Shown piece by piece: positions 1-64,000 of a stretch of 64,000 nt of DNA; the first letter of the stretch is position 1; each line of letters starts with the position of its first letter. A program made the position numbers and the translations under genes. This DNA is from Catellatospora tritici (GTDB lineage Bacteria > Actinomycetota > Actinomycetes > Mycobacteriales > Micromonosporaceae): positions 125,940 through 189,939 of the forward strand of contig NZ_JAHRCY010000014.1 in assembly GCF_019083965.1 (NCBI RefSeq), read 5' to 3'. The notes below the pieces were generated by a model. That model saw only the letters and a list, made by a program, of their open reading frames with translations, was not told where the DNA came from and did not search any database.

Positions 1-1161
1 GCCGACCCGCGGCGGCTGACCCTGGCCCGCTCCGGCGCCACCACGGTCCGGCTCGGCGAGAGCACCCAGGTCACGCTGTCGGTGCGCAACCCGACCCAGC
101 GGCCGGGCGAGCTGCTGATCCGCGATGCCTGGGTGCCGTCGGCGGGCGCGTCGGACGAGCCGTACCAGCTGCGGCTGCCCGCGGGTGCGACCGCGCTGCT
201 GCCGACCGCGCTCACCCCGACCCGACGCGGCGACCGACCCGCCGCGCGGGTGACCGTGCGCAGCCGGGGACCGTTCGGCCTGGCGTTCCGGCAGGCCGAT
301 CACGACGTGCCGTGGACCCTGCGGGTGCTGCCGCGCTTCGCCTCCCGCAAGCACCTGCCGGAGAAGCTGTCGCGGCTGCGTACCGTCGAGGGCGCCACCG
401 CGATCCGGGGCCGGGGCCAGGGCAGCGAGTTCGACGTGCTGCGCGAGTACGTTCCCGGCGACGACGTGCGCTCCATCGACTGGCGTGCCACCGCCCGGCG
501 CGGCGACGTCATGCTGCGCACCTGGCGGCCGGAGCGGTCTCGCCGGGTCGTCTGCGTGCTCGACACCGGCCGCACCAGCGCGGTCCGGGTCGGCGACGAG
601 CCGCGCCTGGATGCGGCGATGGAGGCGGCGCTGCTGCTGGCCGCGGTTGCCCGCGAGGCCGGTGACCAGGTCGATCTCATCGCCGCCGACCATCGGGTCC
701 GGGCCGTGGTCACCGCCACGCAGAGCCGGTCGCTGCTGCCGCGCCTGGTCGACGCGGTCGCGCCGCTGCAGCCCGCGATGGTCGAGACGGACTTCGAGCT
801 GATCACCAGCGAGGTGCTGCGACGCGAGCGCAAGCGCAGCCTGGTGGTGGTGTTCACCGCCCTGGAGCCGGGCGCGCTGGGTGAGGGCCTGCTGCCGGTG
901 CTGCCGAAGCTGGCGGCACGGCACCGGGTGCTGATCGCGGCCGTGCACGATCACGCGCTCACCGAACTGGCCGCCACCCCGCTGGACGCTCCAGGCGACG
1001 TCTACGCCGCGGCGGCCGGGACGCGGGCGCTGGCCGACCGCGAGCGCATCGCGAGCGCGCTCAGCCGCAACGGGGTCACCGTGCTCGACTTCCCGGCCGA
1101 CGTGTTCGCCAGCCGGGTCACCGACGCCTACCTGGACCTGAAGGCCTCAGGCAAGCTCTGA
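1..1161 (+). CDS. DUF58 domain protein, 5' end outside the window
   Basis: The frame is open from the first base, so the gene begins upstream; the GTG at 82 is internal. The conserved DUF58 core is clear: a GSEFDVLREYVPGDDVRSIDW block followed by TARRGDVMLRTW, then a von Willebrand A-like half beginning VVCVLDTGRTS. DUF58 proteins usually pair with a MoxR-type AAA ATPase and transglutaminase-like or membrane proteins; their biochemical role is not settled. The neighbouring SpoIIM-like and RDD genes fit the usual actinobacterial DUF58/MoxR neighbourhood. The 3' end overlaps the convergent SpoIIM-type gene by 15 bases. Family certain, function unknown. Confidence 0.93.
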   Translation, partial: ADPRRLTLARSGATTVRLGESTQVTLSVRNPTQRPGELLIRDAWVPSAGASDEPYQLRLPAGATALLPTALTPTRRGDRPAARVTVRSRGPFGLAFRQADHDVPWTLRVLPRFASRKHLPEKLSRLRTVEGATAIRGRGQGSEFDVLREYVPGDDVRSIDWRATARRGDVMLRTWRPERSRRVVCVLDTGRTSAVRVGDEPRLDAAMEAALLLAAVAREAGDQVDLIAADHRVRAVVTATQSRSLLPRLVDAVAPLQPAMVETDFELITSEVLRRERKRSLVVVFTALEPGALGEGLLPVLPKLAARHRVLIAAVHDHALTELAATPLDAPGDVYAAAAGTRALADRERIASALSRNGVTVLDFPADVFASRVTDAYLDLKASGKL

Positions 1162-2127
1162 CGACTCGGGCGCGGCGGCCTCGGCCCGCTGCGCCCGAGC
1201 GCCGAGCACGAAGACGTACGCCAGGAACGCCAGCCAGACCACCAGCCCGATCGCGTCCCGGACCAGCAGCGGCAGCGGCGACGGGGTCACGAACGACTCC
1301 AGGAACCCGGCCACCGCGAACACGCCGACCAGCCCCAGCGCGGCCACCATGCTCTGCACCGCCGTGGCGGCCAGCGACTGGCCCCGGCTCAGGCCGGGCG
1401 AGGGCACGATCCAGGACCAGCCCAGGCGCAGCCCGATCCCGGCCGACACGAAGATGCCGGTCAGCTCCAGCAGGCCGTGCGGGGCGATCAACCCGAAGAA
1501 CTGCTCCGCGCCGCCGTGGCCGATCATGATGCCGCCGACCAGGCCGAGGTTGAGCGCGTTCTGCCACAGCAGCCAGAACACGGGCAGGATGGCCACGCCC
1601 GAGGCCAGGCACTGCAGCGCGATCCAGGCGTTGTTGGTCCACACCAGCGTGCCGAAGACATGATGGTCGTACTCGCTGTAGTAGTCGGCGAAGTCGTGCT
1701 CGACCAGCTGCTGGATCTCGCCCGCGCCCAGCCCGAACTGCGCGGCCACGCTGGTGTCCTCGATGACCCAGACGGCCAGGATGGCCGAGACCGCGAAGAA
1801 GGCCAGGGCGGACGCGATCCACCAGCGGCGGGCGACGTACAGGCTCAGCGGCAGGCTGTGCGTGAAGAAGCGGGGAACGCTGCGCCAGTCGAACGCGGTC
1901 GGTCCGGTGATCGCCCCACGGGCCGCCAGCACCAGTCGCGACAGCTCCGCCACCAGCGCGGGGTCCGGAGTGCGGCTACGGACCACCGACAGGTGCGTGG
2001 CCACCCGCTGGTACAGCAACACCAGTTCGTCGGCCTCGGCCGCGCTCAGGCGGCGCCGACGGCGGCTCAGCGTGTCCAGCCGGCGCCACTCGCCCCGGTG
2101 CTCGGCGACGTACGCATCCAGGTCCAC
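1147..2127 (-). CDS. Stage II sporulation protein M family (DUF95) membrane protein
   Basis: This 326-residue protein has a charged N-terminal helical region (about residues 1-110) followed by several membrane segments (near 120-145, 180-205, 220-240, 260-280 and 290-315), the arrangement of SpoIIM/DUF95 proteins. In Bacillus SpoIIM acts in engulfment; actinobacterial members are common beside DUF58, MoxR and RDD genes and their role is unknown. It converges on the DUF58 gene with a 15-base overlap and diverges from the RDD gene, with 86 bases between that must hold both promoters. Assignment rests on overall pattern and context. Confidence 0.88.
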   Translation of the reverse strand: MDLDAYVAEHRGEWRRLDTLSRRRRRLSAAEADELVLLYQRVATHLSVVRSRTPDPALVAELSRLVLAARGAITGPTAFDWRSVPRFFTHSLPLSLYVARRWWIASALAFFAVSAILAVWVIEDTSVAAQFGLGAGEIQQLVEHDFADYYSEYDHHVFGTLVWTNNAWIALQCLASGVAILPVFWLLWQNALNLGLVGGIMIGHGGAEQFFGLIAPHGLLELTGIFVSAGIGLRLGWSWIVPSPGLSRGQSLAATAVQSMVAALGLVGVFAVAGFLESFVTPSPLPLLVRDAIGLVVWLAFLAYVFVLGARAQRAEAAAPESSELA

Positions 2128-2213
2128 TGCTCGTCCTCCCCCGGCGCGGGAGGGGTCCGCGCCGACCGGCAGCCTAGCGGGGACAGCCCAGTCGGGTGTG
2201 CCTGTGATTCACT

Positions 2214-3155
2214 GTGCCGGTGCGACAGGGCGACACCACAGCGGCGGGTCTGGTCAGCGGCGAGGCAGTGCACCTGGAGGTGCGCCTGGCGCGGGCCGGA
2301 TCCCGCGTGCTCGCCCTGATGCTGGACATGTTCGTGCAGATCTTCCTGATGATCGTGCTGGCGTCGCTGCTCACCCTCGTCCTGCTGCTGCTCGGCTTCA
2401 CCTCGGCGGCGCCGCCGATCGCGTGGGTGCTGACGTCGGCGCTGGCCCTGGTGGTCTACCCGGCGGTGCTGATGGTGCTGACCCGCGGGCGGTCGGTGGG
2501 CAAGCTGGCGATGGGCCTTCGGGTGGTACGCGACGACGGCGGCCCGGTCACCCTGCGCCACGCCTTCACCCGCGCCCTGGTCGGCACGGTGCTGGAGTGG
2601 CCCGGCGTGCTGCTGCCGGTGAGCTGGGCGGCGAGCCTGGGCGTGCTCATCGGCTCCGCGAAGGCCAAGCGCCTGGCCGATCTGGCCGCGGGCACCATCG
2701 TCATCCACGACCGCACTCCGCAGAGCTGGGGCTGGGTGCCCAGCACCCCGCAGTTCCTGCAGGAGTGGGCGGCGACCCTGGACCTGACCGACCTCGACGA
2801 CGAGCTGGCCCTGGCGGCCCGGCACTTCCTGGCCCGCAGCCGCGGCCTGCGCGAGCCGTACCGCACCCGGCTGGGTCAGGCCCTGGCCACCGAGATCCTG
2901 GCCGTCACCACGCCGCCGCCACCGCCGAACACCCCGGGTTGGGTCTATCTGGCCGCGATCGTCGGCGAGCGGCACCGCCGCTCGGCGCTGCGGCTGGCCC
3001 GCAACCGCGCCAGCCACGCCGCGCTGTGGCCCCAGCTGTTCCCCGCCCTGCCGACCCAGCCCACGCCCGCCACCGCGGCAGTGGTCCCGGCCACCGCCCC
3101 GGCCACGGTCCCGGCCGCCGACACGGCGCTGCGCACCGCCGCGCCGACCGCCTGA
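2214..3155 (+). CDS. RDD family membrane protein
   Basis: The N-terminal half carries the RDD signature: a strand-rich start, then RAGSRVLALMLDMFVQ leading into the first membrane helix (about residues 35-62), a second helix (about 72-95), and the GRSVGKLAMGLRVVRDDGG motif. The C-terminal 140 residues are soluble, with a Pro/Ala-rich tail. RDD proteins are small membrane proteins proposed as transporters or assembly partners; no substrate can be assigned. Start is GTG at 2214, with another GTG at 2220. It is transcribed away from the SpoIIM-type gene, and a strong hairpin follows the stop. Confidence 0.88.
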   Translation: MPVRQGDTTAAGLVSGEAVHLEVRLARAGSRVLALMLDMFVQIFLMIVLASLLTLVLLLLGFTSAAPPIAWVLTSALALVVYPAVLMVLTRGRSVGKLAMGLRVVRDDGGPVTLRHAFTRALVGTVLEWPGVLLPVSWAASLGVLIGSAKAKRLADLAAGTIVIHDRTPQSWGWVPSTPQFLQEWAATLDLTDLDDELALAARHFLARSRGLREPYRTRLGQALATEILAVTTPPPPPNTPGWVYLAAIVGERHRRSALRLARNRASHAALWPQLFPALPTQPTPATAAVVPATAPATVPAADTALRTAAPTA

Positions 3156-3170
3156 CCCCGCGCATACGAA

Positions 3171-3214
3171 CGCCGCCTCGGTCCCGACCGGGGCGGGTCG
3201 GGTCCGAGGCGGCG
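3171..3214. terminator. Bidirectional hairpin between RDD gene and efeB
   Basis: Two 19-base arms (3171-3189 and 3196-3214) are complementary except for one T-T pair, with a 6-base loop. It lies between two convergent stop codons, as expected of a terminator serving both strands. There is no U-tract, which is normal in high-GC actinobacteria. Confidence 0.75.
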
Positions 3215-3236
3215 CCGGCCGAGCGGGGTCTGCCGC

Positions 3237-4505
3237 TCAGTTGAAGAGGCCGCTGCCCCAGAAGTCGCCTTCCTTGGCGACGCCGGGCGGGCAGGCCCAC
3301 AGGGCACTGGAGGTGTGCCGGATGTACTCGTTGAGCGTGTCGTGGCGGGCCAGGTTGCGCTGCACGGGCACGAACTGCTTGCGCGGGTCGCGCTGGTAGG
3401 CCATGAAGAACAGGCCCGCGTCCAGCCGTCCCAGCCCGTCGGAGCCGTCGACGAAGTTGTAGCCGCGCCGCAGCAGGTGGGCGTCGCTGTTCTGCGCCGG
3501 GTGCGCCAGCCGGACGTGGGCGTCCATCGGGATCGTCGGAGTGCCGTCGGCGCCCTTGGCCGCGAAGTCGGGCTCGTCGAACTCCTTGCGCTGCCCCAGC
3601 GGCGCGCCCTCGCCCTTGTCCCGGCCGAAGATCGCCTCCTGCTCCGTCAGCGAGGTCCGATCCCAGGTCTCGATGAGCATCCGAATGCGGCGGGTCACCA
3701 GGTAGCTGCCCCCGGCCATCCACGCCGCGCCGTCGTCGGCGTGCGCCCACAGCTGCTCGTCGAGCAGCTTGCCGTCCTCCAGCTTGAGGTTGCGGGTGCC
3801 GTCCTTGAAGCCCATCAGGTTGCGCGGGGTGACCTGCGCCCGCGAGGTGCTGGAGGTGCGACCGAAGCCGAGCTGCGAGTAGCGCACGCTGACCACGCCG
3901 AAGCCGATGCGGGCCAGGTTGCGCACCGCGTGTACGGCCACCTGCGGGTCGTTGGCGCAGGCCTGGACGCAGATGTCGCCGCCGCTGATCTCCGGCTTGA
4001 GCGCGTCGCCCGGGAAGTGCGGCAGGTCCTCCAGCGCGGCGGGGCGCTTGTCGGCGATGCCGAACCGGTCGACCCCGTCGGCGTCGCGGAACAGCGATGG
4101 GCCGAAGCCGATGGTCAGGGTGAGCCCGGAGGCGGGCAGGCCCAGCGCCTCGCCGGTGTCGTCCGGCGGCGCCTCCGGCTGGCCGCCGACGGCGCCGAGC
4201 AGCCCCGCGTCGCGGCCCGCGGTCATCCGCGCCGCCGCGGCGGACCACTCGCGCAGCATCTCGACCAGGCGGGCCCGGTCCTTGGTGATCACGTCGAAGG
4301 CGACGAAGTGCAGCCGGTCCTGCGCCGGGGTGACGATCCCGGCCTGGTGCGGCCCGTAGAAGGGCACCGGGGCGCCCGGCGAGGCGGCGGCCGGGTCGGG
4401 GCTGTCGTTCATCATCGCCGAGCCCACGGCCACGGCTCCGGCCACACCGGCGATGCCGACACCGGCGGCGGTCAGGGCGGTACGTCGCGATACCACGTGG
4501 GTCAC
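3237..4505 (-). CDS. efeB: Deferrochelatase/DyP-type peroxidase EfeB
   Basis: EfeB is a Tat-exported haem peroxidase of the DyP family, part of the EfeUOB iron-uptake system; it has been proposed to oxidise ferrous iron or release iron from haem. The 422-residue protein starts with a twin-arginine signal (SRRTALTAAGVGIAG, residues 6-20) and carries the DyP signature GFKDGT (residues 232-237), with the expected proximal histidine in the later HVRLAHP stretch. It is the last gene of the efeU-efeO-efeB operon, 58 bases after efeO. Length and motifs are normal for the family. Confidence 0.96.
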   Translation of the reverse strand: MTHVVSRRTALTAAGVGIAGVAGAVAVGSAMMNDSPDPAAASPGAPVPFYGPHQAGIVTPAQDRLHFVAFDVITKDRARLVEMLREWSAAAARMTAGRDAGLLGAVGGQPEAPPDDTGEALGLPASGLTLTIGFGPSLFRDADGVDRFGIADKRPAALEDLPHFPGDALKPEISGGDICVQACANDPQVAVHAVRNLARIGFGVVSVRYSQLGFGRTSSTSRAQVTPRNLMGFKDGTRNLKLEDGKLLDEQLWAHADDGAAWMAGGSYLVTRRIRMLIETWDRTSLTEQEAIFGRDKGEGAPLGQRKEFDEPDFAAKGADGTPTIPMDAHVRLAHPAQNSDAHLLRRGYNFVDGSDGLGRLDAGLFFMAYQRDPRKQFVPVQRNLARHDTLNEYIRHTSSALWACPPGVAKEGDFWGSGLFN

Positions 4506-4563
4506 GTCCCTTCGGGGGTGGAAGAAGCCCCGCGCCGCCGGAGGGCGCCACGGGACTCGGGCG

Positions 4564-5691
4564 TCACTTGGAGATGACCGCGGCGATCTTGCTGATCGGC
4601 TCGGCCAGCGCGTTGATCACGTCGGTGAGCTCCTTCAGGTCGGCCTGGCTCAGCGCGGTGTGCAGCTTCCAGCCGTCGCCGTCGCGGTGCTTGGCCAGGG
4701 TGTCGTCGACCGTCTTGAACGCGGCGTCGAGGCCGGCCACCAGCTCGGGGGCGCGCTCCTCCAGGGTCGGGCGCAGCGCCTGCACGGCGGCCTTGGAACC
4801 CTCCACGTTGGCGGCGAAGTCCCACAGGTCGGTGTGCGAGTAGCGGTCCTCCTCGCCGGTGATCTTGCCGCTGGCGACCTCGTCGAGCAGCTCCTTGGCA
4901 CCGTTCGCGAGCTGGAGCGGGGACAGCTTCTCGGCGTTGGCCTTGGCCACGATCTCCTTCACGTCGACCAGCAGCTGGTCGGCGATCGGACCGGACTTGC
5001 CGATGTCGTTCTTCTCCCACAGGTCCTGCTCGAGGCGGTGGAAGCCGGTGAAGGCCATCCCCTCCTCGATCACCTCGGCCCGGCCGTCGATCTTCGGGTC
5101 CAGGTCGCCGAAGATCTCGGCCACCGGCTCGATGCGCTCCCAGTACGTGCGCGCGATCGGGAACAGCGCCTTGGCCTTGGCCACATCGCCGGCCTTGACC
5201 GCCGCGACGAACTCCTCGGTCTTGGGCAGCAGCGCCGCGGTCTGGCTCTGGATGTAGCGCTGGTAGTTGGCGCTCGCCTCGGCCAGCTTCGCGTCGGCGG
5301 TCAGCGGCGCGGCCGAACCCGTCGCCTTGAACGCGCCCCGGATGCCCTTGCCGATCATGCCCGGCTTGCAGGCGGTCTCGTACGTCCCGGCGGGCAGCTC
5401 CACCCGCAGCTCACGGGTCAGCCCCGGGGCGATGTTCTCCACCTCGCCCATGACCCGGTCGCCCGCGGCGTACACATAGAACTCGGTGACCTTGGCGCCG
5501 GAGTTGGTGATGTTGAAGGTCACCGTGCCCGCGGCGTTCTCGCCCCGAGCGACCTCGCAGCTGGTGTCGGTCGCCTTGACCGCGATCGGCCCGGTGGTGT
5601 CGCCGGGGGCGGCAGGCTCCGGGTCGGTGGTGCACGCGGTCAGGCCCAGGCCGAGCACGGCCACGGCGGTCAGGGCGGGAAGCTTGCGCAT
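4564..5691 (-). CDS. efeO: Iron uptake lipoprotein EfeO (cupredoxin + M75 domains)
   Basis: EfeO is the extracellular iron-binding component that hands iron to the EfeU permease. The ATG at 5691 is chosen because AGGAG lies about 9 bases upstream and it gives a clean lipoprotein signal ending LTAC, about residues 18-21; an open frame reaches back to 5805 but has no secretion signal. An N-terminal cupredoxin-like domain (about 40-140) precedes a helical M75 peptidase-like domain carrying the HxxE metal motif (GFHRLEQDLW). Length is 375 residues. It lies 88 bases after efeU and 58 before efeB. Confidence 0.95.
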   Translation of the reverse strand: MRKLPALTAVAVLGLGLTACTTDPEPAAPGDTTGPIAVKATDTSCEVARGENAAGTVTFNITNSGAKVTEFYVYAAGDRVMGEVENIAPGLTRELRVELPAGTYETACKPGMIGKGIRGAFKATGSAAPLTADAKLAEASANYQRYIQSQTAALLPKTEEFVAAVKAGDVAKAKALFPIARTYWERIEPVAEIFGDLDPKIDGRAEVIEEGMAFTGFHRLEQDLWEKNDIGKSGPIADQLLVDVKEIVAKANAEKLSPLQLANGAKELLDEVASGKITGEEDRYSHTDLWDFAANVEGSKAAVQALRPTLEERAPELVAGLDAAFKTVDDTLAKHRDGDGWKLHTALSQADLKELTDVINALAEPISKIAAVISK

Positions 5692-5779
5692 CGGTCGGGC
5701 TCCTGTGGTTCCGGGGTGGGGTTCAGATGGTTCCGAGGTTCGGTGCGGACCGCGTCGAGGGGTACGCGGCGGACGCCGC

Positions 5780-6682
5780 TCAGGCGGGCTGGTGCGACGA
5801 CCCACCGGCGGCGTCGCCGCTGACGGGGGTCGGCTCGGCGACGGTCGAGGGCGTGGTCTTGGCCGCGGGCGACGACGGCCGCCCGACCAGGAAGAGCACG
5901 AGCACGGGTACCGCGTACCCGACCCAGGCGATGGTCTCCAGCACCGTCGGCGCCGGGGTGATGTTGAACATGCCGCGCAGCAGCTCGGCGTACCAGGTGG
6001 TGGGGTCGAGCGCGCCGGTGATGTCGAACGCGTAGTCGTTCAGGCCCGGCAGGATCCCGGCCTCGAGCAGATCGTGCACGCCGTACTTGAGGATGCCCGC
6101 GGCGACCAGCACCAGCAGCACGCCGGTCCAGGTGAAGAACCTGGTCAGGTTGATTTTCAGGGCGCTGCGGTACATCAGGAAGCCCAGCAGCACGGAGGTG
6201 GCGATGCCGCTGACGATGGCCACCACCGACCAGGTGGAGGCGGCGCCCTGGACCGTCGCGAAGAAGATCAGCGCGGTCTCCAGGCCCTCGCGCGCCACGG
6301 CCAGGAACGCCGTCACCACGACGGCCAGCGGGCCGAGCTGGATCGCGGCACTGAGCTTGGTCCGCAGGTCGCCCGCGATCGAACGCGCGGCGCGGCGCAT
6401 CCAGAAGATCATCCAGGTGACGAAGACGACGGCGACGATCGAGGTGATCGCCTCGAACAGCTCCTGGCGCTTGAACTCCAGGTTGGCGCTGGTGAACTGC
6501 AGCAACGCGGCGAAGCCGACCGAGAGCGCGGCGGCCACGCCGACGCCCGACCAGACGTACGGCAGGCGGGTGCGCAGATCCGATTTGACCAGGAAGGCGA
6601 CGAGGATCGTCACCACCAGGGTCGCTTCGAGTCCCTCGCGTAGCCCGATCAGGTACGTGGCGAGAAAGACGTTGCCGTTCAC
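5780..6682 (-). CDS. efeU: FTR1-family iron permease EfeU
   Basis: EfeU is the membrane permease of the EfeUOB system. The 300-residue protein has seven predicted membrane helices and the two iron-binding REGLE motifs of the FTR1 family: REGLEATLVV near residue 15 in helix 1 and AREGLETALIF in helix 4. The C-terminus is a short soluble Ser/Thr/Pro-rich tail. It is the first gene of the operon and lies directly downstream of tandem iron-box-like sequences, so iron-dependent repression of the whole operon is the natural inference. Confidence 0.96.
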   Translation of the reverse strand: MNGNVFLATYLIGLREGLEATLVVTILVAFLVKSDLRTRLPYVWSGVGVAAALSVGFAALLQFTSANLEFKRQELFEAITSIVAVVFVTWMIFWMRRAARSIAGDLRTKLSAAIQLGPLAVVVTAFLAVAREGLETALIFFATVQGAASTWSVVAIVSGIATSVLLGFLMYRSALKINLTRFFTWTGVLLVLVAAGILKYGVHDLLEAGILPGLNDYAFDITGALDPTTWYAELLRGMFNITPAPTVLETIAWVGYAVPVLVLFLVGRPSSPAAKTTPSTVAEPTPVSGDAAGGSSHQPA

Positions 6683-6711
6683 GTGCGCTCCCGAGGGTAA
6701 GAGCAGTCTTG

Positions 6712-6750
6712 CTTGGTGAGCCTTGCCTTAATAAGGCGAGGCACACCTTA
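6712..6750 (-). promoter_or_regulatory. Tandem DtxR/IdeR-like iron boxes upstream of efeU
   Basis: Two adjacent 19-base sites, 6712-6730 and 6732-6750, each match 13 of 19 positions of the classical DtxR/IdeR consensus TTAGGTTAGGCTAACCTAA by my count. The second is close to palindromic (TAAGG at one end, CCTTA at the other). A further TTAGCTTAGG half-site continues to about 6758. The AT-rich patch sits 30-70 bases upstream of the efeU start, where a repressor would block the promoter. Iron-box identity is inferred from consensus and context. Confidence 0.75.
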
Positions 6751-6833
6751 GCTTAGGACTCGGGCGCACCAGAAGTCGACGGGGGTAACTTGACTGGAAC
6801 GGCTCCAGAAAGCGGTGACCTGCGACGGTCCGG

Positions 6834-8285
6834 TCAGTAGCGGTAGTGGTCCGGCTTGTACGGTCCCTCCACCGGCACCCCCAGGTAGTCGGCCTGCGCC
6901 TTGGTCAGCTCGGTCAGCCGTACCCCCAGGGCGTCCAGGTGCAGCCGGGCCACCTTCTCGTCGAGCTTCTTGGCCAGCGTGTACACGCCCACCGGGTACC
7001 GGTCGCGCTTGGTGAACAGCTCGAGCTGCGCCAACACCTGGTTGGTGAAGCTGTTGCTCATCACGAACGACGGGTGGCCGGTGGCGTTGCCCAGGTTGAG
7101 CAGGCGGCCCTCGGAGAGCACGATGATCGAGTGGCCGTCCGCGAAGCGCCACTCGTCGACCTGCGGCTTGATGTTGATTCTCGTCACACCCGGCGTACGC
7201 GTCAGCCCCGCCATGTCGATCTCGTTGTCGAAGTGCCCGATGTTGCCCACGATCGCCTGGTGCTTCATCCGGGCCATGTGCTGGGCGGTGATCACGTCCT
7301 TGCAACCGGTCGCGGTGACGAAGACGTCGGCCGTCGCGGCCATGTCGTCCACCGTGGCGACCTGGTAGCCGTCCATCGCCGCCTGCAGCGCGCAGATCGG
7401 GTCGACCTCGGCGACCACCACCCGGGCGCCCTGCCCCCGCAACGAGTCCGCGCAGCCCTTGCCCACGTCGCCGTAGCCCGCCACCACGCACACCTTGCCG
7501 CCGATCAGCACGTCGGTGGCCCGGTTGATGCCGTCGACCAGCGAATGGCGGCAGCCGTACCGGTTGTCGAACTTGCTCTTGGTCACCGCGTCGTTGACGT
7601 TGATCGCCGGGAAGAGCAGCCGGCCCGAGGCCAGCATCTCGTACAGCCGGTGCACGCCGGTCGTCGTCTCCTCGGTCACCCCCTGGATGCCCGCCGCGAT
7701 CGCGCGCCAACGCCCGGGGTCCTCGGCCAGCGAACGCCGCAGCACCTCCAGGATGACCGCGTACTCCTCGGAGTCGTCGCCGTCCGGCGCGGGCACGGCA
7801 CCGGCCGATTCGAACTCGGCACCCTTGTGCACCAACAGCGTGGCGTCACCGCCGTCGTCGAGGATCATGTTCGGCCCGTCGCCACCCGGCCAGCGCAGGA
7901 TCCGCTCGGTGCACCACCAGTACTCCGGCAGCGTCTCGCCCTTCCACGCGAACACCGGCACCCCGGCCGGAGCGTCCGGCGTGCCATCCGGCCCCACCGC
8001 GATCGCCGCCGCCGCGTGGTCCTGCGTGGAGAAGATGTTGCAGCTGGCCCAGCGGACCTGGGCGCCCAGCGCCACCAGCGTCTCGATCAGCACCGCCGTC
8101 TGCACCGTCATGTGCAGCGAGCCTGCGATCCGGGCCCCGGCCAGCGGCCGCGCCTGCGCGTACTCGGCGCGCACCGCCATCAGGCCCGGCATCTCGTGCT
8201 CGGCGAGTTGGATCTCCTTGCGCCCGAACGCGGCGAGCGAGAGGTCGGCGACCTTGAAGTCGCCGGGGGCGAGCGTGCTGGCCAT
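6834..8285 (-). CDS. ahcY: Adenosylhomocysteinase
   Basis: AhcY hydrolyses S-adenosylhomocysteine to adenosine and homocysteine, relieving product inhibition of methyltransferases. The ATG at 8285 is selected because AGGAG precedes it by about 8 bases and translation begins with the family's usual N-terminus; the frame extends to 8372 only through a leader hairpin. The 483-residue protein has the NAD-binding motif AGYGDVGKG and the family C-terminus ending KPDHYRY. It is the most downstream gene of the leftward manB-to-ahcY group but has a 425-base upstream gap, so it probably has its own promoter. Confidence 0.97.
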
Positions 8286-8322
8286 CGGAGTGCTCCTGTT
8301 CGGTCGGCCGGGCCGGACATAC

Positions 8323-8372
8323 GTGTGGCCCGGTCCCTGGGCGGACCCTCCGCACCAGGAACCGGGCCACAC
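8323..8372 (-). promoter_or_regulatory. Long hairpin in the ahcY leader
   Basis: A near-perfect 50-base inverted repeat: outer arms GTGTGGCCCGGT and ACCGGGCCACAC (12 pairs), then further pairing through CCTGG/CCAGG and CGGA/TCCG to a tiny loop. It ends 37 bases upstream of the ahcY start codon, inside the likely 5' leader. It could be an attenuator, a protein-binding RNA hairpin or a terminator of an upstream transcript. I do not see the conserved core of an SAH or SAM riboswitch. Confidence 0.6.
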
Positions 8373-8437
8373 TCCCCCCGGTTTGGTTCCCCCGCGCGTG
8401 GCTCGGATGTTTGATCCCGATAACGCTGCGTGTTTAA

Positions 8438-8466
8438 AGAGTCACATTCCGTCGCGCCACTGTCAA
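8438..8466 (-). promoter_or_regulatory. Possible promoter of ahcY
   Basis: Reading leftward, a perfect TTGACA (8461-8466) is followed after 17 bases by GACTCT (8438-8443), with an AT-rich TTTAAA next to it. Position, about 150 bases upstream of ahcY and before the leader hairpin, is suitable. The -10 match is weak. Confidence 0.35.
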
Positions 8467-8569
8467 GCAGTTCAGATCAAGTTTCGCCACGCGCCGTGTC
8501 CGTCACATCACCACAGCGTAATCACGACACGGGTGCCCCACCCGGCCCGCCGCCGCCACCCCGTTTTCG

Positions 8570-8634
8570 ATCGACGGTGGCCTATCCAGAGCACGAAAAG
8601 CGCGAAACTGTGCTCTAGATAGGCCACCGTCGAT
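8570..8634. repeat. Dispersed palindrome family A, copy 1
   Basis: Two 25-base arms (8570-8594, 8610-8634) with one mismatch surround a 15-base loop. The core GTGGCCTATCCAGAG recurs in two other intergenic palindromes (32918-32982 and 49019-49091). This copy lies between the manA stop and the ahcY leader. It does not code and could act as a terminator or be a small mobile palindrome. Confidence 0.85.
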
Positions 8635-8710
8635 GATAAGTGGGGGTTGTCGGCGACGCCGAGCGGATCTGGAGTCTTTCGGACCCCGGGTGCCCCGTCC
8701 CCGGCCCGCG

Positions 8711-9880
8711 TCAGAGCGAGCCGGTGTACGCCTCGCCCGCGCCCGTGAAGGTCAACCGCCCGCCCGCGGGCAGCCCGTACGCCGCGTCGCCGCCGCGCAG
8801 CGGCACCGAGCCGCTCTCGTCGCCCACCGTCATGCTTCCGGCCACGCAGAACACGGTCCGCGGCCCGTCCAGTACCAGCCGGGCCTCGCCGACCTCGTGG
8901 TCCAGCCGCACCCGGTGCAGCCGGAAGTCGGGCACCGGCACGCTCCAGGTGACCACGCCGGGAGTGACCGGCTCCGGGTCGCGTACGGGCTCGTGCAGCG
9001 GCTCGAAGCGCAGCACCCGCAGCAGTTCGGGCACGTTGACGTGCTTGGGGGTCAGGCCGCCGCGCAGCACGTTGTCGCTGGCCGCCATGATCTCGATCCC
9101 GGCGCCGCGCAGGTATCCGTGCAGGTTCCCGGCGGGCATCCAGATGCCCTGCCCCGGTTCCAGCAGCAGGTGGTTGAGCAGCAGTGACACGACCACGCCG
9201 ACGTCACCGGGGTAGTCGGCGGCCAGCCGCCGGACCAGGCCGCGCGGGCCGCCGCCGACGACGCCGGTCGGCAGCTTGTCGGCGTTGGCGGCGATCTGCT
9301 CCAGCAGGTCGGGCCGGTCCGCGGCGGGCCAGCTGAGCAGCGCGTGCACCGCCTCGCGCAGGTCGCCGACGGCCAGCGCGCCGACCACGCGCTTGAGCCC
9401 GGGGACCGCCAGCGCGTCGACGAGCTCGGCCGACGCCGCCGGGTCCCGGAACCCGCACAGCGCCTCGAACGGCGTGTACGCCACCAGCAGTTCTGGCTTG
9501 TGGTTGCCGTCGACGTAGCTGCGGTGCGCGGCGGTGCGCGGCACACCCGCCCGCTCCTCGGCGGCGAACCCGTCGGCGGCCTGTCGCGCGTCGGGGTGCG
9601 CCTGCAGCGACAGCGAACGCTCGGCCGCCAGCAGTTTCATCAGGTACGGCAGGCGCGCGCCGTACCTGGCGTGCGCGTCGGCGCCGAGCAGTTCACCCGG
9701 CGCCGACGCGATGGCCTCGGCCAGTGATCGGCCGTCGATCGTGGAGGGGCTGTCGGGGTGCGCGCCGATCCACAGTTCCGCCTCGGGCCCGTCGCTGGGC
9801 ACGGGCCGCCCCTGGACCTGCGCGATGATGTCGCGCGAGCCCCAGGCGTACGGCCTGATCGGGTTCTGCAGTCGGCGCAC
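8711..9880 (-). CDS. manA: Mannose-6-phosphate isomerase, class I
   Basis: ManA interconverts fructose-6-phosphate and mannose-6-phosphate, the entry to GDP-mannose synthesis. The 389-residue protein shows type I phosphomannose isomerase features: N-terminal NPIRPYAWGSRD, the SLQAHPD zinc/active-site region, HKPELLVA, and the cupin metal motif GQGIWMPAGNLHGYLRGAGIEIMAASDNVLRGGLTPK split across the second domain. It lies 5 bases downstream of the cation transporter gene, so they are co-transcribed. It probably acts with manB upstream and manC at 45.8-46.9 kb. Confidence 0.95.
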   Translation of the reverse strand: MRRLQNPIRPYAWGSRDIIAQVQGRPVPSDGPEAELWIGAHPDSPSTIDGRSLAEAIASAPGELLGADAHARYGARLPYLMKLLAAERSLSLQAHPDARQAADGFAAEERAGVPRTAAHRSYVDGNHKPELLVAYTPFEALCGFRDPAASAELVDALAVPGLKRVVGALAVGDLREAVHALLSWPAADRPDLLEQIAANADKLPTGVVGGGPRGLVRRLAADYPGDVGVVVSLLLNHLLLEPGQGIWMPAGNLHGYLRGAGIEIMAASDNVLRGGLTPKHVNVPELLRVLRFEPLHEPVRDPEPVTPGVVTWSVPVPDFRLHRVRLDHEVGEARLVLDGPRTVFCVAGSMTVGDESGSVPLRGGDAAYGLPAGGRLTFTGAGEAYTGSL

Positions 9881-9885
9881 GGGGG

Positions 9886-10806
9886 TCAGCCCTTCGCGTA
9901 GTCGATGTCCGGTTCGAGGTAGATTACCCGGGCAATCGGCACTGCGGCACGGATGCGCGCCTCGGCGGCGTCGATGCCGCGCGCGATCTCGTCCGCCTTC
10001 TCGTCATGCCGGACCGCGATCTTGGCGGCGACGAGCAGCTCCTCCGGGCCCAGGTGCATCGTGCGCATGTGGATCACGCGCTCGACCTCGGGACCGTCGA
10101 CGATGGCGGCCGCGATGGCAAGGATGTGCTCCTCGGTGGCCGACTCGCCCAGCAGCAGGCTCTTGGTCTCGATCGCCAGCACCACGGCGATGGCCACCAG
10201 CAGCAGACCGATCATCGCGGTACCGGCCGCGTCCCACCGGCCATAGCCGGTGATCAGCGTCATACCGACGCCGATCAGGGCGAAGACCAGACCCACCAGC
10301 GCGCCGAAGTCCTCCAGCAGGATCACCGGAAGCTCCGGCGCCTTGGCCCGCCGGATGAAGTTCTTCCACGAGACGCCGTTGCGGATCTGGTTCGACTCCT
10401 TGATCGCGGTCCGGAACGACAGCGACTCCAGGACGATCGCCACGACCAGCACCGTGATCGGCACCCACTGCCACTCGGTGATCGGCTCCGGGTGCTCCCA
10501 CTTGTGCCACGCCTCGTACAGCGCGAACAGGCCACCCACGCTGAACAGCACGATCGACACGATGAACGCGTAGATGTAGCGCTCCCGGCCGTACCCGAAG
10601 GGGTGCAGCGCCGTCGCCTCGCGCTTGGACCGCCGCCCGCCGAGCAGCAGCAGCAGCTGGTTGCCCGAGTCCGCCACCGAGTGGATCCCCTCGGCCAGCA
10701 TCGACGACGAGCCCGTCAGCCCCCAGGCCACGAACTTCGTCACCGCGATACCGAGGTTGGCGGCCAACGCCGCCACGATCGCCCTGGTGCCGCCCTCGGC
10801 ACTCAT
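9886..10806 (-). CDS. Cation diffusion facilitator family transporter
   Basis: A 306-residue CDF-type divalent metal efflux protein with the usual membrane helices and a C-terminal cytoplasmic domain. Helix 2 carries AEGIHSVADSGNQ, holding the metal-site histidine and aspartate. The segment HPFGYGRERYIY is typical of the group close to human SLC30A9/bacterial CDF proteins. Metal specificity cannot be told from sequence. It sits in the manB-manA operon, with which it is widely syntenic in actinobacteria, although a functional link is not established. Confidence 0.92.
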   Translation of the reverse strand: MSAEGGTRAIVAALAANLGIAVTKFVAWGLTGSSSMLAEGIHSVADSGNQLLLLLGGRRSKREATALHPFGYGRERYIYAFIVSIVLFSVGGLFALYEAWHKWEHPEPITEWQWVPITVLVVAIVLESLSFRTAIKESNQIRNGVSWKNFIRRAKAPELPVILLEDFGALVGLVFALIGVGMTLITGYGRWDAAGTAMIGLLLVAIAVVLAIETKSLLLGESATEEHILAIAAAIVDGPEVERVIHMRTMHLGPEELLVAAKIAVRHDEKADEIARGIDAAEARIRAAVPIARVIYLEPDIDYAKG

Positions 10807-10846
10807 GCCTTTGCCCCGACCGTCGTCATCCCGCAGAACCCATACT

Positions 10847-12052
10847 TCACTTGCGCAACTGCTCCTTCAGCTCGGTGACGGCCGGCACCGCCATCGGATC
10901 GAGGCCATGCCCGAGCCCGAGGTACACCGAGGCGAAGTCGGTCGCCGCCACAAGCGAGGCGAAGCGCTCCAGCGCCGAGCCTCCCTCAGCGGTGAGCACG
11001 TCAACCTCGATGCCTCGCCTCGCGGCGATGTCCTGCACGACCTCGGCCCGCCGGTCCGTCGTCTGCGCCGCACTGTTCTCGTCGGCGAGACCACCGTCGC
11101 ACAGCAGCACCACTTTCAGGCGCGGAGGGTCGGCCGAAGGCGCGTCGAGGTCCGGATCAGCGAAGATGTCCCGCTCCAGCGCGGCCAGCGCGCCGAAGAC
11201 GCCGTCGAGCAGACCCACCCGGCCCCGACCGGCCTCGCCGAGCGCGTCGGTGACGACCGGGTAGCGGGCGTTGGCCGACAGCATGTCGCCGTAGCGCACC
11301 GCCGCGACCGCCGCCAGCGGCGAGTCACCCCAGATGATGGGCACCGAACCGGCCAGGTTCAGGGCGAGGGTCTTGGCCCGGTTGACGAAGGTCTCGGCGG
11401 TCGGCCGGCAACGGTCGGCCTCCAGGTCCAGCCGGGTCGCGGTCTCGGCCAGGTCGGCCTCGTTGACCTTGACCAGGCCCAGCGCGCGTGCGGTGAGCAG
11501 CACCGGCACGGTCAGACCCCACAGGTTCGCCCGCGCCGCGCCGCGGCGGGGCACCTGGATGAACGGCGCCCGGTGGCGCTCGGCCACCGACTGCAGCGGC
11601 GAGCCGGGAGCACCGATCGCCACCAGGCGCGCTCCGCGCCGCCCGGCCGCCTCCGCGACCGCCAGCGCCTCGGGCGAGCGGCCCGACGCCGATACCGCGA
11701 TCACCACGTCGGCCGCGCCGATCCAGGCGGGCACCTCCACGCTGCGGTGGGTCAGCACCGGGACCAGGCAGCGGGGCCCGGCGATGGTGGTGAGGATGTC
11801 GCCGGTACGGGCCGCCGTACCGGCGCCCACCACCACGACCGCCCGGGGGCGACCCTCGTCGGCCAGGTGGCTCAGATCCACCTCGGCGGTCAGCGAGGTC
11901 GCCTCACGCACCTGCGCGCCCGCCGAGGCGATGGCGCGCAGCATCCCGCCCGGGTCACGGGCGGCCAGACCCGGGGCGTCGTCGAGCAGCGCCTCGTCGA
12001 ACCACCGGTTGCCGCGTACGCCCGCGGCACCGTCCAGCGGCGGCATGGCCAT
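10847..12052 (-). CDS. SIS-domain sugar-phosphate isomerase-like protein
   Basis: The 401-residue protein has two SIS-type domains like actinobacterial phosphomannose/phosphoglucose isomerase homologues encoded next to manB. The N-terminal domain has VVVGAGTAARTGDIL and the Ser-rich AVSASGRSPEAL sugar-phosphate loop. The start at 12052 is supported by a TGATG junction in which its ATG overlaps the stop of the Trm112-like gene, implying translational coupling; the frame is open further upstream without a good start. The exact substrate is unproved, but the mannose operon suggests hexose phosphate isomerisation. Confidence 0.85.
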   Translation of the reverse strand: MAMPPLDGAAGVRGNRWFDEALLDDAPGLAARDPGGMLRAIASAGAQVREATSLTAEVDLSHLADEGRPRAVVVVGAGTAARTGDILTTIAGPRCLVPVLTHRSVEVPAWIGAADVVIAVSASGRSPEALAVAEAAGRRGARLVAIGAPGSPLQSVAERHRAPFIQVPRRGAARANLWGLTVPVLLTARALGLVKVNEADLAETATRLDLEADRCRPTAETFVNRAKTLALNLAGSVPIIWGDSPLAAVAAVRYGDMLSANARYPVVTDALGEAGRGRVGLLDGVFGALAALERDIFADPDLDAPSADPPRLKVVLLCDGGLADENSAAQTTDRRAEVVQDIAARRGIEVDVLTAEGGSALERFASLVAATDFASVYLGLGHGLDPMAVPAVTELKEQLRK

Positions 12053-12234
12053 CAGGCACCAGCCTTGTCGGTCAGCACCTCGTCGAGCAGCAGTACCGGC
12101 AGACCCTCGCGCACCGGATACACCCGGCCGCACGAGGTGCAGGTCAGCGTCTGCGCCTCGGGGTCGTGGCGCAGCGGGGCGTGGTCCTCCGCCGGGCAGG
12201 CGAGAATCTCGAGCAGTTGCGGGTCGAGCGACAC
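12052..12234 (-). CDS. Trm112-family small zinc-ribbon-like protein
   Basis: A 60-residue protein starting LDPQLLEILACP and containing CTSCGRVYPVREGLPVLL, the Trm112/UPF0434 pattern. The cysteines around residues 12 and 32-35 could bind a metal, although one of the usual four positions is replaced (ACPAED). Eukaryotic Trm112 activates methyltransferases; the bacterial role is little known. Its stop overlaps the start of the SIS gene, and it follows manB by 55 bases. Confidence 0.9.
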   Translation of the reverse strand: MSLDPQLLEILACPAEDHAPLRHDPEAQTLTCTSCGRVYPVREGLPVLLLDEVLTDKAGA

Positions 12235-12289
12235 GTCGGCTCCTTCACATCGCAGGCTGGGCTACAGCGAGGCTGAGCTGAAGTGCAGC

Positions 12290-13669
12290 CTACCCACGGA
12301 CGAGCTTGAGCACCTCGTCGCGCAGCTGCGACATCCGCTCCACGCTCGGGGCCTCGACATTGAGGCGCAGCAGCGGTTCGGTGTTCGAGGCGCGCAGGTT
12401 GATCCACGCCCCGTCGTCGAAGGTCACGGTGAGCCCGTCCAGCTCGTCCTGCGGCTGCCCGGCGAAGTGCTCCCGCACCTTGGCCAGGCTCGCGGGCTGG
12501 TCCGACACCACCGAGTTGATCTCGCCCGAGGCGGCGTACCGCTCGTACTCGCGGCCCAGTTCGGCCAGCGGCCCGGACTGCTCGCCCAGCGCGGCCAGCA
12601 CGTGCATCGCGGCCAGCATGCCGGTGTCGGCGCCCCAGAAGTCGCGGAAGTAGTAGTGCGCCGAGTGCTCGCCGCCGAAGACGGCGCCGGTCGCGGCCAT
12701 CTCCGCCTTGATGAACGAGTGCCCGACCCGGGTGCGCACCGGCGTGCCGCCGTGCTCGCGCACGATCTCCGGCACCGCCGCCGACGTGATCAGGTTGTGG
12801 ATGATCGTCGAGCCGGGGTGCTTGGCCAGCTCGCGGGTGGCCACCAGCGCGGTCACCGCCGACGGCGAGACCGGGTTGCCGTCGGCGTCGACGACGAAGC
12901 AGCGGTCGGCGTCGCCGTCGAAGGCCAGGCCGATGTCGGCGCCCTCCTTGACCACGGCCTGCTGCAGGTCGACCAGGTTCGCCGGCTCCAGCGGGTTGGC
13001 CTCGTGGTTGGGGAACGAGCCGTCCAGCTCGAAGTAGAGCGGCACGATGTCCAGCGGCAGAGCCGGGAGCACCGCGTCGCCGAGCACCGCCGGGACGGTG
13101 TAGCCGCCCATACCGTTGCCCGCGTCCACGACGACCTTCAGCGGGCGTACGCCACTGAGGTCCACCAGCGTGCGCAGGTGCGCGGCGTAGTCGGCCAGCA
13201 GTTCGCGCCGCTCGATGGTGCCGGTCGCGGCGGGGACGGGCGTGCCCGCGTCCAGCAGCGCCTGGGCGGTCTCGCGGACCGCGGACAGGCCGGTGGCCTG
13301 ACCGACCGGCTTGGCGCCCGCATAGCAGAGCTTGATGCCGTTGTACTGCGCCGGGTTGTGGCTGGCGGTGAACATCGCCCCGGGCAGGTCGAGCACGCCG
13401 GAGGCGTAGTAGAGCAGGTCGGTGGAGCCGAGACCGGCGTTGATCACGTTGACGCCCTCGGCGCGTACACCGTCGGTGAAGGCCGCGACCAGGGCGGGCC
13501 CGGACTCGCGCATGTCGTGCGCGACCACGATGGTGCCGCGGTCCTCGCCCCGCTCCCGCAGCGTCTGCGCGAACGCCCGTCCCAGGGCTCCGGCGACCTG
13601 CTCGTTGAGCTGATCGGGCACGGTGCCACGCACGTCGTAAGCCTTCACGATGGTGGACAAGTCAAACAT
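12290..13669 (-). CDS. manB: Phosphomannomutase/phosphoglucomutase
   Basis: ManB converts mannose-6-phosphate to mannose-1-phosphate. The ATG at 13669 is preceded by GAGGAG and gives the usual start FDLSTIVKAYDVRG; a longer frame to 13726 lacks support. The 459-residue enzyme has the phosphoserine loop TASHNPAQYNGIK, the metal site DGDADR and the C-terminal sugar-phosphate loop RASNTEPLLR. It heads the leftward operon manB - Trm112 - SIS - CDF - manA. In other actinobacteria the gene upstream is the DUF3499 gene, which here lies about 24 kb away. Confidence 0.95.
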   Translation of the reverse strand: MFDLSTIVKAYDVRGTVPDQLNEQVAGALGRAFAQTLRERGEDRGTIVVAHDMRESGPALVAAFTDGVRAEGVNVINAGLGSTDLLYYASGVLDLPGAMFTASHNPAQYNGIKLCYAGAKPVGQATGLSAVRETAQALLDAGTPVPAATGTIERRELLADYAAHLRTLVDLSGVRPLKVVVDAGNGMGGYTVPAVLGDAVLPALPLDIVPLYFELDGSFPNHEANPLEPANLVDLQQAVVKEGADIGLAFDGDADRCFVVDADGNPVSPSAVTALVATRELAKHPGSTIIHNLITSAAVPEIVREHGGTPVRTRVGHSFIKAEMAATGAVFGGEHSAHYYFRDFWGADTGMLAAMHVLAALGEQSGPLAELGREYERYAASGEINSVVSDQPASLAKVREHFAGQPQDELDGLTVTFDDGAWINLRASNTEPLLRLNVEAPSVERMSQLRDEVLKLVRG

Positions 13670-14038
13670 TTCGCTCACTCCTCGCAGCTGGGACCGCCAC
13701 AGCCTAGCCATCACAGGTTTCCCCACCGCGACAACATGCTGGCGCGCGGGCGTGGACGGTCCGACCGCGTCACCGCGATAGGAAGATCATCTAAAAGGTG
13801 ATACCCAATCAGGGGATCCCGTATTCCGACGACGGGACCTTTATCCGGCCCTCAATAGGCGCATCGCCAATATCGCCCGTGATTCACTTCACAGCTGATT
13901 AGCCGACTGTTCAGACGCTGTTACCTTCGAGGCCGTCTACCGACCCCTTCTGGCACTTCCCGCTGAGTCACGTCGATTCCGACCCCTCTGCGTGCCTGGG
14001 GGATGGCATCCGGTCAAAGGCTCAACGGGGAAATGAAA
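13670..14038. other. Divergent intergenic region, locally AT-richer
   Basis: This 369-base gap between manB and the glycosyltransferase holds no convincing gene. The stretch from about 13780 to 13930 is clearly lower in GC than its surroundings. A TAGGCT hexamer just upstream of manB could be its -10 element, and a small dyad (TCCCGT/ACGGGA) lies near 13820-13840. It is also the left boundary of the block that interrupts the conserved manB-DUF3499 order. Confidence 0.5.
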
Positions 14039-16216
14039 ATGGCAAAGATCAGCATTGTGGTGCCTATCTACAATGTCCAGCCGTATCTGCGCGAGTGTCT
14101 GGATTCAATCCTGAACCAGACATTCCGTGATATCGAGGTCATCGCGGTGGACGACCGGTCCCCCGACGGCTGCGGCGCGATCATCGACGAGTACGCCGCG
14201 CGGGACTTCCGGGTGCGTCCGCTGCACCTGCCGGAGAACGTCGGTCTGGGCGGCGCGCGCAACGCCGGGCTCGCAGTGGCCACGGGCGAGTACGTCTGGT
14301 TCGTCGACAGCGACGACTCGCTGACCGAGGGCTCGCTCGCCGCCGTGGCCCAGCGCCTGGCCGCCACGGACCCCGACGTGCTCATCGTCGACTACGCGCG
14401 GACCTACTGGTGGGGCGCGCAGAAGCGCAACATGCTGCACGAGCTGCTGAGCGACCCCGATCAGCCGGACGTCTTCCGGATCGCGCAGCGGCCGGAGCTG
14501 CTGCAGCTGTTCCCGTGCGCCTGGAACAAGGTCGTCCGGCGCGAGTTCCTGATCGCGGCCGAGTTGCCCTTCCCCAGCGGATGGTACGAGGACCTGCCGT
14601 TCACCTACCCGCTGCTGGCCCACGCCGAGCGGGTCAGCGTGCTGCCCCGGGTCTGCGTGCTCTACCGCCAGCGCCGCTCCGGTTCGATCCTGGGCACGAC
14701 CAGCGACCGCCACTTCGAGGTCTTCGCCCAGTACGACCTGGTCTTCGAGCGGCTCGCCCGCGCCGCCGACGGCGCCCGGATCCGGCCCTGGGTGCTCGGT
14801 CACGCCATGAACCACTGCCTCGTCGTGCTCGGCAACCCCCGCCGGCTGAACCCCGACTCGCGCAGCCGCTTCTTCCAGGAGTCGGTGCTGCTGCGCAAGC
14901 GTCACCTGACCGGCGACGACTACATCCTGCCGCCCGACGCCAGCCCGGCGCGGCACCGCCTGCTCGCCCTGGGCAGCTGGCTCGGCTACCGCAGCATGCG
15001 CCACGCGCACGGGCGCCTCGACCAGACCCGACGCAAGCTGGGCGGGGCCAAGCGGAAGCTGGGCGGCCAGGCCAGGGGACTGCGCCGCAAGCTGCAGTAC
15101 GCCTACTACAGCCTCCAGCGCCGCCGCCCCATCGACCAGCGGCTCGCCGTGTACTCGGCGTACTGGGGCCGGGGCGTGCGGTGCAATCCGGCTGCGATCT
15201 ACGAGCGGGCCCGTGAACTCACGCCCGAGGTGCGCGGCGTGTGGATCGTCAAGGCCGACCGGGTGGCCGACGTGCCCCCCGGCGTGGACTACGTCGTCGA
15301 GAACTCCTGGCGCTACTTCCGGGTGCTGGCCCGTGCCCGCTGGTTCATCAACAACGTGAACTTCCCGGACTTCGTGGTCAAGCGCAAGGGCAGCGTCCAC
15401 CTGCAGACCCACCACGGCACCGCACTGAAGTCGATGGGCATCGACGAGATGCGCTACGCCCTGACCGCACGCAAGATGAACTTCGGCAAGCTGCTCAAGC
15501 GCGTCGACCGCTGGGACTACAGCCTCGCGGCCAACACGTACTCCACCGAGGTCTGGGGCCGGGTCTACCCGAGCAACTACCAGTCCCTGGAGTACGGCTA
15601 CCCGCGCAACGACATCCTGTCCACCGCCACGGCCGAGGACGCGGCGAAGGTGCGCGCGGAGCTCGGCATCCGGCCCGACCAGAAGGTCGTCCTCTACGCG
15701 CCGACCCACCGCGACTACGCCAAGGGGTTCGACCTGCAGCTGGACCCGCTGGCGCTGGCCAAGGCGCTCGGACCCGACGGCGTGGTGCTGATGCGGGCGC
15801 ACTACTTCTACGACCGCGACGCCTCCTCGGTCGCCGCGCACCCGCAGGTCCGCGACGTCTCCGACCACCCGAGCATCGAGCAGCTGTACCTGGCCACCGA
15901 CGTGCTCATCACCGACTACTCGTCGGTGATGTTCGACTTCGGCGTGCTCGACCGGCCCATCGTGATCTACGCGCCCGACTGGGACGTCTACCGGGCCACC
16001 CGGGGCACCTACTTCGACCTCGCCACCGAGGGTCCTGGCCCGTTCTGCCGCAGCCAGGACGACCTGGTCTGGCTGTTCGAGCACGACCAGGTGCGCAGCC
16101 CGGAGGCGGAACTGGCCCGCGCCGCGTTCCGGCGCCGCTTCTGCCACCTCGACGACGGCCGGGCCGCCGAGCGGGTGGTCCGCCACCTGTTCCTGAACCA
16201 GCCCGCCGCCGCCTGA
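14039..16216 (+). CDS. GT2 glycosyltransferase fused to CDP-glycerol glycerophosphotransferase
   Basis: The protein has two enzyme parts. Residues 1 to about 230 form a GT-A family 2 glycosyltransferase (ISIVVPIYNVQPYLRECLDS, DRSPDG, and the DxD-like FVDSDDS). After a basic linker, about 370-720 resembles TagF-type CDP-glycerol poly(glycerophosphate) glycerophosphotransferases (QTHHGTALKSMG, YAPTHRDY, ITDYSSVMFDF). It should transfer sugar and polyol-phosphate units in a teichoic-acid-like wall polymer at the inner membrane face. I choose ATG 14039, with GGGGA about 9 bases upstream; ATG 14033 is also possible. It stands alone, without other wall-polymer genes. Confidence 0.87.
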   Translation: MAKISIVVPIYNVQPYLRECLDSILNQTFRDIEVIAVDDRSPDGCGAIIDEYAARDFRVRPLHLPENVGLGGARNAGLAVATGEYVWFVDSDDSLTEGSLAAVAQRLAATDPDVLIVDYARTYWWGAQKRNMLHELLSDPDQPDVFRIAQRPELLQLFPCAWNKVVRREFLIAAELPFPSGWYEDLPFTYPLLAHAERVSVLPRVCVLYRQRRSGSILGTTSDRHFEVFAQYDLVFERLARAADGARIRPWVLGHAMNHCLVVLGNPRRLNPDSRSRFFQESVLLRKRHLTGDDYILPPDASPARHRLLALGSWLGYRSMRHAHGRLDQTRRKLGGAKRKLGGQARGLRRKLQYAYYSLQRRRPIDQRLAVYSAYWGRGVRCNPAAIYERARELTPEVRGVWIVKADRVADVPPGVDYVVENSWRYFRVLARARWFINNVNFPDFVVKRKGSVHLQTHHGTALKSMGIDEMRYALTARKMNFGKLLKRVDRWDYSLAANTYSTEVWGRVYPSNYQSLEYGYPRNDILSTATAEDAAKVRAELGIRPDQKVVLYAPTHRDYAKGFDLQLDPLALAKALGPDGVVLMRAHYFYDRDASSVAAHPQVRDVSDHPSIEQLYLATDVLITDYSSVMFDFGVLDRPIVIYAPDWDVYRATRGTYFDLATEGPGPFCRSQDDLVWLFEHDQVRSPEAELARAAFRRRFCHLDDGRAAERVVRHLFLNQPAAA

Positions 16217-16226
16217 ACACCGGCGG

Positions 16227-16257
16227 TCGGCCCGGGAGCGGCGTGCTCCCGGGCCGA
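16227..16257. terminator. Hairpin between glycosyltransferase and aldehyde dehydrogenase
   Basis: A perfect 13-base stem (16227-16239 with 16245-16257) and 5-base loop between two convergent stop codons, consistent with a bidirectional terminator. Confidence 0.8.
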
Positions 16258-16269
16258 ACCGGGCCGAGC

Positions 16270-17703
16270 TCAGAGGGTCAGACCGGTGAGTACGAGGACG
16301 CGCGGGTCGGTGTAGTCGTCCATGGCGCTGCGCAGACCCTCGCGGCCGACGCCGGAGCCCTTCACGCCGCCGTACGGCATCTGGTCGGCCCGGAACGACG
16401 GCACGTCGCCCACGATCACGCCCCCGACCTGCAGCGTCGCGTGCGCAGTGAACGCCGTCTGCAGGTCGCCGGTGAACACGCCCGCCTGTAGGCCGAACGC
16501 GGAGTCGTTGACCGCCGCGAACGCGTCGTCATCGGAGTCGACCGCCGACACGACCAGCACCGGCCCGAACACCTCGTCGCAGGAGACCTTCGCGTCCGCC
16601 GGGACGTCGACCAGCACGGTCGGCGCGTAGGCGGCACCGTCGCGTGCACCACCGGTGAGGACGCGGGCGCCCGCGGCGACCGCCTCGTTCACCCAGCTCT
16701 CGACCCGCTGCGCGGCGGCTTCGGTGATCAGCGGACCGACCTGGGTGTCGGCCGCCGCCGGGTCGCCGGTCTTGAGCGCGCGCACCGCCGCGACCAGCTT
16801 CGGCACGAACTCCGCCATCCGGTCCCGGTGCACGATCACCCGCTGCACCGCGATGCAGCTCTGCCCGGCCTGGTAGTTGCTGAACAGCGCGATGCGCTGG
16901 GCCGCCCAGTCCAGGTCGGCGTAGTCGCCGCAGACCACCGCGGCGGCGTTGCCGCCCAGCTCCAACGTCACGTGCTTGTGCGGGACGGCCTGCTGAATGC
17001 TCGCGCCGACCGGCCCGGAGCCGGTGAACGACACCACCGGCAGGCGCGGGTCGGCGACCAGGGCCGCCGCGCGGTCGTTGGGCAGCGGGACGACCGAGAA
17101 CATGCCCGTGGGCAGGTCGGTCTCGGCCAGCAGCTCGCCCAGCAGCAGGGCCGACAGCGGCGTGGCCGGGGCGGGCTTGACCAGGATCGGCGCGCCGACC
17201 GCGATCGCCGGGGCGACCTTGTGCGCGACCAGGTTCAGTGGAAAGTTGAACGGGCTGATGCCCAGCACCGGCCCCTTGGGGAAGCGGCGGACCACGGCCA
17301 TCCGCCCGGCCGCGGCCGGGTCGGTGTCCAGCCGCATCAGCTCGCCCCCGAACCGCCGCGCCTCCTCGGCGGCCCACCGGAACGTGGAGACGGCACGGTT
17401 GAGTTCGGCCTTGGCCCACAGCAGCGGCTTGCCGTTCTCGCCGCTGATCAGCGCGGCCACCTCATCGCCGCGCTCGGCCAGGCGGCGGCTGACGTGGTCG
17501 AGGGCGGCGGCGCGGGCGGCGGCCGACAGCCGGGCCGCTTCGGGGGCCACCCGCGCGGCGGCCGCGACAGCGGCTTCCACCTGCGCAGGGGTGGCATTGG
17601 AGGTCTGTCCGACCACGCGCCCGTCGTAGGGGTTACGCACAACTACAAGATCATCACTGGACTCGGGGCTGCCCGCGATCCAGAACGGGGTCTGATCGGC
17701 CAT
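16270..17703 (-). CDS. NAD(P)-dependent aldehyde dehydrogenase, possibly succinate-semialdehyde type
   Basis: A 477-residue aldehyde dehydrogenase with the catalytic glutamate in LELGGNAA and the nucleophile cysteine in YQAGQSCIAVQRV. It diverges from patD-gabT with 74 bases between the starts. Because GabT makes succinate semialdehyde, oxidation of that product to succinate is an attractive role, but this is inferred from context. The sequence is also like glyceraldehyde/phosphonoacetaldehyde-type members, so substrate remains open. Confidence 0.85.
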   Translation of the reverse strand: MADQTPFWIAGSPESSDDLVVVRNPYDGRVVGQTSNATPAQVEAAVAAAARVAPEAARLSAAARAAALDHVSRRLAERGDEVAALISGENGKPLLWAKAELNRAVSTFRWAAEEARRFGGELMRLDTDPAAAGRMAVVRRFPKGPVLGISPFNFPLNLVAHKVAPAIAVGAPILVKPAPATPLSALLLGELLAETDLPTGMFSVVPLPNDRAAALVADPRLPVVSFTGSGPVGASIQQAVPHKHVTLELGGNAAAVVCGDYADLDWAAQRIALFSNYQAGQSCIAVQRVIVHRDRMAEFVPKLVAAVRALKTGDPAAADTQVGPLITEAAAQRVESWVNEAVAAGARVLTGGARDGAAYAPTVLVDVPADAKVSCDEVFGPVLVVSAVDSDDDAFAAVNDSAFGLQAGVFTGDLQTAFTAHATLQVGGVIVGDVPSFRADQMPYGGVKGSGVGREGLRSAMDDYTDPRVLVLTGLTL

Positions 17704-17777
17704 AAGCCCACCCTACTGCACGGAAACAGTTGCTCAAGACCCTTGCTCGTTGCGGATTCCGTAGCGAAGATTGCCTT

Positions 17778-19217
17778 ATGCCACCGATGACAGAACAACT
17801 GGCCAACTTCATCAACGGTAAGTACGTAGCGCCGGTGGACGGCGGCTACGCGGACCTGATCGACCCCTGCACCGGGGAGATTCTCGCAAGCGCCCCGGTC
17901 TCCGGGAAGCAGGACATAGAGAACGCCATGGCCGCGGCGGCCGCCGCCTTCGACACGTGGCGCGACACCACGCCCAGCGAGCGTCAGAAGGCGCTGCTGA
18001 AGATCGCCGACGCGGTGGAGGCGCGCGCCGACGAGCTGGTGGCGCTGGAGAGTCGCAACACCGGCAAGCCGCTGGCGCTGACCGCGAGCGAGGAGCTGCC
18101 GCCCGCGATCGACCAGATCCGTTTCTTCGCCGGGGCCGCCCGCCTGCTCGAGGGCCGCTCCGCCGGGGAGTACATGGCGAACCTGACCAGCTATGTGCGG
18201 CGCGAGCCGATCGGCGTCTGCGCGCAGGTCACGCCGTGGAACTACCCGCTGCTAATGGCGGTGTGGAAGTTCGCCCCGGCCATCGCCGCGGGCAACACCG
18301 TCGTGCTCAAGCCGTCGGACACCACGCCGATGTCGACGCTGCTGCTGGCCGAGATCGCCGCCGAGTTCCTACCGCCGGGCGTGTTCAACGTCGTCTGCGG
18401 CGACCGTGACACCGGCCGGGCCCTGGTCTCGCACCCGACTCCGGCGATGGTGTCGATCACCGGCTCCACCCGGGCCGGATCCGAGGTGGCCGCCGCGGCC
18501 GCGCCCGCGATCAAGCGCACCCACCTGGAGCTGGGCGGCAAGGCGCCGGTCATGGTCTTCGACGACGCCGACATCGCCGCGGCCGCCGAGGGCATCGCGA
18601 TCGCCGGGTTCTTCAACGCGGGCCAGGACTGCACCGCCGCCACCCGCGTGCTGGTCACCGAGGGTGCGTACAACGCCTTCGTGGCGGCCCTGACCGAGCA
18701 GGCCCGCAACCTCAAAACCGGCGCGCCCGACGACGAGGACGTGCTGTTCGGGCCGCTCAACAACGCCAACCAGCTGGCCCGGGTCACCGGCTTCATCGAG
18801 CGGCTCCCGGCCCACGCCCGGATCACCGCCGGTGGCCACCGCGTCGGCGAGCGCGGCTACTTCTTCGAGCCGACCGTCGTGGCCGACCTGGTCCAGGGCG
18901 ACGAGATCGTCACCGACGAGGTGTTCGGGCCGGTCATCACGGTGCAGAAGGTCGCCGACGAGGCGCAGGCGCTGAAGTACGCCAACGACTGCCGGTACGG
19001 CCTGGCCTCCAGCGTGTGGACGTCCGACCACGGGCGCGCGATGCGGGTCAGCAAGCGGCTGGACTTCGGCTGCGTCTGGGTCAACACCCACATCCCGCTG
19101 GTCGCCGAGATGCCGCACGGCGGGTTCAAGCAGTCCGGCTACGGCAAGGACCTGTCCGCGTACGGCCTGGAGGACTACACACGGGTCAAGCACGTCATGC
19201 ACAACATCGGAGAATGA
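17778..19217 (+). CDS. patD: Gamma-aminobutyraldehyde dehydrogenase
   Basis: Oxidises 4-aminobutanal (from putrescine) to GABA. The 479-residue protein begins QLANFINGKYVAPVDGGY and carries LELGGKAPVMVFDDADI with the catalytic glutamate and FFNAGQDCTAATRV with the nucleophile cysteine, typical of the PatD/betaine-aldehyde group; the C-terminus YGLEDYTRVKHVMHNIG is also typical. Start ATG 17778 is likely, with ATG 17787 possible. Its stop overlaps the gabT start (ATGA), so the two enzymes are translationally coupled. Confidence 0.9.
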   Translation: MPPMTEQLANFINGKYVAPVDGGYADLIDPCTGEILASAPVSGKQDIENAMAAAAAAFDTWRDTTPSERQKALLKIADAVEARADELVALESRNTGKPLALTASEELPPAIDQIRFFAGAARLLEGRSAGEYMANLTSYVRREPIGVCAQVTPWNYPLLMAVWKFAPAIAAGNTVVLKPSDTTPMSTLLLAEIAAEFLPPGVFNVVCGDRDTGRALVSHPTPAMVSITGSTRAGSEVAAAAAPAIKRTHLELGGKAPVMVFDDADIAAAAEGIAIAGFFNAGQDCTAATRVLVTEGAYNAFVAALTEQARNLKTGAPDDEDVLFGPLNNANQLARVTGFIERLPAHARITAGGHRVGERGYFFEPTVVADLVQGDEIVTDEVFGPVITVQKVADEAQALKYANDCRYGLASSVWTSDHGRAMRVSKRLDFGCVWVNTHIPLVAEMPHGGFKQSGYGKDLSAYGLEDYTRVKHVMHNIGE

Positions 19218-20497
19218 CCTTGAGCGCCTCTTCGGACATCCACGCCCGCCGCGTCGCCGCCGTCGCCAAGGGCGTCGGCTCGACCATCACGTCCTACGTC
19301 GAGCGGGCCTCCGGTGGCACGCTGCGCGACGTCGACGGGCGGGAGTGGATCGACTTCGCGGCCGGGATCGCCGTCACCAACGTGGGCAACAGCGCCCCGG
19401 CGGTGGTCGAGGCGGTCAAGCGGCAGGTCGAGCTGTTCACGCACACCTGCTTCATGGTGGCGCCGTACGAGTCGTACGTATCGGTGTGCGAGCAGCTCAA
19501 CGAGCTGACCCCGGGCGGCCACGAGAAGCGGTCGGCGCTGTTCAACTCCGGTGCCGAGGCGGTCGAGAACGCCGTCAAGATCGCCCGGTACGCCACCGGG
19601 CGGCAGGCGGTGGTGGTGTTCGACCACGGCTACCACGGGCGCACCAACCTGACCATGGCGCTGACCGCGAAGAACATGCCGTACAAGCACGGGTTCGGGC
19701 CGTTCGCCCCGGAGGTCTACCGGGCGCCGATGTCGTACCCGCTGCGCGACGGCCTGACCGGCGAGCAGGCCGCCGCCCGCGCCATCGACGAGATCACCAC
19801 GCAGGTCGGCGCCGCGAACGTGGCCGCGATCGTGATCGAGCCGGTGCAGGGCGAGGGCGGCTTCGTCGTTCCCGCACCCGGCTTCCTGCCCACCCTCGCG
19901 GCGTGGGCCAGGGCCAACGGGGCGCTGTTCGTCGCCGACGAGATCCAGACCGGGTTCTGCCGCACCGGGGACTGGTTCGCCAGCGAGCACGAGGGCGTGG
20001 TGCCTGACCTGATCACGGTCGCGAAGGGCATCGCGGGCGGGCTGCCGCTGGCCGGGGTCACCGGTCGCGCCGAGCTCATGGACGCGGTGCACGTCGGCGG
20101 GCTCGGCGGCACCTACGGCGGCAACCCGATCGCCTGCGCCGCCGCGCTCGCCTCGATCCAGACCATGCGCGAGCTGGACCTCAACGCCGCCGCGCGGCGT
20201 ATCGGTGGGGTGCTCACCGAGCGGCTGACGAAGCTGGCCGCCGCTCACCCCCAGATCGCCGAGGTACGCGGCCGCGGCGCCATGGTCGCCATCGAACTGG
20301 TCAAGCCCGGCACCCTCGACCCCGACCCGGTCCTGACCGGCGCGGTCAACAAGGCGTGCCACGCGGCCGGCCTGCTCACGCTCACCTGCGGCACCTGGGG
20401 CAACGTGTTCCGCTTCCTGCCGCCGCTGGTGATCTCCGACGCCGACCTCGACCGCGGCCTGTCCATCCTCGAAGAAGCCTTCATCACCACCGCCTGA
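19214..20497 (+). CDS. gabT: 4-aminobutyrate transaminase
   Basis: A PLP-dependent class III aminotransferase that converts GABA and 2-oxoglutarate to succinate semialdehyde and glutamate. The 427-residue protein starts at the ATG overlapping the patD stop; the same frame is open for 200 bases upstream inside patD but those codons are a shadow. Motifs include NSGAEAVENAVKIAR, the cofactor aspartate region FVADEIQTGFCRTG and the Schiff-base lysine in ITVAKGIAGGLPLAG. Followed directly by a repeated palindrome that likely terminates the transcript. Confidence 0.93.
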   Translation: MTLSASSDIHARRVAAVAKGVGSTITSYVERASGGTLRDVDGREWIDFAAGIAVTNVGNSAPAVVEAVKRQVELFTHTCFMVAPYESYVSVCEQLNELTPGGHEKRSALFNSGAEAVENAVKIARYATGRQAVVVFDHGYHGRTNLTMALTAKNMPYKHGFGPFAPEVYRAPMSYPLRDGLTGEQAAARAIDEITTQVGAANVAAIVIEPVQGEGGFVVPAPGFLPTLAAWARANGALFVADEIQTGFCRTGDWFASEHEGVVPDLITVAKGIAGGLPLAGVTGRAELMDAVHVGGLGGTYGGNPIACAAALASIQTMRELDLNAAARRIGGVLTERLTKLAAAHPQIAEVRGRGAMVAIELVKPGTLDPDPVLTGAVNKACHAAGLLTLTCGTWGNVFRFLPPLVISDADLDRGLSILEEAFITTA

Positions 20498-20498
20498 G

Positions 20499-20552
20499 GT
20501 AAGGAAGGGCCCCTTCTGCTGCGTAAAGCGATAAGAAGGGGCCCTTCCTTAC
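20499..20552. repeat. Dispersed palindrome family B, copy 1
   Basis: Perfect 19-base arms (20499-20517, 20534-20552) around a 16-base loop. The right half, including the loop end GTAAAGCGATAAGAAGG, is identical over 32 bases to the palindrome at 37264-37319. It sits between two convergent stop codons (gabT and the TROVE gene), starting two bases after the first and ending four before the second, so it can serve as a shared terminator. Confidence 0.92.
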
Positions 20553-20556
20553 GCGC

Positions 20557-22089
20557 TCAGAAGGGGAACGTGGTGCGCTCGGCGGACTCCAGGAGGGCGA
20601 TCATCGAGAAGGCGGCGTCGGTGAGGCCGCCGAAGGTGTAGCGGCGGCCCACGGGGGCGGTGTGGCCGAGCTTGTAACCGGCCAGGTTCCACGTGTAGAC
20701 GGGAATGTGCGCGGGCACCGCGGCCGCCACGTCGTGGCTGCCGTGGAAGCTCGCCTGCTCATCGGTGAGGATCACCACCCGGTCGTGCTTGTCGTAGTGA
20801 GCCCGGACCGCCTTCTCGGTCTCAGTGCCCATGCCGAAGAACCAGCCGCCGTCCTTGAAGCGGCGCACCGCCGACAGCACCGACTCGCCCGGCCGCAGGT
20901 CGAAGACCTTGGTCCGGTCCGAGAACGACACCACCGTCGCCGCCTGCGCCCGCACCGCCACAGCCAGGCCGAACAGCGTCGCCGCGTCCCAGCAGCGCAG
21001 CGAGCCGTCGCGGCTGAACTGGCTGTTCATCGAGCCGGACGTGTCGATCAGCACCAGGGTGCGGCCGTCCAGCTTCGGCACGTTGCCGAGCGCGAACTGC
21101 AGCGCCTTCTCCAGCGGGTACGCCCAGCGCAGGCTCGGTGCCGCGTTGTACGCCGACAGGAACCGCATCGGCAGCACGCGGGAACGGTCCACCTCGTCCG
21201 GGTCGGACAGCTTCGCCGCCACGGCAGCAGCGACCTCGTCGGACACACCCGCCGCGTCGAAGTTGCGCAGGTTGCGCAGTAGCGCCAGGTAGCCCATGGA
21301 CGGGATCATCGCCGACCATGCCGCCGCGTCCAGCGGACCCTGCCGCCAGCCCGCCAGCGCCTCCCAGGTCATCCCCGCCGCGGCGAGGCGCCCCGGGTCG
21401 AGCACGGCCGCGCGCTCGGGCACCGGCAGCGACATCAGCTCCGCGCGGGCGCGCAGCACCGACAGCACCTCGGGCAGCGGGTTGTCCCGCTGGTGGCGGC
21501 GGTCCAGCGCGTGCCGGAACAGCTCCGCCTGAGTCGCGTCGCGCGCGGCCGGGTGGGTCAGGTCGAGGACGTCACCGAAGCGCACCGCGGCGCTGTCGGA
21601 GTCGTACTTGAGCAGGCTGCGCTCGTGGTATAGACGCACCGCCGCGTCGGCGACCCCGCGCTTGACCGGCTTGGGCAGCGCCCGGCCGTAGCGGGACAGC
21701 CAGTACGCCAGCGCCTCGCCCGGCTCGTCGGCCCGCTGCAGTGCCGCGTCGACAACCTTGCGCGAACCGGGGATACCGGCCGCGACCTGTGCCTTCGCGC
21801 CCTCCAGTGCGGCGACCACGGAGGCGGTGCGCAGGTTGGCGCCGAGGCGCAGCCACGGCACGAACCGCGCGAACCAGTCCGGGTCGGCGACAGCCACCTG
21901 TGCGACCAGCGCCAGGAAGCGCGCGTCGCGGTCCTTGGCGTTCTCGTAGAACGTCTGCTCACCGACCATGTTCGCCACGGCGAGCAGGAACAGCTCCTGC
22001 TTCGGCTCGCGAGCGAACCCGGGCGCGCCCTGGGCCGTGGTCCCGGCCGGACGCTGCTTGAAAGCGGTGGCGACGTTGAACTTCGCCAT
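20557..22089 (-). CDS. TROVE domain protein (Ro60/Rsr homologue) with C-terminal vWA domain
   Basis: Ro60-like proteins form an RNA-binding ring of helical repeats that holds Y RNAs and the ends of misfolded RNAs. The 510-residue protein has a TROVE domain over roughly residues 1-330 (TFYENAKDRDARFLALVAQVA; YRRGLPKPVKRG-like region LPKPVKRGVADAAVRLY) and a von Willebrand A domain whose metal site DTSGSMNS begins near residue 349, completed by ILTDEQ. ATG 22089 follows a GGAGGGA site. Directly upstream is an array of tRNA-like modules, which are the obvious candidate RNA partners. VapBC lies beyond them. Confidence 0.95.
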   Translation of the reverse strand: MAKFNVATAFKQRPAGTTAQGAPGFAREPKQELFLLAVANMVGEQTFYENAKDRDARFLALVAQVAVADPDWFARFVPWLRLGANLRTASVVAALEGAKAQVAAGIPGSRKVVDAALQRADEPGEALAYWLSRYGRALPKPVKRGVADAAVRLYHERSLLKYDSDSAAVRFGDVLDLTHPAARDATQAELFRHALDRRHQRDNPLPEVLSVLRARAELMSLPVPERAAVLDPGRLAAAGMTWEALAGWRQGPLDAAAWSAMIPSMGYLALLRNLRNFDAAGVSDEVAAAVAAKLSDPDEVDRSRVLPMRFLSAYNAAPSLRWAYPLEKALQFALGNVPKLDGRTLVLIDTSGSMNSQFSRDGSLRCWDAATLFGLAVAVRAQAATVVSFSDRTKVFDLRPGESVLSAVRRFKDGGWFFGMGTETEKAVRAHYDKHDRVVILTDEQASFHGSHDVAAAVPAHIPVYTWNLAGYKLGHTAPVGRRYTFGGLTDAAFSMIALLESAERTTFPF

Positions 22090-22193
22090 GACAGATCCCT
22101 CCCCCGAGGGTGGTCGGCGGGCGCGCAGCATCCACCCACCGGACGATGAGGAATGGTGCGCCTCCCGAGATCAAGACGGCGGCGGCGTATGGA

Positions 22194-22347
22194 TTCTTAT
22201 GCGAGAAGAAGTAGCCGCAACCTGCGCACCGGGAGGTGCTGAATCAAACTAGACCAGAGATTTCGGTGGCACCAATGCTTTATCCATGCGGCCCGTCCGA
22301 GATCGGGTCGGCGACGGCAGATGGCGCTCTGGGCCACTGAGCTACGC
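22194..22347 (-). ncRNA. tRNA-like unit 3 (lacks a T arm)
   Basis: Reading leftward: a tRNA 5' half with a canonical D arm (GCTC ... GAGC, 22323-22347), then P3, Q3 (22221-22235), then a perfect anticodon-arm hairpin (22194-22210) with five pairs and loop CTCGCAT, which has the U33 and A37 of a real tRNA. No T arm or acceptor 3' strand follows; sequence runs straight into P4. It cannot be a functional tRNA and is either a decayed unit or a structured RNA of its own. Confidence 0.55.
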
Positions 22348-22359
22348 GCATCCGGTATG

Positions 22360-22504
22360 GATACGGGCGGGATTCGAACCCGCGACCTCCCCATTACAAG
22401 TGGAGTAGCCGTAACCTGCGCACCGGACCGACCGCATGGGCGTCTCCCGAGGTCAATGTCGGCGGCGGCACAGTCGACTGCTCTGCCGATTGAGCTACCG
22501 GACC
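22360..22504 (-). ncRNA. tRNA(Thr,UGU)-like unit 2 with a 73-nt insertion
   Basis: Leftward from 22504: a 7-base acceptor strand GGTCCGG, TA, and a canonical D arm GCTC-AATCGGCA-GAGC, then A (22504-22479). A 73-base insertion with modules P2 and Q2 follows (22478-22406). Then come an anticodon arm (22405-22389) with loop CTTGTAA (anticodon UGU), a 5-base variable loop, a perfect T arm (22383-22367) and the 3' acceptor strand CCGTATC (22366-22360), which pairs 6 of 7 with GGTCCGG. Without the insertion the length is exactly that of a tRNA. The insertion sits between positions 26 and 27. No CCA is encoded. Confidence 0.7.
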
Positions 22505-22508
22505 CTGC

Positions 22509-22660
22509 GGCCCGAGCGGGACTCGAACCCGCAACCCGTTGATCCAAGAAGTATCCGCTGCCTGCGCACCGGGAGACGAGAGACAATCTATGGCGGATAC
22601 GGCTGTGCCACAACGTGATTACGAATGCCGCGCGCCAGAGATCGAGGAGGCGGCGGCGTC
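22509..22660 (-). ncRNA. tRNA-like unit 1
   Basis: Contains P1 (22622-22660), Q1 (22561-22575), a weak anticodon region, a perfect T arm (22516-22532, five pairs and loop TTCGAGT) and the acceptor-like strand TCGGGCC (22509-22515). The inner five bases of that strand pair with CTCCCGG at the start of Q1. No clean 5' half with D arm is present, and the anticodon arm is three bases short with poor pairing. It resembles unit 2 but is more diverged. Confidence 0.55.
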
Positions 22661-22779
22661 CCGTCACCGGGCGAGTCATTTCACAGGCGTCGGCGGCACC
22701 CTCGTGGGCGTACGCCAGCGGCCTCCATGGAGTAGCCGTCGCCGACGCACCTGGCGCGCGGCCCGTCGAGTGTATGCGA

Positions 22780-23211
22780 TCAGCCCCGCTGAGAGTCGCC
22801 GTGCCCGCTGCCCCTCGGGACGATCCACTCATGGGGCTGGCCAGTGACCTCGGCGATGCGCTCGAAGTCGCTGTCGTAGTGCAAGATCGTGGCGCCGTGC
22901 GCCTCTGCCGTGGCGGCCACCAGCAGGTCAGGTATGCCGACGCTGCGATGGTGGCCACGCAGTGCCAGCAGTTGCATGACGTCGAGCATGCGCCGCTGAG
23001 CGGCATCGTTCGTGTCCAGCCAAAGCACCGTCTCGTATTCGGCCCGCATCGAGGTCAGCTCGGCGTGGTTACGGGCGGAGAAGCACAACTCGGCCGCGAT
23101 GACCGGACACGTCGCGATCGATCCGTCGAGGAAGCGCGTGCTCATCGACTGCCGTGCCGCGTCGCTGTAGCGCAACTGCTCCCACGCCGACTTGTCGACG
23201 AGGTAGATCAC
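22780..23211 (-). CDS. vapC: PIN-domain ribonuclease toxin VapC
   Basis: VapC toxins are Mg-dependent endoribonucleases, many of which cut tRNA or rRNA. The 143-residue protein starts MIYLVDKSAW at a GTG (23211) that overlaps the antitoxin stop by four bases. The PIN acidic residues are visible: Asp in LVDKS, Glu in AAELCFS, Asp in GIPDLL and Asp in HYDSDFERIA. The gene ends about 120 bases before the tRNA-like array on the same strand, so read-through into the array is possible. Confidence 0.93.
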   Translation of the reverse strand: MIYLVDKSAWEQLRYSDAARQSMSTRFLDGSIATCPVIAAELCFSARNHAELTSMRAEYETVLWLDTNDAAQRRMLDVMQLLALRGHHRSVGIPDLLVAATAEAHGATILHYDSDFERIAEVTGQPHEWIVPRGSGHGDSQRG

Positions 23212-23417
23212 TGCCACGCTTCCCGGTCGACGTCCGTCTCCGCGAGCCGGTCGGCCGTCAGCAGCGCTATCCGCATGAACTGGTCCACCCGTTCGCGGCG
23301 GCGCTGGGCGATCTCGCGCAGTGCCCGGTTCACCGTCTCGACCTTGGTCGAGGTGCCGAACTCGGCCATCGCCAGGGCGAGCGCGTCCTCGTCGATGTCG
23401 ATGAGAGTCTTCGCCAC
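23208..23417 (-). CDS. vapB: VapB-type antitoxin
   Basis: A 69-residue protein, AKTLIDIDEDALALAMAEFG then TSTKVETVNRALREIAQRR, typical of the short ribbon-helix-helix VapB antitoxins of actinobacteria (type II VapB/MazE-like). The N-terminal part binds DNA and the C-terminal tail is expected to wrap the toxin. It starts at a GTG with GGGGA about 7 bases upstream and overlaps vapC by four bases. A palindrome lies directly upstream and may be its operator. Confidence 0.92.
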   Translation of the reverse strand: MAKTLIDIDEDALALAMAEFGTSTKVETVNRALREIAQRRRERVDQFMRIALLTADRLAETDVDREAWQ

Positions 23418-23442
23418 GACCGTCCCCTGTCTGTCCGCCGAG

Positions 23443-23493
23443 CGCCCCTCGGGGTATATCCCACCCAGTCATGAAGATATCCCCGAGGGGGCG
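23443..23493. promoter_or_regulatory. Inverted repeat upstream of vapB
   Basis: CGCCCCTCGGGG-TATATC on the left (23442-23460) mirrors GATATCCCCGAGGGGGCG on the right (23476-23493), with one-base slips; each arm is itself partly palindromic. It begins 26 bases upstream of the vapB start and 20 bases from the stop of the next gene. It could be the VapB autoregulatory operator, the terminator of the saccharopine-dehydrogenase-like gene, or both. Confidence 0.55.
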
Positions 23494-23512
23494 TGGCTCA
23501 CAAGGCCGCAGG

Positions 23513-24775
23513 TCAGGCGGCTACCTGCTGGCGAACCTGGTTGCTGGTGGGACGGAACGGCTGCTGCTCGCGTACGCCCCAGGGGGAGCCGTACTCGGTC
23601 AGTTTGTTCAGGAACGGCACCGGGTCCAGCGCCTCGGGGCCGAGCACCCCGATGCCCTGCCACACGCGCTCGCTGAGCAGTTCCAGCGCGACGACCGGGT
23701 TGACGGCCGTCTGCCACACCACGGCCTGGTGGCCGTACTCGCGCATGGACCACTCGTTGTCGACCACGTGGTAGAGGTAGACCTCCTTGACCTTGCCGTC
23801 CAGGGCGCGCCCGCGCACCCAGGTGCCCGCGCAGGTCTTGCCGCGCATGCGCGAGCCCAGCGTGGCCGGGTCGGGCAGCTGCGCGGCGAGCACGTCGCGC
23901 GGCGACACCATGACCGGGGACTTGCCGCCGCCGATCGCGATCGGCCGGGTGGAGTCCAGACCCAGCTTGTGCACCGTCTTGAGGATCTCGATGAACTCGC
24001 TGCCCAGGCCGTACTTGAAGGTGACCCGCTTGGCGTCGACCCAGCGCGGGATGAGCAGCACCTCCTCGTGCTCCACGTTGACGCACTCGACCGGCCCGAT
24101 GCCCTCGGGGAAGTCGAACACCTCGGGCTCGCTGAACGGCGCGGTGGTGAACCAGCCGCGCTCGCGCTCCCAGATGATCGGCGGGTTGAGGCACTCCTCG
24201 ATGGTGGTCCAGATCGAGAACGACGGGGCGAAGTCGAACCCGTCCACGGTGATGTTGGACCCGTCCCGCACCCCGATCTCGTCGATCTCGGCGAACAGGT
24301 GGTCGGCGGCGTACCGGGCGAAGATGTCCGACAGGCCGGGTTCCACCCCGATGCCGACCAGGGCCAGTCGCTCCTTGGCCGCCCAGTCGACAGCCTTGGC
24401 GAACTGCTCCTCGCCGAGCATCACGCCGGTCTGGGAGTAGGGGTCGGTCGGGTGCGGACGCGACAGCGACATGGCCATGTCGAGGTAGTCGGCGCCCGCG
24501 GCGTACGCCCCGTCGAAGATCGGCATGACGAAGCGGGGGTCGACCGCGTTCAGCACGTGGGTGATGCGGTGCTCGCGGCACAGAGCTGCGACGTCCTCGG
24601 CGTTCGAGGCGTCCAGACGGGCCGCCAGGAAGCGGTCGTCGTACCCGGATACGGCCTTCTGGGCCCGCTCCAGGGAGTAGTCCGCCACCACCATGAGCTG
24701 GAAGAAATCACGGCGTGCGGCGATGGAGGCTGCTGCACTGCCGACGCCGCCAGCGCCGACCAGCAGGATACGCAT
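23513..24775 (-). CDS. Saccharopine dehydrogenase-family oxidoreductase
   Basis: A 420-residue NAD(P)-dependent enzyme with an N-terminal Rossmann motif ILLVGAGGVGSAAA and the saccharopine-dehydrogenase-type C-terminal domain. The start at 24775 has AAGGGA seven bases upstream. Members of this family include saccharopine reductase, lysine 6-dehydrogenase and carboxynorspermidine or homospermidine synthases; sequence alone does not choose between them. Its position in a polyamine transport and oxidation locus favours a role with lysine or polyamine substrates. It follows the FAD oxidase gene on the same strand after 115 bases. Confidence 0.85.
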   Translation of the reverse strand: MRILLVGAGGVGSAAASIAARRDFFQLMVVADYSLERAQKAVSGYDDRFLAARLDASNAEDVAALCREHRITHVLNAVDPRFVMPIFDGAYAAGADYLDMAMSLSRPHPTDPYSQTGVMLGEEQFAKAVDWAAKERLALVGIGVEPGLSDIFARYAADHLFAEIDEIGVRDGSNITVDGFDFAPSFSIWTTIEECLNPPIIWERERGWFTTAPFSEPEVFDFPEGIGPVECVNVEHEEVLLIPRWVDAKRVTFKYGLGSEFIEILKTVHKLGLDSTRPIAIGGGKSPVMVSPRDVLAAQLPDPATLGSRMRGKTCAGTWVRGRALDGKVKEVYLYHVVDNEWSMREYGHQAVVWQTAVNPVVALELLSERVWQGIGVLGPEALDPVPFLNKLTEYGSPWGVREQQPFRPTSNQVRQQVAA

Positions 24776-24890
24776 AACAGTCCCTTCAACAACGCGGCTT
24801 TCGACCGCGTATGGGTGGCTTTTCAAGTGTGTTGTCCCAGCCCGCCGCGTGGTCACGCGAGGGGCTGCAGGTGCCCGTGGAGATGCCGGG

Positions 24891-26303
24891 TCAGGAGTCG
24901 AAGCCGAGGCCCGCGTGGTCGAGGGTGCGCAGCCACAGGTTGCGGCGGCCCTGATGCTCGTCGGCGCGCGCCAGCGACCAGCGGGTGAGCTGGATGCCCA
25001 GCGAGCGCAGCGGCTCCGGCGGCAGCGGCCAAGGCTTGCTGCGGACGAAGTCGAGCCTCGTGCGTTCGGTGTCGAGTCCGTAGAGCTGGTCGAGCATCAC
25101 CTGGGCCCCGAAGCGGGTCGCGCCCACGCCGAGTCCGGTGTACCCAGCCGCGTACGCCAGCCGGCCGCCGAAGGCGGTGCCGAAGAACGCGCAGAACCGG
25201 GTGCAGGTGTCGATCACCCCGCCCCAGCTGTGGGAGAAGCGCAAGCCCTCCAACTGCGGGAACGTGGTGAAGAAGTGCTCTGCCAGCCGTGCGAAGGTGG
25301 CCTCCCGCTGCTCCAGCGTCGGCGCGATCCGGTTGCCGAAGTGGTAGATCGCGTCGTACCCGCCGAACAGGATCCGGTTGTCGGCGGTGAGCCGGTAGTA
25401 GTGGAACTGGTTGGCCGAGTCGCCCAGGCCCTGCCGGTTGCCCCAGCCGACCGCGGCCAGCTGGGCGTCGCTCAGCGGCTCGGTCATCAGGGCGTAGTCG
25501 TACACCGGGATCAGGTAGCGCTTGAGCTTGCGCACCAGCGGGCCGAAGGCGTTGGTCGCCAGCGCCACCCGGCTCGCCCGCACCTCACCGTGCGGGGTAC
25601 GCAGCACCAGGCCGTCGCGCTGGGTGACCACGCCGAGCACGGGAGTGCCCTCGTAGATGCGCACGCCGAGCGACAGGCACGCCTGCCGCAGGCCCCAGGC
25701 CAGCTTCGCCGGGTCGAGCATGGCGACCCGGTCGCGGTCCCACCAGCCACCCAGGTAGGTGGGCGAGTCGACCTGCGCCCGCACCTGGTCGGCGTCGAAC
25801 ACCTCGGCCTGGTAACCCATGGACCGGGTCAGCTCCGCCGACTCGTGCAGCCAGTCCAACTGGTACGCGGAGGTGGCCACCTCCAGCTCACCGGTGCGCT
25901 CGAAGTCGCAGTCGATGCCGTACCGCACCAGCGTGTCCTCGATCTGGTCGAGGTTCTCCCGGCCGAGCCGTTCCAGCTCGGTTATCTCGCCCGGGAATCG
26001 GTCCACCCCGTTGGCCAGCCCGTGGGTCAGGCTCGCGGAGCAGAATCCACCGTTTCGTCCGGAGGCGGCGTGGCCGCACACCCCCGATTCCAGGAGCACC
26101 ACGTCGGTCGACGGGTCGCGTTCCTTGGCCACCAGCGCCGTCCACAGGCCGCTGTAGCCACCCCCGATCACGGCCAGCTGCGCGGTGGTCGCGCTGGTCA
26201 GCGGGGGTACGGGTGCCGGCCGCTCCGGCCGGTCCGTCCAGTACGGCGTCGGCGACGCATCCGCTAGCGCCGACGCCCACAGTTTTGATCCTTTGGCCCG
26301 CAT
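24891..26303 (-). CDS. FAD-dependent amine/D-amino-acid-type oxidoreductase
   Basis: A 470-residue protein of the DadA/glycine oxidase family, related to PuuB-type gamma-glutamylputrescine oxidases. The FAD-binding motif AVIGGGYSGLWTALVAKERDP lies near residue 45 and the flavin-contacting GHAASGRNGGFCS follows; the C-terminus has YAAGYTGLGVGATRFGAQ. GGAGGAG eight bases upstream supports ATG 26303. Because no glutamate-putrescine ligase is seen here, the substrate may be a free polyamine or amino acid. Separated from the transporter operon by a terminator, so it has its own promoter. Confidence 0.87.
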   Translation of the reverse strand: MRAKGSKLWASALADASPTPYWTDRPERPAPVPPLTSATTAQLAVIGGGYSGLWTALVAKERDPSTDVVLLESGVCGHAASGRNGGFCSASLTHGLANGVDRFPGEITELERLGRENLDQIEDTLVRYGIDCDFERTGELEVATSAYQLDWLHESAELTRSMGYQAEVFDADQVRAQVDSPTYLGGWWDRDRVAMLDPAKLAWGLRQACLSLGVRIYEGTPVLGVVTQRDGLVLRTPHGEVRASRVALATNAFGPLVRKLKRYLIPVYDYALMTEPLSDAQLAAVGWGNRQGLGDSANQFHYYRLTADNRILFGGYDAIYHFGNRIAPTLEQREATFARLAEHFFTTFPQLEGLRFSHSWGGVIDTCTRFCAFFGTAFGGRLAYAAGYTGLGVGATRFGAQVMLDQLYGLDTERTRLDFVRSKPWPLPPEPLRSLGIQLTRWSLARADEHQGRRNLWLRTLDHAGLGFDS

Positions 26304-26339
26304 GAGCCGATCTCCTCCTTCTACCAATCGCGAGGCCGT

Positions 26340-26401
26340 ACATCTGTAGATGTTTGTGGCCTCTTATCCTGAATTTTCCCCGGATAAACGTTTTGTCCGG
26401 G
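26340..26401 (-). promoter_or_regulatory. AT-rich region with two palindromes upstream of the FAD oxidase
   Basis: A 14-base palindrome ACATCT-GT-AGATGT (26340-26353) and a 23-base imperfect palindrome CCCGGATAAACG...TCCGGG (26379-26401) lie 37-98 bases upstream of the oxidase start in unusually AT-rich DNA. They look like operator sites around a promoter; the regulator is unknown, with the Lrp-like protein of this locus one candidate. Confidence 0.5.
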
Positions 26402-26408
26402 AATACCA

Positions 26409-26459
26409 AACGGCCGCCGAGCCGGACCACGCTTGACGCGTGCCGGGTCGGCGGCCGTT
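26409..26459 (-). terminator. Terminator of the polyamine transporter operon
   Basis: A 17-base stem with one mismatch (26409-26425 with 26443-26459) and 17-base loop, beginning eight bases after the potC-like stop codon in the direction of transcription. Confidence 0.8.
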
Positions 26460-26466
26460 CAGAAGA

Positions 26467-27303
26467 TCAGCTGGTCGCGGCGCGACGGGCGGAGCGGCGA
26501 CGGGTGCGCAGCTGGCCCGCGATGACGAACGCGAACGAGATCAGGAACATGGCACTGGCCACGGCGTTGACCTGCGGCGGGATGCCGCGCAGGTTCGAGC
26601 CCCAGATGAACATGGGGAAGGTGTCGTAGCCGCTGGTGCCGGTCACGAAGTTCGTGATGATGAAGTCGTCGAAGCTGAGCGAGAACGCCAGCAGCGCCGC
26701 CGCCACGATCCCGGGCATGACCAAGGGCAGGATGACCAGACGGAACGCCTGCCACGGCGTCGCGTACAGGTCCATCGCCGCCTCCTGCAGCCTCGGGTCA
26801 AGCCCGGCCAGTCGTGCCTTCACGGTGACCACCACGAACGATATGCAGAACATGACATGCGCGATCAGGATCGTCAAGAAGCCCAGCGGCAACTTTGTCC
26901 CGATGAACAGTGTCAACAACGAAGTTCCCATGACGATTTCCGGCGTGGCCATCGGCAGGAAGATCAACGTGTTGGTGGCGCCCCGGCCCATGAACCGGTA
27001 CCGAACCAGGGCGAACGAGATCAGAGTGCCCAGAATGGTGGAAAGCACCGTCGCGCAGAACCCGATGACGATGCTGCGCTGCAGCGAGTCGCACAGCCCG
27101 GCCGCGCCGCACATGTCGGTCCAGTTGTGCAGCGTGAAGTGCAGGTCGCCGAAGTCCAGCACGTACGTGGTGTTGCGGCTGCCGGGCTGGTTGAACGACA
27201 GCAGCAGCACCACCGCGATCGGGACGAACAGGTACCCGAGCAACAGCAGCCCCAGCAGGAACACCCATTTCTCGGCGAACCAGCGCCACAGGGAGCGGGC
27301 CAT
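26467..27303 (-). CDS. potC: Polyamine ABC transporter permease PotC
   Basis: Inner-membrane permease of a spermidine/putrescine-type ABC importer. The 278-residue protein has about six membrane helices and the cytoplasmic EAA loop EAAMDLYATPWQAFRLVILPLVMPGI that contacts the ATPase. A Cys-containing extracellular segment (MCGAAGLCDS) precedes helix 2. The start overlaps the potB stop by one base (TGATG). Last gene of the operon before the hairpin at 26409-26459. Confidence 0.93.
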   Translation of the reverse strand: MARSLWRWFAEKWVFLLGLLLLGYLFVPIAVVLLLSFNQPGSRNTTYVLDFGDLHFTLHNWTDMCGAAGLCDSLQRSIVIGFCATVLSTILGTLISFALVRYRFMGRGATNTLIFLPMATPEIVMGTSLLTLFIGTKLPLGFLTILIAHVMFCISFVVVTVKARLAGLDPRLQEAAMDLYATPWQAFRLVILPLVMPGIVAAALLAFSLSFDDFIITNFVTGTSGYDTFPMFIWGSNLRGIPPQVNAVASAMFLISFAFVIAGQLRTRRRSARRAATS

Positions 27304-28226
27304 CAGACGACCTCCTCCGTGCCGGCGGTGCTGACGTAGATCGTGACCAGCACCAGGATCGTGATCATGAGCATCACCGAGAGCGCCGAGGCGATCGGGT
27401 AGTCGTTCACCACCAGGAACCGCGACTGGATCACGCTACCGATCATCTGGGTGTTCGGGCCGCCCAGCAGCTGCGCGTTGACGTAGTCGCCGGTGGCCGG
27501 GATGAAGCAGAGCAGCGTGCCCGCCACCACGCCCGGCATGGACAGCGGCAGCGTGACGCGGAAGAAGCTGCGCACCGGGCCGTGGTAGAGGTCGCGGGCG
27601 GCCTCCAGCAGGCGTACGTCGAGCTTCTCCAGGCTGGCGTAGAGCGGCAGCACCATGAACGGCAGGAAGTTGTAGACCAGGCCCGCAATCACGGCGAACT
27701 CGGTGGCCAGCAGGCGGCCGTCGGGCGGCAGCACGTGGATCCACTTCAGGAACTCGACCACCGGGCCGGTGTCGGCCAGGATCGCCTTCCACGAGTAGGT
27801 GCGCACCAGGTAGCTGGTGAAGAACGGCGCGATCACGCCGACCAGCATCAGGTTCTTCCAGCGCCCGCCCTTGATCGCGATCGCGTAGGCCAGCGGGTAG
27901 GCCAGCAGCACGCAGATCACCGTGGTGATCAGCGCGTACCAGAGCGAGCGGAGGAACTGGACGTGGAACATGTCCCAGGCGGTGGCGTAGTTGCTCCACG
28001 ACCAGGTCATCGCGTAGCCGGTCTCGACCGAGCCGTTGGGGTCCCACAGGCTCGCCGCGAACAGCTGCCACACCGGCACGATGAAGAAGACGATCAGCCA
28101 GAGCAGGCCGGGGGCGAGCAGCGCGTACGGCACCCAGCGGTGTGCGCGCATGCCCGCCGGAGGCGCCGCGGGCGCGGCGTCGACCGCCGCACCCGTGCCT
28201 CCGGCGGAGGGGATCAGAGCCGCCAC
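27303..28226 (-). CDS. potB: Polyamine ABC transporter permease PotB
   Basis: Partner permease of PotC. The 307-residue protein starts at GTG 28226, one base past the potA stop; a longer open frame lies within potA. After a 25-residue Ala/Pro-rich leader come six membrane helices and the EAA loop EAARDLYHGPVRSFFRVTLPLSMPGV. The central region GVIAPFFTSYLVRTYSWKAIL is characteristic of PotB/PotH. Coupled on both sides within the operon. Confidence 0.93.
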   Translation of the reverse strand: MAALIPSAGGTGAAVDAAPAAPPAGMRAHRWVPYALLAPGLLWLIVFFIVPVWQLFAASLWDPNGSVETGYAMTWSWSNYATAWDMFHVQFLRSLWYALITTVICVLLAYPLAYAIAIKGGRWKNLMLVGVIAPFFTSYLVRTYSWKAILADTGPVVEFLKWIHVLPPDGRLLATEFAVIAGLVYNFLPFMVLPLYASLEKLDVRLLEAARDLYHGPVRSFFRVTLPLSMPGVVAGTLLCFIPATGDYVNAQLLGGPNTQMIGSVIQSRFLVVNDYPIASALSVMLMITILVLVTIYVSTAGTEEVV

Positions 28227-28227
28227 A

Positions 28228-29313
<1,086 letters not shown>

Positions 29314-29318
29314 GTTCG

Positions 29319-30548
29319 TTACGCCCCGATCGCTGACTGGAACTTGCCCTCGTACTCCTTCTCCTGCGCCTCGGTGAGCGGCATGAAGATGTGGAGCTTG
29401 GACTGCATCTCGGCGTTGGGGAAGATGAGCGGGTTGGCGGCCAGGTCGGGATCGATCTTCTGCATCTCCTCCTGGGCCCCGGCGACCGGGCACACGTAGT
29501 TGACCCACGCGGCGAGCTCGGCGGCGACCTTCGGGTCGTAGTAGTAGTCGATCAGCGCCTGGGCGTTGGCCGCGTGCGCGGCGGTGGTCGGGATCAGCAT
29601 GTTGTCCGACCAGATCATCATGCCCTCGTCCGGCGTGATCAGCTTGATCTTGTCGTTGTCGAACCCGAGCTGGATCACGTCACCGGACCACGCGATGCAG
29701 GCGGCGATGTCGCCCTTGGCCAGGTCCTGCACGTAGTCGTTGCCGGTGAACTTGCGGATCTGGCCCGAGGCCACCGCGCCCTTGAGCTTGTCCAGCGCCG
29801 CGTCGTAGTCGGCCGAGGTGAAGTTGGCCGGGTCCTTGCCCATCGACAGCAGCATGAAGCCCATCGTGTCGCGCATCTCGGTCAGCGCGGTGACCTTGCC
29901 CTTGAGGTCGGCACGGGTCAGCAGCTCGTCGACCGTGTGCACCTCCTTGGTCACCCCGGTGTTGACCGCGATGCCGGTCAGGCCGGACTGCCACGGGGCC
30001 GCGTACTCCATGTTCGGGTCGAACTGGCGGCCCTTCAGCGACGGCGACAGGTTCTTGAGGAACGTGGCCACCTTGTCCGGGTTGAACTTCTGGGCGAAGC
30101 CGTTGCGGATGAATTTGGCCGCCATCCAGTCGGTGAAGACCACGATGTCGCGCTCGATGCTCTGGCAGGCCGCGAGCTGCGTACGGATCTTGCCGTAGAA
30201 CTCGTTGTTGTCGTTGATGTCCGCGGTGTACTTGACGTCGATGCCCGTCTTGGCCTTGAACGTCGTGAGCGTCGGGTGGACGTCGGCGTTCTTCTCGTCC
30301 TCGTCGATGTAGGCAGGCCAGTTGGAGAAGAGCACGGTGCGCTCGGTGGCCGAGACGTCCGGCACGGTGCAGGCCGGCTTGGCCGACGGGCCGCTGCTCC
30401 CGTTGCCGGTGGTGCCGCAGGCGGCCAGCGCGCCGCCGCCCACCGCCAGCGCGCCGCCGGCCAGGGCGCCGCGCAGCACGTTGCGCCGCGTCGGCATGGC
30501 CGCGAGCACCGCTTGAGCCTGCGGGGAAAGAGGAATACGACGAGGCAT
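29319..30548 (-). CDS. potD: Polyamine ABC transporter substrate-binding lipoprotein PotD
   Basis: Extracytoplasmic binding protein of the importer, 409 residues. It carries both a twin-arginine motif (TRRNVLRG, residues 20-27) and a lipobox LAAC near 41-44, so it is probably a Tat-exported lipoprotein. The mature part has PotD-like features: LFSNWPAYIDEDE, VVFTDWMAAKFIRNGFAQ and PWQSGLTGIAVNT. It lies 49 bases after the aldehyde dehydrogenase gene and five before potA. A diverged paralogue lies at 33049-34275. Confidence 0.93.
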   Translation of the reverse strand: MPRRIPLSPQAQAVLAAMPTRRNVLRGALAGGALAVGGGALAACGTTGNGSSGPSAKPACTVPDVSATERTVLFSNWPAYIDEDEKNADVHPTLTTFKAKTGIDVKYTADINDNNEFYGKIRTQLAACQSIERDIVVFTDWMAAKFIRNGFAQKFNPDKVATFLKNLSPSLKGRQFDPNMEYAAPWQSGLTGIAVNTGVTKEVHTVDELLTRADLKGKVTALTEMRDTMGFMLLSMGKDPANFTSADYDAALDKLKGAVASGQIRKFTGNDYVQDLAKGDIAACIAWSGDVIQLGFDNDKIKLITPDEGMMIWSDNMLIPTTAAHAANAQALIDYYYDPKVAAELAAWVNYVCPVAGAQEEMQKIDPDLAANPLIFPNAEMQSKLHIFMPLTEAQEKEYEGKFQSAIGA

Positions 30549-30597
30549 CGAACGTTCCTTAACGTAAGAGGGGACTACCGAATGCTGCTGTTATCAA

Positions 30598-32079
30598 CTA
30601 CTTGAAGACGGTGCGGTGCCAGGGCTTGGCGGCCACCGCGGTGCGGTCGTACATGACGTGTTTGATCTGTGTGTACTCGTCGAACGAGTAGGTGGACATG
30701 TCTTTTCCGAATCCCGAGCGCCGGTAACCCCCGTGCGGCATCTCGCTGATGATCGGGATGTGGTCGTTGACCCACACGCAGCCCGCCCGCAGCTCACGTG
30801 TGCCGCGCAGGGATCGGTACACGTCCCGGGTCCACACACTCGCGGCCAGGCCGTACGGTGTGTCGTTGGCCAGCGCCATACCCTCATCATCGGCGTCGAA
30901 GGGCAGCACCACCAGCACCGGGCCGAACACCTCCTGCTGGACGATCTCGCTGTCCTGCGCCGCGTCGACCACCAGGGTCGGGGCGTAGTAAGCGCCGTGG
31001 GTCAGGTCGGCCGGGACCCGGCCGCCGACGACGATCTTGGCACCCGCCGCGCGGGCCCGGTCCACGAACCCCGCCACCCGGTCCCGCTGGGCCAGCGAGA
31101 TCAGCGGGCCGATGTCGGTCGCGGGGTCGAGCGGGTCTCCGGCCCGTACCCCCTCGAACAGCTCGGCCACCCGGGCCACGAAGCGGTCGTAGAGCGGCCG
31201 CTGCACGTACGCCCGCGTCGCCGCGGTGCAGTCCTGACCGCTGTTGATCAGCGACCCGGCGACCGCGCCCTGGGCGGCGGCCTCCACGTCGGCGTCGTCG
31301 AAGACCAGGAACGGAGCCTTGCCGCCCAGCTCCAGGTGCACCCGCTTCACCGCGCCCGCGGCGGTGGCGCCGACCTGGCGCCCGACCCCGGTCGACCCGG
31401 TGAAGCTGACCATGTCCACGTCGGGGTGCGCGACCAGCGCCGCCCCGGCCACCGTGCCCCGGCCGGTCACCACATTGACCACGCCCGCCGGGATGCCCGC
31501 GTCCAGGCAGGCCTGGGCGAACATGACGCTGGTCAGCGGGGTCAGCTCGGCGGGCTTGAGCACGATGGTGTTGCCCGCCGCGATCGCGGGCAGGATCTTC
31601 CAGGCCGCCATCTGCAGCGGGTAGTTCCATGGCGAGATCGAGCCGACCACACCGATCGCCTCGCGACGCACCATGCTGGTGTGGTCGCCGGAGTACTCCC
31701 CCGCCGCCTTGCCCTCCAGGTTGCGTGCCGCCCCGGCGAAGAAGGCGGTGTTGTCGATCGTGCCGGGCACGTCGAACTCGGTCGCCAGGCGCACCGGCTT
31801 GCCGGTCTGCGCCACCTCGGCGGCCACGAAGTCCGCGGCCCGTTCGGCCAGGACGCCCGCGAGCCGGGTCAGCGCGCCGGAGCGCTCGCCGGGCGTCGCG
31901 CCCGACCAGCCCGGATACGCCGCCCGCGCCGCCGCCACAGCCGCCTCCACATCCTCGGTGCCCGCCAGCTCGAACTCGGCCACCGAGGTGCCGTCCGCCG
32001 GGTTGATCACGGAGAACCGCTCACCCGAGGTACCGTCGGCGCTCGCACCGCCGATCAGATTGGGCGAAAAAACGGTCAT
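30598..32079 (-). CDS. Gamma-aminobutyraldehyde-type dehydrogenase (second copy)
   Basis: A 493-residue aldehyde dehydrogenase with LELGGKAPFLVFDDADVEAA, the nucleophile cysteine in INSGQDCTAATRAYVQ and a C-terminus (YSFDEYTQIKHVMYD) like PatD. It is the first gene of the potDABC operon, so imported polyamine and its aldehyde product are handled by one transcript. ATG 32079 has a GGGGG site; the frame continues to 32208 through the promoter region. A second, separate PatD-like enzyme is encoded at 17778-19217. Confidence 0.9.
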   Translation of the reverse strand: MTVFSPNLIGGASADGTSGERFSVINPADGTSVAEFELAGTEDVEAAVAAARAAYPGWSGATPGERSGALTRLAGVLAERAADFVAAEVAQTGKPVRLATEFDVPGTIDNTAFFAGAARNLEGKAAGEYSGDHTSMVRREAIGVVGSISPWNYPLQMAAWKILPAIAAGNTIVLKPAELTPLTSVMFAQACLDAGIPAGVVNVVTGRGTVAGAALVAHPDVDMVSFTGSTGVGRQVGATAAGAVKRVHLELGGKAPFLVFDDADVEAAAQGAVAGSLINSGQDCTAATRAYVQRPLYDRFVARVAELFEGVRAGDPLDPATDIGPLISLAQRDRVAGFVDRARAAGAKIVVGGRVPADLTHGAYYAPTLVVDAAQDSEIVQQEVFGPVLVVLPFDADDEGMALANDTPYGLAASVWTRDVYRSLRGTRELRAGCVWVNDHIPIISEMPHGGYRRSGFGKDMSTYSFDEYTQIKHVMYDRTAVAAKPWHRTVFK

Positions 32080-32123
32080 CCCGGCCCCCACTGTCAGATG
32101 GTTAACAAGCTGTGGCGCGACGA

Positions 32124-32151
32124 TAGTTACATGACGTGGACCACATGACAA
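32124..32151 (-). promoter_or_regulatory. Promoter of the aldehyde dehydrogenase-potDABC operon with dyad in spacer
   Basis: Leftward, TTGTCA (32146-32151) and TAACTA (32124-32129) are separated by 16 bases. The spacer is a near-palindrome, CATG-ACGTGGACCACA-TG (32130-32147), centred on GTGGACCAC. A regulator bound there would block RNA polymerase. The divergent Lrp-family gene starts 205 bases away and is the natural candidate. Inference from sequence only. Confidence 0.55.
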
Positions 32152-32352
32152 GGGATTCCGTGGCGTTCTTGAGCTGACTCCACGGATTCCGGGGCTCAAA
32201 GTCGCCAACAGATGACGTTTTCGTTACAAGCGCTGGCGGGCGGTACCGGAATCGTGGCGCTGACGGCGTTACGATTCGACCACCGGAGCCCCGGGCCCCG
32301 GGCCCACCCCACCCTGCGACCCTCATCGCTCACGTCCCTCAGGAGGCCGGCA

Positions 32353-32883
32353 TTGCCGACGCCCGCTGACTCAACGGTGCCCCGCGGAACCGTCCGCCGC
32401 CACCCGCAGCTCAACCACGCCAACCACGCACTGCTCGACGAGACCGCGAAACAGATCATCGAGCAGTTGCAGGAGGACGGCCGACGCCCGTACGCGACCA
32501 TCGGCCGAGCGGTCGGCCTGAGCGAGGCGGCGGTCAGACAGCGCGTCCAGCGGCTCATCGACGCGGGCGTCATGCAGATCGTCGCCGTCACCGACCCGCT
32601 CCAGCTCGGCCTCGGCCGGCAGGCCATGATCGGGGTCAAGACGACCGGCGACCTCGACGGCATCTCGGACCGGATCGCGGAGATCGAGGAGGTCGACTAC
32701 GTCGTGATCACGGCCGGGTCCTACGACCTGCTGCTGGAGGCGGTCTGCCGCAACGACGACCACCTGCTGCAGATCCTGCAGGAGGTGCGGGCCGTGGACG
32801 GAGTCGTCGGGGCCGAGGTCTTCGTGTACCTCAAGCTGCGCAAGCAGACGTACTCCTGGGGCACCGGCACCAGCACCACCTGA
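32353..32883 (+). CDS. Lrp/AsnC family transcriptional regulator
   Basis: A 176-residue regulator with an N-terminal helix-turn-helix (YATIGRAVGLSEAAVRQRVQRLIDAG) and a C-terminal RAM effector domain (VKTTGDLDGISDRIAEIEEVDYVVITAGSYDLLLEAVC). The start is set at TTG 32353 because a full AGGAGG (32341-32346) lies six bases before it and the protein then has family length; an open frame back to 32212 encodes an unlikely Pro/Arg-rich extension. Divergent from the polyamine operon, it probably senses an amino acid or polyamine product and controls that operon. Confidence 0.9.
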   Translation: MPTPADSTVPRGTVRRHPQLNHANHALLDETAKQIIEQLQEDGRRPYATIGRAVGLSEAAVRQRVQRLIDAGVMQIVAVTDPLQLGLGRQAMIGVKTTGDLDGISDRIAEIEEVDYVVITAGSYDLLLEAVCRNDDHLLQILQEVRAVDGVVGAEVFVYLKLRKQTYSWGTGTSTT

Positions 32884-32917
32884 CCGCGCCGGCGCCCGAC
32901 CACACCCCCGGTTTTTT

Positions 32918-32982
32918 ATCGACGCTGGCCTATCCAGAGGACGGCTTTCGCTGATCCGTCCTCTGGATAGGCCAGCGTCGAT
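32918..32982. repeat. Dispersed palindrome family A, copy 2
   Basis: Perfect 27-base arms (32918-32944, 32956-32982) around an 11-base loop, with the family core TGGCCTATCCAGAG. It lies between the convergent lrp-like and second potD-like genes, preceded by a run of six T residues, and could work as a bidirectional terminator. Confidence 0.92.
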
Positions 32983-33048
32983 GCTAAGCGCCAAGTGCGA
33001 CGGCACGGCGCGGGCGACGGCGACCGGCGACCGGCGACGGGCGACGGG

Positions 33049-34275
33049 TCAGATGCCCATGACCGCCGTGAAGCTCGCCTGGTACGCCCGCTCCTCGGCG
33101 GCGCTCAGCGACTTGAACGCGCGCACCCGCGCCAGCGTCGCCACGCTCGGGAAGATCAGCTCGTGCTCGGCCAGCTCCGGGTCGATCTTCGCCATCTCCT
33201 CCTGCGCCCCGGCCACCGGGCACACGTAGTTGACCCAGGCCGCCAGCTCCGCGGCCACGCTCGGGTCGTAGTAGTAGTCGAGCAGCTTGGCGGCGTTGGC
33301 CCCGTGTCGGGCGGTGGACGGGATCAGCGCGCAGTCCGACCAGATCATCAGGCCCTCGTCCGGGGCGATGAACTTGATCTTCTCGTCGTTCGCGTTGAGC
33401 TGCAGCGCGTCCCCGGACCAGGCGATCGCGGCGGCGACGTCACCCTTGGCCAGGTCCTGGACGTACTCGTTGCCGCTGAACCGGCGGATGTGGCCGCTGC
33501 GCACCGCCCGGCTGAGCTTGTCCAGCGCGGCGTCGAAGTCCTCGGGCGTGAAGTTCGCCGGATCCTTGCCCAGCGAGGCGATGAGCAGGCCCATCGTGTC
33601 GGGCATCTCCATCGACACGGTCACCCGGCCCTTGAGGTCGGGGCGGGTGAGCAGCTCGTCGACGGTGTGCACCTCGGTCGCGACCCGGGTGTTGACGGCG
33701 AAGCCGGTCAGGCCGGACTGCCACGGGATCGAGTACGCGAACTCGCGGTCGTACGAGCGCTGCCGCAGCGACGGCAGCACGTTGCGGTGCACGGTGGCGA
33801 CCCGGGCGGGGTCGATGGACTGGGCGAAGCCCAGCCGGATGACCTTGGCCGCCATCCAGTCGGTGAAGACCACTAGGTCGCGCTCGATGTCCTGGCAGGC
33901 GGCGAGCTGCGTACGGACGCGGCCGAAGAACTCGTTGTTGTCATTGATGTCCTCGGTGTAGCCGACCTTGATCCCGGTCTGGGCGGTGAACGCGGCGAGC
34001 GTCGGACGCCGGTTGGGGTCGCGCTCGTCGACGTCGACGTACTGCACCCAGTTGGAGAAGGCGACGCGGCGCTCGGTCGCGGAGTGGTCGACCGCGGTGC
34101 AGTTCGCGGCCGCCGCCGCGGTGCCCTCCAGCCCACGCCCGCCCAGCGTGGCGGCCCCCACGGCGACCGCGCCCCCGGCGAGGGCACCGGTCAGCACCCG
34201 GCGCCGGGTGGCTGGGCGGCCGAAGGCCTGGAGCAGGGCGCGGGCGGGCGAGGAAAGGGTGCGAGGAGCGCGCAA
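33049..34275 (-). CDS. PotD-like substrate-binding protein without lipobox
   Basis: A 408-residue paralogue of the PotD at 29319-30548 with matching blocks (FSNWVQYVDVDER, VVFTDWMAAKVIRLGFAQ, PWQSGLTGFAVNT, and the C-terminal NYVCPVAGAQEEM). Start TTG 34275 is supported by GAGGT eight bases upstream and by alignment with the paralogue. The twin-arginine motif (TRRRVLTG) is present, but the LAAC lipobox is replaced by TLGGRG, so the mature protein is likely not lipid-anchored. No permease or ATPase genes accompany it; it may share the Pot system or act as a sensor. Divergent from the aminotransferase. Confidence 0.9.
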   Translation of the reverse strand: MRAPRTLSSPARALLQAFGRPATRRRVLTGALAGGAVAVGAATLGGRGLEGTAAAAANCTAVDHSATERRVAFSNWVQYVDVDERDPNRRPTLAAFTAQTGIKVGYTEDINDNNEFFGRVRTQLAACQDIERDLVVFTDWMAAKVIRLGFAQSIDPARVATVHRNVLPSLRQRSYDREFAYSIPWQSGLTGFAVNTRVATEVHTVDELLTRPDLKGRVTVSMEMPDTMGLLIASLGKDPANFTPEDFDAALDKLSRAVRSGHIRRFSGNEYVQDLAKGDVAAAIAWSGDALQLNANDEKIKFIAPDEGLMIWSDCALIPSTARHGANAAKLLDYYYDPSVAAELAAWVNYVCPVAGAQEEMAKIDPELAEHELIFPSVATLARVRAFKSLSAAEERAYQASFTAVMGI

Positions 34276-34486
34276 TCGAGGTACCTCTACAGCTGAGGGG
34301 ACGGACGTTCCCCAGGTCGAACAACGGGCAGCCGACAATTCTGCCCAAACCAGGTCCGGCTACGCGGGGCCAGGTGCCTCAGCTCACAAAACGCCCTTGT
34401 CCGGCGCAACGGTACGGCAGGGCGGACGGTGGCCAGCGGTCCGCTACGAAATCCGTGGCGTACGAGCGATAATGGCACTGGAAGGG

Positions 34487-34515
34487 TTGTCATCTCGCGA
34501 ATCTGTGTGCGATAA
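34487..34515 (+). promoter_or_regulatory. Probable promoter of the aminotransferase-oxidase operon
   Basis: TTGTCA (34487-34492), 17-base spacer, CGATAA (34510-34515), 42 bases before the aminotransferase start. The -35 hexamer is the same as that proposed for the polyamine transporter operon. Confidence 0.5.
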
Positions 34516-34557
34516 CCGTAGGCAACACGGCGACGTACCTCTGAGTGGAGCCTCACG

Positions 34558-35904
34558 ATGGGCAAGGAAACCGACCACCTCTGGATGCACTTCACCCGGA
34601 TGGGTGCCTACCGCGACGGCAACGTGCCGACGATCGTGCGAGGTGAGGGCGCCTACGTGTGGGACAGCAACGGCAAGCGCTACCTCGACGGGCTCGCCGG
34701 GCTGTTCACCGTCAACGCCGGCCACGGCCGGGCGGAACTGGCCGACGCGGGCGCCAAGCAGGCCCACGAGCTGGCGTTCTTCCCGCTGTGGTCGTACGCC
34801 CACCCGAAGGCCATCGAGCTGGCCGACCGGATCGCCTCGCTGACCCCGGGCGACCTCAACCGGGTCTTCTTCACCACCGGCGGCTCCGAGGCGGTGGAGA
34901 GCGCGTGGAAGCTCGCCCGCTCGTACTTCAAGAAGGTCGGCCAGCCGCTGCGGCACAAGGTGGTCAGCCGCTACCTGGCCTACCACGGCACCTCGCTGGG
35001 CGCGCTGTCGATCACCGGTGTGCCCGCGTTCCGGGCCGAGTTCGAGCCGCTGGTGCCCGGCGGCATCAAGGTGCCCAACACCAACTTCTACCGCGCGCCC
35101 GAGCACGGCGACGACTACGAGGCCTTCGGGGTATGGGCCGCCGACGAGATCGCCCGCGCCATCGAGCGCGAGGGGCCGGAGACCGTCGCCGCGGTGTTCC
35201 TGGAGCCGGTGCAGAACGCGGGCGGCTGCTTCCCCGCCCCGCCCGGCTACTTCCAGCGGGTACGCGAGATCTGCGACCGGTACGGCGTACTCATGGTCTC
35301 CGACGAGGTCATCTGCTCCTGGGGTCGCCTCGGCGAGTACTTCGGTGCCCAGTACTACGGCTACCAGCCCGACATCATCACCACCGCCAAGGCGCTGACC
35401 TCGGGCTACTCCCCGCTCGGCGCGATGATCGCCAGCGACCGGCTGATGGAGCCGTTCCTGGCCGACGGGCAGATGTTCGCCCACGGCATCACCTTCGGCG
35501 GGCACCCGGTCGGCTGCGCGGTGGCCATGGCCAACCTCGACATCTTCGAACGGGAGAACCTGGTCGGGCACGTACGCGAGAACGCGCCCGCCTTCCGGGC
35601 CACCCTGGAGAAGCTGTACGACCTGCCGATCGTCGGCGACGTGCGCGGCGAGGGCTACTTCTACGGCATCGAACTGGTCAAGGACAAGACGACCCGGGAG
35701 ACGTTCAACGCCGAGGAGTCGGAGAAGCTGATCCGCGGCTTCCTGTCCACGGCGCTGTTCGACGCCGGGCTGTACTGCCGCGCCGACGACCGGGGCGACC
35801 CGGTGATCCAGCTGTCCCCCGCGCTGATCTGCACCCAGACCGAGTTCGACGAGATGGAGCAGATCCTGCGCGACGTGCTGACCCGGGCCTCGAATCTGCT
35901 GTGA
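34558..35904 (+). CDS. Class III omega-aminotransferase, likely putrescine/polyamine:pyruvate
   Basis: A 448-residue PLP enzyme resembling SpuC-type polyamine:pyruvate aminotransferases (LWMHFTRMGAYRDGNVPTIVRG, FFTTGGSEAVESAWKLAR, Schiff-base lysine in ITTAKALTSGYSPLGAM). It would convert putrescine to 4-aminobutanal, the substrate of both PatD-like dehydrogenases in the window. GGAG lies upstream of ATG 34558. Its stop overlaps the start of the next gene (GTGA), so the two are coupled. Substrate is inferred from family and context. Confidence 0.87.
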   Translation: MGKETDHLWMHFTRMGAYRDGNVPTIVRGEGAYVWDSNGKRYLDGLAGLFTVNAGHGRAELADAGAKQAHELAFFPLWSYAHPKAIELADRIASLTPGDLNRVFFTTGGSEAVESAWKLARSYFKKVGQPLRHKVVSRYLAYHGTSLGALSITGVPAFRAEFEPLVPGGIKVPNTNFYRAPEHGDDYEAFGVWAADEIARAIEREGPETVAAVFLEPVQNAGGCFPAPPGYFQRVREICDRYGVLMVSDEVICSWGRLGEYFGAQYYGYQPDIITTAKALTSGYSPLGAMIASDRLMEPFLADGQMFAHGITFGGHPVGCAVAMANLDIFERENLVGHVRENAPAFRATLEKLYDLPIVGDVRGEGYFYGIELVKDKTTRETFNAEESEKLIRGFLSTALFDAGLYCRADDRGDPVIQLSPALICTQTEFDEMEQILRDVLTRASNLL

Positions 35905-37211
35905 CTGTCTCACTGTGGCGGGACACCGCGGGCGGCGCCGTCGCGCCCCGCCCGCGGCTGTCCGGCGACCTCGACGTCGACGTGGCGATCGTCGGCGCGG
36001 GCTACACCGGCCTGTGGACGGCGTACTACCTGCGCCGCGCCGACCCGAACCTGCGCGTCGCGATCGTCGAGGCGGAGCAGGCCGGGTTCGGCGCCTCCGG
36101 CCGCAACGGCGGCTGGTGCTCCGGCCTGCTGCCGGTCTCGCTGCCCAAACTGGAGCGGCGGCACGGCCGGGACGCGGCGGTCGCGTTCCAGGCCGCCATG
36201 AACACCACCGTCGACGAGGTCGGCAAGGTCGCCGCCGCCGAGGGCATCGACTGCGACTTCGCCAAGGGCGGCTCGCTGGGGCTGGCCCGCTCGGCCCGGC
36301 AGTGGCACGAGGCACGGGCCGAGGCGGCGCAGGCGGCCGCGTACGGGTTCGAGCTGGAACTGCTCGGCCCGGCCGAGGCACGGGCCCGCTGCGGCGCCAC
36401 CGACGTGCACGGCGGGACCTGGAACCCGCACTGCGCCGCGCTGCACCCGCTCAAGCTGGCGCGCGGGCTGGCTCGCACCATCGAGCGGCAGGGCGTGCCG
36501 ATCTACGAGAAGACCCCGGCGCTGGAACTGGCGCCGGGTGCCGTACGCACCGCGTACGGCACGGTCCGGGCGCGGTTCGTGGTCCGGGCGACCGAGGGGT
36601 ACACCCCCGGACTGCCCGGCTCCCGGCGCGCGGTGGTGCCGATCTACTCGTTGATGGTGGCGACCGCGCCACTGCCCGATTCGTTCTGGGCCCGGACCGG
36701 GCTGGCCGCGCGGGAGACGTTCACCGACCTGCGCCGACTGGTCATCTACGGGCAGCGCACCGCCGACGGGCGGCTGGCGTTCGGCGGGCGCGGGGCGCCG
36801 TACCACTTCGGGTCGGCGGTGCGGCCGTCGTACGACACCGCGCCGCGCGTGCACGACGCGCTACGGCACACCCTGCGCGAGCTGTTCCCGGCGCTGGACG
36901 GCACCGAGTTCACCCACGCCTGGGGCGGACCGCTGGGCATCGCCCGGGACTGGCACCCGTCCGTGGGCCTCGACCGCGCCACCGGCCTGGCCTGGGCCGG
37001 GGGCTACGTCGGTGACGGGGTGGCCGCCACCAACCTGGCCGGACAGACCCTGGCCGACCTGATCACCGGCCATGAGACCGAACGCACCGCCCTGCCCTGG
37101 GTGAACCACCGCTCCCCGAACTGGGAGCCGGAGCCGCTGCGCTGGCTGGGCATCAACGCGGGCCTGCGCGGCGTCGTGGCATTGGACGCCCTCTCCCGCC
37201 TGCGCTCTTGA
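35901..37211 (+). CDS. FAD-dependent oxidoreductase (amine/D-amino acid oxidase type)
   Basis: A 436-residue protein with FAD motif AIVGAGYTGLWTAYYLRRADP near residue 30, GFGASGRNGGWCSGL and the C-terminal WAGGYVGDGVAATNLAGQTLADL. Start GTG 35901 overlaps the aminotransferase stop; the same frame is open 1.2 kb upstream, but that is a shadow of the aminotransferase gene. It is a second, diverged member of the family encoded at 24891-26303, suggesting oxidation of a different amine in the same pathway. Confidence 0.88.
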   Translation: MTVSLWRDTAGGAVAPRPRLSGDLDVDVAIVGAGYTGLWTAYYLRRADPNLRVAIVEAEQAGFGASGRNGGWCSGLLPVSLPKLERRHGRDAAVAFQAAMNTTVDEVGKVAAAEGIDCDFAKGGSLGLARSARQWHEARAEAAQAAAYGFELELLGPAEARARCGATDVHGGTWNPHCAALHPLKLARGLARTIERQGVPIYEKTPALELAPGAVRTAYGTVRARFVVRATEGYTPGLPGSRRAVVPIYSLMVATAPLPDSFWARTGLAARETFTDLRRLVIYGQRTADGRLAFGGRGAPYHFGSAVRPSYDTAPRVHDALRHTLRELFPALDGTEFTHAWGGPLGIARDWHPSVGLDRATGLAWAGGYVGDGVAATNLAGQTLADLITGHETERTALPWVNHRSPNWEPEPLRWLGINAGLRGVVALDALSRLRS

Positions 37212-37263
37212 CCACCCGCAGGCTGCGCCCACCGCTGCGCGAGGTCGCCCCGCCGCTCCGCGA

Positions 37264-37319
37264 GGTTTGAAAGGGCCCCTTCTTCGTCGTAAAGCGATAA
37301 GAAGGGGCCCTTCCTTACG
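37264..37319. repeat. Dispersed palindrome family B, copy 2
   Basis: Contains the same 32 bases as the right half of copy 1 (GTAAAGCGATAAGAAGG and onward) and a partly degenerate left arm with 14 perfect pairs next to the loop. It lies between the convergent FAD oxidoreductase and DUF3499 genes, ending three bases before the latter's stop codon. It also marks the right edge of the block inserted between manB and the DUF3499 gene. Confidence 0.92.
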
Positions 37320-37321
37320 TC

Positions 37322-37681
37322 TCAGGCGGGTGGGATGACGCGGAGGTGGCCGCGGCGGCCCGGGGTGGGGGTCGGCGCGGGGTCCGGCGGCTCGGGGGCG
37401 CGCGGGTGCGGGCGGGCCGCCTCGCGCACCGCCTCGGCCAGGGCGACCAGGTCGTCGGTGGTGGGCGGCGGCGGCTCGAACTCGCCGTCGTAGCGGACCA
37501 GCTCCCAGCCCCGGGGGGCGGTCAGGCTCAGCGCGTGCGGCTCGCACAGGTCGTACGTGTGCGGCTCCTGGTGCGCGGCGAGCGGCCCGACCACCGCGGT
37601 CGACTCGGCATAGACATAGGTCAGCGTTGCGACCGCCTGCCGGGGGCAGCCGTTACGAGAGCAACGCCGTGGAGACCTCAC
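37322..37681 (-). CDS. DUF3499 family protein
   Basis: A 119-residue actinobacterial protein beginning RSPRRCSRNGCPRQAVATLTYVYAESTAVVGPL and containing YDLCEPHA. The three cysteines and a histidine suggest a small metal-binding fold. The C-terminal third is Pro-rich and likely disordered. Function unknown; orthologues (Rv3258c in M. tuberculosis, from memory) sit next to the zincin-like gene, whiB2 and manB. Start GTG 37681 fits the family length; a longer frame reaches 37753 but would run into the divergent gene's promoter. Confidence 0.88.
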   Translation of the reverse strand: MRSPRRCSRNGCPRQAVATLTYVYAESTAVVGPLAAHQEPHTYDLCEPHALSLTAPRGWELVRYDGEFEPPPPTTDDLVALAEAVREAARPHPRAPEPPDPAPTPTPGRRGHLRVIPPA

Positions 37682-37801
37682 GGCGTGTGACGTTAGCGCC
37701 CCGCCGGGCGAGTACGCCGTGGATGCGCCGCGACACGCCGAGGGAAGGATCACTCAGGCGTGCCCCGACGGGAAACTGACCGGCGGGGATACATTGGCGA
37801 A

Positions 37802-38248
37802 GTGACCAGTCCCGCCCGCCGCCGCCCCACCGCCGTACGACGCCGCCGCGACCGCCACGGGCGGGGTATGCGCGGCCGCCTGGTCCCCGCGAGCGTGCCG
37901 TTGGCCCGGACCAAGGCGGAGGTCTTCGACGAGCTGGTGCTGGACACGGTCGAGTCGCTGGAGGCGAAGTTCGCCACCGAGCTGGCCGGGGTCGAGTTCG
38001 CGGTGGAGGACGTCCCGCCGGACCTGAACGTGTACGACTCCGACGTGCTGGAGGACGGCCGGGTGCCGCTGGCGCGGCTGCTGCCGGGACGCCCGGGACG
38101 GCACGGCGTGCCGCCCCGGATCGTGGTCTACCGGCGCCCGCTGGAGTTCCGCGCCTCGGACCGCGACGACCTCGGCGAGCTGGTCCGGGACGTGATCGTG
38201 GAGCAGGTGGCGAACCTGCTCGGGCTGAGCCCCGAAGACCTCAGCTGA
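37802..38248 (+). CDS. Zincin-like metallopeptidase-family protein lacking HExxH
   Basis: A roughly 148-residue protein of the family annotated as metallopeptidase (DUF1025/zincin-like). After a basic N-terminus come VFDELVLDTVESLEAKFATELAGVEFAVEDVPP and the region where zincins carry HExxH; here it reads VIVEQVANLLGLSPEDL, with no histidine, so catalysis by the usual mechanism is unlikely. GTG 37802 is a tentative start; ATG 37760 would add 14 residues. Divergent from the DUF3499 gene and convergent with whiB, an arrangement conserved in actinobacteria. Confidence 0.82.
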   Translation: MTSPARRRPTAVRRRRDRHGRGMRGRLVPASVPLARTKAEVFDELVLDTVESLEAKFATELAGVEFAVEDVPPDLNVYDSDVLEDGRVPLARLLPGRPGRHGVPPRIVVYRRPLEFRASDRDDLGELVRDVIVEQVANLLGLSPEDLS

Positions 38249-38254
38249 CATGCC

Positions 38255-38287
38255 CTCCTGCCCCGGGCCCCCCGACCCGGGCAGGAG
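38255..38287. terminator. Hairpin between zincin-like gene and whiB
   Basis: Twelve-base arms with one mismatch (CTCCTGCC... and ...GGCAGGAG; 38255-38266 with 38276-38287), loop of nine bases, between convergent stop codons. Confidence 0.75.
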
Positions 38288-38294
38288 ACAGGCT

Positions 38295-38552
38295 TCAGAC
38301 CGCCCGGCGCTTGAGCTTGCGGCGCTCGCGCTCGGACAGTCCACCCCAGATGCCGAACCGCTCGTCGTGCGAGAGGGCGTACTCCAGGCACTCGGACTTG
38401 ACCTCGCAGCGCGAGCAGATGCGCTTGGCTTCGCGGGTCGATCCACCCTTCTCGGGGAAGAACGCCTCAGGGTCGGTCTGCGAGCACAGCGCGTGCTCCT
38501 GCCACTCGGGCGCGTTGCCCAGCAGATCCGCCACGACGGGGCGACCGTCCAT
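38295..38552 (-). CDS. whiB: WhiB2/WhmD-type iron-sulfur transcriptional regulator
   Basis: An 85-residue WhiB protein. Four cysteines that bind a 4Fe-4S cluster are visible: one in HALCSQTD and three in ICSRCEVKSEC. The GIWGG turn and basic tail RERRKLKRRAV follow, which bind sigma factor and DNA. AGGAGG eight bases upstream fixes ATG 38552. Position beside fbi genes, DUF3499 and the zincin-like gene matches whiB2 (whmD in Mycobacterium, whiB in Streptomyces), linked to septation and sporulation. Expected to be an important developmental regulator here. Confidence 0.95.
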   Translation of the reverse strand: MDGRPVVADLLGNAPEWQEHALCSQTDPEAFFPEKGGSTREAKRICSRCEVKSECLEYALSHDERFGIWGGLSERERRKLKRRAV

Positions 38553-38666
38553 CTCCGCTGCCTCCTTTATGCGCGCCGGGATCACCGGCGCAACCCCCCA
38601 CCCTGGAGAGGGCATCTGTCCACATAGGCGGTTTCGTGGCTGCCGCATCCTCCAGGCCCCACCGGA

Positions 38667-38696
38667 ATTACACGCGTGTCGCACGTGCACCGTCAA
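38667..38696 (-). promoter_or_regulatory. Probable whiB promoter
   Basis: Leftward TTGACG (38691-38696), 18-base spacer, TGTAAT (38667-38672), giving a leader of about 110 bases before the whiB start. The rest of the 393-base gap between whiB and fbiC (38553-38945) shows no gene. Confidence 0.55.
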
Positions 38697-38900
38697 GCTG
38701 ACTCTGGTACACGCCCGGCAGGGCCGTTCGGTGCGGCGGCATTGTCCCGCCACTGCCCTATCGATCCAGACCCGAGAGCGGTAACGGCATCCCGGGCGTG
38801 TCGTGGCGAAATTCTGCTGGCGTGTCGGGCTTGACGTCATCCGGCTGACGGCGATCCGACAGATAGCCGATGATGTCCGTCACCCTGGGCACAACGACGC

Positions 38901-38931
38901 GACGGCCGGGGACGTCACGCCCCCGGCCGTC
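38901..38931 (-). terminator. fbiC terminator
   Basis: Perfect 11-base stem (38901-38911 with 38921-38931) and nine-base loop, 14 bases after the fbiC stop codon in the direction of transcription. Confidence 0.75.
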
Positions 38932-38945
38932 GGTATCTACGCAGG

Positions 38946-41468
38946 TCAGTGCCGGTGTGGCGCGGTCGCGTAACCGGTCGTGCGCTGCCGGGCCGGACGT
39001 CCGGCGGCGGCCGCCACCGCCTCCAGCTGCGCGACGGTACGGGCCGAGCCGTGCGCCGAGCCCGCCATCCGGGAGATCGTCTCCTCCATCAGCGTGCCGC
39101 CCAGGTCGTTGCAGCCGCCGTTCAGCATCGCCACGGTGCCCTCGTCGCCGAGCTTCACCCAGGAGCACTGAATGTTGTCGATCCGGCCATGCAGCAGCAA
39201 CCTGGCCATCGCGTGCACGGCCCGGTTCTCGCGCCAGGTCGCCCCGGCGCGGGACACCCCGGCGAGGTAGATCGGGGCGTTGGTGTGCACGAACGGCAGC
39301 GCCACGAACTCGGTGAAGCCGCCGGTGCGGTCCTGGATCCCGGCGAGCACCCGGAAGTGGCCCAGCCAGTGCCGGGGGTGGTCGACGTGGCCGTACATCA
39401 TCGTGGAGCTGGACCGGATGCCCAGCCGGTGCGCCGTCTCGACCGTCTCCACCCAGGCGGAGGTCGGCAGTTTGCCCTTGGTCAGCACCCAGCGCACCTC
39501 GTCGTCGAGGATCTCGGCCGCCGTGCCGGGAATGGTGTCCAGCCCCGCCTCGCGCAGCCGCGTCAGCCAGTCGGCCACGGACACCCCGGCCTTGGCCGCC
39601 GCGGTGACGATCTCCATCGGACTGAACGCGTGCACGTGCATGCCGGGCACCCGCTCCTTCACCGCCCGGACCAGGTCCGGGTAAACCGAGACGGGCAGCT
39701 GCGGGTCGATGCCGCCCTGCACGCAGATCTCGGTAGCGCCGTCGCGCCACGCTTCCTCGGCCCGGTCGGCGACCTGCGCCACGCTCAGCCGGTAGGCGTC
39801 GGCGTCGCGCTCGCGCTGGGCGAACGCGCAGAACCGGCAGCCGACGTAGCAGACGTTGGAGAAGTTGATGTTGCGGTTGACCACGTACGTCACGTCGTCG
39901 CCGACGGTGGCGGCACGCACGTCGTCGGCGATGCGGCACAGCTCGTCCAGGGCCGGGCCGTCGGCGTGCAGCAGCGCCAGCGCGGCGTCCTCGTGCCGGG
40001 ATTCGAGCAGGTCCGCCGGGTTCTCCCGGGCCACCCGCAGGCCCTCGGCCAGCGCACCGAGGTGTACCGCGGGGGCGGTGCCGCGCCCGGCCGCCTCGGA
40101 GACGGCCGACCAGTCGCCGTACACGGTGTCGAAGTCGGCGCGACGGTCGGCGGCGCGGCCGGTGGTGTCGATGGTGGCGTGCAGGTCGGTGCGGCCCGTG
40201 CCGCCCTCGACCTCGGGCTCCTGCCAGGGGCGGCCGGTCACCGGCGCGTCGGCCACGGCCATCCCGTCGGCGGCGGCCAGCGCCGTGACGTGCGGGTGCA
40301 GGCGCGGGTCGAGCCAGCGCTCGGCGCCTCGGACGTACCCCGGGTAGATCGTGAGCCGCTCCCGCAGCTCGAAGCCGGTGGCCGCGGTCAGCGCCGCCAG
40401 CTCGTCCAGGTGTGGCCAGGGGCGCTCGGGGTTGACGTGGTCCGGCGTCAGCGGCGACACCCCGCCCCAGTCGTCGATCCCGGCCCTGACCAGCAGTTCG
40501 AACGAGGCGTCGATGAGGTTCGGCGGGGCCTGCAGGCGCATGCCCGGCCCGAGCAGCAGCCGCGCGACGGCCACCGTGGCGGCGAGGTCGCGGACCGAGG
40601 CATCCGGCACCGAACGCATCGCGGTGTCGGGCTTGGCGCGGAAGTTCTGCACGATCACCTCCTGGAGGTGGCCGTACTCCCGGGCGCTGCGGCGGATCTC
40701 GAACAGCGCGTCGACCCGCTCGGCGTGCGTCTCACCGATGCCGATCAGGATGCCCGTGGTGAACGGCACCCCGATCCGACCCGCGTCGGCCAGCACCCGC
40801 AGCCGCACCGCCGGTTCCTTGTCGGGCGAGCCGAAGTGCGGGCCGCCGGGCTCCGACCACAGCCGGGTGGCGGTGGTCTCCAGCATCATGCCCATGCTCG
40901 GCGCCACCGGGCGCAGCCGCTGCAGCTCGGCCCAGCTCAGCACACCCGGGTTGAGGTGCGGCAGCAGGCCCGTCTCCTCCAGTACGGCGATCGCCACCGA
41001 GCGCAGATAGTCCAGCGTGGAGGCGTACCCCCGCTCGTCGAGCCACTGCTGCGCGGCCGGCCACCGGTCCTCGGGCCGATCCCCGAGTGTGAACAATGCC
41101 TCTTTGCAGCCGAGCGCGGCGCCCTGCCGGGCGATCGCCAACACCTCGTCGCGGTCCAGGAACGCGGCGGGCAGCTTGTGCGGCACGGTGGCGAAGGTGC
41201 AGTAGTGGCAGCGGTCCCGGCACAGGCGGCTCAGCGGGATGAAGACCTTCTTGGAGAAGGTGATGACGCCGGGGCGTCCGGCGTCGCGCAGGCCCGCGTC
41301 GCGTACGGCGCCGGCCAGGGCCAGCAGTTCGTCGAAGGCCGCGCCCTCGGCACTGAGCAGGGCGGTCGCCTCGGCGGCGTCGAGCGCCTTGCCGGTGCTC
41401 GCCCGTCTCAGCGCGCGCGTCACCTCCGCAGCCGTGACCTGGTGCTGCGCATCCGCTTCGCCGGCCAT
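38946..41468 (-). CDS. fbiC: FO synthase (fused CofG/CofH)
   Basis: Makes the deazaflavin chromophore FO of coenzyme F420 from tyrosine and a flavin-pathway pyrimidine. The 840-residue protein contains two radical-SAM halves, each with its CxxxCxxC cluster motif: CRDRCHYC in the CofG half near residue 70 and CYVGCRFC in the CofH half, near residue 545. The fusion is the normal actinobacterial form. ATG 41468 follows GGAGGGGA. It is divergent from cofD with about 100 bases between, so F420 genes may share control. Confidence 0.97.
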
Positions 41469-41571
41469 GCTGACTCCCCTCCGCGCGCTACCCCGTAGTA
41501 GGTACCAACGCCCGCAGGCCAGCGTACGACCCTGCCCCGGCGCGACCGCCGCGGTGCGGGAGGATGTGAGG

Positions 41572-42528
41572 ATGCGGATCGTGGTGCTGGCAGGCGGCAT
41601 CGGCGGCGCGCGGTTCCTCACCGGAGTGCGGGCATATGCCCGCGATACCGGCGCCGAGGTGACCGCGGTCGTCAACGTGGGTGACGACGTGTGGATGCAC
41701 GGGCTGCGCATCACCCCCGACCTGGACTCGGTGATGTACACCCTGGGCGGCGGGATCGACCCCGAGCGCGGCTGGGGTCGCGCGGGCGAGACCTGGACCG
41801 TCAAGGAGGAGCTGGCCAAATACGGCGCCGAGCCCTCCTGGTTCGGCCTCGGCGACCGGGACATCGCCACCCACCTGGTCCGCACCCGGATGCTGAACGC
41901 GGGCTACCCGCTGTCGGCCGTGGTCGCCGCGCTGTGCGACCGCTGGCAGCCGGGCCTGGACCTGCTGCCCGCCACCGACGACCGGCTGGAGACCCACGTG
42001 GTCACCGAGCTCGACGGAGCGGAGCAGGCCATCCACTTCCAGGAGTGGTGGGTGCGCCACCGCGCGCAGGTGCCCGCGAAGCGGTTCGTCTTCGTCGGGG
42101 CCGAGGCCGCCAAACCCGCGCCGGGCGTGCTCGACGCACTGGGCTCGGCCGACGTGGTGCTGGTCGCGCCGAGCAACCCGGTGGTGTCGATCGCGCCGGT
42201 GCTGGCCGTGGCCCCGCTGCGCGACGCGCTGGTCACCGGGCGGGCTCCGGTCGTCGGCGTCTCGCCGATCATCGGTGGCAGCCCGGTGCGCGGCATGGCC
42301 GACAAGTGCCTGGCCGCGCTGGACGTGCCGTGCACGGCCGAGGGCGTGGGCCGACTGTACGGTGCCCGTACCGCCGGTGGGGTGCTCGACGCGTGGCTGG
42401 TCGACACCGCCGACGCGGCGACCGAAGTCCCCGGCGTACGCGTGGGCGCGGCACCGCTGTGGATGACCGACGAGGACGCGACCGCGGCGATGGTCCGCGC
42501 GGCGCTGGAGCTGGGAGGACTGTCGTGA
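41572..42528 (+). CDS. cofD: 2-phospho-L-lactate (phosphoenolpyruvate) transferase FbiA/CofD
   Basis: Transfers the lactyl- or enolpyruvyl-phospho-guanosine product to FO, giving F420-0 or its dehydro form. The 318-residue protein begins [17 protein letters not shown] and has [26 protein letters not shown] and the [17 protein letters not shown] motif of CofD. ATG 41572 is the only sensible start (an earlier ATG hits a stop at once). Its stop overlaps the cofE start (GTGA), so the two are coupled. Confidence 0.96.
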
Positions 42529-43301
42529 TCGGCGGCTACAGCGTGCACCCGGTGCGCGGCATCGGCGACGTTCGCCCCGGCGACGACCTCGCCAAGCTCA
42601 TCACCGAGGCCGCCCCCTGGCTGGTCGACGGGGACATCCTCGTGGTGACCAGCAAGATCGTGTCCAAGGCCGAGGGCAACCTGGTCGACGTGCCCCAGGC
42701 CGGGCCGGAACGGGAGGCCGCCCGGGAGCGGGTGCTGCGCGAACAGACCGCCCGGCCGGTGGCCACCCGGGGCCACACCCGCATCGTGCAGACCCACCAC
42801 GGGTTCGTGCTCGCCTCGGCCGGGATCGACGCCTCCAACGTCGACCGCTCCCAGCTGGTACTGCTGCCGATCGACCCGGACCGGTCGGCCCGCGAGCTGC
42901 GCACGGTCATGCGTGAGCGGTACGGGCTGGACGTCGCGGTGATCATCAGCGACACGATGGGGCGCCCGTGGCGCAACGGGCTCACCGACGTGGCCCTGGG
43001 CTGCGCGGGCATTCCGCCGCTGCGCGACCACCGGGGCGAGACCGACCCGTACGGCAACGAGCTGCACATCACGCAGATGGCGATCGTGGATGAGCTGGCC
43101 GCCGCGGCGGAGCTGGTCAAGGGCAAGGTCGACCGGGTGCCGGTGGCGGTGGTCCGAGGTTTGATCACCGCGAGCGCCGACGGGCCCGGCGCGGTCGAGA
43201 CGCTGGTCCGCGACGCCGCCCACGACCTGTTCTCGATGGGCACCGCCGAGGCGATCGCCCTGGGCCGCGAACAGGCCGCCGAGAACCACGCCGCGAGTTG
43301 A
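42525..43301 (+). CDS. cofE: Coenzyme F420-0:L-glutamate ligase, stand-alone CofE
   Basis: Adds the glutamate tail to F420-0. The 258-residue protein has the full ligase domain (GDILVVTSKIVSKAEGNLVD, ISDTMGRPWRNGLTDVALGCAGIPPL, GETDPYGNELHITQMAIVDE) starting at GTG 42525 behind GGGAGGA. It ends there: the FMN-binding reductase domain that follows in mycobacterial FbiB (about 450 residues) is missing, and the next 80 bases contain no remnant. Dehydro-F420 reduction would need a separate enzyme not seen in the window. Confidence 0.95.
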   Translation: MIGGYSVHPVRGIGDVRPGDDLAKLITEAAPWLVDGDILVVTSKIVSKAEGNLVDVPQAGPEREAARERVLREQTARPVATRGHTRIVQTHHGFVLASAGIDASNVDRSQLVLLPIDPDRSARELRTVMRERYGLDVAVIISDTMGRPWRNGLTDVALGCAGIPPLRDHRGETDPYGNELHITQMAIVDELAAAAELVKGKVDRVPVAVVRGLITASADGPGAVETLVRDAAHDLFSMGTAEAIALGREQAAENHAAS

Positions 43302-43383
43302 GCTGGAGCCCTTCCGCTCCGCGAACCGAACCCAACCGAACAATGCTCGTCTCGCTGACGCGAGCCGACGAAGGTGCCCTGCC

Positions 43384-44373
43384 CTACCTGGGGCTGCCCG
43401 CGAGCAGGGCGTGGCCGAGCGGAGTCAGGGTGTGGTGGACCGTGTTGCGGATGCGGGTGCTCAGCAGCAGCCCCGCGTCGCGCATCACCGTCACGTGCTG
43501 GCTCACCGCCGCCGGCGACACCCCGAGCCGCCGGGACAGTTCCGTGGTGGTGCTGCCCGCCGCCGCCAGCTCCAGCACCGCCGCCCGGGTGCGTCCCAGC
43601 AGCCCCGTCAGCGCCTCCCCCGGCGCCGTGACCGCGAGCCGGGCCGCCGGGTGCACCGAGTACACCAGCACCGGCGGCAGTTCCGGGTCGACCAGCGTGA
43701 CCGGCTTGGTGTACGTCTTGAAGTACGACGGCACCAGCAGCAGCCCGCGCCCGTCCAGGTGCACGTCACGGTGCGACGGATAGTCGGCGATGGACAGCGT
43801 GCCGCCGTCGAACCTGATCGACGGGTGCAGGTCGTTGAGCAGCCCCTCCACACCCTGGTCGAGCATGGTGCGGGCGCGCATGCCCCGGTCGGCCTCGACG
43901 GCGGCGCGCACCCGGGGCCACATCGGCTCGATCGCGGTCTGGTGATACCGGGTGATCGCCGTGCCAAGCTCGGCAATGGCGGACCGGTTCCCCCGGCCCA
44001 GCTCGTCGACGCTCGCGGGCAGTGATCCCCGCGCGCCGCCCAGGACGTCGATCTCGCGGCGCAGCCGGGGCTGTGCGGTGGACAGCACCGCGTCGAGCCC
44101 GGCGTCGATGCCGTCGGCCGCCTCGGGCGGGGTGAGGAAGTCGGGGAAGTAGCCCACCGGCGGGTTGAGCGCCAGCAGCATGGCCACCTCGGCGCGCAGC
44201 GGTCCGGCCGGGCGCAGCCGGGCCACGGTGTCGCTCTTCCAGCCCGACAGCAGCGGGTCGGTGCCGCGCATGCGCAGCAGATGGATGCTGAGCGCGAGCT
44301 CCCACATCGGATCGGGTCGGGGGGCCACACGGGTGCGGACGAGGTCGGTGCCGGTGAAGTGGATCCGCAGCAT
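43384..44373 (-). CDS. ArsR-like regulator with DUF5937-type N-terminal domain
   Basis: A 329-residue protein starting LRIHFTGTDLVRTRVAPRPDPMWELALSIHLL, the common start of actinobacterial DUF5937 regulators, with a C-terminal winged helix (ELSRRLGVSPAAVSQHVTVMRDAGLL near residues 280-305). The unusual order, effector region first and DNA-binding domain last, is normal for this family. ATG 44373 has GGAG seven bases upstream. Target and ligand unknown; converges with cofE across 82 bases without a clear hairpin. Confidence 0.87.
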   Translation of the reverse strand: MLRIHFTGTDLVRTRVAPRPDPMWELALSIHLLRMRGTDPLLSGWKSDTVARLRPAGPLRAEVAMLLALNPPVGYFPDFLTPPEAADGIDAGLDAVLSTAQPRLRREIDVLGGARGSLPASVDELGRGNRSAIAELGTAITRYHQTAIEPMWPRVRAAVEADRGMRARTMLDQGVEGLLNDLHPSIRFDGGTLSIADYPSHRDVHLDGRGLLLVPSYFKTYTKPVTLVDPELPPVLVYSVHPAARLAVTAPGEALTGLLGRTRAAVLELAAAGSTTTELSRRLGVSPAAVSQHVTVMRDAGLLLSTRIRNTVHHTLTPLGHALLAGSPR

Positions 44374-44610
44374 GTGGACTCCGGGGTGGGGGGCGACCTC
44401 GATGAGGATACCGAGGGAACTGACCTGGGTCTTTAAGTCACAGCCGAAAGTCATGGACCCGACGCCGCCCGGTGCGCGATCCTGTGGTCCGGCCTGGGGA
44501 GCCGAGCGACGCACAGCGTCGCCAACCGTACGGGGGCGTACGGGGCACGGTAGCGGCCGGCCGGGTGCCGGGGGGCAGACCGGTCGGCCGCTCCGTTCGC
44601 TTCGAGCCTG

Positions 44611-44658
44611 CTCAGAGCCACGGTCTCGCGCTCAGAGCCACGGGTTCCTCAGAGCCAC
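44611..44658. repeat. Three direct repeats of CTCAGAGCCAC
   Basis: The 11-base sequence occurs at 44611-44621, 44631-44641 and 44648-44658. On the minus strand the last copy contains the final Trp-Leu codons and stop of the neighbouring gene, so the terminal codons plus stop are repeated three times, probably by local slippage duplication. The rest of 44374-44610 shows no gene. Confidence 0.7.
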
Positions 44659-45671
44659 AGCCCGATGCGATGGTCCTCATCGGTGACGTAAATCGGCCTG
44701 CCGTCGCGTTCGGACACCCCCTCCACATGGTGCAGGGGCGCCAGGTCCGCCACCGGCTCGGCCTTGAGCAGGGCCGGGCCGGGCCGTCCGGGCAACTCGA
44801 AGCGCACATGACGGCAGGTGGCGTGGCGGGCGTGCGGGTGCCGTTCGAGCAGCACCGAGCCCTTGTCCAGCGCGTCGATGGAGCCGATGACCGCGTCGTA
44901 CCCGCCGTCGGGGCGGGCGGCCAGCGCGCGTATGCCCAGCGGGCCGGAGCCGGTCCCGGTCAGCGCGTACACCCCGGCGACCCGCACCGCGCCGCCCGTG
45001 AACAGCTCGGGCACCCCGGCCAGCTCGACCAGCACCGGCTCGCCCGCGGCCGTGACCGGCCAGCGCAGCCCGACCAGGAGCGTGCCGCGCCCGGTGAAGG
45101 CGGCACCCTCGATGTTGACCGGATGGTCGCCCGGCGCGAGCTGCGCGACCCAGGCTTTGCCCTTGGCGGTGCCGCGGCGCAGCGTCTGCTCGATGAATCC
45201 GTCGTGTACGGCCGGATCGACCGGCCCCGGCGCCACCGGATGCCCCGTGGTCACCAGCTCGGCCAGCGCGTCGTTGACCACCCGGTGCAGCGCGAACCGG
45301 TGCCGGACGATCTCCAGCTCGGGCCGGGCCGACTCGCGAAACCGGGCCACGAACGCGCGCTTGGGCCGCAGCGGTCCGGCCTTGGAGCCGAAGTGGGAGC
45401 CGAGCACGTACACCCAGCCGTCGTGGTGGGCCAGCGCCTCGGCGTCCTCGGTCCGTCCCGCGTGCACGCCCGCCTCGGCGGCGACGTGCTCGGCGTGCCA
45501 GGACCCGTCCGCCCGCTCGATGATCAGGGCGAGGCACCGCTCCACCGGCCCCTCGTCCAGCACCGTCCAGTACGCGCGGCGCGCACCCAACTCGCGCAGC
45601 AGCGCTCCGTCGGCGACCCGGAGCAGGTCACTCGCCTCGTTGCCCGCCGCCGCCAACTCCACCAACTTCAT
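44649..45671 (-). CDS. Uncharacterised protein, possible beta-propeller-like
   Basis: I do not recognise this 340-residue protein with certainty. It is soluble, with no signal or membrane segment, and rich in short beta-strand-like segments (WVYVLGSHFGSKAGPLRP, RGTLLVGLRWPV, GVYALTGTGSGPLGIRAL), suggesting a repeated beta fold such as those of DUF3616-type proteins. The ATG 45671 has GGTGGGGA just upstream and is preferred over GTG 45689. It lies between manC and the ArsR-like gene on the same strand but separated from both, so it is probably transcribed alone. Confidence 0.7.
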   Translation of the reverse strand: MKLVELAAAGNEASDLLRVADGALLRELGARRAYWTVLDEGPVERCLALIIERADGSWHAEHVAAEAGVHAGRTEDAEALAHHDGWVYVLGSHFGSKAGPLRPKRAFVARFRESARPELEIVRHRFALHRVVNDALAELVTTGHPVAPGPVDPAVHDGFIEQTLRRGTAKGKAWVAQLAPGDHPVNIEGAAFTGRGTLLVGLRWPVTAAGEPVLVELAGVPELFTGGAVRVAGVYALTGTGSGPLGIRALAARPDGGYDAVIGSIDALDKGSVLLERHPHARHATCRHVRFELPGRPGPALLKAEPVADLAPLHHVEGVSERDGRPIYVTDEDHRIGLWL

Positions 45672-45719
45672 GATCCCCACCGTACGCACCGCCCGCCACG
45701 TGCCCGCGCAGAGCGCAAA

Positions 45720-45772
45720 TTGCCGGGCAATCGGGGGAAAGAAGGTGCGAGATTCCCCCGGTTGCCCGGCAA
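45720..45772 (-). terminator. manC terminator palindrome
   Basis: Twenty-base arms with a single G-T type mismatch (TTGCCGGGCAA.CGGGGGAA and its complement; 45720-45739 with 45753-45772), loop 13 bases, 25 bases after the manC stop. The CGGGGGAAAG...AGATTC inner part resembles the hairpin at 53477-53528. Confidence 0.75.
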
Positions 45773-45796
45773 CTTGACCGGGTGCGCGACGGCGCG

Positions 45797-46897
45797 TCAG
45801 ATGCGGGTGTCGCCGCGCTCCTTGAGCTCGTCGACCAGCTTCTTCACGTCCTGGGCGCGGTCGCGGTCGCAGACCAGCACCGCGTCGGGGGTGTCGACCA
45901 CGATCATGTTCTCGATGCCGAGCGCCGCGACCAGGCGGCCCGACTGCGGTACCACCACCACGTTGCGGACGTCGTGCAGCAGCACCTCGGGCTTGCCGCC
46001 GTCGAGGGTCGCGTCGTCGCCGACCACCACGTTGCCGTTCTCGTCGGCGGGCAGCACCTCGCCGAGGGTGTGGAAATCGCCGATGTCGTTCCAGCCGAAG
46101 TCGCCGGGGACGGTGGCGACCAGCCCGGCCGCGGCGGCGCCCTCCATCACGGCGTAGTCGACCGAGATCTTGGTCAGGGTGGGCCAGATCTCACCCAGCA
46201 CCCGGTCCCGGTCGTCGGTGTCCCAGGCCGCGGCGATGCGGACCAGCCCGTCGTGCAGGCTCGGCTGCTGGCGGGCCAGCTCGCGCAGGAACACGTCGAC
46301 CCGCCACACGAACATGCCCGCGTTCCACAGGTACCGGCCCGAGGCCAGGTACTGCGCGGCGACCTCGCGCGACGGCTTCTCCTTGAACTCGTCCACGACC
46401 CGGACCGGCCCGTCGACGACGGCGCCGCACTGCAGGTAGCCGTAGCCGGTCTCGGGGTGGGTCGGGGTGATGCCGATGGTCATGAGCAGGCCGCGCTGGG
46501 CGCCCGCCTCGGCGTCGCGCAGCACCTCGGTGAAGCGGGCGGTGTCGCGCACCAGGTGGTCAGCGGCGAACGAGCCCATCACGGCGTCGGGGTCGCGCCG
46601 CGCGATCACCGCGGCGGCCAGGCCGATGGCGGCGCAGGAGTCGCGCGGGCTCGGCTCGATAAGGATGTTCGACTCGGGCAGATCGGGCAACTGCCGCGCG
46701 ATCGCCGCCGCGTGGGCGGTGCCGGTCACGACGTAGGTGTCCCCGATCGCGGCGACCGGCGCCAGCCGGGCGACGGTGGCCTGGATGAGCGTGTCGGGGG
46801 TCCCGGTCAGCGGGTGCAGGAACTTCGGGTGCGTGGCGCGCGACAGCGGCCAGAGGCGTGTCCCACTCCCACCAGCGGGGATTACGGCGTGCAGCAT
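45797..46897 (-). CDS. manC: Mannose-1-phosphate guanylyltransferase
   Basis: Makes GDP-mannose from mannose-1-phosphate and GTP, the step after ManB. The 366-residue protein has the nucleotidyltransferase signature PAGGSGTRLWPLSRATHPKFL at the N-terminus, GSFAADHLVRD and the sugar-binding ETGYGYLQCG. No isomerase cupin domain is fused. ATG 46897 is the natural start although its ribosome site is weak. The mannosyltransferase-type gene lies 67 bases upstream on the same strand, so a product user is encoded next to it. Confidence 0.94.
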   Translation of the reverse strand: MLHAVIPAGGSGTRLWPLSRATHPKFLHPLTGTPDTLIQATVARLAPVAAIGDTYVVTGTAHAAAIARQLPDLPESNILIEPSPRDSCAAIGLAAAVIARRDPDAVMGSFAADHLVRDTARFTEVLRDAEAGAQRGLLMTIGITPTHPETGYGYLQCGAVVDGPVRVVDEFKEKPSREVAAQYLASGRYLWNAGMFVWRVDVFLRELARQQPSLHDGLVRIAAAWDTDDRDRVLGEIWPTLTKISVDYAVMEGAAAAGLVATVPGDFGWNDIGDFHTLGEVLPADENGNVVVGDDATLDGGKPEVLLHDVRNVVVVPQSGRLVAALGIENMIVVDTPDAVLVCDRDRAQDVKKLVDELKERGDTRI

Positions 46898-46964
46898 CCG
46901 ACCATTCTGCCTGACCGGGCGGAGCGGGCAACTCGCCTCGCCCGGGAGCAGGGGCGACCGCCCG

Positions 46965-48113
46965 TCAGGCGTACTGCCGGATGGAGCGCTGCCAGGCGTT
47001 GATGTGGGCGTCGGCGCTGGAGTTCCAACTGAACTCCTTGGCGCGGGCCAGCCCGGCCGCGGCCAGCGCCGAACGACGTGTGTCGTCGACGAGCAGGGCC
47101 GACAGGTCACGGGCGATCTCACCGGCCTCCGAGCCGGTGTAGGCGACCGCGTCCCCGCCCACCTCCGGCAGCGACAGCCGGGGCGTGGTCAGCACCGGCG
47201 CCCCGCACGCCATCGCCTCCAGGATCGGCAGGCCGAAACCCTCACCATGACTCGGGTACGCGCACAGCACCGCCCCGCCCAGGAAGCCCGGCAGGTCGGC
47301 GTAGCGCAGGTAGCCCGGTCGCAGCAGGCGCAGGTGCGCGGGCACCTCGGCCGCCATCCGGTCGATCTCGTCATCGTGACCTTGACCACCCGCCAGCACC
47401 AGCGCGGGCGGATCCACCCGGTCGCGCACCGCCGTGATCCAGCCTCGGATCAGATTCGGCACGTTCTTGCGGGGCTCCTTGGCGCCCAGGAACGCGACGT
47501 ACGACGCCTCGCCCAGACCCAGCCGCGCCCGCACCCGGGCCTTCTCCTCCTCGCCGGGCACGTGGAACGCGGTGTGATCCACACCGTGGTACGCCACGTC
47601 GATGCGGGTCGGGTCGGCGTCGAGCAGGCGGATCAGCTCGTCCCGGGTCGCCTTGCTGGGCACGATCACCCGCTCGGCGCGGCGCATCGACGTCTTGATC
47701 GCCGACCGGAAGAACGTGCCGCGCGACTTGTCGTAGTGCTCGGGCTCGGTGAAGAACGTCGCGTCGTGCACGGTCACCGTCACCGGGCAGCCCGAACGCA
47801 GCGGACAGGTGTAGAACGGCGAATGCAGCACCTGCGCGCCGACCTGCTGGGCCAGCAGCGGCAGGCCGGTCTGTTCCCAGGCCAGCCGGGCCGGGCGGTG
47901 CGCCACGGCGGCCGGAGCGGCCACGACCTGCGCATGCGGCAGCGTACGCGCGTAGCGTTCCTGGTCGGTGCGCTGGCAGACCACGACCAGGTCGATGTCG
48001 GACCGGTCGGCCAGGGCGCCCAGCAGGCCATCCAGGTAGCGGCCCACCCCGCCTCGGTCGGCGGGGACACTGGTCGCATCGACCAGCACCCGGGGAGAGC
48101 GAGCGATCGTCAC
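46965..48113 (-). CDS. GT4-type (group 1) glycosyltransferase, likely GDP-mannose-using
   Basis: A 382-residue GT-B transferase: N-terminal PRVLVDATSVPADRGGVGRYLDGL (acceptor domain) and C-terminal AYPSHGEGFGLPILEAMACGAPVLTT with the nucleotide-sugar ExxxxxxxE pattern. GTG 48113 is preferred since AGGAG lies eight bases before it. Located upstream of manC, it probably transfers mannose onto a lipid or glycan at the inner membrane face; the acceptor is unknown. Confidence 0.88.
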   Translation of the reverse strand: MTIARSPRVLVDATSVPADRGGVGRYLDGLLGALADRSDIDLVVVCQRTDQERYARTLPHAQVVAAPAAVAHRPARLAWEQTGLPLLAQQVGAQVLHSPFYTCPLRSGCPVTVTVHDATFFTEPEHYDKSRGTFFRSAIKTSMRRAERVIVPSKATRDELIRLLDADPTRIDVAYHGVDHTAFHVPGEEEKARVRARLGLGEASYVAFLGAKEPRKNVPNLIRGWITAVRDRVDPPALVLAGGQGHDDEIDRMAAEVPAHLRLLRPGYLRYADLPGFLGGAVLCAYPSHGEGFGLPILEAMACGAPVLTTPRLSLPEVGGDAVAYTGSEAGEIARDLSALLVDDTRRSALAAAGLARAKEFSWNSSADAHINAWQRSIRQYA

Positions 48114-48270
48114 GGTGAACACTCCTTGTGGGGGTGTGCAGCGCAGCCCAGTCGACCGCCGCTCTGCGGTTGTGAGACTGTGCGCTGTTTCACAGCAGTC
48201 ACGTCTCAGACTACGCCCGACATACCCCATGGCAAGGTCCACGACGCGGCGTTGTCGGTAGCCTGACCTC

Positions 48271-48984
48271 GTGTCGACTATCAGTCAGCTCTTCGCCGCC
48301 ACGGTGTCGGCCGATCCGGCCCGCCCCCTGCTCACCTGGTACGACGACGCGACCGGCGAACGTACCGAACTGTCCGGCGCGACCCTGGCCAACTGGGTGT
48401 CCAAGACGGCCAATCTCCTCGTCGACGGTCTCGGCCTCGGGCCCGGCAGCGTCGCCTCGATCGCGCTGCCGCCGCACTGGCAGACCGCCGCGATCATGCT
48501 CGCCTCGTGGACCGCCGGGCTGGCGGTGTCCCACTCCGACGAACTACCCGCCGACGTCGCCTTCGTCGCCGCGGACACGGCCCCGACCGCCCCCGACACG
48601 TACGCCGTGGGCCTGCACCCGTTCGCGCTGCCGCTGCGCGGGCTGCCCGCCGGGGTGTCGGACTGGGTCAGCTCGGCCCGCGCCCACGGCGACTTCTATG
48701 GCGGTCCGCCCGCCGACCCGAACGCGGCCGCCCTGGTCGGCCTGCCCGGTGGCGGCGGCTCGATCACCCACGCCGAACTGGCCGAGCGGGCGGTGGCCCG
48801 AGCCAAGGAGCTGGGCATCGAGCGCGGCGAGCGGGTGCTGCTCGACCTCGGCGCGCATCCGCGCCCGCTGGACTGGCTGGTCGCGCCACTCGCGGCGGGG
48901 GCCAGCCTGGTGCTGTCCCATCACACCGCCCCTGGCATCCTCGACTCCCGCGCGGCAACGGAACGCGCCGAGATCATCTCCTGA
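48271..48984 (+). CDS. TIGR03089 family protein (AMP-ligase-like fragment)
   Basis: A 237-residue actinobacterial protein related to the N-terminal part of AMP-dependent ligases (PLLTWYDDATGERTELSGATLANWVSKTANLL), but too short to be a working ligase and without the P-loop-like YSSGTTG motif. TIGR03089 proteins are regularly encoded beside manC or wall-sugar genes; their role is unknown. GTG start at 48271. It is divergent from the glycosyltransferase across 157 bases and followed by a family A palindrome. Confidence 0.87.
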   Translation: MSTISQLFAATVSADPARPLLTWYDDATGERTELSGATLANWVSKTANLLVDGLGLGPGSVASIALPPHWQTAAIMLASWTAGLAVSHSDELPADVAFVAADTAPTAPDTYAVGLHPFALPLRGLPAGVSDWVSSARAHGDFYGGPPADPNAAALVGLPGGGGSITHAELAERAVARAKELGIERGERVLLDLGAHPRPLDWLVAPLAAGASLVLSHHTAPGILDSRAATERAEIIS

Positions 48985-49018
48985 CGGAGGGTGCCCGCGG
49001 CCCCCGGGGTGAGGGGCC

Positions 49019-49091
49019 TAGCATTGACAGTGGCCTATCTAGAAGACGGATTCCGAACATTCGTGCCCTGGATAGGCCAGCGTCAATGCTA
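49019..49091. repeat. Dispersed palindrome family A, copy 3 (degenerate)
   Basis: Arms beginning TAGCATTGAC share the core TGGCCTATC with copies at 8570 and 32918. The outer ten bases and core pair perfectly, but several inner bases have drifted. It lies between the convergent TIGR03089 and acetoacetyl-CoA synthetase genes. Confidence 0.85.
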
Positions 49092-49111
49092 GGTGCTGCG
49101 GCAGCACGGGC

Positions 49112-51058
49112 TCAGGCGGCGCGGGTGCGGGCCAGCGCCTCGAACGCGTTCAGCGACTCCGGGTTCGCCAGCGCCCCCTTCGCCGCCGCCGACTCCACCG
49201 GCGTGCCGGTCAGGATCCGCTTCACCGGCACCTCCAGCTTCTTACCCGACAGAGTGCGCGGCACCGCCGCCACCTGGTAGATCACGTCGGGGATGTGGCG
49301 CGGCGACAGCGCCGTACGCAGCTCCCGCGCGATCTTGCTCCGCATCGCGTCGTCCAGCTCACGCCCCGGCACCAGCACCACGAACAGCAGCAGCTCACCG
49401 GCGCCGCCCTCGTCGTCCTCCAGGTGCACCACCACCGAGTCGGCGACCTCGTCCATGCCCTCGACCACCGAGTAGAACTCGGCCGTGCCCAGGCGCACCC
49501 CGCCCCGGTTCAGGGTCGCGTCGGAGCGGCCGGTGATCACGCAGGTGCCCCGGTCGGTGATGGTGATCCAGTCACCGTGGCGCCACACCCCCGGGAACAC
49601 GTCGAAGTACGCCTCGCGGTACTTCTCCCCCGTGGCGTCGCCCCAGAACCCGACCGGCATGCTCGGCATCGGTGCGCTGATGACCAGTTCGCCGAGGGCA
49701 CCGAGGACGGGGTGACCGGCGCCGTCGTACGCCTCGACCTTGGCGCCGAGGCAGCGGGCCGCGATCTCGCCCGCGTAGACCGGGTTGAGCGGGGTGCCGC
49801 CGACGAAGCCGGTGCACACGTCGGTGCCGCCGGACAGGGACAGCAGCATCAGGTCGGGGTTGACGTTGTCGTACACCCACTCGAAGCCCTCGGCGGGCAG
49901 CGGCGCCCCGGTGGAGCCGAGCCCGCGCAGCTTCGACAGGTCGGCGACCTCACGCGGCACCAGCCCCTCCTTGCGGCAGGCCAGCAGGTACGGCGCCGAG
50001 GTGCCGAAGTACGTCATCCCGGCCTCTTCGGCCAGGCGCCACAGCATGCCCAGGTCGGGGGCGCCGGGGTTGCCGTCGAACAGCACGATCGCCGCGCCGA
50101 CGGCCGGGCCGGAGACCAGGTAGTTCCACATCATCCAGCCGGTGGTGGAGAACCAGAAGTAGCGGTCGCCGGGGCCGAGGTCGTGGTGCAGGGCGAGCAT
50201 CTTCAGGTGCTCGAGCAGGATGCCGCCGTGGCCGTGCACGATGGGCTTGGGCAGACCGGTGGTGCCGGAGGAGTAGAGCACGTACAGCGGGTGGGCGAAC
50301 GGGACCGGGGCGAAGGTCAGCGGTTCGTCGGTGTCGGCGGCCAGCTCGCCCAGGCCGACCTGCCCTTCGGTGTACGGCAGCACGACGGCGTGCGTCAGCG
50401 ACGGCAGCGCCGCCCGGATCGCCGCGACCTCACCGGCCCGGTCGATGAGCTTGTCGCCGTACCGGTAGCCGTCGACGGCGACGAGCACCTTGGGCGAGAT
50501 CTGCTGCCAGCGGTCGGTGACGCTGCGGGTGCCGAACTCGGGGGCGCAGGACGAGAAGATCGCGCCCAGGCTGGCCGTGGCCAGCATCAGCACCACCGTC
50601 TCGGGGATGTTCGGCAGGTACGCCGCCACCCGGTCGCCCTCGCCGACACCCAGGCGGCGCAATCCGGCCCGCGCCCGGCGGACCTGCTCGCGCAGCTGCG
50701 CGGCGGTGAGCACCACCGGCTCGCGGGTCTGCGAGTAGCCGAGGACCACCGGCTCGTCGTCGCCGATGCCCGGCATGCGCAGCACGTTCTCGGCGTAGTT
50801 CAGGGTGGTGCCGGGGAACCACTTCGCGCCCGGCATGGTGGGGTCGGGCAACACAGCCGTCGCCGGTTCGTGGGCGACGACCTCGAAGTACTCCCAGATC
50901 GACGACCAGAACCCGGGCAGGTCCTCGGTGCTCCAGTGCCACAGCTCGTCGTAGTCGGCGAAGGTCAGCCCACGGTGCTTGTCCAGCCAGCTCAGGTAGT
51001 CGCCGATGCGGGAGTTCTGCCTGACATCCGCCGGTGGGGTCCACAGCACCCTGGTCAT
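49112..51058 (-). CDS. Acetoacetyl-CoA synthetase
   Basis: Activates acetoacetate to acetoacetyl-CoA with ATP. The 648-residue AMP-forming ligase has the acetoacetyl-CoA synthetase N-terminus (FADYDELWHWSTEDLPGFWSSIWEYF), the phosphate loop YSSGTTGLPKPIVHGHGG, WMMWNYLVSG and the catalytic-lysine segment TLSGKKLEVPVKRIL at the C-terminus. ATG 51058 follows GGGAGGAG. Length and motifs are normal. It may serve ketone-body or polyhydroxyalkanoate metabolism; no partner genes flank it. Confidence 0.93.
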   Translation of the reverse strand: MTRVLWTPPADVRQNSRIGDYLSWLDKHRGLTFADYDELWHWSTEDLPGFWSSIWEYFEVVAHEPATAVLPDPTMPGAKWFPGTTLNYAENVLRMPGIGDDEPVVLGYSQTREPVVLTAAQLREQVRRARAGLRRLGVGEGDRVAAYLPNIPETVVLMLATASLGAIFSSCAPEFGTRSVTDRWQQISPKVLVAVDGYRYGDKLIDRAGEVAAIRAALPSLTHAVVLPYTEGQVGLGELAADTDEPLTFAPVPFAHPLYVLYSSGTTGLPKPIVHGHGGILLEHLKMLALHHDLGPGDRYFWFSTTGWMMWNYLVSGPAVGAAIVLFDGNPGAPDLGMLWRLAEEAGMTYFGTSAPYLLACRKEGLVPREVADLSKLRGLGSTGAPLPAEGFEWVYDNVNPDLMLLSLSGGTDVCTGFVGGTPLNPVYAGEIAARCLGAKVEAYDGAGHPVLGALGELVISAPMPSMPVGFWGDATGEKYREAYFDVFPGVWRHGDWITITDRGTCVITGRSDATLNRGGVRLGTAEFYSVVEGMDEVADSVVVHLEDDEGGAGELLLFVVLVPGRELDDAMRSKIARELRTALSPRHIPDVIYQVAAVPRTLSGKKLEVPVKRILTGTPVESAAAKGALANPESLNAFEALARTRAA

Positions 51059-51202
51059 CGTGATCTCCTCCCGCGTACGCCGTCGTACACCGCACTCGCA
51101 TCCTGCCGCATGGCCTGCGCGATCATTCTCCGGGCCGGGCGGCCCGGGTGCGGTGTTCCCGGCGCACACCGGTCACCGGGTGCGTATGGCTGTCGCCGAC
51201 AG

Positions 51203-51715
51203 TCAGCGCAGGTCGGCGCGGTGGCTCTCGATGGCGCGGCGGCGGGCCAGCCGGTGCTCCCGGCGGATCTCCGCCTCGCGGAAGCGCCGCTCGTCCTCCT
51301 CGGTCTCCGGCAGCACCGGCGGCACCTGCGTCGGCTCGCCGTCCGGGCCGACGCCCACGAACACCAGGTACGCCGTGGCGACGTTGACCGGCTCGCGGTC
51401 GGCCTCGTTCCAGCGCTCGGCCCACACCGAGACGCCCAGCTCCAGCGAGGTGCGCCCGGTCCAGTTGACCTGCGCCTTGGCGTGCACCAGGTCACCGACG
51501 CGCACGGGCACCATCAGCGCGATCTCGTCGATGGAGACGGTGACGGCGTTGAAGCCGCAGTGCCGGGCGGCGGCCGCCCCGGCGGCGTCGTCGACGAACT
51601 TCATGATCACGCCGCCGTGCACGGTGCCGTACAGGTTGACGTCGTGGTTGGTCATGATGCGGCTCAGCGTGACCCGCGAGAACGCGGTCGGGCGGCCCTG
51701 CTCCTGGGAGATCAC
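51203..51715 (-). CDS. Acyl-CoA thioesterase (hotdog fold)
   Basis: A 170-residue YciA/acyl-CoA hydrolase-type protein. The hotdog core carries NLYGTVHGGVIMKFVDDAAG, with the active-site Asn, His-Gly-Gly and Asp arranged as in family members, followed by VSIDEIALMVPVRVGDLVHAKAQV. It would hydrolyse acyl-CoA to free acid and CoA. GTG 51715 is taken as start. It lies upstream of the acetoacetyl-CoA synthetase with 144 bases between, so joint transcription is possible. Confidence 0.88.
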   Translation of the reverse strand: MISQEQGRPTAFSRVTLSRIMTNHDVNLYGTVHGGVIMKFVDDAAGAAAARHCGFNAVTVSIDEIALMVPVRVGDLVHAKAQVNWTGRTSLELGVSVWAERWNEADREPVNVATAYLVFVGVGPDGEPTQVPPVLPETEEDERRFREAEIRREHRLARRRAIESHRADLR

Positions 51716-51782
51716 GCCTTCACCGTACGGCCTGCCTCCAGCGGTGATGCCAGCGCAACGGGAAAACAGTAAGGTGCCGCAC

Positions 51783-52352
51783 ATGCGTCACGTATGGAGC
51801 CTCCTCGCCGCAATCGTGATCACACCGCTCGCCTGGGCCGCCGCGGCACAGGGCCAGGCAATGCTGGCGGTGAGCGTGTCGCCCGACGTGCCCACCGGCA
51901 TGTGGGTCGGCCTCGCCGTCGTCGCCGGCGCGGGCCTGGTGCTCGGTCTCATCGGCGCGCTGCGCCAGTCGCCGGTCGGCCCGCTGTTCACCGCCCTGGT
52001 CTACCTCGGGTTCACGGTCTGGTTCCTGATCCAGCCGGTGGCCGTACTGAGGGCGCTGGACTGGGGCTGGAAGCTCGGCGGCTACCGTGCCGACCTCACC
52101 CTGCCGCTGCAGAGCGGCCTGCTCGCCGCCGTCGGCGCCCTGCTGCTGGTCGCGGTGTTCAGCCCCAGCCGCTGGCGGGCCTGGCCCAAGCCGGTGCACA
52201 CCATCGAGCCCGCCTGGCCGCAGCCGGTGGCGCCGCAGTATCCGGCCCAGCAGACGCTGGAGCCGACAGCCACATTGGAGCTTCCGGTGACCCCCGCGCA
52301 CAGGACTGGCGCTGATACGCCATCCTGGAGCGCGCCGCAGGCCAACCTGTAG
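51783..52352 (+). CDS. Small integral membrane protein, unknown
   Basis: A 189-residue protein with four predicted membrane segments (about residues 5-25, 40-60, 67-90 and 103-122) followed by a cytoplasmic Pro/Thr-rich tail of 65 residues. It shares its layout (short helices, then Pro-rich tail, with SPSRWRAWPKP after the last helix) with the next gene, whose last helix is followed by SPRRWRRIADP, so the pair look like tandem paralogues. Twelve bases separate them. Function unknown. Confidence 0.8.
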   Translation: MRHVWSLLAAIVITPLAWAAAAQGQAMLAVSVSPDVPTGMWVGLAVVAGAGLVLGLIGALRQSPVGPLFTALVYLGFTVWFLIQPVAVLRALDWGWKLGGYRADLTLPLQSGLLAAVGALLLVAVFSPSRWRAWPKPVHTIEPAWPQPVAPQYPAQQTLEPTATLELPVTPAHRTGADTPSWSAPQANL

Positions 52353-52363
52353 AACCCGGAGGC

Positions 52364-53470
52364 ATGGTGCGCCACCTAGGATCGTTGCTGCTCACGCTGA
52401 TCTTCGCTCCCGCGATCTTCCTACTGACCGGTACGGGTCTCAGCGCGTTCAACACCACGATGGCCGCGGGCGGCGCCGCCGACGCGTTCCTCGACGCGGC
52501 CGCGGCGCTGGGCGCGCTGCTGCTCGCGGGCATCCTGTACGCGGTCCTGCTCATGGCGCGGCTGTCACCGACCGGCCCGTCGCTGGCCGGGATCGCGTTC
52601 CTCGGCACCAGCGCGTGGGCCCTGGTCGACGGGAAGTCCTACCAGGACACGTTCGCGCTGATCGACATCCACCTGGCCGGCGCCGTGGGGCAGACCGGCC
52701 TCGGCGTGCTGCTGGGCGTGCCGCTGCTGGCCACCATCGCCAGCCCGCGCCGGTGGCGGCGGATCGCCGACCCGGCCCAGGCCTACCAGCAGTACCCGCC
52801 GCAGCAGTACCGGCAGCCGGGCGCCGCGCCCGACCCGACCCGGCAGCTGACCTCGATGCCCGCCGACCCGTACGCGCTGCCCGACATCCCGGCCCCGTCG
52901 CTGCACTACCCGCGCCCCACCCCGGTCGCCGCCCCCGCCGCGCCGACGATGCCGGTGCCACCGGGGCCCACCATGCCGGTGCCGCCGCAGGCCGGGCCGA
53001 CCATGCCGGTGCCGCCCAAGCCGACCGCGCCGGTCGCGGACGCGCCACCGCTGCCCCGCCGCAACCCGAACCCGCCCCCGGCAGCGATGACGCCCTCAGC
53101 CCCACCTGCTGCCGGACCAGCGTCTGCCGCACCACCCGCTCCCGCGCCCACGGCGCCCGCGCCGTCGGCCCCAGCCGCGCCGTCGGCCCCAGCCGCGCCG
53201 TCGGCCCCAGCCGCGCCGTCGGCCCCAGCCGCGCCGTCGGCCCCAGCCGCGCCGTCGGCCCCAGCCGCGCCGTCGGCCCCAGCCGCGCCGTCGGCCCCAG
53301 CCGCGCCGTCGGCACCCGCGCCCAGGCCGGACGCAGGCGTCACCGTCCCGGTCGTCCCGGCTGCACCGACCCCGCCCGCCGCGAGCCCCGCCGCGCCTCC
53401 CCCGCTACCGGACGAGTCGACCGTGATGCTGGTCCAACCCTCCGACCAGCAGACGATGAAGCGCGACTGA
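52364..53470 (+). CDS. Membrane protein with long Ala-Pro-Ser repeat tail
   Basis: A 368-residue protein: membrane segments around residues 5-28, 40-66, 73-88 and 105-122, then more than 220 residues of low-complexity Pro/Ala sequence. The tail holds MPVPPxPT repeats (about residues 195-222) and nine six-residue APSAPA repeats (about 266-319) encoded by an 18-base tandem array. Such tails can cross the peptidoglycan or act as protein docking arms. It is probably co-transcribed with, and paralogous to, the preceding gene. Confidence 0.82.
   Translation: MVRHLGSLLLTLIFAPAIFLLTGTGLSAFNTTMAAGGAADAFLDAAAALGALLLAGILYAVLLMARLSPTGPSLAGIAFLGTSAWALVDGKSYQDTFALIDIHLAGAVGQTGLGVLLGVPLLATIASPRRWRRIADPAQAYQQYPPQQYRQPGAAPDPTRQLTSMPADPYALPDIPAPSLHYPRPTPVAAPAAPTMPVPPGPTMPVPPQAGPTMPVPPKPTAPVADAPPLPRRNPNPPPAAMTPSAPPAAGPASAAPPAPAPTAPAPSAPAAPSAPAAPSAPAAPSAPAAPSAPAAPSAPAAPSAPAAPSAPAAPSAPAPRPDAGVTVPVVPAAPTPPAASPAAPPPLPDESTVMLVQPSDQQTMKRD
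53159..53320 (+). repeat. Tandem 18-base repeat, eight perfect copies plus one variant
   Basis: The unit GCGCCGTCGGCCCCAGCC is repeated exactly from 53159 to 53302 and once more with changes to 53320. Being a multiple of three it keeps the reading frame and encodes APSAPA. Perfect identity implies recent expansion and a copy number likely to vary between strains. Confidence 0.95.
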
Positions 53471-53476
53471 CGTCCC

Positions 53477-53528
53477 TTTCGGGGAAAGTGCACGAATAAC
53501 GTGCAAGATTCGCGCGCTTTCCCCGAAA
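53477..53528. terminator. Nested hairpin after the Pro-rich membrane gene
   Basis: Perfect 12-base outer stem TTTCGGGGAAAG/CTTTCCCCGAAA (53477-53488, 53517-53528) with an inner GTGCACG...CGTGCA hairpin. It follows the stop at 53470 and faces the convergent MerR gene. Confidence 0.75.
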
Positions 53529-53613
53529 CTGCGAGATCACGTCGCCGGACCTGCGAGATCGCGCCGCCGGGCAGTCGTGCCCGGCGGCGCGACTGTTCCG
53601 CGTTCCAGGCGTG

Positions 53614-53988
53614 TCAGGACCCGTCGGCGGCCAGTAGCGCGCGGTAGTGGGTGATCTTGTCGCGCAGGTGGCCGTGCTGGCCCAGCAGCAGTTCCAGTTG
53701 GGCCTCGACCGCCACGCTGTGCTGCTCCAGCAGCTCCACCCGGTCGGCGACGGTCTCGTCGCCCTGCCGGGCGAGTTCGGCGAACCGGCACATCGCGCTG
53801 ATCGGCATCCCGGTGTCGCGCAGGCAGCGCAGCAGGCCGAGCCAGCCCAGGTCGTCATCGGAGAAGACGCGGCGGCCGCCGGCCGTCCGGTCGACGCCTT
53901 CCAGCAGGCCGATGCGCTCGTAGTAGCGCAGCGTGTCGAGGCTGAAGCCGCTGCGGCGTACGGTTTCGGCGGGGGTGTATCGGGTCAC
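53614..53988 (-). CDS. MerR family transcriptional regulator
   Basis: A 124-residue MerR regulator beginning TRYTPAETVRRSGFSLDTLRYYERIGLLEG (winged helix) and continuing into the dimerising coiled coil. No cysteine pattern for metal binding is seen, so an organic or redox signal is more likely. Start is GTG 53988; the frame extends to 54234 only as a shadow of the neighbouring gene. It diverges from the aldo/keto reductase with 52 bases between, containing a textbook MerR operator. Confidence 0.92.
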   Translation of the reverse strand: MTRYTPAETVRRSGFSLDTLRYYERIGLLEGVDRTAGGRRVFSDDDLGWLGLLRCLRDTGMPISAMCRFAELARQGDETVADRVELLEQHSVAVEAQLELLLGQHGHLRDKITHYRALLAADGS

Positions 53989-54002
53989 CGCACCACCGTA
54001 GC

Positions 54003-54033
54003 TTGACCTGGAGCGCGCTCCAGGTGTCAGGCT
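54003..54033 (+). promoter_or_regulatory. MerR-type promoter/operator of the aldo/keto reductase
   Basis: TTGACC (-35, 54003-54008) and CAGGCT (-10, 54028-54033) are separated by 19 bases, the long spacer typical of MerR-activated promoters. The spacer overlaps an 18-base perfect palindrome CCTGGAGCGCGCTCCAGG (54007-54024). The reductase ATG lies only seven bases after the -10, implying a leaderless or nearly leaderless transcript. Confidence 0.85.
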
Positions 54034-54040
54034 GGCCGTC

Positions 54041-55033
54041 ATGACGACACGGAAACTGGGTCGCAGCGGCATCGAGGTCAGCGCCCTGGGCCTGGGCTGC
54101 TGGGCCATCGGGGGCCCACTGTGGGGCGAGGACGGGCAGCCGTACGGGTGGGGCGAGGTCGACGACGCCGAGTCGGTTCGCGCCGTACACCGAGCCCTCG
54201 ACCTCGGAGTCACCTTCTTCGACACGGCGAGCAACTACGGGGCCGGGCACAGCGAGCGGGTGCTCGGCCGGGCCCTGGCTGGGCGGCGCGGCAGCGTGGT
54301 CGTCGCCAGCAAGTTCGGCTTCACCTTCGCGGCGTCCAAGCGGCTGGCCACCGGCGAGAACGGCACCCCGGCATACATGCTGAGCTGCCTGGACGGCATC
54401 CTCGACCGGCTCGGCACCGACTACCTGGACCTGTACCAGCTGCACCTGGGCCACCTGCCGCTAGAAGAGGCGCTGGACCTGGTCGGTCCACTGGAGAAGC
54501 TGGTCGCGCAGGGCCGCATCCGGGCGTACGGCTGGAGCACCGACGATCCGGCGCGCGCCGCCGCCTTCGCCGAGGCGGGGCCGAACTGCGCCGCGATCCA
54601 GTACGACCACTCGGTGCTGAACGACAACGCGGCCATGGTGGACGTGCTGGCCCGCTACGAGCTGGCCGGGATCAACCGGGGGCCGCTGGCGATGGGCCTG
54701 CTCACCGGCAAGTACCACGGCCTGGCGGGCCGCATCGGCGGCGACGACGTGCGCGGCAAGTCGCCGGAGTGGCTGAAGTACTTCACCGACGGGGTGCCGA
54801 CGCCGCAGTGGGCCGAGCTGGTGGACCGGGTCCGGCAGGCGCTGACCGCCGACGGCCGGACCCTGAGCCAGGGCGCGCTGGGCTGGCTGCTGGCCCGCAG
54901 CCCGTGGACGCTGCCGATCCCGGGCGTGCGCACGGTCGCCCAGGCGGAGGAGAACTTCGCCACCCTGGCCCTGGGTCCACTGCCCGAGGCGGCGTTCGCC
55001 GAGGTCGAGTCGCTGCTGGCCGAGCTGCGCTGA
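54041..55033 (+). CDS. Aldo/keto reductase
   Basis: A 330-residue NADPH-dependent reductase of the AKR superfamily. The catalytic tetrad is visible: Asp and Tyr in FFDTASNYGAGHSERVLG, Lys in VVASKFGFTF and His in YQLHLGH. The C-terminal SPWTLPIPGVRTVAQAEEN cofactor-binding segment is typical. Controlled from a MerR-type promoter by the divergent regulator, so it is likely an inducible detoxification enzyme for a carbonyl or related compound. Natural substrate unknown. Confidence 0.93.
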   Translation: MTTRKLGRSGIEVSALGLGCWAIGGPLWGEDGQPYGWGEVDDAESVRAVHRALDLGVTFFDTASNYGAGHSERVLGRALAGRRGSVVVASKFGFTFAASKRLATGENGTPAYMLSCLDGILDRLGTDYLDLYQLHLGHLPLEEALDLVGPLEKLVAQGRIRAYGWSTDDPARAAAFAEAGPNCAAIQYDHSVLNDNAAMVDVLARYELAGINRGPLAMGLLTGKYHGLAGRIGGDDVRGKSPEWLKYFTDGVPTPQWAELVDRVRQALTADGRTLSQGALGWLLARSPWTLPIPGVRTVAQAEENFATLALGPLPEAAFAEVESLLAELR

Positions 55034-55038
55034 ACAGT

Positions 55039-55072
55039 CCGGGTGCGGGCGCCGCGTGGCGCCCGCACCCGG
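55039..55072. terminator. Bidirectional terminator between aldo/keto reductase and hrpA
   Basis: A perfect 15-base stem (55039-55053 with 55058-55072) with four-base loop GCGT exactly fills the gap between the two convergent genes. Confidence 0.85.
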
Positions 55073-59017
<3,945 letters not shown>

Positions 59018-59311
59018 GACGCCCGCAAGGATATGCCGTCACCCGGGCAGACCGACCAGCGGTTTTCCGCCCCCCGTCGGCGGCGCCGCTACGTTGAGTG
59101 TCCTCCCATGAACGTTCGGTTGGTTTCCGGCCGCGAACTCTTGCCACCGGCCGACACCATGGAGTGCAATCAATCGATTGAGATGAACCCGCGTGCGGTG
59201 TGCCGACGACCGCGACCGGCGCCGTGGGCGGTCGTGGGGATGTTCGCCGGACACGTGGGACAGGGACGGCCCGAGCGGTGACCGGGCCCGGCCCCAGTGG
59301 CAGGGAGAAGC
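59018..59311. other. Divergent intergenic region, no clear gene
   Basis: A 294-base gap between hrpA and the next gene. A 57-codon frame (ATG 59108 to about 59281) is possible, but it has no ribosome site and no recognisable content, so it is not called. AATCAATCGATTGA near 59166-59179 is an AT-rich palindrome in otherwise GC-rich DNA and may be a binding site. Confidence 0.4.
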
Positions 59312-60376
59312 ATGGCGCATCCGCGAGAGACCGTCGTCCGCATGCCGATCAAGATCGTCATCAGCCTCGCGCTCTTCTCGATCACGTTTCTGGCCACGCT
59401 GGCGTTCGAGGCCCTGAAGGCGAACGAGCCGCTGGTGCTCAGCTTCGGCGTCTCCCTCTTCGTCGCCGGGCTGGCCTTCGTCGTCCAGTTCCTCTACGAC
59501 GTGGAGCGGCGTCTCGGCCGGGTGGAGGACGAGGTGGAGGCAGACCTCGCGCTGGTCGCCGCCGAGGTGGACGGGCGGCTGACCCGGATGGCGGACGACC
59601 TGCGCCGACACACCGCCGACAGCGAGGCGAGCATCCGCCGCAACTTCGAACGGATCAGCGAGGCCACCCGCCTGTACGGTTCGGTCGAGGCCTCGGCGCT
59701 GAACACCGACGCGATCACGACGCTGGTCGTCAACGCCCGCCGGATCAGGCCCAACCCGCCGCTGGTGTTCGATCTCGCGCAGGCCGAGATCGAGCGCCTC
59801 TCGGAGATGCTGAAGACGCTGGCCGACGCCGGCGACCTCACCTACGACGGCGAGGACCGGGACTGGCTGCTCGGCCTGACCAAGCACGCCAGCACGAGCC
59901 TCGACGCGATCAGCACGACGCTCGACGTCGGCGGCCAGGACTACTTCGACGGCAGCCTCTGGCAGAGCGACCTCGGCCAGCGCTACCTGGAGGCGCAGCG
60001 GGAGGCGATCGCGCGCAACGTGCGGGTGCGCCGGTTGTTCGTGCTCGACCGGCCGGACCTCTGGAACGACGAGAAGTTCCACCAGGTGCTGGGGATGCAC
60101 ACCGACCTGAGCATCGAGGTGCGCGCGCTGGATCCGACCCGCTCGGCCAGCGGGTTCATTCCGCCGATCTTCGACTTCATCATCTTCGACGACGTGATCA
60201 CCTACCAGTCGTCACCGTCGACCCAGGTCAACGAGGTCAACCGCATCAACATCGCCAGCACTCAACTGGTCACCAACCAGGCCAAGGTGCGGCGCAACAT
60301 CGCGCGGTTCCGGGAGCTGTGGCGGGTCGCCACCCCGATCGCCCCCAGGGACGGGGCGCCACCGCCCGCGAAATGA
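59312..60376 (+). CDS. Two-helix membrane protein with coiled coil and PLD-like C-terminal region
   Basis: A 354-residue protein of unknown role. Two membrane helices (about residues 12-32 and 42-62) are followed by a predicted coiled coil (VERRLGRVEDEVEADLALVAAEVDGRLTRMADDLRRH, about 64-105) and a soluble domain. The last 150 residues (NVRVRRLFVLDRPDLW... IFDFIIFDDVITYQ) resemble the phospholipase-D-like regions of other actinobacterial signalling proteins but lack HxK catalytic motifs, so an enzyme role is unlikely. ATG 59312 has AGGGAG upstream. Convergent with the chitinase gene. Confidence 0.78.
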   Translation: MAHPRETVVRMPIKIVISLALFSITFLATLAFEALKANEPLVLSFGVSLFVAGLAFVVQFLYDVERRLGRVEDEVEADLALVAAEVDGRLTRMADDLRRHTADSEASIRRNFERISEATRLYGSVEASALNTDAITTLVVNARRIRPNPPLVFDLAQAEIERLSEMLKTLADAGDLTYDGEDRDWLLGLTKHASTSLDAISTTLDVGGQDYFDGSLWQSDLGQRYLEAQREAIARNVRVRRLFVLDRPDLWNDEKFHQVLGMHTDLSIEVRALDPTRSASGFIPPIFDFIIFDDVITYQSSPSTQVNEVNRINIASTQLVTNQAKVRRNIARFRELWRVATPIAPRDGAPPPAK

Positions 60377-60378
60377 GA

Positions 60379-60423
60379 GATCCCGGTCGGTGGGCAGGTC
60401 TGGCCTGCACACCGACCGGGATC
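60379..60423. terminator. Hairpin between membrane protein and chitinase genes
   Basis: Twenty-base arms with one mismatch (60379-60398 with 60404-60423), loop of five bases, starting inside or just after the stop of one gene and 12 bases from the stop of the other. Confidence 0.85.
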
Positions 60424-60435
60424 GGGTGTCTCGGT

Positions 60436-61863
60436 TCAGTTCAGGACCGGTCCGAGCGCGCTGATCAGCGCGTGGTCGCTGGAGTCCTGGCTGAGTTCCC
60501 ACGCCATGGCGCCGCGCAGGCCGAGCAGCTTGATCAGTGCGGTGCGCTCCGCGATCGACTTCGGGTCCGAGTAGACGATCGTGGTGGGCGCGGTGACGGA
60601 CTGACCGGCCAGCGTGTGCGCGGCGGCCGGGTTGATCAGGTACGGCTCACCCGCGAACAGGTTCCACTTGCGGGTGTACCCGCCCTGCCCGACGCCGTCG
60701 GCGGTGACGACACCCGCCACGTCGACCAGGTCGTGGTAGGACGGCTGCGGCTTGGCGTCCCAGTTCGCCGCCTCCGGGTCGAGCCCGGTGTTGTCGAACG
60801 GGCCGTACAGGCCGCCGGGGTTGCGGACGTACTGGATGCCGTAGAACGGCACCCCGACCACGATCTTGCTCGCGGGCACGCCGTTGAGCAGGTACCACGC
60901 GACCGTGCCGCTGGTGTTCCAGGTCAGGTCGTCGGCCTCGGGGTCGCGCGGGTCCCGGCCGAACAGCGTGCTCGGACCGGCCACCGAACCGCCGGGCACG
61001 TTGAAGTCGTACGTCATGATGTTCACCCAGTCCATGGACTTGGCGAACTCACGCAGCTCGTAGTACTTCGTGGAGCTCTTGGCCGCCGGGAGCGCGGCGG
61101 TGAGCAGGTAGTGCTTGCCGTCGGCGGCGCCCTGCGCGTCGAGCTGGCGGCGGAACTCCTGGGCCAGCAGCGTCGCGTTGTGGCGGTCGGCCGGGCCGTA
61201 GTCCACGTTGCTGTCGGCCTTCTGGGTCGGGTACTCCCAGTCGAGGTCGATGCCGTCGAACAGGCCCGCGGCGGCGCCGATACCACCGGCGTTCTCCGGC
61301 CAGCCGCCGGTCGGCAGGTTGCCCTTGATGAAGGTGTCGATGCACGCCGCGACGAACGCCTGGCGGCGCTCGGCGGTGGCCGCGACCGAGGCGAACCAGG
61401 TCGACTTGGTCCAGCCGCCCAGCGAGATCTCGATCTTCAGGTGCGGGTTGGCCGCCTTGAGCTTGCGCAGCTGGTTGAAGTTGCCGTAGAGCCGCTGGTC
61501 GGGGTAGCTGTCGGCGACCCCGTCCACGGTGTTCTCCGGGCCCCAGTAGACCTGCTGGAAGTCGGCCCACGGGTCGAGCACGCCGCAGCCGACCGCGCCG
61601 GTGGCGGGGTCGAACGTCGGCAGGCCGAACGCGTACTGGATGACGTTGAGCTTGTCGGCGGGGATGTCCTTGACGAAGTAGCCCCGGCCGTAGACGTCCC
61701 AGTCGGCGAAGTACGCGGAGATGACCTTCTTCGGCGCCTTGTCGGCCGAGGTGTTGCCGGCCGCCTGCGCGGGCACGGCCGCCATCAGGCCAGCCCCCAG
61801 GGTCAGGGCGAGTGCCCCGACGAGCCCCGGACGGTGCAGAGTACGGAACATATGAACTCCCAT
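60436..61863 (-). CDS. Secreted GH18 chitinase
   Basis: A 475-residue secreted glycoside hydrolase family 18 enzyme that cleaves beta-1,4 links in chitin. A Sec signal (HRPGLVGALALTLGAGLMAAVPAQA) precedes the catalytic barrel, which holds the diagnostic DGIDLDWEYP (DxxDxDxE) motif, SLGGWTKSTWF and the substrate-site MTYDFNVPGG. No separate chitin-binding domain is attached. ATG 61863 follows GGGAGG; ATG 61851 is also possible. No DasR-like operator is seen in the 130-base upstream gap, where a CTAACTGTTAG dyad occurs near 61905-61925. Confidence 0.93.
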   Translation of the reverse strand: MGVHMFRTLHRPGLVGALALTLGAGLMAAVPAQAAGNTSADKAPKKVISAYFADWDVYGRGYFVKDIPADKLNVIQYAFGLPTFDPATGAVGCGVLDPWADFQQVYWGPENTVDGVADSYPDQRLYGNFNQLRKLKAANPHLKIEISLGGWTKSTWFASVAATAERRQAFVAACIDTFIKGNLPTGGWPENAGGIGAAAGLFDGIDLDWEYPTQKADSNVDYGPADRHNATLLAQEFRRQLDAQGAADGKHYLLTAALPAAKSSTKYYELREFAKSMDWVNIMTYDFNVPGGSVAGPSTLFGRDPRDPEADDLTWNTSGTVAWYLLNGVPASKIVVGVPFYGIQYVRNPGGLYGPFDNTGLDPEAANWDAKPQPSYHDLVDVAGVVTADGVGQGGYTRKWNLFAGEPYLINPAAAHTLAGQSVTAPTTIVYSDPKSIAERTALIKLLGLRGAMAWELSQDSSDHALISALGPVLN

Positions 61864-61993
61864 CGTTGCCTCCCGGTGACCTTCTCCCGGCGACAACGAT
61901 CAGTCAAGAGTCCTAACAGTTAGTCTTCCTTCCGGATTCGACCATCCACATGTATCCCAGGCAGGCAAATCTGTCCCATCACGACTGATTCGC

Positions 61994-62839
61994 TCAACGC
62001 CAGCCGTAGCGCGGTTCGTAGCCCAACAGCCGACGAGCCTTGTCGATCGACAGCAGCGTCTGCGTACTCTCGACCGGCCGCTTCCACGGCACCTGCGGGA
62101 ACAGTTCTCCGGCCAGCTCCGCCGACGGCCGGTGCATCACCGAGTCCGCGTTGGCGATGATGAACACCTCCAGCCCCGGCACCTGGTACTCCAGGGCCAG
62201 GCGCGCCGCCTGCGCCCCGTCCCGGCAGTCGATGTAGGACCACAGGTTCCAGCTGCGCAGCGTCGGATCGTCCTGGTACGACGGGAAGGCGGCGTAGTCG
62301 CCGGGTTCCATCACGTTGGAGAAACGCAGCCCGATCATCTTCAGCTCGGGCTCCCAGCGGCAGAACTGGGCGGCCATCTCCTCGTCGAGCCGCTTGGCCA
62401 GCGCGTACGCCGTCTCGGGGCGGGTCTCGTACTCCTCGTCGACCGGCAGGTAGGGCGGCGGGGTGTCGAACGGCAGCCCGAGCAGCGTCTCGCTGGAGGC
62501 CCAGACCACGTTGCGGATGCCCGCGGCGCGCGCGGCGGCGAACACGTTGTAGCTGACGGTCACGTTGTTGGCGAAGGTCGCCGCGTTGCCGGTGACGCCC
62601 GGCCCGGGGATCGCGGCCAGGTGCACCACCGCGTCGACCTTGCGGTAGCGGCTGTCGATCGCGGTGAACGCCTCGACCGCCTGCCCGTAGTCGGTGAAGT
62701 CGATCCGGGTGTACGGGCACAGCTGCTCGCGCGGGGCGGCCAGGTCCAGGTTGACCACGTCATACCCGTGCGCCAACAGCTCGCGCACCACCGCCCGGCC
62801 CAGCTTGCCGCTGCCTCCGGTCACCGCCACCAACGTCAT
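61994..62839 (-). CDS. NAD-dependent epimerase/dehydratase (extended SDR)
   Basis: A 281-residue extended short-chain dehydrogenase. The nucleotide-binding motif VTGGSGKLGRAVV is at the N-terminus, VVHLAAIPGPG follows, and the catalytic YxxxK appears as TAYALAKRLDEE with the serine in WASSETLLG. It probably acts on a nucleotide sugar or small sugar lactone; nothing nearby fixes the substrate. ATG 62839 is chosen to give the usual N-terminus. Confidence 0.87.
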   Translation of the reverse strand: MTLVAVTGGSGKLGRAVVRELLAHGYDVVNLDLAAPREQLCPYTRIDFTDYGQAVEAFTAIDSRYRKVDAVVHLAAIPGPGVTGNAATFANNVTVSYNVFAAARAAGIRNVVWASSETLLGLPFDTPPPYLPVDEEYETRPETAYALAKRLDEEMAAQFCRWEPELKMIGLRFSNVMEPGDYAAFPSYQDDPTLRSWNLWSYIDCRDGAQAARLALEYQVPGLEVFIIANADSVMHRPSAELAGELFPQVPWKRPVESTQTLLSIDKARRLLGYEPRYGWR

Positions 62840-62911
62840 CGCGCCCGCACCTCGTTCGACCCGACGGTCGGACCCGGGGCGGCCGACCGGGATCAACGTA
62901 CCGAGCGCGGC

Positions 62912-63679
62912 TCAGATGCTGAAGTCCGGGTTGTTGCGGATGATCGAGAACCCGGCGCCCTGCGGGTCGCTGAGGATCGCGAACCGGCCCGCGGGCGAGT
63001 TCTCCGGCGGCATGACCTTGTTCGCGCCCAACTCCAGGGCCTGCGCGAACGACGAGTCACAATCGTCCACGGCGAAGTAGACCGACCAGTGCGAGGACAT
63101 CGGCCGCCAGGCCGGATCGATCGGCATCGCCCCCGCGACGGCCCGGCCGTCCACCTCCAGCAGCGTGTACGTCATACCCTCGGCCATCGCCACGTCGCGC
63201 TCGTCGAGGCCGAACACCTCCTGGTAGAACACCTTGCTCGCGTCGAGGTCGGAGGTCATCAGCTCGTTCCAGGTGACGCTGCCGGGCTCGTTGGCCAGCT
63301 CGAAACCCTCGTGCCGGTTCGGCTGCCAACCGGAGAAGAACGCGCCGGTCGGATCGAGGAAGACCGCCATCCGGCCCTGGTCCATCACGTCCATGGCCGG
63401 GGCGACCACCTGGCCGCCGTGCTCCTCGACCTTGCGGGCGATGTCGTCGACGTCGCCGGCGGCGAAGTAGGTCGACCAGGAGGAGCCGCGCTCGGGATCG
63501 GTGGCCGGACCGAGCCCGGCGACCTGCCTGCCGTCCTTGCGGAAGATCCGGTAGCCCCCCGCCTCCGGGCCCAGGTCGTCGGCGGTCCAGCCGAACAGGC
63601 GACTGTAGAAGGCGACCGAACCGTCGACGTCGGTGCTGCCCAGATCGACCCAGTTGGGTGTGCCCTGTGCGTACCTCAT
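62912..63679 (-). CDS. VOC-family protein with two glyoxalase-like domains
   Basis: A 255-residue protein formed of two tandem VOC domains (about residues 5-118 and 130-250). Each starts with a NWVDLGSTD/TWNELMTSD strand and contains the FYSRLFGW/FYQEVFGL helix, typical of glyoxalase/bleomycin-resistance-like proteins such as those called CFP30B in actinobacteria. The metal-binding residues are not complete in either half by eye, so catalysis is uncertain. ATG 63679 is the likely start. Confidence 0.87.
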   Translation of the reverse strand: MRYAQGTPNWVDLGSTDVDGSVAFYSRLFGWTADDLGPEAGGYRIFRKDGRQVAGLGPATDPERGSSWSTYFAAGDVDDIARKVEEHGGQVVAPAMDVMDQGRMAVFLDPTGAFFSGWQPNRHEGFELANEPGSVTWNELMTSDLDASKVFYQEVFGLDERDVAMAEGMTYTLLEVDGRAVAGAMPIDPAWRPMSSHWSVYFAVDDCDSSFAQALELGANKVMPPENSPAGRFAILSDPQGAGFSIIRNNPDFSI

Positions 63680-63784
63680 GCCGCCATCGTCGCCCGCGGC
63701 CCGAGCGGGTGCGCCGCCATCCGCGAAAATCGGCAGGTCGAATCGGCGCATCGGGGCAAACCGGGTTTCCCGGTCGTTGATCTC

Positions 63785-63797
63785 GGATAGGCCACCG
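63785..63797. repeat. Possible half copy of palindrome family A
   Basis: GGATAGGCCACCG matches the right arm of family A exactly over 13 bases, three bases before the start codon of the TspO-like gene. No left arm is present. It may be a decayed copy or coincidence. Confidence 0.3.
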
Positions 63798-63799
63798 GT

Positions 63800-64000
63800 A
63801 TGACAGCGAACCTGGTGCGGCACCCGTCGGCGCGACAGTGGTGGGTCCTGGCGGGATTCGTCGCCGCGGTGACGGTGGTCGCGGTGGTCGGCGCGCTGGC
63901 CGTGGCCCAGCCCGCCGACGACTACGCGGCGCTGGCCCGGCCCGGCTGGGCACCGCCGTCGTGGCTGTTCGGCCCGGTCTGGACCCTGCTCTACGCGATG
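63800..64000 (+). CDS. TspO/MBR family membrane protein, 3' end outside the window
   Basis: The first 67 codons encode one membrane helix (about residues 16-36) and the family motif RPGWAPPSWLFGPVWTLLYAM, rich in tryptophan, which is diagnostic of TspO tryptophan-rich sensory proteins. These bind tetrapyrroles and are tied to stress responses. The gene is cut by the window end. ATG 63800; no strong ribosome site is seen. Confidence 0.88.
   Translation, partial: MTANLVRHPSARQWWVLAGFVAAVTVVAVVGALAVAQPADDYAALARPGWAPPSWLFGPVWTLLYAM

Follow-up and report, generated by a model that had tools for sequence, protein, structure and literature searches.

The locus addressed here raises the question of which RNAs are encoded between a TROVE-type gene and a VapC-type toxin gene on the 64-kb stretch of Catellatospora tritici DNA that was analyzed (in the following, the window), and what these RNAs contribute to the encoded proteins. 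The original prediction had described the gap as alternating P and Q modules with several tRNA-like arms, forming one leftward unit together with the TROVE gene and VapBC, and had proposed RNAs resembling Y RNAs as partners of Ro60. On balance, the favored explanation is that the gap represents four Y RNA genes serving the downstream Ro60, with the tRNA-like head of one of them (Y2) acting as bait or sentinel.

The TROVE gene is located at 20557-22089 on the minus strand (ATG at 22089-22087 by reading; the reading frame is also open from 22131). Its product matches the Pfam family PF05731 (TROVE) with 52 bits compared to a cut-off of 23, the match covering residues 268-331 only. For the Pfam family vWA_Ro60, a score of 18.8 bits was obtained, which is below the cut-off of 27.7; despite this, residues 342-505 match vWA structures. 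The AlphaFold model of the protein (mean pLDDT 85, 31 sequences) resembles the TROVE crystal structure 9kop (Z 29.8), the Ro60 protein of Thermus phage phiLo (Z 27.2), D. radiodurans Rsr 2nvo (Z 25.2 over 446 residues) and human Ro60 9nen (Z 24.4 over 446 residues). Structures representing a vWA domain only reached Z 13.9 or lower, far under the Ro60 matches. Moreover, the same Ro60 chains were recovered by a profile search with the protein. Based on its predicted fold, the TROVE gene of the window is a gene encoding a Ro60 protein. Behind this gene, a palindrome with arms AAGGAAGGGCCCCTTCT is located at 20501-20550. Its arm has three matches in the window, where none is expected, and one arm occurs again at 37300-37316.

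Upstream of the Ro60 gene, four copies of the P element were observed (22206-22235, 22400-22429, 22546-22575 and 22727-22756), all on the minus strand and leading into the TROVE gene. Read in this direction, from the VapC-type gene to the TROVE gene, each of the four units starts with a P copy and ends with a Q copy. P pairs with Q, and an identical stem results when Y1 and Y2 are folded individually. The so-called modules thus correspond to the opposite strands of a single stem, and four small RNAs make up the gap. The four P copies and their matching Q strands were recovered as described originally, only not as separate modules.

The four units share this stem and differ in their heads. Y4 (22627-22762, minus strand) features a 12-bp closing helix of the shared stem and a head of two hairpins unrelated to tRNA. 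Y3 (22444-22575, minus strand) carries a permuted tRNA head with three arms (T, acceptor and D), its T arm being located at 22532-22516 and its D arm at 22498-22480 of the same strand; it matches model R1, which was derived from 15 units belonging to other genera with the window excluded, at 92.8 bits. Y2 (22290-22433, minus strand) possesses a complete, circularly permuted tRNA head and matches R1 at 98.6 bits (E 2e-22). Y1 (22158-22239, minus strand; R1 32.1 bits) represents a short Y RNA consisting of the shared stem and a small hairpin head, and a mini T arm is found in its counterparts from several relatives. The permuted T-acceptor-D head is present in Y2 and Y3, and none was seen in Y1 and Y4.

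Single-sequence folds of the units are only modestly better than those of shuffled sequences (z -2.5 for Y1, -0.4 for Y2, -1.1 for Y3 and -1.7 for Y4), and the Y RNA case rests on comparison across species. Taken alone, the comparison with shuffled sequence, which had been suggested as a check of the idea, would fail for Y2. Consensus folds of sequences from relatives gave the same stem architecture for Y1 (10 sequences) and Y4 (7 sequences); two-sided changes in one sequence or more affect three pairs of Y1 and four of Y4. Regarding the Rfam model for YrlA (RF02553), Y3 scored 45.7 and Y2 25 bits, which does not reach the gathering cut-off of 69, and the best score in 18 loci of relatives was 46.7 bits; these values refer to the units tested in the window and the 18 loci. 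Because Y3, Y2 and their relatives remain below the cut-off, they were not filed under RF02553. Judged by their place, the shared stem and the compensatory changes, Y1 to Y4 look like divergent bacterial Y RNAs.

Promoter-like sites precede Y3 (22585-22613, minus strand, TTGTGG / TAGATT) and Y1 (22246-22275, minus strand, TTGGTG / TAGTTT). The underlying pattern (TTGNNN, 16-19 bases, TANNNT) occurs at a steady distance from 17 of 30 units in seven Catellatospora loci, with 0.26 expected by shuffling, where the pattern had been defined once the sequences were known and the shuffles preserved base counts only. Ten of the 13 units lacking it, Y2 included, directly follow another unit (by reading). 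A strict sigma-70 scan of 20300-23500 returned no site, and terminator matches in the same interval were at chance level. The genes do share one strand, as predicted, but the notion of one leftward unit is too simple, because promoter-like sites recur before Y3 and Y1.

The most elaborate of the four RNAs is Y2. Along the minus strand its arms follow in the order anticodon arm (22389-22405; stem strands CTCCA and TGGGG, loop CTTGTAA, anticodon UGU), T arm (22367-22383), acceptor stem, whose end is closed by a short loop (22347-22366), and D arm (22326-22345). The segment separating the P strand from the T arm can form a 5-bp stem with a 7-nt loop, followed by AGGTC. Y2 appears to correspond to a complete tRNA that is opened between the D and anticodon stems, with the Ro60 stem inserted at this point. 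Since the acceptor end is closed, the molecule should not be chargeable. The normal layout of a tRNA gene does not apply to Y2, as the arms are not arranged as acceptor, D, anticodon and T, and a free 3' end is missing. ARAGORN called a tRNA-Thr gene at 22359-22429, and this region scores 35 bits with Rfam RF00005 (cut-off 29). The call starts in the P strand and hence reads across the permuted molecule; it was rejected as its arms are out of order. The search with covariance models that had been recommended gave YrlA scores under the cut-off and an RF00005 score above it. In the lowest-energy fold of Y2 alone, a shifted hairpin replaces the anticodon arm and the canonical D arm is absent.

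With respect to the predicted arms, the two canonical T arms and two D arms were borne out, on the minus strand towards the TROVE gene. Of the two anticodon-type arms, the one with the UGU loop was located in Y2 (22405-22389); the second, with CGC, was not found, since Y3 failed the hairpin test. Several different tRNA-like units had been expected: two of the four units are tRNA-like, and only one of these features an anticodon arm.

From 84 sources, 125 hits were aligned. In this alignment, 96.5% of the cells are paired as compared to 78.2% after shuffling and at most 57.8% with the partner strand slid, and two-sided changes occur in 22 of 29 pairs; the 84 sources were chosen and the alignment (A5) was fitted to the model, so that pair counts lean towards the model. 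The anticodon stem is paired to 91.2%, shows two-sided changes in three of its five pairs, and has AU, GC and UA all common at its closing pair. Sliding this stem by one or two bases in 78 arms, which had been pre-chosen for at least four of five pairs, lowered pairing from 94.9% to 64.1% or less.

The anticodon arm is widespread beside Ro60 genes. Within the family it was identified in 41 of 48 units with an insert of 20-24 nt, and in 41 of 69 Ro60 loci, of which 12 are from the genus Catellatospora and 57 are near full-length family loci; the units were already known when this insert class was defined, and four array rows were dropped from the family count. The underlying family search gave a Ro60 (TROVE) match in 74 of 250 genomes, some upstream stretches being cut by contig ends. 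In a named actinobacterial set, which overlaps with the family set, the arm is present in 50 of 59 inserts and 44 of 80 loci, and the records bearing it include Nocardia, Amycolatopsis, Streptomyces, Planobispora and Nonomuraea. Inserts failing the arm test numbered 7 of 48 (family) and 9 of 59 (named). A1 comprises 37 of the 41 arm-bearing units: L067 and L103 were lost for want of a Q match, and L101 and L107, which look dubious yet were kept in the counts, were left out. By motif search, 27 of the 80 named loci revealed no unit. Furthermore, the arm was detected in 26 of 80 Ro60 loci on IMG/VR contigs, which may be prophage or misassigned. In a scan of the class, 92 of 345 genomes passed E 1e-7, including weak matches such as tRNAs, and 48 reached 60 bits; a Ro60 gene was located within 1.5 kb in 25 of 29 fetched loci, and four were without one.

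Within the genus, 11 genomes including that of the window were surveyed, and three showed no TROVE match. A distant TROVE type (L024-L028) was observed as second copy in four Catellatospora genomes and as the only copy in G007; by motif, it is accompanied by a short Y RNA and no tRNA-like head. In the Catellatospora loci L020-L023, a gene of a few hundred bases, resembling phosphopantetheinyl transferase by eye, lies between Y2 and Y1. The window itself is present a second time in its genome (G000, contig C12, 246773-310772, 100% to 99.8% identical), and the tRNA place left of it is also doubled at the same offset, which reflects either a large duplication or an assembly artefact. Further Y RNA copies elsewhere in this genome were considered and rejected: outside the two array copies, R1 gave six matches of at most 38.1 bits, five of them coinciding with tRNA genes. 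The best of these matches (contig C9, 38383-38521, L113, 38.1 bits) coincides with no listed tRNA.

The proposal of Y-RNA-like partners of Ro60 is supported by the Ro60 fold, the shared stem with compensatory changes and the recurrence beside actinobacterial Ro60 genes. That the RNAs are divergent Y RNAs, one of them equipped with an anticodon arm, is regarded as very likely from these comparisons.

Regarding function, Ro60 would bind the basal stem common to Y1 to Y4, which is the part expected to be recognized by this protein, and, by analogy with YrlA, would hold the head of Y2 out to tRNA-recognizing proteins. The anticodon arm might then bait anticodon nucleases, or modification enzymes that read this arm, and the anticodon would switch as the targeted tRNA-directed enzymes change. 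According to passages of PMC8394870, tRNA modification enzymes accept YrlA as a substrate, and in passages of PMC7790460 YrlA is proposed as decoy or competitor for an anticodon nuclease; the same source states that Salmonella YrlA is not cut by the nuclease studied, which counts against the bait. The step assigning a role as bait or sentinel for tRNA-directed enzymes to the Y2 anticodon arm is offered tentatively and, taken on its own, is less likely than not.

A simpler role is a real possibility, if not the favored one: the head might act as plain tether or gate, docking a partner such as PNPase or covering the Ro60 ring, roles that have been reviewed for YrlA, with the anticodon arm serving as a structural prop or forming incompletely and positions 34-36 drifting freely. 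A complex of Rsr, YrlA and PNPase has been described (in passages of PMC8394870), and Y3 as well as many units of relatives are devoid of the anticodon arm, both of which fit such a role. The two possibilities differ in what they demand of the anticodon loop, for which 78 non-redundant arms (identical units removed) were available. These arms present 28 anticodons. U33 and A38 are near-fixed (T33 and A38 in 72 of 78 arms each), and entropy peaks at positions 34-36 (1.75, 1.87 and 1.76 bits) as compared to 0.46 bits at 33 and 0.50 at 38. In six Catellatospora genomes, a stretch of 59 nt is identical except for positions 34 and 35 and the compensating pair 31-39, the anticodons being UGU, CUU, UAU, UAU, GAU and GAU; the seventh locus (L019) is without such a Y2-type unit. 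Mapping the anticodon onto a tree of 45 Ro60 proteins required a minimum of 30 changes among 21 states, with paralogous units mixed and the arm nearest to the Ro60 gene used for loci with several arms.

In line with drift, no significant enrichment of the triplets for anticodons used by real tRNAs was observed (71 of 78 compared to 66.9 expected, P 0.06), five of the 28 being absent from the real-tRNA set. Given this result, the triplets may simply be unconstrained. The positions around them argue against an idle arm. Positions 36 and 37 agree on G or not-G in 74 of 78 arms (shuffled mean 51.4, highest 62), and in 37 of 41 when only distinct loops are counted (shuffled mean 23.8). G36 is followed by G37 in 15 of 15 Y loops, the corresponding value for real tRNAs being 32 of 53. 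Moreover, T32 is present in all ten NGG loops, as in the real proline loops TTCGGGA and TTTGGGA, and 48 of the 78 loops exactly match the loop of a real tRNA with that anticodon, as compared to 33.7 with flanks shuffled (highest 44). Since the units are related by descent, shuffling overstates their independence and all of these tests are weakened. Nevertheless, the coupling of 36 and 37, T32 and the loop identities speak against pure drift and suggest that a tRNA-like loop matters.

A folding control on the arm points in the opposite direction. Folded as an isolated 17-nt sequence, the arm formed at least four of its five canonical pairs in 63 of 78 Y units, compared to 178 of 181 real tRNAs. 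When the variable loop was included, the lowest-energy fold retained them in 20 of 78 Y units and 163 of 181 tRNAs. The arm of Y2 in the window behaves likewise, folding canonically without the variable loop and preferring a shifted hairpin with it. The set of real tRNAs was drawn from the 11 array loci and from stretches surrounding 30 of 63 places in the genome of the window, and three ARAGORN calls (L081, L097 and L100) overlapping strong Y RNA matches were left out of the tRNA counts. Either the canonical register is held by the folded core, as suggested by the compensatory changes, or the arm is only partly formed, which would suit the tether. Owing to this control, the odds for the Y RNA identity and for the bait step were both lowered a little. 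A tether whose anticodon arm is idle is no less likely than the bait step considered by itself.

The bait reading gains a wider form from tRNA genes found near related loci. In 11 of 69 Ro60 loci (L077, L078, L081, L086, L090, L093, L096, L097, L100, L103 and L106), the Y RNAs are preceded by an array of 4 to 29 tRNA genes; all 151 of these genes are co-directional with the Ro60 gene, and in 8 of the 11 loci no more than 500 bases separate the end of the last tRNA gene from the Ro60 match. The window has no such array, the one call across Y2 being its sole ARAGORN tRNA. According to passages of PMC5966550, a tRNA array unit comprises at least 20 tRNA genes in a dense block, and passages of PMC12803027 call mycobacterial tRNA arrays a putative antidefence system. 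In the wider form, Ro60 would display exchangeable anticodon baits on a fixed permuted tRNA frame; rapid anticodon switching would reflect the interception or reporting of anticodon nucleases of phages, plasmids or rivals, and the arrays before some Ro60 loci would provide a replacement supply for cut tRNAs. As a whole, this scenario is doubtful.

A mobile context is suggested for one of the arrays. The Ro60-Y RNA-tRNA array of G174 (L345, contig C5) is located near DpdA-, Mom- and HNH-type genes, surroundings that point to a phage or mobile origin; among three proteins tested in each of G036 and G026, none of the DpdA, Mom or HNH type was found. On IMG/VR contigs filed as viral (L306, L311, L317, L320 and L333), Ro60 is accompanied by 5 to 22 ARAGORN tRNA calls nearby.

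The neighboring toxin gene offers another explanation for Y2, namely as bait or antidote for VapC. A VapC-type PIN toxin gene (22780-23211, minus strand, approximate start; PF01850 41.8 bits, cut-off 23.6) is indeed located directly upstream of the Y RNAs, and this is also the case in G008. Seven Catellatospora loci encode the closer TROVE type; of these, two have VapBC, one VapB only and four neither, where VapB was assigned from a small upstream open reading frame read by eye. Moreover, VapC of G008 is 92% identical to that of the window, yet the adjoining Y2 anticodons differ (CUU vs UGU). A link between Y2 and VapC is very unlikely, and the original inclusion of VapBC as part of the system is not supported: it is a neighbor and no conserved partner.

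Y2 might also be a permuted tRNA gene whose product is cut from the stem, circularized, for example with the help of RtcB, and then trimmed into a functional tRNA. All tRNA arms are there in permuted order, and the genome does encode RtcB; its one match lies on another contig (C5), by which RtcB was dismissed as a neighbor. Closely related species have different anticodons in an otherwise fixed arm, and the stem outside the tRNA part is among the most conserved columns, making a working tRNA very improbable. Least credible of all are decaying tRNA genes or chance repeats, for which the ARAGORN and Rfam tRNA calls across Y2 and the weak single folds could be quoted, and against which stand the compensatory changes across genera and the location of the units beside Ro60 genes.

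Returning to Y RNAs encoded for Ro60, these RNAs, their protein and their tRNA mimicry are already known. Passages of PMC8394870 attribute D, T and acceptor arms to YrlA and describe Ro60, YrlA and PNPase as a machine degrading structured RNA, and passages of PMC11472068 report a circular permutation. The window resembles the YrlA system (RF02553, with Ro60/Rsr) in its location beside Ro60, in a basal stem formed from both ends and in the permuted T-acceptor-D head of Y3 and Y2. It differs in comprising four RNAs with four kinds of head, in scores below the Rfam cut-off for the units tested, and in the anticodon arm of Y2, which is absent from the Rfam YrlA consensus. The Salmonella RNA repair operon rsr-yrlBA-rtcBA likewise combines Ro60 with Y RNAs and shares the idea that YrlA competes for an anticodon nuclease (passages of PMC7790460), but features rtcBA in the operon, whereas the only RtcB match of the window's genome is the one on contig C5. 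The Mycobacterium tRNA array units (passages of PMC5966550 and PMC12803027) are similar to the dense arrays of many different tRNA genes before the Y RNAs of some relatives and differ from the window, which is without an array.

A search for terms did not return 'Ro60' in PMC5966550 or 'TROVE' and 'Y RNA' in PMC12803027, and titles and abstracts of the open-licence literature revealed neither a Y RNA with an anticodon arm nor a link between Ro60 and tRNA arrays; both may be partly in print. Since the YrlA model passed none of the units tested, Y RNAs of such kind may be under-annotated in actinobacteria. Y2 would represent a new kind of tRNA look-alike that is testable as a decoy, and its changing anticodon letters on a constant frame provide a direct handle on the function of bacterial Y RNAs. 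If the bait step is true, Ro60 would take part in the conflict over tRNAs, and a possible purpose would emerge for the arrays of tRNA genes located next to related Ro60 genes.
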